DNA from: Alphaproteobacteria bacterium HGW-Alphaproteobacteria-14
Lineage (GTDB): Bacteria > Pseudomonadota > Alphaproteobacteria > Sphingomonadales > Sphingomonadaceae
Assembly: GCA_002842925.1 (NCBI GenBank)
Contig: PHEL01000018.1
Coordinates: 1-52,697 of the forward strand
DNA length: 52,697 nt
Reading direction: 5' to 3'
The notes beneath the pieces were generated by a model, which worked only from the letters and a program-made list of their open reading frames with translations, was not told where the DNA came from and ran no database searches. Positions within the stretch are counted from its first letter, which is position 1; each line of letters opens with the position of its first letter. A program made the position numbers and the translations under genes. Of this stretch, positions 1 through 52,697 are shown one piece after another.

Positions 1-2
1 GG

Positions 3-119
3 ACCGGGCTATCGATGGGCCAATGGCTGACTATACCGCTGATACTGACTGGATTGATTGTCGTGTTCTTCGCGCTGCGGAACAAACCGCTGGCGAGCGG
101 GGGCGTGCAACCGACCTGA
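3..119 (+). CDS. lgt: Prolipoprotein diacylglyceryl transferase, C-terminal end only (5' end outside window)
   Basis: Frame 3 reads TGLSMGQWLTIPLILTGLIVVFFALRNKPLASGGVQPT*; the S-MGQWL-(S/T)-P transmembrane segment is typical of the Lgt C-terminus. Not in the ORF track because it is truncated. Confidence 0.82.
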   Translation, partial: TGLSMGQWLTIPLILTGLIVVFFALRNKPLASGGVQPT

Positions 120-2050
120 CCGCTGAGCCGGGGGCTGGCGGCGCGCGCGCGTGGAAAAGCGCGCTGCGGCTGATCGATCCCGAGTCTGAGGCCGATCGCG
201 AAGCGGCGCGCGCTGAGGCAAAAGCTGCCATCCGCGCCAAGGCGGACGCCGAAGCCAGGGCGCTTGCCGAGCAACAAGCCCGCGAACAGGCCCAAGCCGA
301 AGCGGAGGCCAAGGCCAAAGCTGCCCTCGAAGCGCAGGACAAGGCCCGCCGCGAAGCCGAAACACGCCGGAAATCCGAAGCCGAAGCGGAGGCCAAGGCC
401 AAGTCTCGTGCAGAACAGGAGGCGCGCCTCAAGGCCCAAGCCGCCGAGAAGGCCCGCGCCGAAGCAGAAGCCAAGGCCAAGGCCAAGGCAGAAGCCGAAC
501 AACGCGCTCGCGCCGAACGCGAAGCCCGCGAACGGGCTGCTGCTGAAGCCAAAGCCAAAGCAGCGGCCGAAGAAAGGGCACGCAAGGAAGCCGAAGCCAA
601 GGCCAAAGCAGCGGCCAAAGCCAAGGCCGAGGCTGAAGATCAAGCACGCCGCGAGGCCGCCGCCGCCGCCGCCGCCGAAGAACAGGCCCGCCGCGAAGCC
701 GAAGCGCGTAAACAAGCTGAAGCCAAGGCGCGCGCCAAAGCCAAGGCCGAAGCAGAAGCAAAAGCCCGCGCGGCAGCAGAGGAGAAAGCGCGCCGCGCAG
801 CCGAAGCGCGCGCTGAACGCGAGGCTCGCGAAAAGGCCGCTGCCGCTGCCGCTGCCGCTGCCGAAGCCAAGGCCAAGGCCAAGGCAGAAGCCGAAGAGCG
901 CGCCCGCCAGGAAGCCGAAGCTGCCGAAGCCGCTGCCTTGGCCGCCGCAAAACAAGCCGCCGCCGAAGAACAGGCCCGGCTCGAAGCCGAAGTCGCCGCG
1001 CGCGCCAATGTTGATGTCGGCAAGGCCCTGCGCCGCCTGATCCGCGAAACCGGCCCGATCAGCCTTGCGCATTATATGGGCGAAAGCAACGCGCGCTATT
1101 ATGCCAGCCGCGATCCGCTGGGCGATCAGGGCGATTTCATCACCGCGCCGGAAGTCAGCCAGATGTTCGGGGAACTGGTCGGGCTATGGCTGGCGGATCT
1201 GTGGGTGCGGATGGGCAGCCGCAAACACATCCACTATGTCGAACTTGGCCCCGGTCGCGGTACGCTGGCGCGCGATGCGCTCAGCACGGCGGCGCGCTAT
1301 GAATTCGCGCCTCAGGTGCACTTTGTCGAAACCTCGGCAACCTTGCGTGGGCTCCAGCGAGAGACATTTCCCGGCTGCCATCACCACCACGATCTTTCGA
1401 CCTTGCCCGATGATGCCCCGCTGCTGGTTGTCGCTAACGAATTTTTCGACGCATTGCCGATCCATCAACTGGTGCGCTCGGCCGATGGCTGGTTTGAACG
1501 GGTGGTCGGCCTGGAAGGCGACGCCTTCGCCTTTGGCACAGGCAAGGAGCGGATGGATCATCTGGTGCCATCAGGCTGGGTGCGCGCCAGTCAGGGATCG
1601 ATGATCGAAACCAGTCCGGCGGCCGTGGCGGTGATGGGCGAACTTGCGCAGCGACTGACCAATCAGGGCGGGGCGGCGCTGATCATCGATTATGGGCAGA
1701 CCGAATTGCGCGCCGGATCGACATTGCAGGCGATCAAGGCGCATCAGAAGGTCGATGTCTTCGCGCATCCGGGTGATGCCGATATCACCGCGCATGTCGA
1801 TTTCGAACTGCTCCAGCAGATCGCCCGCCAGCACGGTGCTGACGTGATGGGGGTGCAGATGCAGGGCGAATGGCTGCGGCAGATGGGGATCGACACGCGG
1901 CTGGAAGCGCTGCAACGCCGCAACCCCAAAGAGGCTGACAAGCTCAAACGTCAGCGCGACCGGCTGGTGGAATCGACCCATATGGGCACCTTGTTCAAAG
2001 TGCTCGGCATGTGCGGGCGGCGCTGGCCGTTCGGGGTGGGGTTTGAATAG
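23..2050 (+). CDS. MidA/NDUFAF7-family (DUF185) SAM-dependent methyltransferase with long Ala/Lys/Glu/Arg-rich N-terminal extension; start uncertain
   Basis: C-terminal ~340 aa carry MidA motifs (RETGPISLAHYMGESNARYYASRDPLGDQGDFITAPEVSQMFGELVGLWLADLW, VELGPGRGTLARD, ANEFFDALPIHQ, IIDYGQ). In-frame starts are ATG 23 (inside lgt), TTG 938 or ATG 1076. Confidence 0.85.
   Translation: MADYTADTDWIDCRVLRAAEQTAGERGRATDLTAEPGAGGARAWKSALRLIDPESEADREAARAEAKAAIRAKADAEARALAEQQAREQAQAEAEAKAKAALEAQDKARREAETRRKSEAEAEAKAKSRAEQEARLKAQAAEKARAEAEAKAKAKAEAEQRARAEREARERAAAEAKAKAAAEERARKEAEAKAKAAAKAKAEAEDQARREAAAAAAAEEQARREAEARKQAEAKARAKAKAEAEAKARAAAEEKARRAAEARAEREAREKAAAAAAAAAEAKAKAKAEAEERARQEAEAAEAAALAAAKQAAAEEQARLEAEVAARANVDVGKALRRLIRETGPISLAHYMGESNARYYASRDPLGDQGDFITAPEVSQMFGELVGLWLADLWVRMGSRKHIHYVELGPGRGTLARDALSTAARYEFAPQVHFVETSATLRGLQRETFPGCHHHHDLSTLPDDAPLLVVANEFFDALPIHQLVRSADGWFERVVGLEGDAFAFGTGKERMDHLVPSGWVRASQGSMIETSPAAVAVMGELAQRLTNQGGAALIIDYGQTELRAGSTLQAIKAHQKVDVFAHPGDADITAHVDFELLQQIARQHGADVMGVQMQGEWLRQMGIDTRLEALQRRNPKEADKLKRQRDRLVESTHMGTLFKVLGMCGRRWPFGVGFE
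185..1003 (+). repeat. Low-complexity GCC/AAG/GAA-type coding repeat (TolA-domain-II-like helix)
   Basis: Reiterated AEAKAKAEAEERARREA units; a 33-nt word gaagccaaggccaaggccaaggcagaagccgaa occurs exactly at 467-499 and 863-895. Confidence 0.85.
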
Positions 2051-2071
2051 GGCCATGACCTTCGGCCCGCA

Positions 2072-3610
2072 TTAAAGCCCCGCTTTTGCTGCCAGTTGTG
2101 CCGCCGCCGCCTTTGGTGTCATTTTGGCAGTGTCTTCGCGATCAACCGCAAGATTGGCCTCGCGCATTGCCTCAACGCTGATTGCGCCGACCAGCGGTTC
2201 CAGCGCGGCGATCACGCCTTCGTCCCCGGCGATCCGGGGCGACAGCATCAGCATCGCGTCATAGCTCGGCAGTGCGCCCTTGGGATCGGCCAGCACCACC
2301 AGCTTGTCCGCCGCAATCCGTCCGTCGGACGTATAAGCGCTGATAACGTCAGCCTCGCCCGATTTCAGTGCATTATACATAAACGTCGGCGCGAAATTGC
2401 GCGTCCCGGCGAAGCGCAAGCCATAGGCATCGCGCACCGCGATCCATTCGGGCCGCTCGAAAAACTCCGGGTCGCCGCCCACCGTCAGGCGCGGCGCGAC
2501 GGCGACCAGGTCGGAGAGCGAGGCCACCCCCAATTCCGCCGCCCGGTCGCTGCGCATGGCGAAGGCATAGGCGTTTTCGAACCCCAGACGGCCCAGCACC
2601 TTCACCCCGTTTGTTTGCCATTCCCATTCGCGGATGGTTTCATACATCGCCTCACGCCCCGGATTGTCCGCGCGTTTGAGGTAATTCGTCCAGATCGTGC
2701 CGGTGTAATCGACCGAGATATCAATGGCGGAGGACGCGACCGCCGAATGCACCACCGCGCTGCCCAGCCCGTCGCGATATTCGACTGCGTAACCCGCTGC
2801 CTCCAAGCGCGCACCGATCAATTGGGCGAGGATATATTGTTCGGAAAACTGCTTGGAGGCGATGACGATGCGGCGTTCATCGTTGCCGGCTCCTTGCGCC
2901 CATAGTGCAGCGAGGATGCCCATCACCACCACCGCAGCCCCGCCAAAGGTCATCCAGCGCGACCGTTTCGCCAGCCCCACCTCGATCACCCACAGCAGAT
3001 TATCCGCCGCCAGCGCCAGCCCCGCGCTGGCAAGGCACCCCGCCAGCACCAGCGCCCAGTTCTGCGTCTGCAAACCGGCAAAGATCGGATCGCCAAGGCT
3101 CGGCTGGCCGATGGTGGTGGCGAGCGTTGCCGCGCCGATGGTCCACACGCTTGCGGTGCGGATCCCGGCCATGATGAAGGGCGCGGACAGCGGTGCCTCG
3201 ACCAGTGTCAGTTTCTGCCACTTGGTCATGCCGACGCCGTCCGCCGCTTCGAGCACGCCGGGGTCGAGATTGGCCTGCGCGGTCACCGCGTTGCGCAGGA
3301 TCGGAAGCAGCGCATAGAGCGTCAGCGCCATCAGCGCGGGCAGAAACCCGAGCGTCGGCAGGCCTTCACCGAACACCGCGCGCAAGGACAGCAGCAGCGG
3401 GAAGAACAGCGCCAGCAGCGCCAGCGCGGGGATGGTCTGGACAAGGCTCGCCAGCCCCAAGGTGATCCGCGCCACCACCGGCGAACGGCTGGCCCACACC
3501 GCCATCGGCAGCGCAATCAGCATGGCGAGGCCGATCGCGCTGGCCGACAGCACCACGTGCGCCGCCAGCTTGTCACCCAGGCCGGGGAGGATGTCCCAGA
3601 TATCGCCCAT
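2072..3610 (-). CDS. Glycine betaine/choline-type (OpuBC-like) ABC transporter permease fused to substrate-binding domain
   Basis: N-terminal BPD-type permease (LVQTIPALALLALFFPLL, LRNAVTA) and C-terminal OpuAC-like domain (IVIASKQFSEQYILAQLIGARLEAAGY). Confidence 0.9.
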   Translation of the reverse strand: MGDIWDILPGLGDKLAAHVVLSASAIGLAMLIALPMAVWASRSPVVARITLGLASLVQTIPALALLALFFPLLLSLRAVFGEGLPTLGFLPALMALTLYALLPILRNAVTAQANLDPGVLEAADGVGMTKWQKLTLVEAPLSAPFIMAGIRTASVWTIGAATLATTIGQPSLGDPIFAGLQTQNWALVLAGCLASAGLALAADNLLWVIEVGLAKRSRWMTFGGAAVVVMGILAALWAQGAGNDERRIVIASKQFSEQYILAQLIGARLEAAGYAVEYRDGLGSAVVHSAVASSAIDISVDYTGTIWTNYLKRADNPGREAMYETIREWEWQTNGVKVLGRLGFENAYAFAMRSDRAAELGVASLSDLVAVAPRLTVGGDPEFFERPEWIAVRDAYGLRFAGTRNFAPTFMYNALKSGEADVISAYTSDGRIAADKLVVLADPKGALPSYDAMLMLSPRIAGDEGVIAALEPLVGAISVEAMREANLAVDREDTAKMTPKAAAAQLAAKAGL

Positions 3611-4389
3611 CAGGTGCGGCTTCCCCCAAGGCCCTCTAACGCGGCGAGCCGTTCAGCCTGTTCACGCGGCACCGCGACAAGGCCCTGGGCGATTGCACCG
3701 CCAGCCCCTGCCAGCAGCGCGCGCGGGGTTTCATCCGCCACCAGCCGTCCGCCGTCCATCACCAGCACCCGGTCAGCCAGCAGCAGCGCTTCGGCCATGT
3801 CGTGCGTCACCATCACCGTGGTGAGGTCGAGCCGTTCATGCAACTCGCGCACCTTGGCGCCCAGCGCGTCGCGGGTGACCGGATCGAGCGCGCCAAAGGG
3901 TTCGTCCATCAGCAGCAGTTCCGGCCCGCCCGCCAGCGCCCGCGCCACGCCGACCCGCTGACGCTGACCGCCGGAAAGTTCATCGGGCATCCGGCTCGCC
4001 ATCGCCGGTTCGAGTTCGACCAGCGCCAGCAGCTGCGCGATTCGCTCGGGCGGCAGCTTTTCGCCAGCCAGCCTTGGCCCGATGGCGATGTTTTCGCCAA
4101 CCGGGAAATGCGGGAACAGGCCCACCCCCTGAAACACATAGCCGACCCGGCGGCGCAGGCGCGCAGGGTTGAGCGCGCTTACATCCTCGCCGCCGAACAG
4201 CACCCGGCCTTCACTCGGCGCTACCAGCGTGTTGACCGTTTTGAGCAGCGTCGACTTGCCCGATCCCGATGCGCCGACCAGCGCCACGAAACTCCCCGCC
4301 GCAATGTCGCAGGTAACGCCGCCGACCGCGGTGATTGCCCCAAAGCGGCAGATCACCCTGTCGAACTGGAGAATGGGTGCGGCGGTCAT
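3610..4389 (-). CDS. ABC transporter ATP-binding protein, osmoprotectant type
   Basis: Walker A GASGSGKST, Q-loop VFQ, LSGGQRQRV, Walker B LLLMDEPFGALD; overlaps the downstream permease by one base. Confidence 0.92.
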   Translation of the reverse strand: MTAAPILQFDRVICRFGAITAVGGVTCDIAAGSFVALVGASGSGKSTLLKTVNTLVAPSEGRVLFGGEDVSALNPARLRRRVGYVFQGVGLFPHFPVGENIAIGPRLAGEKLPPERIAQLLALVELEPAMASRMPDELSGGQRQRVGVARALAGGPELLLMDEPFGALDPVTRDALGAKVRELHERLDLTTVMVTHDMAEALLLADRVLVMDGGRLVADETPRALLAGAGGAIAQGLVAVPREQAERLAALEGLGGSRT

Positions 4390-4503
4390 CGGCTGGAGGT
4401 TAGCGATGATCAGGCGATTGTGCCAGCTTTGCCCGATTGGCCTTTGCAGCGCCGCTTGCTATGCGCATTGTCAGAACGATCATTTCACCGCCGGGAACAA
4501 ATC

Positions 4504-5670
4504 ATGCGCGCCACCCCCGATTTCGATTTCCAGCTTGGCGAAGCTGCGGAGATGATCCGCGACAGCACCGCGCGCTTTGCTGACGAACAGATTGCACCGT
4601 TGGCGGAGCGCACCGACCGCGAAGACCGCTTCCCGCGCGAGCTGTGGGAGCCGATGGGCGCGCTGGGCCTGCACGGCATTACGGTCGAGGAAGAATGGGG
4701 CGGGCTGGGGCTGGGCTATCTCGAACACGTGATCGCGGTCGAGGAAGTCAGCCGCGCGTCGGCCAGCGTCGGGCTTTCCTATGGCGCACATTCCAACCTC
4801 TGCCTCAACCAGATCCGCCGCTGGGGGAATGACGAGCAGAAGGCCAGGTATCTGCCGAAACTGATTTCGGGCGAACACGTCGGCAGCCTCGCCATGTCGG
4901 AAGCGGGCGCGGGGTCGGACGTGGTCTCGATGAAGCTCAAGGCCGAAGCAGTGCAGGGCGGCTACGTCCTTAATGGCACCAAGTTCTGGATCACCAACGC
5001 GCCGGAAGCCGATACGCTGGTGGTCTATGCCAAGACCGACGGCCACGCCGGATCGCGCGGCATCACCGCCTTCCTGATCGAGAAGGGCGATGAAGGATTT
5101 TCCATCGGCCAGAAGATCAGCAAGGTCGGGATGAAAGGCTCGCCCACCGCCGAGCTGGTGTTTTCGGACTGCTTCATCCCCGAAGACCGCATCATGGGGC
5201 CATTGAACGGCGGGGTCGGCGTGCTGATGAGCGGGCTGGATTATGAACGCGTGGTACTCGCCGGGTTGCAGCTGGGCATCATGCAGGCGTGCCTCGACAC
5301 GGTGATCCCGTATCTGCGCGAGAGGAAGCAGTTCGGAAAGCCGATCGGCTCGTTCCAGCTGATGCAGGCCAAGGTCGCCGATATGTATGTCGCCCTGCAA
5401 TCGGCCCGCGCCTACACCTATGCGGTGGCGAAGGCCTGTGACGCCGGGCAGACGACGCGCTTCGATGCGGCGGGGGTGATTTTGCTGGCGAGCGAAAACG
5501 CCTTCAAGGTTGCCGCCGAAAGCGTGCAGGCGCTGGGCGGGGCGGGCTATACCACCGACTGGCCGGTCGAACGCTATATGCGCGACGCCAAGCTGCTCGA
5601 CATCGGCGCGGGCACGAATGAGATCCGCCGGATGCTGATCGGGCGCGAATTGATTGGAGCAGCAGGATGA
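4504..5670 (+). CDS. Isovaleryl-CoA dehydrogenase (acyl-CoA dehydrogenase family)
   Basis: Start MRATPDFDFQLGEAAEMIRD; LAMSEAGAGSDVVSMKLKA, FWITNAPEADTLVVYAKTD, AKLLDIGAGTNEIRRMLIGREL. Confidence 0.9.
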   Translation: MRATPDFDFQLGEAAEMIRDSTARFADEQIAPLAERTDREDRFPRELWEPMGALGLHGITVEEEWGGLGLGYLEHVIAVEEVSRASASVGLSYGAHSNLCLNQIRRWGNDEQKARYLPKLISGEHVGSLAMSEAGAGSDVVSMKLKAEAVQGGYVLNGTKFWITNAPEADTLVVYAKTDGHAGSRGITAFLIEKGDEGFSIGQKISKVGMKGSPTAELVFSDCFIPEDRIMGPLNGGVGVLMSGLDYERVVLAGLQLGIMQACLDTVIPYLRERKQFGKPIGSFQLMQAKVADMYVALQSARAYTYAVAKACDAGQTTRFDAAGVILLASENAFKVAAESVQALGGAGYTTDWPVERYMRDAKLLDIGAGTNEIRRMLIGRELIGAAG

Positions 5671-5969
5671 GCGACGACGATTACGTTTACGATGAAGCCA
5701 GCGGCGAGTGGCTGCCTGCGTCCGAACTGGCGGCCAAGCGCGCGGCGGAGGATGCTGTCGAAGTGCGCGATGCGGTCGGCAATCTGCTGGCCGATGGCGA
5801 TGCGGTGACGCTGATCAAGGATCTTGAGGTCAAGGGCGCGGGCCAGACGCTGAAGCAAGGCACGCTGATCAAGTCGATCCGCCTGACCGGCGACGCGCAG
5901 GAAATCGACTGCAAATATCCCGGCATCAAGGGCCTCGTCCTGCGGGCCGAATTTGTGCGGAAACGGTGA
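5667..5969 (+). CDS. PhnA-domain (YjdM C-terminal-like) protein without zinc ribbon
   Basis: VRDAVGNLLADGDAVTLIKDLEVKGAGQTLKQGTLIKSIRL...[14 protein letters not shown] matches the PhnA_C pattern; ATGA overlap with the upstream gene. Confidence 0.8.
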   Translation: MSDDDYVYDEASGEWLPASELAAKRAAEDAVEVRDAVGNLLADGDAVTLIKDLEVKGAGQTLKQGTLIKSIRLTGDAQEIDCKYPGIKGLVLRAEFVRKR

Positions 5970-6394
5970 TCGTCGACGGCACCGTTCTGCTGCTGTTTTG
6001 CTCCGCTTGCGGCGCACGGCACCCCAATTTCCAGTTTTCGGGCGATACCGACATGGACATGGATGGACTTGGTTCGGCAGGTGATCGCACGGGGGCGCGG
6101 CTTGTCCTGTTTCGCGCCCTGCGCGGCGATGTGGAGGGTGCGTGGCTTGACGGGGAATTGCGGTCCGCAAGTCTGGCAAGCGTCACGCCGCTTGCGCCCT
6201 CAGCCAAAGGGCTGGACTTCGCGAGTTTCCGCAAGCTTTACCGACCGCCCGAGTTGAAATTCCACTGCCCTTGGTGCGATGCGGCGGAGATGGCCGTATC
6301 GCGGGAGATGACGCCAGCCGAATTTGTCGATGCCGGAGGACGGATCGACTTCATCGGCGCTATCGAATTACGTGAAGGACAAGCCTTTTCATGA
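5966..6394 (+). CDS. Hypothetical protein with two CxxC knuckles (GTG start)
   Basis: FCSACG near N-terminus and HCPWC near C-terminus; GTGA overlap with the upstream stop. Confidence 0.7.
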
Positions 6395-7998
6395 CCGCCC
6401 CCACGCTCACCACCAAACTCGACCGGGAGAGCCCCGAGGCCAAGGCGCGGTTTACGTATAACCACGCGCTCACGCAGGAACTGCGCGCCGCTGTGGCCGA
6501 AGCCGCGCTCGGCGGGCCGGAGAAGCATCGCGAACGCCACGTGTCGCGCGGGAAGCTGCTGCCGCGCGAGCGGGTGGAGCGGTTGCTCGATCCGGGTTCG
6601 CCCTTGCTTGAGATCGGGCAATTGGCGGCGAACGGCATGTACGAGGGTGACGTCAACGGTGCCTCGATCATCTGCGGCGTGGGGCGCGTTTCGGGGCGGC
6701 AGTGCATGATCGTGTGCAATGACGCGACCGTGAAGGGCGGCACCTATTACCCGATGACGGTCAAGAAGCACCTGCGCGCGCAGGAGATCGCGCAGGAGAA
6801 CCGCCTGCCGTGCATCTACCTCGTCGACAGCGGCGGGGCGAACCTGCCGCATCAGAGCGAGGTCTTCCCTGACCGTGACCATTTCGGGCGGATCTTCTTC
6901 AATCAGGCGAATATGAGCGCGCTCGGCATTCCGCAGATCGCCTGCGTGATGGGCAGCTGCACCGCCGGGGGCGCATACGTGCCTGCCATGTCCGACGAGA
7001 GCGTGATCGTGCGCAACCAGAGCACGATCTTCCTCGCCGGCCCGCCGCTGGTGAAGGCCGCGACCGGCGAGGAAATCACCGCCGAAGACTTGGGCGGCGG
7101 TGACCTCCACGCCAAGAAATCGGGCGTGGTCGATCACCTCGCGGAGAATGACGAACACGCGCTCACCATCGTGCGCGATATCGTCAGCCACCTCGGCGCG
7201 AACACCGGCGCGGCCAAGGACATGGCGCTCAAAGACCCGCGCCCGCCCAAGTTCGACGCAGATGACCTCTACGCTATCATCCCCGATGACGTGCGCGCGC
7301 CCTATGACGTGAAGGAAGTGATCGCGCGGCTGGTCGACGGCTCTGAGTTTCACGAGTTCAAGGCGCATTACGGCTCCACGCTGGTGTGCGGTTTTGCGCA
7401 TATCTGGGGGATGCCGGTTGCGATTCTGGCGAACAACGGCGTGCTGTTTTCCGAAAGCGCACAGAAGGGCGCGCATTTCATTGAACTGGCGTGCCAGCGC
7501 CGCATTCCGCTGCTGTTCCTCCAGAATATCAGCGGCTTCATGGTGGGCGGCAAATACGAGGCGGAAGGCATCGCCAAGCACGGCGCGAAGCTCGTCACCG
7601 CCGTCGCCACCGCCACCGTGCCCAAACTCACCGTGGTGATCGGCGGGAGCTTCGGCGCGGGGAACTACGGGATGTGCGGGCGGGCCTATAGCCCACGCTT
7701 CATGTTCACCTGGCCCAACGCGCGCATTTCGGTGATGGGCGGCGAGCAGGCAGCATCCGTGCTCGCCACCGTCCACCGCGACGCCGACACATGGGACGAA
7801 GCCGCGACCGAGGCCTTCAAGGCCCCGATCCGCCAGAAATACGAGGACGAAGGCAACCCCTATTACGCCACCGCCCGACTGTGGGACGACGGCGTGGTCG
7901 ACCCGGTGCAGACGCGGGATGTGCTGGGGCTGGCGTTGGCGGCGTGCCTTGAGGCACCGATTGCGGAGCGGCCCGCGTTTGGGGTGTTCAGGATGTGA
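6391..7998 (+). CDS. Methylcrotonoyl-CoA carboxylase carboxyltransferase (beta) subunit
   Basis: Carboxyltransferase motifs ([86 protein letters not shown]). Confidence 0.93.
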
Positions 7999-8585
7999 TG
8001 GGAGAACAGATGCAAATCGAAGAGGAGCGGGGCACGGTGCACAACAATGCCGCTGGTTTGGCAAAAGTGAAAAATCTGTTTTTGCTTTTCCTGCTTGTGG
8101 CGGTTCTTGCAACTGCCATTTGGCTTTTCCGTGGGTCTGTGGGCTGGCCAGTCGCTAGTGCGCTTGAAGACGAAAATGGAGCAAAAATTTCAGTTTATCG
8201 AAACGATTTCATAAGCACATCAGAAATTGTTTTCGATATCGTGGACGTCGATTATGCAGAATCTCCTTTAGGGATGACAAGGAAACTCTTGAAAGCTGCG
8301 GATGCATTGAAGGAGCACAACTTCGAGAGGGTCTTCCTCGCTCATCGTGGAGAAAAAAAGTTCTACCTAGATGGATATTATTTCCAAAGGCTCGGCAGAG
8401 AGCGTTCCTGGCAGAACCCGATCTATACCATCCGCACACTCCCAGAAAACGTCATGAGGCTCGATGGAAGCCCAGCCTATGGCTCGTGGACCGGTGGCTG
8501 GATTGGTGTAATGGGGCGGCAATTGGAAGATGCTAATCAGTTCCACCGAGATTGGTGGTTGTCTGATGAGATCTCAGGTTCGTGA
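7995..8585 (+). CDS. Hypothetical single-pass membrane protein
   Basis: One N-terminal hydrophobic segment ([19 protein letters not shown]); start overlaps the upstream stop; visibly lower GC than its neighbours. Confidence 0.65.
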
Positions 8586-8663
8586 TTCCTTAGCTAACCC
8601 CACGCGCCCCCTTGCGTAACTCCCCCGATTACGGGCACATACGCTTGGGGGAGGGATTACACT

Positions 8664-9293
8664 TTGCCGCACGGACACACCCGCAGACCAACGTTGCTGT
8701 CGCGCATCGTGCGCCGGATCATTCTGGCGATCTGGCAACTTAGGGGTTGGAAGATCGACTCTCCGTTGCCCAAACACCTGAAAAAATACGTGATCGCGGG
8801 CGCGCCGCATACTTCCAACTGGGATTTCGTGTTCTTCACCGGGGCGACCCACGAAGAAGGTATCAAGCCCAATTTCATGGGCAAGCATACGTTGTTCACC
8901 GGCATCATGAAAAACTTCATGCTCGACATGGGCGGCGTCCCGATTGATCGCCGCAAAAGCACCAATGCCACCCAGCAGGTTGCCGCCGAATTCGCCGCGC
9001 GCGATGAACTGGCGCTGGTGATCGCGGCCGAAGGCACCCGCAAATCGGACGGCAAGTGGAAATCCGGTTTCTACCATATTGCCCGCGCGGCCAATGTCCC
9101 GATCGTCCCCGCCTTTGCCGATAATGCCAACATGATCGTGAGTTTTGGTCCGCCAATGCTGCCGACCGGCAATTATGGCGAGGACTTGCTGAAAATCGCC
9201 GAATGGTTCCGCGCAAAGCTGCCCGATTACGAGCGCTTCAAAGTGCTCGAACAACAGGCGCGCGATATTATCGCGGGCAAGAACGATGTCTGA
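8664..9293 (+). CDS. 1-acyl-sn-glycerol-3-phosphate acyltransferase-family protein (TTG start)
   Basis: HTSNWD and EGTRK motifs with GGVPIDRR, typical of PlsC-like acyltransferases. Confidence 0.85.
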   Translation: MPHGHTRRPTLLSRIVRRIILAIWQLRGWKIDSPLPKHLKKYVIAGAPHTSNWDFVFFTGATHEEGIKPNFMGKHTLFTGIMKNFMLDMGGVPIDRRKSTNATQQVAAEFAARDELALVIAAEGTRKSDGKWKSGFYHIARAANVPIVPAFADNANMIVSFGPPMLPTGNYGEDLLKIAEWFRAKLPDYERFKVLEQQARDIIAGKNDV

Positions 9294-9415
9294 ACTGCCG
9301 GAAACCGCTCAAATCGACCAACCGCACTGTTTCGCCGCACAAATGGCACGTCGCACCCTTTAAGCCTGCGCCCGCTTGGCCTATGTTGCATCCCAGCAAG
9401 GAGGCGCGCTGAACC

Positions 9416-10057
9416 ATGGCTCTCAACCCCACCCTACGCGACCAAGAGCGTGAGCGGATTGCGCGCCATGTGCTCGATCTGGTGAAAGAGCGCGGATCAG
9501 AGATTCCGTGGACCATCGCTATGGCCGAAAGCGGGCTGACCCGCGCGCGGTTCGAAGCCCTGTTCGCCGATTATGACGATCTGTTCGATGCGATCGCGCA
9601 GACCTGGCTCGCCCCGCATATGGCGGTGATGGAGGAGGTGCTGGCAAGCAATCTCCCGCCGCCGCGCAAGATGTTCGAATTCTTCCGCAGCCGCTTCATC
9701 ATCTCGCAAAGCCGGTTCCGCGAAGACCCGGAGCATTTCACTATTCTGTGCGAAATGGGCGCTGCCAATTTCGAGCGGGTGCGTTCCTACGTTGATCTCG
9801 CCGATCACTATACCTGCGAGTTGATCGCCGAAGCGCAGGCCGAAGGGTTCTTTGCGGGGCTGGAGATTGATGAGGCGCTGTCGCTGATCAATCAGATGAT
9901 GTCCAACTACACCCTGCCCGATGCGCTGATCTATCTTGGCGACAAGCTGACCGAGCAAAAGCTGGCGCGGATCGTCGATACGATGTTCATTGGTCTATCG
10001 GGTGAGGCCGGGGCGGATGCTTCGGGGGTCAACACGCTGAAAGTAGCGTCGTTCTGA
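9416..10057 (+). CDS. TetR/AcrR-family transcriptional regulator
   Basis: N-terminal HTH-like ARHVLDLVKERGSEIPWTIAMAESGLTRARFEALFADYDDLFDA with helical C-terminus. Confidence 0.75.
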   Translation: MALNPTLRDQERERIARHVLDLVKERGSEIPWTIAMAESGLTRARFEALFADYDDLFDAIAQTWLAPHMAVMEEVLASNLPPPRKMFEFFRSRFIISQSRFREDPEHFTILCEMGAANFERVRSYVDLADHYTCELIAEAQAEGFFAGLEIDEALSLINQMMSNYTLPDALIYLGDKLTEQKLARIVDTMFIGLSGEAGADASGVNTLKVASF

Positions 10058-10066
10058 AAATGCCTC

Positions 10067-10198
10067 ATGCCAGCGCGCTGAGATGCTTGCGCATATTACC
10101 AAAGTTCGATGAGCCCCGCCTCATCGCGCTTTGGTCAGGCCCGTGCGGCGCAGACGCATTCCAGCGCGTGATGCGTCAGCATCTTAGCGCGCTGGCAT
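10067..10198. repeat. Large imperfect inverted repeat with two nested internal hairpins
   Basis: Arms atgccagcgcgctgagatgct (10067-10087) and agcatcttagcgcgctggcat (10178-10198) pair at 20/21; internal accaaag..cgatgag/ctcatcg..ctttggt (10098-10135) and gacgcat/atgcgtc (10153-10177). Confidence 0.85.
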
Positions 10199-10216
10199 AA
10201 CGCGCCGGGTATCGCG

Positions 10217-10993
10217 CTAATCCCGGCGGAATTGCAGCACATTGGCGGGCAGTTTGCGCGGCGGTGGGCGCAGACGCTGTTCGGCGAGCGCATATTTGAG
10301 CGCCGCGCCCACCATCAGCGCCGATATCAGCAGGATCGCCGCCGCCCAGAACCAGTGAGGCAGGCCCATTTCCGCGGCGATTTGCCCGGTGTCTGACAGT
10401 ATCGATTGCCCCTCGATCACTGCCCGTTCGGTGAACAGGTAATGGAAATCGCGCAGCATGCTCATCGCGCCCAGCACACCGAGGAATTGCAAGGTAAAGC
10501 GCACGAACCCGGACGATGCGCGCCATGCAACCAGCACCAACACCCCCGCCACCAGCGGCAGCATCGTATAGCCGACTGGCGACCGCACCCAGATCGCTAC
10601 GCTCGTCACAATCGCCGTCGCCGATAGCCACAGCACGGGTCGCCACAGCCGTGGATGCGCGCTGGCGATTATCAGCAGGGCACCGACCGCGCTCGGTGCC
10701 AATGGCCCGCCTGCCGCAATCGCGGCGAGCGTGAAGCGCGAGGCATCAGCCGCGACCTGGCTCTGCGCGACGCCCGAACCACTGGCAAAGATCATCAATT
10801 GCTGAAATTGCTGCCCCAGTGCCAGCGCGGTCAGCCCGTGACCCATTTCGTGAAACCAGGTGGTCAGGATGGCGAAGGGATAAATCAGATAGGTGCCAAA
10901 TGGCAGCGCAGGCAGCATCACCACGACCAGCCCGGCCAGCACCAGCCGACCGACCGCTTCGCCCTGACTGCCGGGGGTAACAAGCGATCGCAT
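10217..10993 (-). CDS. M50-family metallopeptidase-like membrane protein
   Basis: HEMGHGLTALALG (HExxH) within a multi-TM protein. Confidence 0.82.
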   Translation of the reverse strand: MRSLVTPGSQGEAVGRLVLAGLVVVMLPALPFGTYLIYPFAILTTWFHEMGHGLTALALGQQFQQLMIFASGSGVAQSQVAADASRFTLAAIAAGGPLAPSAVGALLIIASAHPRLWRPVLWLSATAIVTSVAIWVRSPVGYTMLPLVAGVLVLVAWRASSGFVRFTLQFLGVLGAMSMLRDFHYLFTERAVIEGQSILSDTGQIAAEMGLPHWFWAAAILLISALMVGAALKYALAEQRLRPPPRKLPANVLQFRRD

Positions 10994-10998
10994 TCGCC

Positions 10999-12171
10999 TC
11001 AGCCAGCCTCGGTGGGGGCGGGCCCTGCGCCCCTGTCTCCTGCGTCCCTGTCCTCGGTAGCCGGGACCCGACCGGTCGCATCGACCGCGATCCGCAGCGC
11101 CTCCTCGTCCTCGTCACGCTGTTCGCGCAGGATCGACCAACTGGCCAGAAACAGCCCGGCCACCAGCGGGCCGAGGACAATTCCTGAAAACCCGGCCATG
11201 CTGATCCCGCCCAATGTGGTGATGAGGATGATCCAGTCAGGAATGCCGGTATCGCGCCCGACCAGTATCGGACGCAGCACATTATCGGCCGAGGAGATGA
11301 TGAAGAACCCGGTCAGCAGCACGAACAGGCCCTGCCAGTAATCACCGATCAACAGCAGATACAGTCCTGCCGGCAACCATACCGCGCCCGATCCGATCAC
11401 CGGAACCAGCGCGAAAATCGCCATGATCACCCCGAACAACAGCGCCGATGGCACACCCGCAATCATCAGCGTGATCGTGCCCAGCGCGCCCTGAACCAGC
11501 GCCACCACGCCGGTGCCCTTGATCGTCGCACGCACGATCCCGAGGAATCGTTCAGCCAGACGTTCGGCAATGCTGCGCTCAACCGGGATCGCCCGCAGCA
11601 CCGTGCGTCCGATCCGTTCGCCATCGCGCAACAGGAAATACATTACATAAAGCGCAACGCCGAACGACAGCAGGAATCCGAGCGCGCCACTGCCGATTGA
11701 AACCGCCTGACTGGCAATCATCCCGGCGCTTTCGCTGAGCAATTCCTGTATCCGCGTCTGGACATTCGCCATGTCGGCCCAGCCGCTGCGGTCAATTGCT
11801 TCTTGCGCGGTTGACGGCAGCACACCGTATACAGAATTGAATAGCGCAGCCAGATCTACCGGCTGTTGCTGCAAGGCAGCGACCAGCCTGATTGCTTGCT
11901 GCGCCACCAGCGCGGCGATCCACAGTGCGGGAACCATCACGACGAAGAAGATCACCAGCAGCGATACCCCCGCCGCCGGATTGCGCCGCCCTCCCATTCG
12001 CCGCAGGATATTGCGATACAGCGGCTGGAACATGATCGCTGCCAGGCCCGCCCACAATAGCGGCTGGGCAAACGGCAAGATGATGACCGCCATCAACAGG
12101 CTGACCACCGCAAGGATTATCAGGAAACTTGCGTGCTGCAATTCCTCGGTGCGGTGCGGCTGTTGATTCAT
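10999..12171 (-). CDS. AI-2E family (PerM-like) transporter
   Basis: Multi-TM architecture; GVALYVMYFLLRDGERIGR, FALVPVIGSGAVWLPAGLYLLLIGDYWQGLFVLL, VGRDTGIPDWIILITTLGGISMAGFSGIVLGPLVAGL. Confidence 0.88.
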   Translation of the reverse strand: MNQQPHRTEELQHASFLIILAVVSLLMAVIILPFAQPLLWAGLAAIMFQPLYRNILRRMGGRRNPAAGVSLLVIFFVVMVPALWIAALVAQQAIRLVAALQQQPVDLAALFNSVYGVLPSTAQEAIDRSGWADMANVQTRIQELLSESAGMIASQAVSIGSGALGFLLSFGVALYVMYFLLRDGERIGRTVLRAIPVERSIAERLAERFLGIVRATIKGTGVVALVQGALGTITLMIAGVPSALLFGVIMAIFALVPVIGSGAVWLPAGLYLLLIGDYWQGLFVLLTGFFIISSADNVLRPILVGRDTGIPDWIILITTLGGISMAGFSGIVLGPLVAGLFLASWSILREQRDEDEEALRIAVDATGRVPATEDRDAGDRGAGPAPTEAG

Positions 12172-12198
12172 GGCCTTCGGTTCGTTCCCTGCAAGTGC

Positions 12199-14823
<2,625 letters not shown>

Positions 14824-14877
14824 TCATCCACAGGCGAATTCGTTATGACAGCTTCGAAGTCATCAGGGAGTGCTGAC

Positions 14878-16305
14878 ATGAAGAAGCCGATTACCGCCCT
14901 TGCGACTGCCGCTCTGGTCGCTGCGCCGCTGGCAGCACAGACGCCAACCGGCACCATGGGCGAGTTGCGCCCCGACCAGCAGCAGTTTTTTGCTCTCTAC
15001 AAGGAGCTGGTCGAAACCGACACCACGGTGTCCAGCGGCAGTTGCACCCAGGCTTCGGCGCAGATCGCCACCCGGCTCAAGGCAGCCGGCTTTTCTGATG
15101 ACCAGATCACCCAGTTCTCGGTTCCCGAGCACCCTAAGGATGGTGGGCTGGTAGCGGTGCTGCCGGGTTCGTCAAAGTCGCTCAAGCCGATGCTGCTGCT
15201 TGCCCACATCGACGTGGTTGAAGCCAAGCGCGAGGATTGGGTGCGCGAACCGTTCAAGCTGATCGAGGAAGGTGGCTATTATTACGCGCGCGGGATCGCC
15301 GACGACAAGTTCATGGCCGCAACCTGGGCCGACACGATGATCCGGCTGAGGGAGACCAACGCCAAGCCCAAGCGCACGATCAAATTGGCGCTGACCTGCG
15401 GCGAGGAGACCGACACCGCATTCAACGGGGCGCAGTACCTGTCCACCAAAAAGCGCGACCTGATCGACGCCGCGTTCGCACTCAATGAAGGCGGCGGCGG
15501 GCGCACCGATGGCAAGGGTCATCTGCTGGTCCAGACAGTGCAGGTTGGCGAAAAGGTCTATCAGGACTACAAGCTGGTGGTGACCAATCCGGGCGGGCAC
15601 AGCTCACAACCGGTGCCCGACAACGCGATCTACCGACTGGCGGCGGCGCTCGAAAAGATCGGCGCGCACGAATTTCCGGCAGCGCTCAACGACACCACCC
15701 GCGCCTTCTTCGCCAAGGCAGGCGCTTTGCGGCCCGATGCACTGGGCAAGGCGATGGTCGCGCTGACCGAGAACCTCGACAACCCTGAGGCGATGGCGCT
15801 GGTCAACCAGGACAAAGCGATGCATTCGATGCTGCGCACGACCTGCGTAGCGACGATGATCGAAGGCGGACATGCGGTCAATGCGCTGCCGCAGCGGGTC
15901 GAAGCTAACGTCAACTGCCGTATTTTCCCCGGCCATAGCCCCGCCGAAATCAAGGATCAGCTGGCCGCTGTGATCGATGACAGTGCGGTCGCGATTTCGT
16001 TCGCGCGGGCTGACAAGCCGATCGCCACGTCCCCGCCGCTCGATCCCGCAATCATCGGTCCGATGGACGCGCTGGCGGCGAAGTATTTTCCCGGCGTGCC
16101 GGTGATCCCGGCCATGTCGACCGGAGCGACCGATGCAGTTTACATCGGCGGCGCCGGGATCCCCACCTACGGCGTTCCCGGCGCATGGGGCGATCCTGAC
16201 GGCAATGGCGCTCATGGCCTCAACGAACGGCTAGAGGTCAAGGCGGTCTATACCGGACGCGATTACCTGTTCGACTTGGTCAAGGCGTTGGCGAATCCGA
16301 AATAA
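14878..16305 (+). CDS. Secreted M20/M25/M40-family metallopeptidase
   Basis: Signal peptide MKKPITALATAALVAAPLAAQ; LLAHIDVVEA, GIADDKFMAA, CGEETD, NPGGHSSQPVPDNAIYRL. Confidence 0.9.
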   Translation: MKKPITALATAALVAAPLAAQTPTGTMGELRPDQQQFFALYKELVETDTTVSSGSCTQASAQIATRLKAAGFSDDQITQFSVPEHPKDGGLVAVLPGSSKSLKPMLLLAHIDVVEAKREDWVREPFKLIEEGGYYYARGIADDKFMAATWADTMIRLRETNAKPKRTIKLALTCGEETDTAFNGAQYLSTKKRDLIDAAFALNEGGGGRTDGKGHLLVQTVQVGEKVYQDYKLVVTNPGGHSSQPVPDNAIYRLAAALEKIGAHEFPAALNDTTRAFFAKAGALRPDALGKAMVALTENLDNPEAMALVNQDKAMHSMLRTTCVATMIEGGHAVNALPQRVEANVNCRIFPGHSPAEIKDQLAAVIDDSAVAISFARADKPIATSPPLDPAIIGPMDALAAKYFPGVPVIPAMSTGATDAVYIGGAGIPTYGVPGAWGDPDGNGAHGLNERLEVKAVYTGRDYLFDLVKALANPK

Positions 16306-16314
16306 ACGGGCGGT

Positions 16315-17112
16315 TCACTCCGCCAGCTTGGCGGGCGGCCAGTTGAACGGTCGCCCAAATGCTTCGCGAAAATGCACCTTTCCCTGCCAGATTGTCGCGT
16401 CGAACAGCGGCATCATCCCGGCGCGGGCGGCGGCATCAAACTGGGTTTCGTGGCACTGCGCAGCGGCGCTCGCGGCGGTGAGATCGGCGGGATTGTAGGC
16501 GATGCTTTCGGTCAGCAGTGCGGGGTCGGTGGTGGCCCATCGCGCCATTTCGGGCACCGGCGGCAGGCGTCCGGCGGGGATGCCGACATAGAGCAGTTTG
16601 GGGCGGGTCGCGGCGGGCATGGCCTGCACGACCTGCGTGGCAAGCGCGCTCACCATGCGGTGATCGGCGTGGCCATAACCGCCATCCGGCCCCCACGTGA
16701 GGATCAGGTCGGACAGCGCAAATTGTTCCTGATAAGACTCCGCCAGCGCCCGCGCTGCGCTGCCTTCGTGATGCGCGCCGATGCCCAACGAGCCATCACC
16801 ATGCTCAGCGCCGAGCAGGGTCGAGATGCCCAGCGCCTCAACCGCGCACCACGCCTCTGCAATGCGCCGTTCGGCCAGTTCGGCACCGGGCACGAGGCCG
16901 GAAACGCCCGGCCCTGCATCGCCTGGGGTGGCATAGTGGATGGCTACGTCCGCCCCTTGCCGCGCCAGTGCGGCAATCGCCGGGGCCATGAACAGCTCGT
17001 CATCCGGGTGAGCCACCACCACCAGCACCTTTTGCGGCCCAGCCTCGCCTTGCGCGCTCGCCGGAACCAGCGCGAGTGCGGTCAGCGCGGTTATGCCTGT
17101 TCTGCTGATCAT
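16315..17112 (-). CDS. PIG-L/LmbE-family deacetylase, predicted exported
   Basis: VLVVVAHPDDELFMAPAIAALARQGADV, TWGPDGGYGHADHRMVSAL. Confidence 0.9.
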   Translation of the reverse strand: MISRTGITALTALALVPASAQGEAGPQKVLVVVAHPDDELFMAPAIAALARQGADVAIHYATPGDAGPGVSGLVPGAELAERRIAEAWCAVEALGISTLLGAEHGDGSLGIGAHHEGSAARALAESYQEQFALSDLILTWGPDGGYGHADHRMVSALATQVVQAMPAATRPKLLYVGIPAGRLPPVPEMARWATTDPALLTESIAYNPADLTAASAAAQCHETQFDAAARAGMMPLFDATIWQGKVHFREAFGRPFNWPPAKLAE

Positions 17113-17187
17113 TGCCGTCTCCTCACCTGCTACCCTGCCACCTGAAACGACACATGCAAATACTTTGCGTGCCGAGCTGGCCCGGTT

Positions 17188-18756
17188 ATGCAGGAGCGCA
17201 TGAACACAGCAATGATGACCGCCTGCCTTGCCGAACCTTTTGGATCATTCCCTGATATCCTGATGGAATGGTCGCGGATCAAGGGCGATGACCTCGCGAT
17301 CGTTGATGAACGGCGCAAGATTTCATGGGCCGAGCTGGCCGGACTGGTTGAACGGTTGGCCGCGCGGCTCGTGGAAACAGGCCTCCAGCGCGGGCAATCG
17401 GTGGCGATCCTCGGCACATCCAGCGCCGAATATGCGCTGGTGTTTCTGGCGGCAGTGCGCGCGGGCGGGGTGGCCGCACCGCTGACCACAAGTGCCTCGC
17501 CCGAACAGCTTTCAGGCATGGCGCGGGATTCTGGCGCGGCCCACCTGTTCATCGATGCGACCAAGGCGGCGGAACTCGGCACCGATTTCATGGCCGATCT
17601 GATCCGCGTGCCTTTGGAAGCGATCGATCAGTGGATGGCGCCAGCGGGAACTCGCGCTCCCGCCTTCGCGCCCGACCCCAAAGACGCATTCAACATCATC
17701 TATTCCAGCGGCACCACCGGCATTCCCAAGGGGATCGTCCATTCGCACCAGATGCGCTGGCGGCAATTTGCGACGACCGCGCTGAGTTACCTCGCTTCGG
17801 GGCTGGAGGTGCGGTCGCTCGCTTCGACCCCGCTCTATTCCAACACTACGATGGTCGCATTTCTGCCGGTGCTGCTGGCGGGCGGCTGCGTGCGGGTGAT
17901 GGGCAAGTTCGATTGCGCGAAATGGCTCGCCCATGCGGCAGCCGACCGCGCAACCATCACCATGCTGGTGCCGGTGCAGTATCAACGGCTGATGGATTTT
18001 GCCGGGTTCGATGATTTCGACCTGTCGGCGTTGCAGCTCAAATATTGCACCTCCGCCCCCTTTCCGGCGGCATTGAAGCGCGAGGTGCTGCGGCGGATGC
18101 CGGGCGCGCTGATCGAGATTTATTCGATGACCGAAGGCGGTGTCGTCTGCCTGCTGCCGTGCCACGAATTCCCCGACAGGCTCCACACCGTTGGCCGCCC
18201 TGCGCCGGGGAGCGAGTTGAAGGTGCTCGATGACGAGGATCGCGAAGTGCCGCCGGGCACGCCGGGCAACCTGATCGGCCGTAGTCTGACCATGATGAGC
18301 GGCTACAAGAACCGCCCCGACAAGACCAAGGAAGCGCAGTGGATCGACCCTGCCACGGGCGAGGCGTGGATGCGGATGGGGGATATCGGGCGGGTGGATG
18401 CCGACGGGTTCGTCGAACTGGTGGGCCGCGCCAAGGACATGATCATCTCGGGCGGGTTCAATATCTACCCCAGCGATCTGGAGGCGGAATTGCTGAAGGA
18501 GGCGGGCGTGATCGAGGCTGCGGTGGTGGGCGTGCCGTCACGCAACTGGGGGGAAAGCCCGGTTGGCTTCGTGGTGCTGAACAATGGCGCGGGTGACTGC
18601 GCTGCGATAATGGCGGCGGTGAACGCGCGGCTGGGCAAAACCCAGCGGCTCGCCGCGCTCTACGCCATCGCCGAAATGCCGCGCAGCCATATCGGCAAAC
18701 TGCTCAAAAGCGACCTGCGCGAAGAAGCCGAGCGGCTGGTTGGAGATGCGTTTTGA
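17188..18756 (+). CDS. AMP-dependent acyl-CoA synthetase/ligase
   Basis: IIYSSGTTGIPKGIVHSH, IYSMTEGG, GDIGRVDADGFVELVGRAKDMIISGGFNIYPSDLE. Confidence 0.92.
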   Translation: MQERMNTAMMTACLAEPFGSFPDILMEWSRIKGDDLAIVDERRKISWAELAGLVERLAARLVETGLQRGQSVAILGTSSAEYALVFLAAVRAGGVAAPLTTSASPEQLSGMARDSGAAHLFIDATKAAELGTDFMADLIRVPLEAIDQWMAPAGTRAPAFAPDPKDAFNIIYSSGTTGIPKGIVHSHQMRWRQFATTALSYLASGLEVRSLASTPLYSNTTMVAFLPVLLAGGCVRVMGKFDCAKWLAHAAADRATITMLVPVQYQRLMDFAGFDDFDLSALQLKYCTSAPFPAALKREVLRRMPGALIEIYSMTEGGVVCLLPCHEFPDRLHTVGRPAPGSELKVLDDEDREVPPGTPGNLIGRSLTMMSGYKNRPDKTKEAQWIDPATGEAWMRMGDIGRVDADGFVELVGRAKDMIISGGFNIYPSDLEAELLKEAGVIEAAVVGVPSRNWGESPVGFVVLNNGAGDCAAIMAAVNARLGKTQRLAALYAIAEMPRSHIGKLLKSDLREEAERLVGDAF

Positions 18757-18894
18757 GCGCCCGCAAGTGCAGCATATGTCGCTCGATTAGACGTCAACCA
18801 TAAAATGCACGCGGGTTGACGGAGAGCCAATAATTTGCAGACTGTCGGTGGGGTTATCGAAGGGGATAAAGCTTTCCACAGATAGGAATTGTAA

Positions 18895-19770
18895 ATGAGG
18901 GCATATTCAATCCTGGCCGCTTCCTGCGCGGCACTTGCACTAAGTTCGTGCGGGCCATCGTTTGATGGGCCGCAACCTAAAGACATCGATCAGTTTCTGG
19001 AAATGGAACTGCCCGAAGGCATCGATGCACAGGACTTGGAAATTCAAGCAGTGCAAAATGTCGGTGATGAAATAGAGCCAATCTATCGTTCGCGTGTGAA
19101 GGTGAATCTCGTGCTGGAAGAAGACTTTGCGACAGTGGACGATTATGTCGGGGAACGCCCGGTTATCAAGATAACAAAGAAAAAGGGCACTGAAATTCCT
19201 GCAATAATATTCACACGAAGCGAACCACTCGGCAGCAATGACTGGAAGGTTGAGACAGAGAAATTGCAGTTCAAATCTTTTGAGGGAAATCCAGTAAGCA
19301 CATTTGAAAATCCTATCATCAAAGGATCAGCTGAAGAAAAAACCGCAATTGAAGCAGCCAAGAAACAAGCCGCTGAAGAAGAGCGCGAAGAGAAGGCTAA
19401 GGTCTCCGCCGCCCAAAAAGCTTTTGTCGGTAACTGGAAGGCCAGCCAGCCGTTAATGTCATACGGATCGGTTTATTCCAGCAATGGCGTGCAGGTCGGG
19501 ATCAGTTTTAACCTAGGCCCCAACACTGATGGATTTGGCAAGGGAACTGGTTTGGTTTATGACTTCAATAAACCATCGGTCGCGGCACGAAGTGACGTGA
19601 CTTATACGGTCAATGATGATGGTAGTCTTGCGACAGTAACTTTCCTGTCCCGCGCGCAACACGAGGCCGTGCCTTGGTATGTCTCTGAAGACACGAACTT
19701 CAATCTCACGTCCGACGGCAATGTCACAGTGGGCGGCTATGGCCGCTGGTCCATCAAGCTGTCGAAATAG
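18895..19770 (+). CDS. Putative lipoprotein, uncharacterised
   Basis: Lipobox-like SSCGPS after a hydrophobic signal; visibly lower GC than flanks; no family recognised. Confidence 0.7.
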   Translation: MRAYSILAASCAALALSSCGPSFDGPQPKDIDQFLEMELPEGIDAQDLEIQAVQNVGDEIEPIYRSRVKVNLVLEEDFATVDDYVGERPVIKITKKKGTEIPAIIFTRSEPLGSNDWKVETEKLQFKSFEGNPVSTFENPIIKGSAEEKTAIEAAKKQAAEEEREEKAKVSAAQKAFVGNWKASQPLMSYGSVYSSNGVQVGISFNLGPNTDGFGKGTGLVYDFNKPSVAARSDVTYTVNDDGSLATVTFLSRAQHEAVPWYVSEDTNFNLTSDGNVTVGGYGRWSIKLSK

Positions 19771-19802
19771 GGTGCGATTGTCTGGCTTGGGCAAAGCCGA
19801 TT

Positions 19803-19850
19803 GAGACGCGGCCACCATTCTAGGGGGAGGGGCGGTGGCCGCGTCTCTTT
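19803..19850 (+). terminator. Rho-independent-like terminator
   Basis: Perfect 14-bp stem gagacgcggccacc/ggtggccgcgtctc (19803-19816/19834-19847) followed by TTT, 33 nt after the lipoprotein stop. Confidence 0.75.
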
Positions 19851-20247
19851 CGCTGCGTGCCCGAACCCTGGGGTGGCGAGCAATCGACTGGACGGGATGG
19901 CCGAGCGAGGGGGGTGCTGGCCAATCCTGCCGGTCAGGCAGGCGGGCAGACGGGCCGTGTCCGGCCAGCACTGCCGAGCGATCATCTCGCAAGGAGAAAG
20001 CCGGTTTGGAAAGAGGGACCCGGCACCCGATCGCTTGGAAATGCAATTGGTGTTCGATTGCATCGAATTCAAATGCGAAATCGCCAAGCTCAGTTGCGTA
20101 AAACACAACAGCGGCGTGGCAATGCCTGTTGCGGCGCGGCCTTTGCGCAGCGTGCGCATTGATGCGCTTCAACAGCCGGTGCAAAATATTCCTTCAGGAG
20201 CGCAGCAGCGCTGGACAGCGTGGGCTGCCCTGCCGTAATTCGCGCCC

Positions 20248-21861
20248 ATGAGCGCGCAACCAACCCATCCGCAGGCAGGCCCCTCCGCTGTTTCCGACTG
20301 CATCCTGATTGTCGATTTCGGCAGCCAGGTGACCCAGTTGATCGCTCGCCGCGTGCGCGAGGCCGGGGTCTATTCGGAAATTGCCCCCTTTACCCAGGCC
20401 GAAGCGGCGTTCCACCGGCTGAAGCCAAAGGGGATCATCCTGTCGGGCTCCCCCGCCAGCGTGCCCGATGATGGCAGCCCCCGCGCGCCGCAGTTGCTGT
20501 TCGATGCGGGCGTGCCGATCCTCGGCATCTGTTATGGCCAGCAAGTGATGAGCCATCAGCTTGGCGGCGAAGTACGACCCGGACATGAGACGGGAGAGGG
20601 CGGCGAATTTGGCCGCGCCTTCCTCACCGTAACCGCCGAATGCGCGCTGTTTGACGGGCTGTGGGGTGTGGGAACACGCCATCAGGTGTGGATGAGCCAC
20701 GGCGACAAGGTAACGCAGTTCGCCCCCGGTTTCGAGATTGTCGCCACTTCCGACGGCGCACCATTCGCCGTGATCGCTGACGAAGCGCGGCGGTTCTACG
20801 GCACCCAGTTCCACCCGGAAGTCGTCCACACGCCTGATGGCGGCAAGCTGATCGCCAATTTCGTGCGCCATGTCTGCGGGCTGGCCGGCGACTGGACAAT
20901 GGCCGAATTCCGCAAGACCAAGATCGCAGAGATCCGCGCGCAGGTGGGCGACAAAAAGGTTATCTGCGGGTTGTCAGGCGGGGTCGATTCGGCGGTGGCG
21001 GCGGTGCTGATCCACGAAGCGCTAAAGGATTCGGGCGCCGACCAGCTGATCTGCGTGTTTGTCGATCACGGGCTGATGCGAATGAACGAGGCCGATCAGG
21101 TCGTCACTCTGTTCCGCGATCATTACAACATCCCGCTGGTGCATGTGCAAGCAGAAGAACTGTTCCTTGGCGGGCTGGCCGGTCTCACCGACCCCGAGGC
21201 CAAGCGCAAGTTCATCGGCAAGACCTTCATCGACGTGTTCGAAGCCGAAGCGATCAAGGTCGGTGGGGCCGATTTTCTCGCGCAGGGCACGCTTTATCCC
21301 GATGTGATCGAAAGCGTCAGCTTCACCGGCGGACCGAGCGTCACCATCAAAAGCCACCACAATGTCGGCGGCCTCCCCGAACGCATGAACATGCAGCTGG
21401 TCGAACCCTTGCGCGAACTGTTCAAGGACGAAGTGCGCGATCTGGGGCGCGAACTGGGCCTTCCGAACGCTTTCGTTGGTCGCCACCCCTTCCCCGGCCC
21501 CGGCCTCGCGATCCGTATCCCCGGCGAAGTGACCAAGGAACGTTGCGATATCCTGCGCAAGGCCGATGCGATCTACCTCGAAGAAATCCGCAATGCCGGA
21601 CTGTATGACGCGATCTGGCAGGCGTTTGCGGTGCTGCTGCCGGTCAAGACCGTCGGCGTGATGGGCGATAGCCGCACCTATGACAACGTCTGCGCGCTGC
21701 GCGCTGTCACCTCGACCGACGGAATGACAGCAGACGTGTTCCCCTACGACGCCGGATTCCTGACCCGCGTGGCGACCCGCATCGTCAACGAAGTGAAGGG
21801 CATCAACCGGGTGGTGTATGATTATACGTCCAAGCCGCCAGGAACGATTGAGTGGGAATGA
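20248..21861 (+). CDS. guaA: GMP synthase (glutamine-hydrolysing)
   Basis: GATase [21 protein letters not shown]-PPase [20 protein letters not shown]-terminal [14 protein letters not shown]. Confidence 0.98.
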
Positions 21862-21951
21862 GGCGGTCCGCATAGCGTTCCCCCCTTTCGGCAAAGCGCA
21901 TAATCGCATATCGCTTGCTCCAATACCCTGTTTGAGAGGTTTTTGCCTGTG

Positions 21952-22584
21952 ATGCAGACTTTTCGTTCCGTTGCTCTTGTTGCCGCGCTCGCGCTCGGTC
22001 TGTCCGCTTGTGCCCAGCAGGCCAGTGCGCCCGATGCCGAACAGGCCACCCCGCTTACAGAAGGCGTGTGGACGCTCGACGCCGCGGGTTCGCGTCTTTC
22101 CTATGTCAGCATCAAGGCGGGCGAAGTGGCCGAAGCCAACCGGTTCGACACGCTGTCGGGCACGGTGGCAGCCGATGGCACTGCGACAATTGATATCGAT
22201 CTCGCCTCGGTTAACACCGGGGTAGATATTCGCAATGAACGGATGCGCGACATCTTCTTTGACGTCGCGGGCAATCCCAAGGCGGTGGTGACGGCCAGGC
22301 TTGACCCGGCAGCCTTTGCCGGGCTGGCGGTGGGCCAATCGATTACCCGCTCGCTGACAGCGAGTGTAGCGCTCAAAGGTGTCGAGCAGGAGATCGAGAC
22401 CGAGGTGCTTGTCACCCGTGTGTCGGCGGACCGCGTGACGGTGGTGCCGACCGCGCAGGTTATCATCAGCACCGACATGTTCGAACTGACCGATGAATTG
22501 GGCGAATTGCGCGCGCTGGCGCAGCTGCCGTCGATCACGCCAGCGGTGCCGGTAACCTTCGTGCTGGCCTTCTCGCGTTCCTGA
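21952..22584 (+). CDS. YceI-family lipoprotein
   Basis: Lipobox LSACAQQ; GVWTLDAAGSRLSYVSIKAGEVAEANRFDTLSGTV and MRDIFFDVAGNPKAVVTA typical of YceI. Confidence 0.88.
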   Translation: MQTFRSVALVAALALGLSACAQQASAPDAEQATPLTEGVWTLDAAGSRLSYVSIKAGEVAEANRFDTLSGTVAADGTATIDIDLASVNTGVDIRNERMRDIFFDVAGNPKAVVTARLDPAAFAGLAVGQSITRSLTASVALKGVEQEIETEVLVTRVSADRVTVVPTAQVIISTDMFELTDELGELRALAQLPSITPAVPVTFVLAFSRS

Positions 22585-22718
22585 GATACCATTTTATCGA
22601 GCCTGACGTTACGGCGCGCAGCATTGCGGTGTGCATTCGTCAAAAGCGGGCTTGAAAGGCTCCGGCAAACAGGCTTGTGTCCTGCGCGAATGAAGCTTTG
22701 CACGGGAGAGCACACGCC

Positions 22719-23645
22719 ATGAAAACCGCCATCACCGAAATGTTCGGCATCCAGCACCCGATCATCCAGGGCGGGATGCATTTTGTCGGGTTTGCCGAAA
22801 TGGCAGCGGCGGTGTCCAATGCGGGCGGGCTGGGGATCATCACCGGGCTGACGCAGGGCACGCCAGAAAAGCTCGCAAACGAAATTGCTCGCTGCAAGGA
22901 CATGACCGACAAGCCGTTCGGCGTGAACCTCACCATCCTGCCGACGCTGACCCCGCCCGATTATCCGGGGCTGGTGAAGGCAGTGATCAATGGCGGCGTG
23001 AAGGTGGTTGAAACCGCCGGGCGCAACCCGGTCGAATTGCTGCCGCCGTTGAAAGATGCCGGGATCAAGGTGATCCACAAATGCACTTCTGTGCGCCACA
23101 GCCTCAAGGCGCAGGATATCGGTTGCGATGCGGTGAGCGTCGACGGGTTCGAATGCGGCGGCCATCCGGGTGAGGATGATGTGCCCAATTTCATCCTGCT
23201 ACCGCGCGCTGCCGATGAACTGGAAATCCCGTTCGTCTCGTCAGGCGGGATGGCCGATGGCCGCAGCCTGGTCGCCAGCCTTGCGATGGGCGCGCAGGGG
23301 ATGAACATGGGCACCCGCTTCATCGCCACGAAAGAGGCACCGGTGCATGACAATGTGAAGCAGGCGATTCTCGCCGCGAGCGAACTGGACACGCGGCTGG
23401 TGATGCGCTCCTTGAAGAATACCGAACGTGTGCTCAACAACGCCGCTGTCGAACGTCTGATCATCAAGGAAAAGGAGCTGGGTGATGCCATCACCATCCA
23501 GGACATCCTGCCCGAAGTCGCCGGGGTTTACCCGTCGATCATGATGGAAGGCGATATGGACAAGGGCGCGTGGAGCTGCGGCATGGTTGCCGGGCTGACC
23601 CCGGTTCAACCTTCGCCGGGCGCATCTGCCTTGACCCGCGTATAA
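22719..23645 (+). CDS. Nitronate monooxygenase (2-nitropropane dioxygenase-like); C-terminus appears replaced
   Basis: ITEMFGIQHPIIQGGMHFVGFAEMAAAVSNAGGLGIITGL, GFECGGHPGEDDVPNFILLP, MGTRFIATKEAPVHDNVKQAIL. Confidence 0.88.
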   Translation: MKTAITEMFGIQHPIIQGGMHFVGFAEMAAAVSNAGGLGIITGLTQGTPEKLANEIARCKDMTDKPFGVNLTILPTLTPPDYPGLVKAVINGGVKVVETAGRNPVELLPPLKDAGIKVIHKCTSVRHSLKAQDIGCDAVSVDGFECGGHPGEDDVPNFILLPRAADELEIPFVSSGGMADGRSLVASLAMGAQGMNMGTRFIATKEAPVHDNVKQAILAASELDTRLVMRSLKNTERVLNNAAVERLIIKEKELGDAITIQDILPEVAGVYPSIMMEGDMDKGAWSCGMVAGLTPVQPSPGASALTRV

Positions 23646-24085
23646 GGCACGAAATCGTCGAAGAAGACGACGCCGGTGAAAATGCCGGTGAAGGGGTCGA
23701 TGGTGGTGGCATTATCGACCCGGCAAAGTTCGCTCGAATTGAAACGGTTGGTCACCAGCGTGTCGTTATTATCGATCTGTTCGGGCGAGCGGGTGCGTTG
23801 AACATAGATGGTTTTGCCCCGGCCATAGACATAGGCGGTGCGATCAATGGCCTGCATCTGTATGTTGCGCATGGTGCGGATACAGCTGACCGGCTCTCCC
23901 GCGACCCGGCCTTCGAGAAGCTTGGCGAGCCGCTTTTCGCCGTCGGTCATCGGCACTGCGTCAGCCTCTGCCTCAACTTCCGGCGCGCCCTCGGTCTGAG
24001 CGGCGACGGGCCAGGCGAGGCCAAGCGCGAGCGTGGCGGCGAGACCGCCGATCATGGCGCGGGAACGGGCAGGCAAAGGTGACAT
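23606..24085 (-). CDS. Hypothetical exported protein
   Basis: Likely start MSPLPARSRAMIGGLAATLALGLAWPVAAQ (signal peptide) inside the longer ORF; 3' end overlaps the convergent NMO gene by 40 bp. Confidence 0.72.
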   Translation of the reverse strand: MSPLPARSRAMIGGLAATLALGLAWPVAAQTEGAPEVEAEADAVPMTDGEKRLAKLLEGRVAGEPVSCIRTMRNIQMQAIDRTAYVYGRGKTIYVQRTRSPEQIDNNDTLVTNRFNSSELCRVDNATTIDPFTGIFTGVVFFDDFVPYTRVKADAPGEG

Positions 24086-24155
24086 CGCACAATCTCCTCG
24101 AAGGGAAAACCAGACGATTGGTAACGCCCTGTGCCTTAACCGGCGCTGAGCGAAA

Positions 24156-24416
24156 TCAGGCGCGCGCCGGACTCGCACTAGCGGAAATATCGGGCAAGGC
24201 CGCCTGATCAGCGCCGTCGGCCGGGCCACCGCGCAGCACGAACCGGCGGTCGCAATAGCCGCAATCGACATAGCCATGCTCGTCAATTTCAAGGAAAACG
24301 CGCGGGTGGCCTAGGGCTGCGGCACGATAGCCGGTGCCGCTGCGGATGCCGCTGGAACCATCGCATCTTACGCGCTGCGTATCGACCAGCAGGACTTCAG
24401 GTGGGGGAATGTTCAT
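24156..24416 (-). CDS. CHCC-type zinc-finger domain protein (NDUFS6-like)
   Basis: HPRVFLEIDEHGYVDCGYCDRRFVL; G-x-V-x-C-x-Y-C-x-x-x-F pattern. Confidence 0.85.
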   Translation of the reverse strand: MNIPPPEVLLVDTQRVRCDGSSGIRSGTGYRAAALGHPRVFLEIDEHGYVDCGYCDRRFVLRGGPADGADQAALPDISASASPARA

Positions 24417-24489
24417 GGATCCAGCCGATACAGGGCGAAGGCGCTGAGTTCAATTGCCTTTGAAGGGCGGCTTGCCTAGGGCTGGTGGC

Positions 24490-25338
24490 ATGACCGCAGC
24501 ACCTGCCATCCGGATCGAAAACCTCGTCAAACGCTATGCCCCGGCCAAGGGCGCAAACGGCACGATGATAGAAGGTAAGTTGGCGTTGGGCGGGGTCAGT
24601 TTCGATGTGCCCGAAGGGTCGATCTTCGGCCTGCTTGGCCCCAATGGCGCAGGCAAATCGACGCTGATCAACATCCTTGCCGGGTTGGTCAACAAGACCA
24701 GCGGCGCGTGCGAAATCTGGGGTTTCGACATTGATTACGGCGTTCCCGGCGCGCTTCGGCGCAGCGAGGAACTGCTGGCGGCAGTGCGGTTGGCGGATAA
24801 GCGCAACGCCTATGCCCGCACACTGTCAGGCGGGATGAAACGGCGGCTGCTGGTGGCCAAGGCGATGGTGCATTCCCCGCCGATTCTGGTGCTGGATGAA
24901 CCCACCGCCGGAGTCGATGTCGAACTGCGCCGCCAATTGTGGGAGCTGGTCAGCGAGCTGAACCGCGAAGGGGTGACCGTGGTGCTGACCACGCACTACC
25001 TCGAAGAGGCCGAGGAATTGTGCGACCGTATCGCCATCATCAACCACGGTCAGTTGATCGCGAACAAGCCGACGCAGGAACTGATCGGCATGGCGCGCGA
25101 AAAGATCGTCGCGGTGACTGTCGCCGATGATCTTGCCGCCGCGCCCGCGCATGAGGCGTTTGTAAAGGCCACCTGGGACGGCGCGCGCGCGGTTGAAGTG
25201 ACCTATGACAAGGACCGCCTCAGCGCCGGACAGGTGCTCGCGATCCTGCAGGAACAGGGGCTTACCATCGAAGATGTCACCACCCGTGAGGCCGATCTGG
25301 AAGATGTGTTTGTGCAGTTGACCGGCACCGCTGGCTGA
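24490..25338 (+). CDS. ABC transporter ATP-binding protein, apparently lacking the Q-loop segment
   Basis: Walker A GLLGPNGAGKST, LSGGMKRRLLVAKAMVHSPPILVLDEPTAGVDVELRRQLW; region between them is unusually short (GFDIDYGVPGALRRSEELL). Confidence 0.85.
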   Translation: MTAAPAIRIENLVKRYAPAKGANGTMIEGKLALGGVSFDVPEGSIFGLLGPNGAGKSTLINILAGLVNKTSGACEIWGFDIDYGVPGALRRSEELLAAVRLADKRNAYARTLSGGMKRRLLVAKAMVHSPPILVLDEPTAGVDVELRRQLWELVSELNREGVTVVLTTHYLEEAEELCDRIAIINHGQLIANKPTQELIGMAREKIVAVTVADDLAAAPAHEAFVKATWDGARAVEVTYDKDRLSAGQVLAILQEQGLTIEDVTTREADLEDVFVQLTGTAG

Positions 25339-25363
25339 CGCGCGCGGCAGTTGCACGGCGGCA

Positions 25364-25531
25364 TTAATCTTCGCGTTTGCGCCAGTCGCGGTGTCCGTGC
25401 CGCTGAACCGGCTCTCCGCAATGACGGCAGGTGCCGATATAGTGGCGCCCATCCCAGGTTACCTCGCGGCGCAAGGGCTGGTGGCGGCCGATACGGCATC
25501 CGAAAAATGAAAATACGGACACGATGGCCAT
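25364..25531 (-). CDS. Small CxxC protein, 55 aa (not in ORF track)
   Basis: Reverse strand ATG 25531 to TAA 25364: MAIVSVFSFFGCRIGRHQPLRREVTWDGRHYIGTCRHCGEPVQRHGHRDWRKRED; GGAG lies close upstream of the ATG. Confidence 0.65.
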   Translation of the reverse strand: MAIVSVFSFFGCRIGRHQPLRREVTWDGRHYIGTCRHCGEPVQRHGHRDWRKRED

Positions 25532-25734
25532 GCTCCGAATGATAAAATCGCAACAGCCAACAAACGTGTTTGCCGATGATCATCAGCGTCAGACACTGCT
25601 GATTCGCGGGGAACATCAGGACAAAACAGCGGGCTGCACTGCCGCTTTCGCTTGAACACTACCTGTGGTTACTTAAGCCTGTGTTACAAAGCATCGCACT
25701 TGCCCCACGCAGCGTTGCGCGTCATGGCACGGAC

Positions 25735-27336
25735 ATGACAATGCAGGATACAAGCGGCCACGCGCATGACGTGGTGGTTATCGGTTCGGGCGCGGCGGGG
25801 CTGACGGCGGCGCTGGCGCTGGCGCAGACCTGCCGCGTGCTGGTGCTGGCCAAGGGCACGCTTACCGGCGGATCAACTGCATGGGCGCAGGGCGGGATCG
25901 CCGCTGTGCTCGACACCGGTGACACGTTTGAAAACCATGTGCGCGATACGATGGTGGCGGGCGCGGGGCTTAATGACCGCGAGACGGTCGAATTCGTGAT
26001 CGAGCGCGCTCCGCGTTCGATCGACCGCTTGTGCGAATTGGGCGTGCCGTTCAACCGCGATGCTGATTCGCTCCACCTGACGCGCGAAGGCGGCCATTCG
26101 CACCGCCGGATCGTGCATGTCGATGATGCCACCGGCTGGGCGGTGCAATCCGCCCTGCTGGCAGCGGCAAACGCCAATCCCAGCATCACCCTGCTGCCGG
26201 GCCGCACCTGTATCGACCTGATTACCGATCGCCACCGCGAACAGTTTTCGGCCGCCGGGCGCGTGTGGGGGGTCTATGCGCTGAACGAGGAAACCGGACG
26301 GGTCGAACGCCATGTCGCGCGCGCCACGGTGCTGGCGAGTGGCGGAGCAGGCCGCGTCTATCAATTCTCCACCGCGCCGCGCGGCGCGACCGGGGACGGG
26401 ATTGCGATGGCATGGCGCGCGGGCGCGCGGGTGTCCAACATGGAGATGATGCAGTTCCACCCGACCTGCCTTTATAGCCTTGAAATCAAGAACTTCCTCA
26501 TCACAGAGGCGGTGCGCGGTGAAGGCGGGCGCCTGATCAACCCGCGCACCGGGCAGCGGTTCATGGAGTTCTACGACAAGGATCGTATGGAGCTTGCCCC
26601 GCGCGATGTGGTCGCCCGCGCGATCGATGCTGAGATCAAACGCCACGGGCTCGATTATGTGCATCTCGACATCAGCCATCAGCCCGCCGATTTCGTGCGC
26701 AGCCATTTCCCGACCATCTACGACAAGCTGCTGACTATCGGCATCGACATGACCGCAGGCCCAATCCCGGTGGTGCCCGCGCAGCATTACACCTGCGGCG
26801 GGGTAGTGGTGGACCTGGCTGCTCGCACCGATTTGCCGGGCCTGTGGGCAGCGGGCGAATGCACCGAAAGCGGACTGCACGGCGCAAACCGGCTGGCATC
26901 GAACAGCTTGCTCGAATGCTTCGTGTTCGGTGAGGCTGCGGCGAGCGACATCCGCGCGCGCTGGGACACGCTGGAAGCGCCCCCTGCGATCCTGCCGTGG
27001 GATGAAAGCCGCGTCACCGACTCTGATGAAGAGGTGGTCATCAAGCAGAACTGGACCGAAATCCGCCGTTTCATGTGGAACTATGTCGGCATCGTGCGCA
27101 CCACCAAGCGGCTGGAACGCGCCGCCCACCGCATCGCCCTGCTGCGGCGCGAGGTGGACGAATATTACGGCAGCTTCCGCGTCACGACCGACCTGATCGA
27201 ACTGCGCAACTTGCTGCAATCGGCGGAACTGATCGTGAAATCCGCGCTCGCCCGAAAGGAAAGCCGCGGGCTGCATTACACGCTGGATTATCCCGAGATG
27301 GCGAATGAGCCGAAGGACACGGTGCTGGTGCCGTGA
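25735..27336 (+). CDS. nadB: L-aspartate oxidase
   Basis: FAD motif VVVIGSGAAGLTAALAL, GGSTAWAQGGIAAVLD, EMMQFHPTCLYSLEIKNFLITEAVRGEGG, LWAAGECTESGLHGANRLASNSLLECFVFGEAAA. Confidence 0.95.
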   Translation: MTMQDTSGHAHDVVVIGSGAAGLTAALALAQTCRVLVLAKGTLTGGSTAWAQGGIAAVLDTGDTFENHVRDTMVAGAGLNDRETVEFVIERAPRSIDRLCELGVPFNRDADSLHLTREGGHSHRRIVHVDDATGWAVQSALLAAANANPSITLLPGRTCIDLITDRHREQFSAAGRVWGVYALNEETGRVERHVARATVLASGGAGRVYQFSTAPRGATGDGIAMAWRAGARVSNMEMMQFHPTCLYSLEIKNFLITEAVRGEGGRLINPRTGQRFMEFYDKDRMELAPRDVVARAIDAEIKRHGLDYVHLDISHQPADFVRSHFPTIYDKLLTIGIDMTAGPIPVVPAQHYTCGGVVVDLAARTDLPGLWAAGECTESGLHGANRLASNSLLECFVFGEAAASDIRARWDTLEAPPAILPWDESRVTDSDEEVVIKQNWTEIRRFMWNYVGIVRTTKRLERAAHRIALLRREVDEYYGSFRVTTDLIELRNLLQSAELIVKSALARKESRGLHYTLDYPEMANEPKDTVLVP

Positions 27337-27782
27337 GCGAGGCCGGCGGCCCGATCCTCCATTGCCTGTGCGGCGGGGTTGAGGTTCGTTTGTCCAGTTT
27401 GCCCGAAACGGTCGGCGTGTGCCATTGCGCGATGTGTCGCCGCTGGACCTCCGGGCCGTGGATGGCGGTTCAGGCTCCGGGCAGCGTGATCACGGGCGAT
27501 ACGCTCGTTATCTACAGCTCCTCGCAATTTGCCGAGCGCGGGTTCTGCTCGCGCTGTGGGAGCCATATTTTCCATCGCCCCAAGGATGGCCCGGAGCTTG
27601 CCATTTCGGCCGGGCTGCTGCCGGAAGGTAGGCTCGCGATCACCCGCGAAATCTTCCACCACGCCAAGCCCTTGTGGTATCGGTTCGACGCCAGTTCACG
27701 CAAGCGCAGCGCGTTCGGCATGGCACTGGAATGGGGGCCGAAGCTGGCATGGAGACGGTTTGCAAGGCTCTGGCGCGGATGA
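27333..27782 (+). CDS. GFA-family (glutathione-dependent formaldehyde-activating-like) protein
   Basis: HCLCGGVEV, CHCAMCRRWTSGPW, RGFCSRCGSHIF; 4-nt overlap with nadB. Confidence 0.88.
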   Translation: MSEAGGPILHCLCGGVEVRLSSLPETVGVCHCAMCRRWTSGPWMAVQAPGSVITGDTLVIYSSSQFAERGFCSRCGSHIFHRPKDGPELAISAGLLPEGRLAITREIFHHAKPLWYRFDASSRKRSAFGMALEWGPKLAWRRFARLWRG

Positions 27783-27820
27783 ATGTCGCGCGTCCAGATG
27801 GTGTTCAGGAAGGGCGAAAT

Positions 27821-28780
27821 ATGCGCTGTACCATGACAAACCGTGCGACATTCCTCATCCCTGCCTTGTTGGTCTTGCTGGCGGCCGTCGCCCCTCTCGC
27901 CGCTCAGGACGCCCCCGCCCCCACCGAGTCCGAAAACGCCATCGTCGTCACCGCCCAGCGTTCGGGCGCGCCGATGTGGACGATTGAGACGCCCACCGGC
28001 ACCATCATCCTCGTCGGCGAGATCCGGGCGATCCCGAAAACCACCCCGTGGCAGCCAGACCGGCTCAAGGACGCGACCGGGCAGGCGCAACGCGTGATCC
28101 TCGGCGCGCGGCCCAGGATTTCGCCGGGTGATATTCTGCGGCTGATGTTAAGCGGGAGCAAGTTCACCAAGCTGCCCGGCAAGACCATCGCAAGCGAATA
28201 TCTTGCGCCCGAACAATGGGCGCGGCTCGCGGCATTGGGTGAGGCGCATGACGAGGATTATGCGCGGCAAAGCTTCCTGCTCACATCGTTCGAGATGCTG
28301 CGCAAGGAACTGCGGTTCAACCGCGATACCGCCGATGATGCCTCCGACGTGGTGAGCAAGGCGGCGGACAAGGCGGACGTGCCCACTACCCGCGCCGCCA
28401 CCTTGCGCGGGGAGGATATTATCGACAACCTCGCCGATGCGCCGCCGACAGCGCATATTCCTTGCCTGATTGCGGCGATGGATGTGCTGGAAGTCGGCCC
28501 TGATATCGTCGAACAACGCGGGAGCGATTGGCGGCGGTATGATATCCCGGCGGTAATGGCGAACCCGCTTGAACAGGCGCTCGGTCAATGCTGGCCGTGG
28601 GCGGACGAGACTTTGGGCAGCGAATTGCGCACCATCTGGGTCGACAATATCACCGCAGCGCAATCCGAACCGGGCGTAACCCTCGCGGTCGTGCCGCTGC
28701 GGGTGCTGGCGGAGCGCGATGGCGTGCTGGATCAACTCTCCGCGCAAGGCCTCGACATCAGCGGCCCGGCGTGGAAGTAA
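27821..28780 (+). CDS. TraB/GumN-like exported protein
   Basis: Signal peptide; PMWTIETPTGTIILVGEIRAIPKTTPWQPDRL pattern; AGGAAGGG upstream of the ATG. Confidence 0.65.
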   Translation: MRCTMTNRATFLIPALLVLLAAVAPLAAQDAPAPTESENAIVVTAQRSGAPMWTIETPTGTIILVGEIRAIPKTTPWQPDRLKDATGQAQRVILGARPRISPGDILRLMLSGSKFTKLPGKTIASEYLAPEQWARLAALGEAHDEDYARQSFLLTSFEMLRKELRFNRDTADDASDVVSKAADKADVPTTRAATLRGEDIIDNLADAPPTAHIPCLIAAMDVLEVGPDIVEQRGSDWRRYDIPAVMANPLEQALGQCWPWADETLGSELRTIWVDNITAAQSEPGVTLAVVPLRVLAERDGVLDQLSAQGLDISGPAWK

Positions 28781-28821
28781 TCGCGTAACAACAACAACAC
28801 GCGCGAGAGGCCACGTTAGCC

Positions 28822-29712
28822 ATGCCCACCATCACCACACCAAACACCGGCATCGAAATCTTTTACGAAGACAACGGGAAACCTGAAAACGAGGTGATCC
28901 TGCTGGTGATGGGATTGGGCGCGCAATTGACGCTGTGGCCTGATGAACTGGTTGATGCGCTGGTGGGCGAAGGTTTCCGCGTGATCCGTTACGACAACCG
29001 CGACATCGGCCTTTCCCAGAAGATGGAAGGCGCACGCGCGCCCTCGCTCGCCACGCAGGTGCTGCGCAAGAAGTTCGGCTGGCCCGCCAAGGTGCCCTAT
29101 ACCCTCACCGACATGGCGCATGACGGGATCGGGCTGCTCGATGCGCTTAAGATCGACACCGCGCACGTGGTGGGCGCTTCGATGGGCGGGATGATCGCGC
29201 AGCTGATGGCGGTGCATCATGGGCCGCGCCTGCGATCGCTTACCTCGATCATGTCGACCACCGGCAACGGCAAGCTGCCGCAGGCGGAAAAGCACGCGAT
29301 GGATGCGCTGATCGCGCCCTTGGCTGGCATGGATGAAGAAACGCTGGTGGCCCACGGGCTCAACATCGCGCGCAATATCGGCAGCCCCGGCTTTCCGTTT
29401 GATCCGCAGCAGCAACGCGAGAAGGTGCTGCGCAATGTCCGCCGCAGCGTCTATCCGGCGGGGCTCCCGCGTCAGCTCGCCGCGATTATCGACGATGGCT
29501 GCCGCCGTTCGCGGCTCGCCGATGTGCGGGTGCCGACGCTGGTGATGCACGGCGAGGACGATCCGTTGGTCAAGCTGGCGGCGGGAGAGGATACCGCGCG
29601 CCACATTCCCGGCGCAAGGCTGGTCACGATACCCGGATGGGGCCACGATATTCCGCTGCCGCTGGTTGATCGTGTGGCGGGCGAGATCGTTGCCCACGCG
29701 CGCGCCATGTAA
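28822..29712 (+). CDS. Alpha/beta hydrolase
   Basis: VGASMGGMIAQLMAVHHGPRL (G-x-S-x-G), RYDNRDIGLS, MHGEDDPLV, GWGHDIP. Confidence 0.9.
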   Translation: MPTITTPNTGIEIFYEDNGKPENEVILLVMGLGAQLTLWPDELVDALVGEGFRVIRYDNRDIGLSQKMEGARAPSLATQVLRKKFGWPAKVPYTLTDMAHDGIGLLDALKIDTAHVVGASMGGMIAQLMAVHHGPRLRSLTSIMSTTGNGKLPQAEKHAMDALIAPLAGMDEETLVAHGLNIARNIGSPGFPFDPQQQREKVLRNVRRSVYPAGLPRQLAAIIDDGCRRSRLADVRVPTLVMHGEDDPLVKLAAGEDTARHIPGARLVTIPGWGHDIPLPLVDRVAGEIVAHARAM

Positions 29713-29726
29713 TACCAGCGCGCCGA

Positions 29727-31163
29727 TCAGCGCGGCAGTTCGCTAATCCCCATTAACGCTTCATCGACGCTGCGGGCGCATTGGCGGCCTTCACGGATGG
29801 CCCATACCACCAGACTTTGCCCGCGCCGCATATCGCCGCAGGCGAAGAGGCCGGGAACGTTGGTGGCATAGCTATCGGTATCGGCATCGACATTGCCGCG
29901 CGGGCTGAGCGCCACGCCTGCCTGTTCGAGCAGCCCGGCCTTCTTCGGCCCGACGAAGCCCATCGCCAGCAGGATCAGATCGGCGGGAATGGTGAATTCA
30001 CTGCCCGCGATTTCCTGCATCTGGCCGTTGACCCATTCGACCCGCACGCATTCCAGCCCGGTCACCGCTTCGCCGTCGCCGATCACGCGCTTGGCCAATA
30101 CTGCCCAATCGCGCTCCACGCCTTCCTGATGGCTTGAAGACGTGCGCAGTTTCATAGGCCAATCGGGCCAGGTCAGCGCCTTATCTTCCTTTTCCGGGGG
30201 CTTGGGCATGATTTCCAGCTGGGTGACGCTGGCCGCGCCCTGCCGGTTTGATGTGCCCACACAGTCGCTGCCAGTATCACCGCCGCCCAGCACCACCACA
30301 TGTTTGCCGGTGGCAAGCAGGCTACCACGCGGGGCTGCGCGCAGTTCATCGTCGCCGGCAACACGTTTGTTCTGTTGGGTCAGGAACTCCATCGCCAGCC
30401 GCACACCGGTCATTTCCGCGCCGGGGATGGTCAGCGCGCGCGCATCTTCCGCGCCGCCGGACAGCACCACTGCATCAAAGTTTTCCTGCAAGGATTTGAA
30501 CGAAATGTCGACGCCGACTTCCTTGGAAGTTTTGAACGTCACCCCTTCGGCTTCCATCTGCTGGCACCGCCTGTTGATGAGATGCTTTTCCATCTTGAAG
30601 TCGGGGATGCCGTAACGCAGCAAGCCGCCGATGCGGTCGGATTTTTCGAATACCGTGACGCTGTGTCCGGCGCGCGCCAACTGCTGCGCGCACGCCAGCC
30701 CTGCCGGGCCGGAACCGACCACCGCCACCGATTTGCCGGTCTTGCGGGCGGGAACCTGCGGGGTGACCCAGCCTTCCTTCCACCCACGATCAATGATGGC
30801 GCATTCGATCGATTTGATCGTCACCGGCTGGTCGACGATGTTGAGCGTACAGGCCGCTTCGCACGGGGCGGGGCAGATGCGACCGGTAAATTCGGGAAAA
30901 TTGTTGGTGGAATGGAGCATCGCCAGCGCACGCTTCCAGTCGGCTTCGTAGACCAGGTGGTTCCAGTCCGGGATCAGGTTGTTCACCGGACAGCCATTGT
31001 GGCAATAGGGAATCCCGCAATTCATGCAGCGCGAGGCTTGGCCCGCCAGCGTGCTTTCATCCGGCTGGATGATGAATTCGCGGTAATTCTTCAGCCGTTC
31101 CTGCGGATCGAGATAATCCCGATCACGGCGGTCCAGCTCGAGAAATCCGGTTTCCTTGCCCAT
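29727..31163 (-). CDS. gltD: Glutamate synthase small subunit
   Basis: [78 protein letters not shown]. Confidence 0.96.
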
Positions 31164-31185
31164 TGTACTGTCTCGTTCCTGAAAT

Positions 31186-35826
<4,641 letters not shown>

Positions 35827-36090
35827 GGCAAAGTCCGATCTGTCAGATGCCGACAGGTGCGTTTGGTGGCGAAACGCCTGACGCACGCTTGGCGACGATT
35901 ATTTCGGACAAGATTTACCGCAGGCGGCGTGCCTCACCCGATTTCGGGTTCCTCATGCCGACGCGAAGCGGGTTTGGCAATGGCTTTGCGCGAAGTATTA
36001 TTTCTCGCAGAGGTATTCAAACTATCGTTAGATTGCGTAAGCTGCATCAGCCTGCCGGTTTGCTTGCAGCTTTTGCGCCTATTACCCGGT

Positions 36091-36996
36091 TCAGGCGGCG
36101 CCGCGCAGCCCTTGTAGCCGGGCCAGGGCATCGCGCAGCGGCTCACCCTCAATGGCCGCGCCGCGCTCCCCGCTCAGCGCCGCCAGCGCCTTCATCGCCT
36201 CAGCCAACGCGGCCTCGCGGGCGACGATGTCGTGGCGGCTGCCTGCTGTGCCGGGGGCAGTGGTGCGGTGTTCGTGCAGCGCGCCAGCAAAGCGTTCGAC
36301 CATCTGGATAACGCTCAGTTCCTGCACTGGCATCGCGCGCAGACGTGTCAGCGCGGCGGTGCCTGGGTTTGCGGCTGGAGCTGGGGGTGTGGCCGCCTCC
36401 GGCTTGGGGGCGAGCCGGACAGGTTCCGCATCGACGTGGGGTTCAAGCGTCGTCGCATCATCCGCGATCGGTTCTGGCGCTTCTTCAACCCACACCGCAT
36501 TGCGGCCCGGAAGCTGCGCGAATTCCGCCAGATCAAGCGCGCGCGGCGGCGGCAGCGCTAACATAGGCGTGTCCGCGCCAGGAGGGTGCGCAGGAACAGG
36601 CGCAGCAAAGGGTATGGCCTCCAGTGGCTCGTCCAGGCTGGCGCTGCCAAGTTCGTGCTTGGGATCAATCGCGCGGACATGGTTTGCTGCGCGCGCAACG
36701 AGCGAGGGCGCATCGGTGCCACCCCGTTCCGCACGGCTGGCGCGGCTGGCAATCACTAACAGCGCGCCGCCAAGCAGCAACGCGCCGCCGATAGCCAGCA
36801 CGATCTGCGCCCGGTCCCCAAGCGGCATCAGAACAGAACCCTTGCTTAACTGTGCGATGAGTGCGGGGGGCATGACCATGACTGAAAGTCCGGCCAGCGC
36901 CGCCCCCCAGACACCAAGCATCGGCGCAAAGGCCGGATGCGAAGACAGCTTGCGCCGCCTGCGCTGCGTCGGTTGATCCTGTTGCCCCGTGGTCAT
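36091..36996 (-). CDS. Hypothetical membrane protein, Pro/Ala-rich central region
   Basis: Two N-terminal hydrophobic segments followed by a Pro/Ala-rich linker and a helical C-terminus. Confidence 0.65.
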   Translation of the reverse strand: MTTGQQDQPTQRRRRKLSSHPAFAPMLGVWGAALAGLSVMVMPPALIAQLSKGSVLMPLGDRAQIVLAIGGALLLGGALLVIASRASRAERGGTDAPSLVARAANHVRAIDPKHELGSASLDEPLEAIPFAAPVPAHPPGADTPMLALPPPRALDLAEFAQLPGRNAVWVEEAPEPIADDATTLEPHVDAEPVRLAPKPEAATPPAPAANPGTAALTRLRAMPVQELSVIQMVERFAGALHEHRTTAPGTAGSRHDIVAREAALAEAMKALAALSGERGAAIEGEPLRDALARLQGLRGAA

Positions 36997-37003
36997 TTGC
37001 GTG

Positions 37004-38266
37004 TCATCCCGCTGCTTGCGATGCGGCGCGTGCGCCGGGCGTGCTGTTGCCTAGGCTCCGGGCTAACAAAAGATGGTAAACAGAATGATAATTCTGCGCA
37101 TTGGCGGCCCAATCGTGGTGAGCGCGAACATGGGCTTCGGCGCGATCGCGCATCGCGTCCCATCCTTCGCGCGCATCAAACAGGCCAGCCAGCGCCGCAG
37201 CGCAGGCGGCGGAATCATCGGGCGCGAACAAGGTGCCAGTATCGCCATCACCGATCAATTCGCGGTGTCCGCCCACATTCGATGCAGCCACCAGCCGCCG
37301 CTGCGCCATCGCTTCCAATGGCTTTAACGGGGTGACCAGATCGGTCAGGCGCTGCGCCTTGCGCGGATAGGCGAGCACATCGACCAGCGAATAATAGCGT
37401 TCCACCTCACCATGCGGGACGCGGCCGGTAAAGATCACCGCTTGCGGATCGGGCAGGGCCGCCGCCGCCGCGCGCCACTCGGCATCCATCGGCCCCGCGC
37501 CTACCAGCAGCAACCGCGCCTGCGGGTGCGATTGCCTGAGCAGCGGCATCGCGGCAATCAGATCGTCGACGCCTTCATAGGCGTAAAAACTGCCGATATA
37601 GCCGATCACCGGAGTGCCCGGCGCGATCCCCAATGTTGTTGCCAGTGCACTATCGCGCGGAATCGGCTGGCCGAACAGCGACAGGTCAACGCCGTTGCGC
37701 ATCACAGTGATCTTGCCCGGCGCAATGCCGCGCTGTGCCAGATCATCTTTCAACCCTTCGCAAATGGTGAACAGCGCATCGGCGGTTTTCGCTACCCGCG
37801 TTTCCAGCGCGCGGGTGAGCCGGTATTTGATGCTGCCTTCGCTGCCGGTCAGGTTGCCGACCGCCGCATCTTCCCAGAACGCGCGGATTTCATAGACGAA
37901 GGGGATGCCCAGCGCGCGCGCGGCACGTTGCGCCGCCGCGCCGCATAGCGCGGGCGAATGGGCGTGGATGATATCGGGCCGCCAGTCTGCCGCCAGCGCG
38001 CGGATGGCGCGGTCAAGCGCATTGATTTCGCCCAACTCGCGCAATGCGGGCGGGCCTTCGGGAAGGCCTGCGGTGCGGTGGAAGGTCAGGCCATCGGCAA
38101 TCTCGGGCGATCCCATGTCAGCAGCCTCAAGATTATGCCGCTGCCCGGTGATCCCGCGCACCTCCAGTCCCAGCCCTTGTTGCGCCTTCAAAATGGCGCG
38201 GGTGCGGAAGGTGTAGCCGCTATGGAGCGGCAGTGAGTGGTCAAGGACGTGGAGCACGCGGGTCAT
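37004..38266 (-). CDS. Glycosyltransferase family 4, exosortase A system-associated type
   Basis: MTRVLHVLDHSLPLHSGYTFRTRAILKAQQGLGLEVRGITGQRH; GYIGSFYAYEGVDDLI; LTDLVTPLKPLEAMAQ. Confidence 0.88.
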   Translation of the reverse strand: MTRVLHVLDHSLPLHSGYTFRTRAILKAQQGLGLEVRGITGQRHNLEAADMGSPEIADGLTFHRTAGLPEGPPALRELGEINALDRAIRALAADWRPDIIHAHSPALCGAAAQRAARALGIPFVYEIRAFWEDAAVGNLTGSEGSIKYRLTRALETRVAKTADALFTICEGLKDDLAQRGIAPGKITVMRNGVDLSLFGQPIPRDSALATTLGIAPGTPVIGYIGSFYAYEGVDDLIAAMPLLRQSHPQARLLLVGAGPMDAEWRAAAAALPDPQAVIFTGRVPHGEVERYYSLVDVLAYPRKAQRLTDLVTPLKPLEAMAQRRLVAASNVGGHRELIGDGDTGTLFAPDDSAACAAALAGLFDAREGWDAMRDRAEAHVRAHHDWAANAQNYHSVYHLLLARSLGNSTPGARAASQAAG

Positions 38267-38355
38267 GGCCCCAGCGCATACCGCAGGTGTGCTTAACGCC
38301 GCGTCAACTGCATCGGCGTAAGGATGAGGGGTATCGCGGCCCGGAGCCACCTGAG

Positions 38356-38580
38356 ATGATCGATTATTTTGCGCTAGCGCTGGGTCATGGCCTGATTGCC
38401 ATTGCATTGCTGCGGCTGGTGCTGCGCGATGGGCTGGATGCCGATCCGCTGATCGAACAGATGACATCCGATACCAAGGCCAATCGCAAGGCGAAGAGCG
38501 TGACGGCCCGCAACGCCGCACGCCGCGCGCGCAAGGCTGATGACCCCGCGACGCAGCGGCAGCATGGTGACGGCGCGTAA
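38356..38580 (+). CDS. Small single-TM hypothetical protein (74 aa)
   Basis: MIDYFALALGHGLIAIALLRLVLRDGLDADPLIEQM; three bases upstream of the next gene. Confidence 0.6.
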   Translation: MIDYFALALGHGLIAIALLRLVLRDGLDADPLIEQMTSDTKANRKAKSVTARNAARRARKADDPATQRQHGDGA

Positions 38581-38583
38581 CCC

Positions 38584-39966
38584 ATGCTCGACCTCGCCTT
38601 CCTTGCCTTCATTGGATATGTGCTGGTGCTTGGTATCCGGCGCCCGTTTCTGTGGGTGCTGTTATATGTCTATATCGACATCCTCGCCCCGCAGCGGATC
38701 GGTTATTCGATCATTGCCAGCCTGCCGGTTTCGCTGATTGCGTTTGCTGCGGCGTTTGGCGGGTGGCTGGCGCTTGATCGCAAGGAAGGCGCGCGCTTTA
38801 CTGTCCGGCAGGGATTGATGCTGGCGCTGCTCGTCTATTGCTGGTGGACAACCGGGAACGCCGATTTCCCCGAAGCTGCTGCGACCAAGTGGGACTGGGT
38901 GTGGAAGGCCTTGCTGTTCGCAATTTTCCTTCCGTTAACGCTCACCACCCGCGCCCGGATCGAAGGGCTGGCGCTGGTATTGGTGCTGGCGATTGCCACC
39001 ATCGTGATCGGCACGGGGATGAAGACCGTGCTGGGCGGGGGCGGGTATGAAAACCTCAAATTCTTCGTCAACGATAATAGTGGCATCTATGAAAGTTCAA
39101 CCCTGGCGACGGTAGCGATCGGGCTGATCCCGATGATCTGGTGGTTTGTGCGGCATGGGACGGTGTTTCGCCCGCACTGGACGGTGACCGCATTCGCGGC
39201 GGCGCTGACCTTTGCCTGTCTGCTTGTGCCGATAGGCACCGAAGCGCGCACCGGATTGCTGTGCATCGCCGCGCTAGGCGTGCTTATGCTGCGCTATACC
39301 CGCAGGCGGCTGCTGTTCATTGCCGGGGCAGGCGTGCTGGGGCTGACTGCGCTGCCGTTTCTGCCGCAAAGCTATTACGAACGCATGGCGACCATCGCAG
39401 CGCCGGGCGGGGATGAAAGCGCATCGACCCGCGTGGCGGTGTGGGAATGGACCATCGATTACGCCGCAGACAAGCCGTTTGGCGGCGGGTTCGATGCCTT
39501 TCGCGGCAACCGCTTTTCCTACACGATGCCGGTCAAGGAAGTCGCCGGGAACACCACTACGGTCGAATACCGCGAAGTGGTAGATGAAGGCCGCGCGTTC
39601 CATTCGTCGATCTTCGAGATGCTGGGCGAACAGGGCTGGCCGGGGCTCGCCATCTGGCTGACGCTGCACGGACTGGGGCTGTGGCAGATGGAACGCATCC
39701 AGCGCCGCTGGCGCGGGCGTGAGGATGAGGCGGAACGCTGGATCGCGCCGTTTGCGGCGGCCTTGCAGATGGGCGCGGTGATCTACATCGTCGGCGCGCT
39801 GTTTCAGGGGATCGCTTACCAGCCGGTGATGCTGATGCTGGTCGGGTTGCAGATCGGGCTGCATTCCTATTGCCAGCGGATCGATTCGGCGCGGGCGTTG
39901 CTGGATCGCAGCACCGCGCGCAAGCAGGCGACCGGCAACAAGACGCGCGGTGCCGTAACGGCATAA
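38584..39966 (+). CDS. Putative O-glycosylation ligase/O-antigen ligase-like protein, exosortase A system-associated
   Basis: Multi-TM; DLAFLAFIGYVLVLGIRRPFLWVLLYVYIDILAPQRIGYSI, FFVNDNSGIYESSTLATVAIGLIPMIW, GTEARTGLL, AFHSSIFEMLGEQGWPGLAIWL. Confidence 0.88.
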   Translation: MLDLAFLAFIGYVLVLGIRRPFLWVLLYVYIDILAPQRIGYSIIASLPVSLIAFAAAFGGWLALDRKEGARFTVRQGLMLALLVYCWWTTGNADFPEAAATKWDWVWKALLFAIFLPLTLTTRARIEGLALVLVLAIATIVIGTGMKTVLGGGGYENLKFFVNDNSGIYESSTLATVAIGLIPMIWWFVRHGTVFRPHWTVTAFAAALTFACLLVPIGTEARTGLLCIAALGVLMLRYTRRRLLFIAGAGVLGLTALPFLPQSYYERMATIAAPGGDESASTRVAVWEWTIDYAADKPFGGGFDAFRGNRFSYTMPVKEVAGNTTTVEYREVVDEGRAFHSSIFEMLGEQGWPGLAIWLTLHGLGLWQMERIQRRWRGREDEAERWIAPFAAALQMGAVIYIVGALFQGIAYQPVMLMLVGLQIGLHSYCQRIDSARALLDRSTARKQATGNKTRGAVTA

Positions 39967-40068
39967 TCGCCGCCGTTGCGCTCCTCCCGATGATGCGCCA
40001 TGACACTGCCGCACAAGCAGCGCGGCGGGCACGGGATCTCGCCTGCGCAAACGCGAAGGAGGAGCCCG

Positions 40069-40518
40069 ATGACCCCGCAGGAATTGGCCGCCAAGGTTGG
40101 CGAAAATATCGGCACCAGCCAATGGGCCGAAATGAGCCAGGAACGCATCAACCAGTTCGCCGAGGCGACCGGTGATCACCAGTTCATCCACGTGAACGAA
40201 GACATGGCGAAGATGACCCCGTTCGGCGGCACCATCGCTCACGGTTTTCTCACCCTTTCGATGATCCCCTACCTCAGCGCGAACAGCGATATGCCGCGCA
40301 TTGACGGGATCAAGATGGGCGTGAATTACGGCGGCAACAAAACCCGTTTCATCGCCCCGGTGCGATCGGGCAAACGCATCCGCGGCCACTGGAAACTTAC
40401 CGAAATGGTTGAAAAGCGCCCGGGCCAATGGCAGCAGACCGCCGAAATCACCATCGAGATCGAAGGCGAAGAAAAGCCCGCACTGATCTGCGAATGGATC
40501 ACGCAGTTCTTCGTTTAA
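40069..40518 (+). CDS. MaoC-family dehydratase
   Basis: FAEATGDHQFIHVNEDMAKMTPFGGTIAHGFLTLSMIP. Confidence 0.93.
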   Translation: MTPQELAAKVGENIGTSQWAEMSQERINQFAEATGDHQFIHVNEDMAKMTPFGGTIAHGFLTLSMIPYLSANSDMPRIDGIKMGVNYGGNKTRFIAPVRSGKRIRGHWKLTEMVEKRPGQWQQTAEITIEIEGEEKPALICEWITQFFV

Positions 40519-40526
40519 GCCATGTT

Positions 40527-40553
40527 TGAGTTTCCGCAAAAGCGCGAAACTCA
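40527..40553. terminator. Hairpin between MaoC gene and thiolase gene
   Basis: tgagtttc-cgc-aaaa-gcg-c-gaaactca stem (one bulge) with AAAA loop; no clear U-tract, so attenuator or processing site also possible. Confidence 0.5.
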
Positions 40554-40623
40554 GGCGGCTTGACGCAACCTCACCGAGACCCCCGCCGGCGCGGGGCGCG
40601 CACCCCGAATAAAGGATACCCCC

Positions 40624-41805
40624 ATGTCACGTGAAGCCGTTATCGTTTCCACCGCCCGCACGCCGATTGGCCGCGCTTACAAGGGCGCGTTCAATGCCAC
40701 GCCCGGCGCCACGCTTGGCGCTTACAGCCTCGCCCCCGCGATTGAACGCGCCGGGATTGAAGCGGGCGCGATCGATGATGTGGTGTGGGGCACGGTGCTG
40801 ACCCAGGGCACCCAAGCGGGCAATATCGCTCGCCAGGTCGCACTGCGCGCCGGTTGCCCGGTGACGGTGTCGGCCCAGACCATCGACCGCCAGTGTTCAT
40901 CGGGCCTGATGGCGATTGCTACGGCAGCCAAGCAGATCATCGTCGACAACATGGATATCGTCGTCGGCGGCGGGCAGGATTCGATCTCGATGGTGCAGAC
41001 GCCCGAAATGCGTGTTTCGCCTGACCGGTCGCTGATCGCGATGCACAAGGATGTGTATATGCCGATGCTCGGCACCGCCGAAACGGTCGCCAAACGTTAC
41101 GGCATCAACCGCGAAGCGCAGGACGAATACGCGCTCCAATCGCAGATGCGCACGGCCGCCGCGCAGGCTGCCGGATATCTCGATGCTGAAGTCGTTCCCG
41201 TCACCACCACCATGGCGGTGAAGGACAAGGAAACCGGCGAAGTCAGCCATGTCGAATTCACCCTGACCAAGGACGAAGGCAACCGCCCTTCGACAACGCT
41301 GGAAGGTCTGCAATCGCTCCAGCCGGTTATGGGGCCGGGCATGAACATCACTGCGGGCAACGCCTCGCAGCTTTCGGATGGCTCGTCGGCAGCGGTGCTG
41401 ATGGAAGCCAAACTGGCCGAACAAAAGGGACTTCAGCCCTTGGGCCGCTATGTCGGTATGGCGGTGGCGGGGACCGAGCCCGACGAAATGGGCATCGGCC
41501 CGGTATTCGCGATCCCCAAACTGCTGAAGGCAACCGGCCTGAAAATGGACGATATCGGCTTGTGGGAGCTGAACGAGGCTTTCGCAGTGCAGGTGCTCTA
41601 TTGCCGCGACAAGCTGGGCATCAATAACGATATCCTCAACGTCAATGGCGGGGCGATTTCGATCGGCCACCCCTACGGCATGACCGGCGCACGCTGCACC
41701 GGCCACGCGCTGATCGAAGGCAAGCGTCGCGGGGCGAAATATGTCGTCGTCACCATGTGCATCGGCGGCGGCATGGGCGCAGCGGGCCTGTTCGAAGTGT
41801 TCTGA
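40624..41805 (+). CDS. Acetyl-CoA C-acyltransferase (thiolase)
   Basis: [68 protein letters not shown]. Confidence 0.95.
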
Positions 41806-41833
41806 GGAAAAGGTTTCTCAGCCAGGATTAAAG

Positions 41834-41867
41834 AACGGCGCGGGGGGGGCAACTCTCGCGCCGTTTT
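41834..41867 (+). terminator. Rho-independent terminator after thiolase gene
   Basis: aacggcgcg (41834-41842)/cgcgccgtt (41857-41865) stem followed by TT. Confidence 0.75.
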
Positions 41868-41892
41868 CCGTAAGTATTTCAGCGCGCTGATA

Positions 41893-42543
41893 TTACGCCT
41901 CCAGTTCGATGTCCCAATACAGCCAATCGCGCCAGGTTTCATGGAGGTGATTGGGCGGGAACTGCTTGCCGTGCTGTTGCAATTGCCAGCTGGTCGGGCG
42001 GATCGGGGTGCGGTGCACAGGCATCGCCGCCTGTTTTGGAGTGCGCCCGCCCTTCTTCATGTTGCACGGCGCGCAGGCGGTGATGATGTTTTCCCACGTC
42101 GTGCGTCCGCCCAATCGGCGCGGGATCACGTGATCGAAGGTCAGGTGATCATGGCTGCCGCAATACTGGCACTGAAAGCGGTCGCGCAGGAACACGTTGA
42201 AGCGGGTGAAAGCGGGAAACTCGCTGTGCTTCACATATTGCCTGAGCGCGATAACGCTCGGGATTTTCATGTCGAGGTTGGGTGAATGCACCTCGCGTTC
42301 GTAGCTGGCGACAATATCCACCCGGTCGAGAAACACCGCCTTGATCGCTGTCTGCCACGGCCACAGGCTGAGCGGGTAATAGGACAGCGGGGTGTAATCA
42401 GCGTTGAGGACCAGCGCCGGACAAGCCGACAGGTTTCGCGTCGGATCGCCGTCCGCGCCGCGGAACTGGGCCGCCTTTTCGATCAGCTCGGCATTGAACA
42501 CGTCGCGCGTTCCTCCCTGATTGAGGCCATCCTGACGTGCCAA
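41893..42543 (-). CDS. HNH endonuclease
   Basis: FQCQYCGSHDHLTFDHVIPRRLGGRTTWENIITACAPCNMKKGG. Confidence 0.92.
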   Translation of the reverse strand: MARQDGLNQGGTRDVFNAELIEKAAQFRGADGDPTRNLSACPALVLNADYTPLSYYPLSLWPWQTAIKAVFLDRVDIVASYEREVHSPNLDMKIPSVIALRQYVKHSEFPAFTRFNVFLRDRFQCQYCGSHDHLTFDHVIPRRLGGRTTWENIITACAPCNMKKGGRTPKQAAMPVHRTPIRPTSWQLQQHGKQFPPNHLHETWRDWLYWDIELEA

Positions 42544-42571
42544 GGAAAAGAGTCAAACCCGTGACAGGGTG

Positions 42572-42600
42572 GCTATCCACAGGGACGCGCTGTGGATAGC
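42572..42600. promoter_or_regulatory. Perfect inverted repeat containing two DnaA-box-like sites
   Basis: gctatccaca-gggacgcgc-tgtggatagc between divergent genes; each half matches TTATCCACA at 8/9. Confidence 0.5.
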
Positions 42601-42633
42601 GCAAGGGTGTCAGCTGCGGTATGGGCGGCGGTG

Positions 42634-43464
42634 ATGCAGGAAAGCGGCCCCCTGGTTACCCGTTTTGCGCCAAGCCCCAATGGGCGGCTGCACCTGGGCC
42701 ATGCGCTGTCTGCGATTATCGCGCATGATCTGGCGAAGGCAAGCGGCGGGCGATTCCTGCTCAGGATCGAGGATATTGACGGCCCGCGTTCACGCCCTGA
42801 ACTGGCGGACGAATTCCGCCGCGATCTGGCATGGCTGGGGCTGGAATGGGAAGAAGTGCCCGCGCAATCGAACCGGCTGGAAAGCTACGTCGCCGCCGCC
42901 GAAGCTTTGCGCGCGCGCGGGCTGCTGTATCGCTGCACCTGCACCCGCAAGCAGATCGAGGCTGCGGGCGCGGCTCAAGGGTCGGACGGCCTTATCTACC
43001 CGGGGACCTGCAAGCTCACCCCGCCTGATCCGGCGCTGCCCGCCGCATGGCGGCTTGATGCGAACATGGCGCTGGCGCAAACCGGCGCGCTTGTGTGGGA
43101 GGATGATTTTGCTGGGACAATCCCGGTTGATCTGGCGGGACTTGGCGATGTGGTGCTGATGCGCAAGGATTTGCCCGCCAGCTATCACCTTGCCGTCACG
43201 CTCGACGATGCGGCGGACGGCGTAACACTGGTAACGCGCGGGGCCGATCTGTGCGCGGCGAGCCATATCCACCGCACGCTTCAGGCGCTGCTCGGCCTGC
43301 CCCTGCCGCGCTGGCGCCACCATGCGCTGTTGACTGACGAAGCGGGCCTGAAACTCGCCAAGCGGCGCGGTTCGCCAGCCTTGGCCGAACGGCGGCTGGC
43401 TGGCGAGGATGGGCTGGTGCTTGCCGCGCAATTGCGATTGCAGCATTTGCGGCTTGGAACCTGA
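42634..43464 (+). CDS. gluQ: Glutamyl-Q tRNA(Asp) synthetase
   Basis: TRFAPSPNGRLHLGHALSAI, LLRIEDIDGPRSRPE, YRCTCTRKQIE; short, lacking an anticodon-binding domain. Confidence 0.9.
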   Translation: MQESGPLVTRFAPSPNGRLHLGHALSAIIAHDLAKASGGRFLLRIEDIDGPRSRPELADEFRRDLAWLGLEWEEVPAQSNRLESYVAAAEALRARGLLYRCTCTRKQIEAAGAAQGSDGLIYPGTCKLTPPDPALPAAWRLDANMALAQTGALVWEDDFAGTIPVDLAGLGDVVLMRKDLPASYHLAVTLDDAADGVTLVTRGADLCAASHIHRTLQALLGLPLPRWRHHALLTDEAGLKLAKRRGSPALAERRLAGEDGLVLAAQLRLQHLRLGT

Positions 43465-43488
43465 CACGCAAACGGCCATTATGCGCTC

Positions 43489-43719
43489 ATGAACTATGTC
43501 CTTGTGCCCGTGCTGCTCGTCCTGATGGGGCTTGTCGCCTTTTCGCTGATCCGTGGGATCATTGCCTTCCTCAAGACGACTAGGATCGATCTTGAAACCG
43601 GTGAGGGTAAAACCGCCACCGATATGCAGCTCGCGCAGAACAAGGCGATGTTTGCGCGGATTAAATATCAGGCACTGGCAATCGTGGTGGTGGTGATCAT
43701 CCTTGCCGTTGCTCGCTGA
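43489..43719 (+). CDS. HIG1-domain/twin-TM small protein
   Basis: LVAFSLIRGIIAFLKTTRIDLETGEGK...QNKAMFARIKYQALAIVVVVIILAVAR. Confidence 0.82.
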   Translation: MNYVLVPVLLVLMGLVAFSLIRGIIAFLKTTRIDLETGEGKTATDMQLAQNKAMFARIKYQALAIVVVVIILAVAR

Positions 43720-43724
43720 GGCCT

Positions 43725-44300
43725 ATGGTCAAGCTCAACAAGATTTACACCCGCACCGGGGATGATGGCACGACCGGGCTGGTCGATGGATCGCGCCTGC
43801 CCAAATACGCAGCCCGCATGGAAGCGATCGGCGCCATTGATGAGGCGAATGCGGCGCTGGGTTTCGCCTTGCGCAAATTGAGCGGCGCGACTGCCGATAG
43901 TGTGTTTCGCATCCAGAACGATCTGTTCGATCTGGGTGCCGATCTGGCGACCCCCGAAGAAAATGGCGATTTTTCACCATCGGACATGGTGCTGCGGATT
44001 GTGCCATCGCAGGTCGCATGGCTTGAAGAACGGATCGACGCGCTCACCGCAGTGCTTGCACCGCTCTCCAGCTTTATCCTGCCCGGCGGGACGGAGGCGG
44101 CCGCGCGGTTACATCTGGCGCGTACCGCGACGCGCCGTGCCGAGCGCGCGATGACCGCGCTGGCTGCAACGGAGCCGACCAATCCGGCGGCGCTGGCTTA
44201 TATCAACCGCCTTTCGGACTATCTGTTTGTGCTGGGCCGCGCCGCCAATAATGATGGCAAGGCGGACATAAAGTGGGTTCCCGGCGCCAATCGCGATTGA
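43725..44300 (+). CDS. Cob(I)yrinic acid a,c-diamide adenosyltransferase (PduO type)
   Basis: MVKLNKIYTRTGDDGTTGLVDGSRLPKYAARMEAIGAIDEANAALG; LPGGTEAAARLHLARTATRRAERAM; RLSDYLFVLGRAAN. Confidence 0.93.
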   Translation: MVKLNKIYTRTGDDGTTGLVDGSRLPKYAARMEAIGAIDEANAALGFALRKLSGATADSVFRIQNDLFDLGADLATPEENGDFSPSDMVLRIVPSQVAWLEERIDALTAVLAPLSSFILPGGTEAAARLHLARTATRRAERAMTALAATEPTNPAALAYINRLSDYLFVLGRAANNDGKADIKWVPGANRD

Positions 44301-44370
44301 GAACCAGCTAGTCAGGCCGCACCTTCCCCGCTAGGGCGAGCGCTTTGCTGCACTTGCGAAGGAATGCACC

Positions 44371-45240
44371 ATGCGCAATATCGCCGTCATCGGCGCCGGT
44401 CAGATGGGAACCGGCATCGCTCAGACCGTTGCCGCCCAAGGCATGAAGGTCATGTTGTCGGATGTTGACCTCGCCCGCGCCGAAGCAGGCAAGGCCACTG
44501 TCGAAAAGGCGCTGGTCAAACTGATGGGGCGCGGCAAGATCGAAGCGGGGGAGGCTGAGGCACTGCTCGCCCGCATCACGCCTGTTGCCGATTATGCCCC
44601 CTTTGCCGAGGCCGATCTGATCATCGAAGCCGCGACCGAGCGTGAGGAAATCAAGAACGCGATTTTCCAGGCGGTGGGCAAGGTCTTGAATGCAGGCGCG
44701 ATCATGGCGTCGAACACCTCGTCGATTCCGATCACCCGCATGGCCAATCACTCGCCCGATCCGGCGCGCTTCATCGGGCTGCATTTCTTCAACCCGGTGC
44801 CGGTGATGGGTTTGATCGAGGTGATCCCCGGCCTTGCCACCGCGCAGTCGACAACCGACCGTGTGTCTGAATTCGCGCGGGAACTGGGCAAGGAAGTGGT
44901 GCTGAGCCAGGATGAACCCGGCTTTGTCGTCAATCGCATCCTGCTCCCCATGATCAACGAGGCCGTGTTCGTGCTCGGCCAGTCGACCGCCGGAATCGAG
45001 GATATCGACAAGGGCTGCCGGCTCGGCCTCAATCACCCGATGGGGCCGCTGCAATTGGCCGATTTCGTCGGGCTGGATACCTGCCTCGACATCATCAACG
45101 TGCTCTACAAGACCACCCGCGACACCAAGTATCGCCCCGCGCCGCTGCTGGTAAAATATGTCGAAGCCGGATGGCTGGGACGCAAGACCGGGCGCGGGTT
45201 CTACGATTACACGGGCGAGGCGCCGGTTCCGACGCGGTGA
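44371..45240 (+). CDS. 3-hydroxybutyryl-CoA dehydrogenase
   Basis: IAVIGAGQMGTGIAQTVAAQGMKVMLSDVD, ASNTSSIPIT, RFIGLHFFNPVPVMGLIEVI, GLNHPMGPLQLADFVGLDTC. Confidence 0.94.
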   Translation: MRNIAVIGAGQMGTGIAQTVAAQGMKVMLSDVDLARAEAGKATVEKALVKLMGRGKIEAGEAEALLARITPVADYAPFAEADLIIEAATEREEIKNAIFQAVGKVLNAGAIMASNTSSIPITRMANHSPDPARFIGLHFFNPVPVMGLIEVIPGLATAQSTTDRVSEFARELGKEVVLSQDEPGFVVNRILLPMINEAVFVLGQSTAGIEDIDKGCRLGLNHPMGPLQLADFVGLDTCLDIINVLYKTTRDTKYRPAPLLVKYVEAGWLGRKTGRGFYDYTGEAPVPTR

Positions 45241-45253
45241 GATACGCGGTCGA

Positions 45254-47893
45254 TCAGCGCTTGTTGGTGGGTAGCGCGCGCTTCCATTGATATAGCAGAT
45301 CCAGCGCCTCTCGCGGGGTCAGCGCATCCAGATCGGCGGCACGCAATTGTTCTGCAAGCAGGTGTTCGGGGGTCGCCTGCGGTTCAGGGCGCAGCGCAGC
45401 GAACAGCGGCAAATCGCCCAGCCCGGCAGCAATCCCGCCGGTCGCTTCGCGTGTGGCCTCAAGCTTTTCCAGCACCGCTTTGGCGCGTTCGACGACGGCT
45501 TCGGGCACCCCGGCCAGCCGCGCCACCGCGAGGCCATAGGAACGATCTGCCGGGCCTTCGGCAAGTTCATGCAAAAGCACCAGATCGCCCTGCCATTCGC
45601 GCGCGCGGACATGGTGCAGCGATAGAGCCTCACAGGTCTCGGCCAGCCGCGCGAGTTCGTGGTAATGGGTGGCGAACAGGCAGCGGCAGGCGATACGCGA
45701 ATGCACCGCTTCGGCCACCGCCCAGGCCAGTGCCAACCCATCATAGGTTGATGTTCCGCGCCCGACTTCATCAAGGATCACGAAACTGCGCTGTGTCGCC
45801 TGCGCCAGAATCGCGGCGGTTTCGACCATTTCGACCATGAAGGTGGATCGCCCGCGCGCCAGATTGTCCGCCGCGCCAACCCGGCTGAACAAGCGGTCGA
45901 CCAGCCCGATCCGCGCCGCCGTGGCCGGAACAAAGCACCCCGCCTGCGCCAGCAATACGATCAGCGCGTTCTGCCGCAGAAAGGTTGATTTGCCGCCCAT
46001 GTTCGGCCCGCCGATCAGCCACAGGCGGTTGTCCTGAGCCAGCACACAGTCGTTGGCCACAAACCGCTCACCCGCCTTGGCCAGCGCGGCTTCGACCACC
46101 GGATGCCGTCCGCCGGTGATGGCGAGGCTCGTGTCTTCGGCAATTTCCGGGCGGCACCAGTCACCTTCGGCCGCGCGTTCGGCATTGGCGGCGGCAACGT
46201 CGATCCGGGCGAGCGCGGCGGCGGTCGCGGCGATGGCTTCGCGCGCAATGGTGATTTCAGCGACCAGCGCCTCGAAATGCGCTTCTTCGGCGGCGAGCGC
46301 ATGGCCGCCCGCCTCGGCGATACGCGCCGCTTCTTCGTGCAGTGTCAATGAATTGAACCGCACCGCGTCTTTCATCGTCTGGCGGTGGGTGAAACCGCTA
46401 TCCGCTGCCATTAACCGGTCTGCATGGCGCGCCGAAACCTCGATGAAATAGCCGAGCACGCCGTTGTGGCGAATCTTGAGCGTGGCGATCCCGGTTTCGT
46501 CGCGGTAGCGCGCCTCCATCGCGGCAATCGCGCGGCGCGCATCGCCTGATGTGGCGCGCAATTCGTCGAGCGCGGCGTCATACCCATCGGCGATATAGCC
46601 GCCATTGCTGCTTTCGGTCGGGGGCGAGGGCACCAGCGCGCGGCTCAGCAAATCGGTCAACGCGCCGTGTCCGGTCAACCGCGCAAGCATATCGTCAAGC
46701 AGAGCGGGGCGATCCGGCGCGCCGGAAAGCCAGTGATGCAGCCGCATTGCTTCGGACAGGCCATCGCGCAATTGGCCCAGATCGCGCGGAGAACCGCGTC
46801 CCGCCACCACCCGACCAAGCGCGCGGCCCAGATCGGGGATCGCGCGCAAGCCATCGCGCAATTGCGCGCGCTCAATCGGGCGATCGCGCCAGAACTGCAC
46901 CAGCGCCAGCCGCGCTTCAATCGCCGCGTGGTCGAGCAGCGGGGCGGAAAGGTCTTCGGCCAGCAAGCGTGAACCTGCACCGGTAACGCAGCGATCCACC
47001 GCGCCGATCAGGCTGCTGCTGCGCCCGCCAGTGGCGCTTTCAAGGATTTCGAGGCTGGCGCGCGTGGCCTCATCCATCGCCATGCCTGCATCGGCGGTGC
47101 GCCGCACCGGAGGCAACAGCAAGGGCAGATTCCCGCGCCCGACATGATCGAGATAGGCGATCAATCCGCCCGCCGCCGCCAGCATCGCGCGCGAAAAGTC
47201 TCCGAAGGCATCCAGCGTCGCCACCGCGTGCAACGCTTTCAGCCGCTCCGTTCCGGCATCGCTGGCAAAGCTGCTGCGCGGGCGCAATATCGTATCATCC
47301 GGCCCATGCGACCAGTCGTCGGGCACCACCACTTCGCTTGGGCCAATCCGGGCAAGCGCCGCGCCGATCATTTCGGGCGCGCATTCCTCCAGCACCATCG
47401 CGCCGGTCGAAACATCGCAGGCGGCGATTCCGATTGCCCCGCGCAATTCCGTCAGCGCGGCCAGCACATTGGCACGGCGCGGTTCGAGCAGGGCTTCTTC
47501 GGTCAGCGTCCCGGCGGTGACCAGCCGCACAATCGCGCGGCCCACCAGCGCCTTGGATGATGGCGTGCCTTCGCGTTTGGCGCGGGCCTTGGCTTCGTCA
47601 GGGGTTTCGATCTGTTCGGCAATCGCTACCCTGCAGCCAGCCCTGATCAGCCGCGCAAGATAGCTTTCCGCCGAATGCACCGGCACGCCGCACATCGGGA
47701 TCGGCTGGCCATCATGTTCACCGCGCGTGGTGAGCGCAATATCGAGAATTTGCGCTGCGGCCCTCGCATCATCGAAGAACAGCTCGAAGAAATCGCCCAT
47801 GCGGTAGAACAGCAGCGCGTCGCCCGCTTCCTCGCGCAACGCGAGGTATTGCGCCATCATCGGTGTGGGTTTGGATTCAGTGAGCGCGGCCAT
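45254..47893 (-). CDS. mutS: DNA mismatch repair protein MutS
   Basis: Start MAALTESKPTPMMAQYLALREEAGDALLFYRMGDFFELFFDDA; LIGGPNMGGKSTFLRQNALIVLLAQAG, VILDEVGRGTSTYDGLALAWAVAE. Confidence 0.97.
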   Translation of the reverse strand: MAALTESKPTPMMAQYLALREEAGDALLFYRMGDFFELFFDDARAAAQILDIALTTRGEHDGQPIPMCGVPVHSAESYLARLIRAGCRVAIAEQIETPDEAKARAKREGTPSSKALVGRAIVRLVTAGTLTEEALLEPRRANVLAALTELRGAIGIAACDVSTGAMVLEECAPEMIGAALARIGPSEVVVPDDWSHGPDDTILRPRSSFASDAGTERLKALHAVATLDAFGDFSRAMLAAAGGLIAYLDHVGRGNLPLLLPPVRRTADAGMAMDEATRASLEILESATGGRSSSLIGAVDRCVTGAGSRLLAEDLSAPLLDHAAIEARLALVQFWRDRPIERAQLRDGLRAIPDLGRALGRVVAGRGSPRDLGQLRDGLSEAMRLHHWLSGAPDRPALLDDMLARLTGHGALTDLLSRALVPSPPTESSNGGYIADGYDAALDELRATSGDARRAIAAMEARYRDETGIATLKIRHNGVLGYFIEVSARHADRLMAADSGFTHRQTMKDAVRFNSLTLHEEAARIAEAGGHALAAEEAHFEALVAEITIAREAIAATAAALARIDVAAANAERAAEGDWCRPEIAEDTSLAITGGRHPVVEAALAKAGERFVANDCVLAQDNRLWLIGGPNMGGKSTFLRQNALIVLLAQAGCFVPATAARIGLVDRLFSRVGAADNLARGRSTFMVEMVETAAILAQATQRSFVILDEVGRGTSTYDGLALAWAVAEAVHSRIACRCLFATHYHELARLAETCEALSLHHVRAREWQGDLVLLHELAEGPADRSYGLAVARLAGVPEAVVERAKAVLEKLEATREATGGIAAGLGDLPLFAALRPEPQATPEHLLAEQLRAADLDALTPREALDLLYQWKRALPTNKR

Positions 47894-47917
47894 AGCTGCA
47901 TTGCCTAGACACCAGCG

Positions 47918-50266
47918 TTGCGATTCGGAATGTCTGCCCTTACGGATGTCCCCGGAGTTGCGACATTTCCGCCCTTTCGCGGTGCCGCCCTCCTCGCTAA
48001 GCGGGGCGCGGATTTCGCCAAGCGCACACAACAAGGGATCAGGCACCATGGCCGAAGAGAACCGATCCGGCCGGGTAAGCTGGAGATCGTCGCGACCAAA
48101 CCGATGACGTCGCAGCGCGATCTCAGCCTTGCCTATTCGCCCGGCGTGGCCGCTCCGGTTGAAGCGATCGCCGCCGATCCTTCGCTGGCGGCGCGCTACA
48201 CCGTCAAGGGTAATCTGGTGGCGGTGATTTCCAACGGAACCGCGATCCTCGGCCTCGGCAATCTCGGCGCGCTCGCATCCAAGCCGGTGATGGAAGGCAA
48301 GGCGGTGCTGTTCAAACGGTTCGCCGATGTGGACGTGTTCGATATCGAACTCGATACCGAAGATCCGGAGGCCTTCATCAATGCCGTCGCGCTGATGGAG
48401 CCAACGTTCGGCGGCATTAACCTGGAAGACATCAAGGCGCCCGAATGCTTCATTATCGAAGCGGCCCTGCGCGAACGCATGAACATCCCGGTGATGCATG
48501 ATGATCAGCACGGCACCGCGATCATTACCGCAGCGGGCCTGCTCAATGCCTGCCACCTGACGGGGCGCGATTTTCGCGATGTGAAGGTGGTGGTCAACGG
48601 CGCAGGCGCGGCGGCGATTGCCTGCACCGCGCTGATCAAGGCGATGGGCGTGCGCCACGAAAACGTGATCATGTGCGATCGCACCGGCCCGATCACGCCG
48701 GGCCGCGCAGACGTGGATCAGTGGAAGAGCGCTCACGCGGTCGCCACCACCGCCACCAGCCTTGAAGAAGCGCTGGTGGGCGCTGACATCTTCCTTGGCC
48801 TGTCGGCAGCGGGCGCGCTGAAGCCCGAATGGGTGCGCAAGATGGCGGACAGGCCGATCATCTTTGCGATGGCAAACCCGGTGCCCGAAATCATGCCCGA
48901 CGCCGCCAAGGCCGTGCGCCCCGATGCCATTATCGCCACCGGGCGCAGCGATTTTCCCAATCAGGTCAATAATGTGCTGGGCTTTCCGTTTATTTTCAGG
49001 GGCGCGCTCGACGTGCAGGCGACCACGATCAACGAAGAGATGAAAGTCGCCGCAGCCGAGGCGATTGCCGAACTCGCACGACGCAGCGTGCCCGAAGAGG
49101 TTGCTTCCGCCTATGGCAAGAACCAGAAATTCGGCACCGATTACATCATCCCCGCCCCGTTTGACCCGCGCCTGATCGAAGTCGTTTCGTCCGCCGTGGC
49201 CAAGGCAGCGATGGATTCGGGCGTGGCCCGCGCGCGCATCGACGATTTCGATGCCTACCGCATCCAGCTGCGTTCACGCCTCAACCCCACCACCTCGGTG
49301 CTGAGCGGGGTCTACGAAGTCGCCAAGGCCAACCCCAAGCGCATGGTGTTTGCCGAAGCCGAAGAAGAAGTGGTGCTGCGCGCCGCGATCCAGTTCCGCG
49401 ATTTCGGCTATGGCACGCCGATCCTCGTGGGTCGCACCAAGGCAGTGCTCGACAAGCTGCATCAGCTTTCGGTGTCCGACCCCGGCAGCTTTGAAATCCA
49501 GAACTCGGCCGATAGCGAACACGTGCCGGCGATGGTCGATTATCTCTACAAGCGGCTGCAACGGCGCGGCTTTACGACACGTGACGTGCGCCGGATGGTC
49601 AATCAGGAACGCAACGTGTTTGCCGCGCTGCTGGTGGCGCTGGGCCACGGCGATGGAATGATTACCGGCATGACCCGCACCTTCGCGCAAACCGTGCGCG
49701 AGGTGAACCTGGTGCTCGATCACAAGGACGGCGCGCTGCCGTTCGGTATCCACATGATGATTGGCAAGAACCACACCACGTTCCTCGCCGATACCACCAT
49801 CAACGAACGCCCCAATGCAGAAGAACTGGCCCACATCGCCAGGGAAACCGCTGCGGTCGCACGGCGCATGGGGCATGAACCACGCGTTGCGTTCCTCAGC
49901 TATTCGACTTTCGGCAACCCGTCGGGCCAATGGCTCAACAATATTCGTGAAGCCGTGGCGATCCTTGATCGTGAAGAGCCGGGCTTTGAATATGAAGGCG
50001 AAATGGCGCCCGATGCGGCGCTTAATCCCAAGGTAATGGCACTCTATCCGTTCAGCCGACTGTCCGGCCCCGCCAATGTGCTGATCATGCCGGGGCTGCA
50101 ATCGGCGAACCTATCGGCCAAGCTGCTGCGCGAACTGGGCAGCAATGCCACCATCGGCCCGATGCTGCTGGGCGTGGAAAAGCCGGTGCAGATCGTGCCA
50201 ATGACGGCGACTGTGCCCGACGTGCTGACGCTGGCAGTGCTGGCGAGCGCGGGGGTAGTGGGGTGA
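47918..50266 (+). CDS. maeB: NADP-dependent malic enzyme fused to phosphotransacetylase-like domain; start uncertain
   Basis: [74 protein letters not shown]-like C-terminus. Likely original ATG (48048) is out of frame; nearest downstream in-frame ATG is 48104. Confidence 0.9.
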
Positions 50267-50310
50267 CAATCCTTCGCGCTGATGCCGTGCTGGCGAGTGC
50301 GGAGCAGCGC

Positions 50311-51042
50311 CTAGCGCCGTCTGAACCGAAAATACCAGACTTCATGCCCGTACACGGTCCGCGCCTTGTGCTCATACCGCGTCTCGGGCCAGCCTGACGG
50401 GCGCACTTGCCAGTCGGTGGGCTTGTCCACCACCCACTCGAACGCATCGGTGTGGCGCTGCATCACCATCAGCGCGTGGCGCAGATAGATGTCGTGATCG
50501 GTGCCGAAGCGGAATTCGCCGCCGGGTTTGAGCTTGGCGGCGATCAGCTTCAATGGCCCGTCATTGATCATCCGCCGTTTTGCATGGCGCGCCTTTGGCC
50601 AGGGGTCGGGGTGCAGCAGATAGGCCATCGTCAGCGCACCATCGGGGATGCGCGCCAGCACTTCCAGCGCATCCCCGTGGTGCAAACGGATATTGGGCAG
50701 CCGCTGATCCTCGATATGGGTGAGCGCCTGCGCCACGCCATTGACGAATGGCTCGGCCCCGATGAAGCCGTGATCGGGCAGCAGATCGGCGCGGTAAGCC
50801 AGATGTTCGCCCCCGCCAAAGCCGATCTCGAAATGCAGCGGGCGCGAATCGCCGAACAGCACTTCGGACGTCACCGGGCCTTCAGCAGGCACGCTGATCT
50901 GCGGCAGCAGGTTATCGACCAACCCCTGCTGATGCTTGCGCAACTTCTTGCCCACGCTGCGGCCATAGAGCCGCGCGATGGTGGTCGGATCGCCTTCCTT
51001 GAACGCTGTCATGACGGCGGCGATTGGCAGGCGGTTCGTCAT
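50311..51042 (-). CDS. trmB: tRNA (guanine-N7-)-methyltransferase
   Basis: LHFEIGFGGGEHLAYRA, LLHPDPWPKARHAKRRMI, FGTDHDIYLRHAL. Confidence 0.95.
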   Translation of the reverse strand: MTNRLPIAAVMTAFKEGDPTTIARLYGRSVGKKLRKHQQGLVDNLLPQISVPAEGPVTSEVLFGDSRPLHFEIGFGGGEHLAYRADLLPDHGFIGAEPFVNGVAQALTHIEDQRLPNIRLHHGDALEVLARIPDGALTMAYLLHPDPWPKARHAKRRMINDGPLKLIAAKLKPGGEFRFGTDHDIYLRHALMVMQRHTDAFEWVVDKPTDWQVRPSGWPETRYEHKARTVYGHEVWYFRFRRR

Positions 51043-51129
51043 GGGTCAACCGCCACCATGCATGCGGCGAACAGGCCCACAAAAAAATCGTGCTGGACGC
51101 CTGGGCCCAGCCTGTGGTGATTCAGTGCC

Positions 51130-51948
51130 ATGTCGTCCCCGCCGCCCATCTCTCTCGGTACGCTGACCGACAAGGAGCTTGAGATCCTGCGTTTGCTGGC
51201 GGGCGGTCACACTGTGAAGTCGATTGCCGCAAGGCTGGAGCGCTCGGAAGCCGCAATCAACGAGCGGCTGCGCGAGGCGCGGCGCAAGACCGGAGCGGGC
51301 AGTAGCCGTGAACTTGCCCGCCTGCTCGACGCACAGAAAATCTGGGACAGGAAAATCGATCTGTCCTCGCCCACATCATCGTCCGACAATCCTGACAGGC
51401 CGCCGTCTGGGCGCGGCCGCTGGTCGAAAGGACAGATGATGATTTTAATCGCAATCCCGCTGGCAGCCGCCGGGCTGCTGGTCACCGCGACGAATACGCT
51501 GGAGCGCGGCGAACCCCCGCTCACAGCTACGCTGGACACTGCCGCAACCTCGCCGCTGGTCGGGCGCTGGTCACTCGATGTAGCGCAGATCCCGGAAACC
51601 GAGCGTCCTCTCGCGGTGACGATCGCCTTCAGCGAGGCGAGCGGCGGGCGCTGGAATACTGTGGTAGAGATAGTCGCGCGGGATGGATCGCAGATGGAAG
51701 GCCGCTCCACTGCCACGCTCGACGGGGTGGCGGCGCCGGTGGTGGGTTCGATGGGCTTCATTGACAGCGTCTCGCTGCGTCAGCCTGAGGTCGGCACTCT
51801 GGTAATGACACTCGGCAAGGACGGGAATCGGGTCTCGACCCGCGTCTACACGGTCGCGATGGACGGCAAGAACATGACCGAAACGATCGTCTGGGCCGCA
51901 GAGGGCATGCCGGATATCGTAACGACCACCTTCAACCGCATCGACTGA
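51130..51948 (+). CDS. LuxR-type HTH regulator with single TM and predicted periplasmic domain
   Basis: LTDKELEILRLLAGGHTVKSIAARLERSEAAINERLREARRKTGAGSSRELARLL, then TM MMILIAIPLAAAGLLVTAT and a ~150-aa C-terminal domain. Confidence 0.82.
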   Translation: MSSPPPISLGTLTDKELEILRLLAGGHTVKSIAARLERSEAAINERLREARRKTGAGSSRELARLLDAQKIWDRKIDLSSPTSSSDNPDRPPSGRGRWSKGQMMILIAIPLAAAGLLVTATNTLERGEPPLTATLDTAATSPLVGRWSLDVAQIPETERPLAVTIAFSEASGGRWNTVVEIVARDGSQMEGRSTATLDGVAAPVVGSMGFIDSVSLRQPEVGTLVMTLGKDGNRVSTRVYTVAMDGKNMTETIVWAAEGMPDIVTTTFNRID

Positions 51949-51953
51949 AACGC

Positions 51954-51985
51954 GGAACGCCCGGAGCCAGAGCCCCGGGCGTTCC
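51954..51985. terminator. Bidirectional terminator-like hairpin between convergent genes
   Basis: ggaacgcccgg (51954-51964)/ccgggcgttcc (51975-51985), 11-bp perfect stem with 10-nt loop. Confidence 0.7.
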
Positions 51986-52060
51986 CGTTATCGTTTGCAG
52001 GCCAATTCCGGCCCAAAGGGCCGCAAGGCCGCCCGCCCGGAGGGGCGAGCGCAAAACAAA

Positions 52061-52697
52061 TTACGCCGCTTCGACCACCGTTTCATCGTCGCGCAGTACG
52101 TAACCGCGGCCCCACACGGTTTCGATGTAATTGTCTCCGCCGCATGCCAGCGACAGCTTCTTGCGCAGCTTGCAGATGAACACGTCGATGATCTTGAGTT
52201 CGGGTTCGTCCATCCCGCCATACAGGTGGTTAAGGAACATTTCCTTGGTCAGCGTGGTGCCCTTGCGAAGCGACAGCAGCTCCAGCATCGCATATTCCTT
52301 GCCGGTCAGGTGCACGCGGGCACCATCGACTTCGACCGTCTTGGCATCAAGGTTCACTGCCAGCTTGCCGGTGCGGATCACGCTTTGCGAATGGCCCTTC
52401 GACCGGCGCACCACGGCATAGATGCGGGCGACCAGTTCTTCGCGGTGGAACGGTTTGGTCACGTAATCATCCGCACCAAAGCCAAAGCTGCGGATCTTGG
52501 AATCCATTTCGGAAATGCCCGACAGGATCAGCACCGGGGTCTGCACCTTGGCGACGCGCAGCTTCTTCAGCACGTCATACCCATGCATGTCGGGCAGATT
52601 CAGGTCGAGCAGGATGATGTCGTAATCATACAGCTTGCCCAGATCGAGGCCCTCTTCACCGAGGTCGGTCGAATAGACATTGAAACCCTCGGTGGTG
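52061..52697 (-). CDS. ctrA: Cell-cycle response regulator CtrA (N-terminal part cut by window edge)
   Basis: [71 protein letters not shown]...[22 protein letters not shown]...[15 protein letters not shown]. Confidence 0.95.

Follow-up and report, generated by a model that had tools for sequence, protein, structure and literature searches.

The feature between a TetR-type gene and a convergent M50B gene consists, with a probability of about 0.82, of two members, most simply one nested in the other, of a single family of palindromic, MITE-like, non-autonomous mobile elements, for which transposition and landing on stop codons are proposed. The window referred to throughout is the whole stretch of 52,697 nucleotides. 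The element is real, mobile and composed of two hairpins, and in kind it is an ordinary bacterial MITE, being short, non-coding and multicopy with a target site duplication and terminal inverted repeats. Small palindromic repeats are common in bacterial genomes. What is unusual lies in the unit itself, namely its stop-codon landing, its hairpin-bearing ends and a linker that is conserved across orders.

The genetic context agreed with the original prediction, as the TetR-type gene ends with its stop codon at 10055-10057 and the Peptidase_M50B gene occupies 10217-10993 on the minus strand. Complementary arms at 10062-10094 and 10171-10203 (33 nt, 85%) contained the continuous 21-bp core with one G-U pair that had been described, and a hairpin (10098-10113 paired with 10120-10135) was nested within them. 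The minimum free energy of the top strand was -84.7 kcal/mol, compared with a mean of -60.75 for shuffled sequences (z = -6.1; 0 of 200 shuffles folded as well), and the bottom strand gave a z of -6.4. The nested hairpin was thus as predicted, but the single three-way-junction element proposed around it turned out to be two family copies. This junction is specific to the double copy of the window and was rejected as a conserved fold, because other copies are without the outer 5' arm; the conserved structure over 76 copies is two separate hairpins plus a linker. Two copies of a single palindrome in opposite orientation pair with each other to give the 21-bp outer stem. The parts of the feature are as follows.

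10064-10066, no strand: TCA, target triplet on the left side of the outer (older) solo hairpin; its partner TCG at 10212-10214 differs by one base
10067-10093, minus strand: left part of an older solo hairpin-2 element, inverted; rejoined with 10198-10211, 30/35 to the hairpin-2 consensus
10094-10096, no strand: left target triplet TAT of the inner unit, probably a mutated TAA
10097-10197, plus strand: complete mobile unit (hairpin 1, linker, hairpin 2), bounded by the tips TACCA...TGGCA; R1 covariance-model match at 10094-10200 including triplets, 109.8 bits, E 1e-22
10098-10135, plus strand: hairpin 1, 16-bp stem, arms 10098-10113 and 10120-10135; 12 of 16 pairs covary across copies
10136-10160, plus strand: linker, window version CAGGCCCGTGCGGCGCAGACGCATT, consensus TTAAGCCCGTGCGGCGCTTGAGCATT; conserved in Erythrobacter, Pannonibacter and G249
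10161-10195, plus strand: hairpin 2, CCAGCGCGTGATGC-GTCA-GCATCTTAGCGCGCTGG; compensatory changes between orders
10198-10200, no strand: right target triplet TAA of the inner unit
10201-10211, minus strand: remaining right-hand segment of the older solo hairpin-2 copy (CGCGCCGGGTA); ACGCGCCGG departs from the expected continuation at 1 position
10212-10214, no strand: TCG, target triplet on the right side of the outer solo hairpin

The inner unit is 101 bp long and flanked by TAT and TAA. Excision of this unit together with one triplet leaves a contiguous 35 nt, which is the 30/35 match to the inverted hairpin-2 consensus and is itself flanked by TCA and TCG. Both triplet pairs are imperfect, and the right remnant ACGCGCCGG taken alone (1 mismatch in 9) finds an equally good match at 31 of the 52,697 window positions. 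Judged from the sequence, the feature is most simply read as an older solo hairpin (10067-10093 plus 10201-10211) that received an insertion of the 101-bp unit from its own family, and the double copy is probably nested. Most relatives carry a SnoaL_4 gene in the interval from TetR to M50B. This gene is absent at the window locus (10058-10216; relatives L198-L226), where the element occupies its usual place, and no match to it was found elsewhere in the own genome. The empty site that the original prediction had called for was therefore not clean at this locus, because the relatives carry the SnoaL_4 gene there. Since the gene was not found in the own genome, a competing origin for this site only is its deletion via two flanking copies, in which recombination or deletion between two separate copies on either side of the lost gene, and not a nested insertion, would have produced the structure. 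A copy in E. sanguineus located between the SnoaL_4 gene and M50B (L205) is in favour of such an origin, whereas the outer hairpin is resumed beyond the right end of the inner unit with 1 mismatch in 9, as a nested insertion predicts. We consider the deletion origin unlikely.

The element is not single copy, as 15 other places in the own genome contain part or all of the window sequence (E below 1e-6). Among 60 relatives, strong copies were found in G010, G022, G030, G034 and G036 only, and named records assign the family to Erythrobacter, with E. sanguineus, E. cryptus and E. donghaensis among the carriers. The consensus from 13 aligned copies reads TNA - TACCA - hairpin 1 - TTAAGCCCGTGCGGCGCTTGAGCATT - hairpin 2 - TGGTA - TNA. 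The full unit comprises about 101 bp with a conserved linker of about 25 nt, and its terminal inverted repeats are short (TACCA...TGGTA, about 5 bp, followed by partly similar arms). A covariance model of the unit found it in 19 of the 114 Erythrobacter-group genomes, at 1 to 29 matches per genome, some of which are one place read on both strands, and 76 full-length copies were aligned. The unit was also present in Pannonibacter, a member of another order, on the 351-kb plasmid of P. phragmitetus 31801 and on a related plasmid of strain BB (86% identity). Much smaller derivatives were observed as well: a 16-bp palindrome, TGCCAGCGCGCTGGTA, between TTA and TCA (L184:744-759), and an element of about 37 bp that consists of one arm from each hairpin and has TTA on one side and TAA on the other (L188:2958-2994).

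The stems covary across the family. In the alignment of 76 copies fitted to the covariance model, 95.3% of the pair cells were standard pairs, 13 pairs were changed on both sides compared with a shuffled mean of 5.1, and the covariation score was 0.152 versus 0.069 for shuffles. A MAFFT alignment of the Erythrobacter and Pannonibacter copies agreed with the model-fitted alignment, with a score of 0.290 versus 0.124. Between the two orders, hairpin 2 showed compensatory changes at two pairs (GC to AU and CG to GC), and the linker and the GATGCGTCAGCATC core of hairpin 2 were nearly invariant. The folded form thus seems to matter, either as DNA in transposition or as RNA. The outcome that the original prediction had named as speaking against the element, a single copy with no covariation, was not what was found. 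Its alternative of a structured RNA gains some support from the covarying stems and the conserved linker, but not in the form of a three-way junction.

Evidence for mobility came from the triplets at the ends of the copies. The terminal triplets were identical in 37 of the 76 copies (permuted mean 16.5, maximum 30), and the identical pairs included TTA/TTA, TCA/TCA and TGA/TGA. TNA was present at both ends in 41 copies, 37 of them with identical triplets (permuted mean 18.8, maximum 28, 5000 permutations); about half of the 76 copies had no identical triplets, with mutated ends or decay. Hairpin-1-less copies and solo hairpins were still flanked by TNA-type triplet duplications, and therefore the tips alone seem to define the mobile unit. 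In Pannonibacter, the site beside a YDG-domain gene contains TTA-unit-TTA in strain 31801 and TCA in strain BB (106 versus 3 bp), and the flanks of the two strains are 94% and 87% identical. Here the strains differ cleanly in the presence or absence of the unit, and the 3-bp duplication is the one expected; the site provides the empty-site comparison that the window locus did not. A second Pannonibacter site also differed by 106 versus 3 bp, and only one of the two absence sites is clean because the junction bases of the second have changed. The BB plasmid p.BB_1 additionally carries an annotated Mu-like prophage (L292-L293, about 95-132 kb), and the corresponding region of the 31801 plasmid has no such annotation.

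The copies coincided with stop codons far more often than expected. Of the 76 copies, 39 had an end triplet that was exactly the stop codon of an adjacent gene, the genes in Erythrobacter being called with our own codon-usage caller. Restricted to the 65 copies with genes called on both sides, the coincidence was 35/65 versus 16.5% of all intergenic-plus-stop TNA sites (p = 6e-12), an approximately threefold enrichment in which the background included some element-bearing regions and the copy counts are not fully independent, because a few copies are orthologous between species. The excess was found in both triplet classes when such regions were excluded or masked, with 23/40 versus 18% for TAA/TTA and 12/16 versus 29% for TGA/TCA. 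In Pannonibacter, tested in the same manner with the public RefSeq annotation, 7 of 14 copies were located on stop codons versus 21% expected (p = 0.016). The end next to the stop was hairpin 1 in 31 cases and hairpin 2 in 9. Divergent intergenic regions held only 2 of the 65 copies, compared with 32 of 173 background regions, and copies were also found between co-directional genes. The window copy itself is not on a stop codon. Besides targeting, selection could contribute to the enrichment.

These features can be arranged into a possible mechanism. A transposase supplied in trans would recognise the hairpin-bearing ends, cut TNA targets with a 3-nt stagger and insert the element. Where the target is a TAA or TGA stop, the stop would be duplicated on insertion and therefore kept, making the insertion nearly harmless. 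At stops the unit would be read mostly with hairpin 1 first, in sense, as a hairpin-linker-hairpin 3' untranslated region, and it may affect mRNA ends. In the window, an older solo hairpin-2 copy would have contained the TNA into which the 101-bp unit inserted, and the inverted palindromes would now form the long outer stem. Scans for the hairpin-1 and hairpin-2 end patterns in six genomes, with single-end matches inspected, revealed neither an autonomous element nor a transposase that shares the ends of the unit, and a scan for pairs of TNA tips in the fetched loci and the Pannonibacter plasmid yielded no convincing autonomous partner. IS5/IS1031 elements have a TNA target and were considered as the driver for this reason. 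An IS5-type driver was rejected, as TACCA tips are missing from the PF13340 loci and neither G010 nor G112 has a PF13340 match.

The most serious rival holds that the unit is a functional 3'-UTR RNA module under selection, acting as an mRNA stabiliser or a protein-binding hairpin-linker-hairpin, with mobility as its historical origin only and the stop position resulting from selection instead of targeting. The covarying stems, the conservation of the linker and hairpin-2 core across orders, the sense-orientation bias of 31 to 9 at stops and the apparently orthologous copies in different species (L112/L126/L127 and L167/L168/L115) are all in line with it. However, the distribution is patchy (19/114 genomes), there is absence at the strain level, some copies are strongly decayed, and selection gives no reason for a distance of exactly 0 nt from the stop over, say, 10 nt. 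A module maintained solely by selection is therefore rather improbable, though less so than the deletion origin considered above for the window. The orthologous groups just named have decayed ends (CCG/AAG, GGT/AAG) and look like long-retained insertions.

Spread as REP/BIME-type repeats, by RAYT or another Y1 transposase via single-stranded hairpin intermediates, would account for the short paired palindromes and dimers, the solo hairpins, the covarying stems and the intergenic location, and a Y1_Tnp gene exists in G000 (at a contig edge) and in G036. In contrast to REP, the unit has a 3-bp target duplication and TACCA/TGGTA tips and shows neither a GTAG nor a CGTC end tag as defined in PMC3733652, and the carriers G010, G022, G030 and G034 have no Y1_Tnp (PF01797) match. 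This reading is very doubtful. The earlier label of 'MITE/REP-like' holds in the MITE sense (multicopy, intergenic, with target duplications and a strain-level empty site). An intrinsic bidirectional terminator between convergent genes, suggested by the strong hairpins there, can hardly be entertained: no T tract follows the hairpin, and the element is multicopy, mobile and also found between co-directional genes. As a primary explanation the terminator was refuted, in keeping with the original view that the structure is more than a simple terminator. No relevant Rfam family was found at gathering or relaxed thresholds. The mobile element with stop-codon landing thus remains the preferred reading.

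Judged by architecture and size from their descriptions, the closest known kinds are CIR and Bru-RS. The CcrM-associated intergenic repeats of Caulobacter (CIR; Chen and Shapiro 2003) are described as intergenic elements of about 110 bp with two hairpin arms, a linker and GANTC at the loop (PMC2229807, PMC10969869). They resemble the unit in size, in two long hairpin arms with a linker, and in being intergenic and alphaproteobacterial. For GANTC the agreement is only partial: a subset of the copies, and hairpin-1 relatives of other families, have it at or near the terminal loop. It occurred in 30 of 68 copies, against 22.7 for shuffled sequences, and 26 of these 30 have it at one and the same position in the hairpin-1 loop. 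Unlike CIR, the window copy has no GANTC, and the unit has a TNA duplication with stop-codon preference, whereas the target duplication of CIR is listed as unknown; on the mobility of CIR, the review states that more information is needed (PMC2229807), and for alphaproteobacterial types such as CIR the review literature regards the mechanism as still to be determined. Bru-RS1 and Bru-RS2 of Brucella are palindromic, dispersed elements of 103-105 bp (PMC2267715, PMC2266754), comparable by description in size, palindromic nature, dispersal, intergenic location and alphaproteobacterial host. They differ in being reported as hot spots for IS711 insertion with a YTAR target, and no TNA duplication features in the descriptions taken from these two papers. 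IS630-type MITEs (Correia/NEMIS, ERIC, RUP; 100-160 bp) share short length, non-coding nature, terminal inverted repeats, target duplication and a mostly intergenic location (PMC2229807), but have TA termini, whereas the unit has a 3-bp TNA duplication, its own hairpin at each end and a conserved linker. RepRanger reports thousands of generic palindromes in E. cryptus without naming such a family (PMC12306157), and no description of the element family was found in the literature on sphingomonad MITEs and stop-codon MITEs. A link to the CIR-type repeat class appears likely.

Weak and mostly multiple covariance-model matches were obtained in ten other alphaproteobacterial genomes, and they were of two sorts. 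In G249, from another family, 52 copies of the linker were enclosed by hairpins that differ in sequence, and the triplets at the flanks included TGA/TGA. The second sort comprised TACCAAG-NNN-CGATGAG-loop-CTCATCG-NNN-CTTGG hairpins, often with GACTC at the loop. Of 385 genomes of the class, 11 contained the TACCAAG...CTTGG hairpin pattern and none the reversed-pattern control. We tentatively suggest, at somewhat less than even odds, a class-wide superfamily of stop-codon-targeted two-hairpin mobile elements, which would include those of Erythrobacter, Pannonibacter and the G249 lineage and probably CIR and Bru-RS, and whose TNA duplication would regenerate the stop to leave a harmless sense-strand 3'-UTR module. 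If true, it would answer how CIR-type repeats move.

The 3-bp duplication, the strain-level empty site and the approximately threefold stop enrichment make mobility and targeting directly testable, and the conserved linker with the covarying stems offers a handle for seeking a transposase or binding protein. The family also suggests how a genome parasite may occupy the narrow spaces of a densely packed genome almost free of cost and provide RNA structure at 3' ends as it does so.

Two viral contigs, L257 (near 8579-8609, minus strand) and L258 (near 4115-4145), contained the usual linker and hairpin 2 together with unrelated self-complementary hairpin-1 arms (CCAAAAT...ATTTTGG). No driver was identified on these contigs, and their elements adjoin a TAG that looks like a stop codon. 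Furthermore, L268 and L269 (G398 and G147, around position 1505, reverse strand), from other alphaproteobacterial families, carried the linker variant TTAAGCCCGCGCGGCGTTTGAGCG between two inverted repeats of unrelated sequence.
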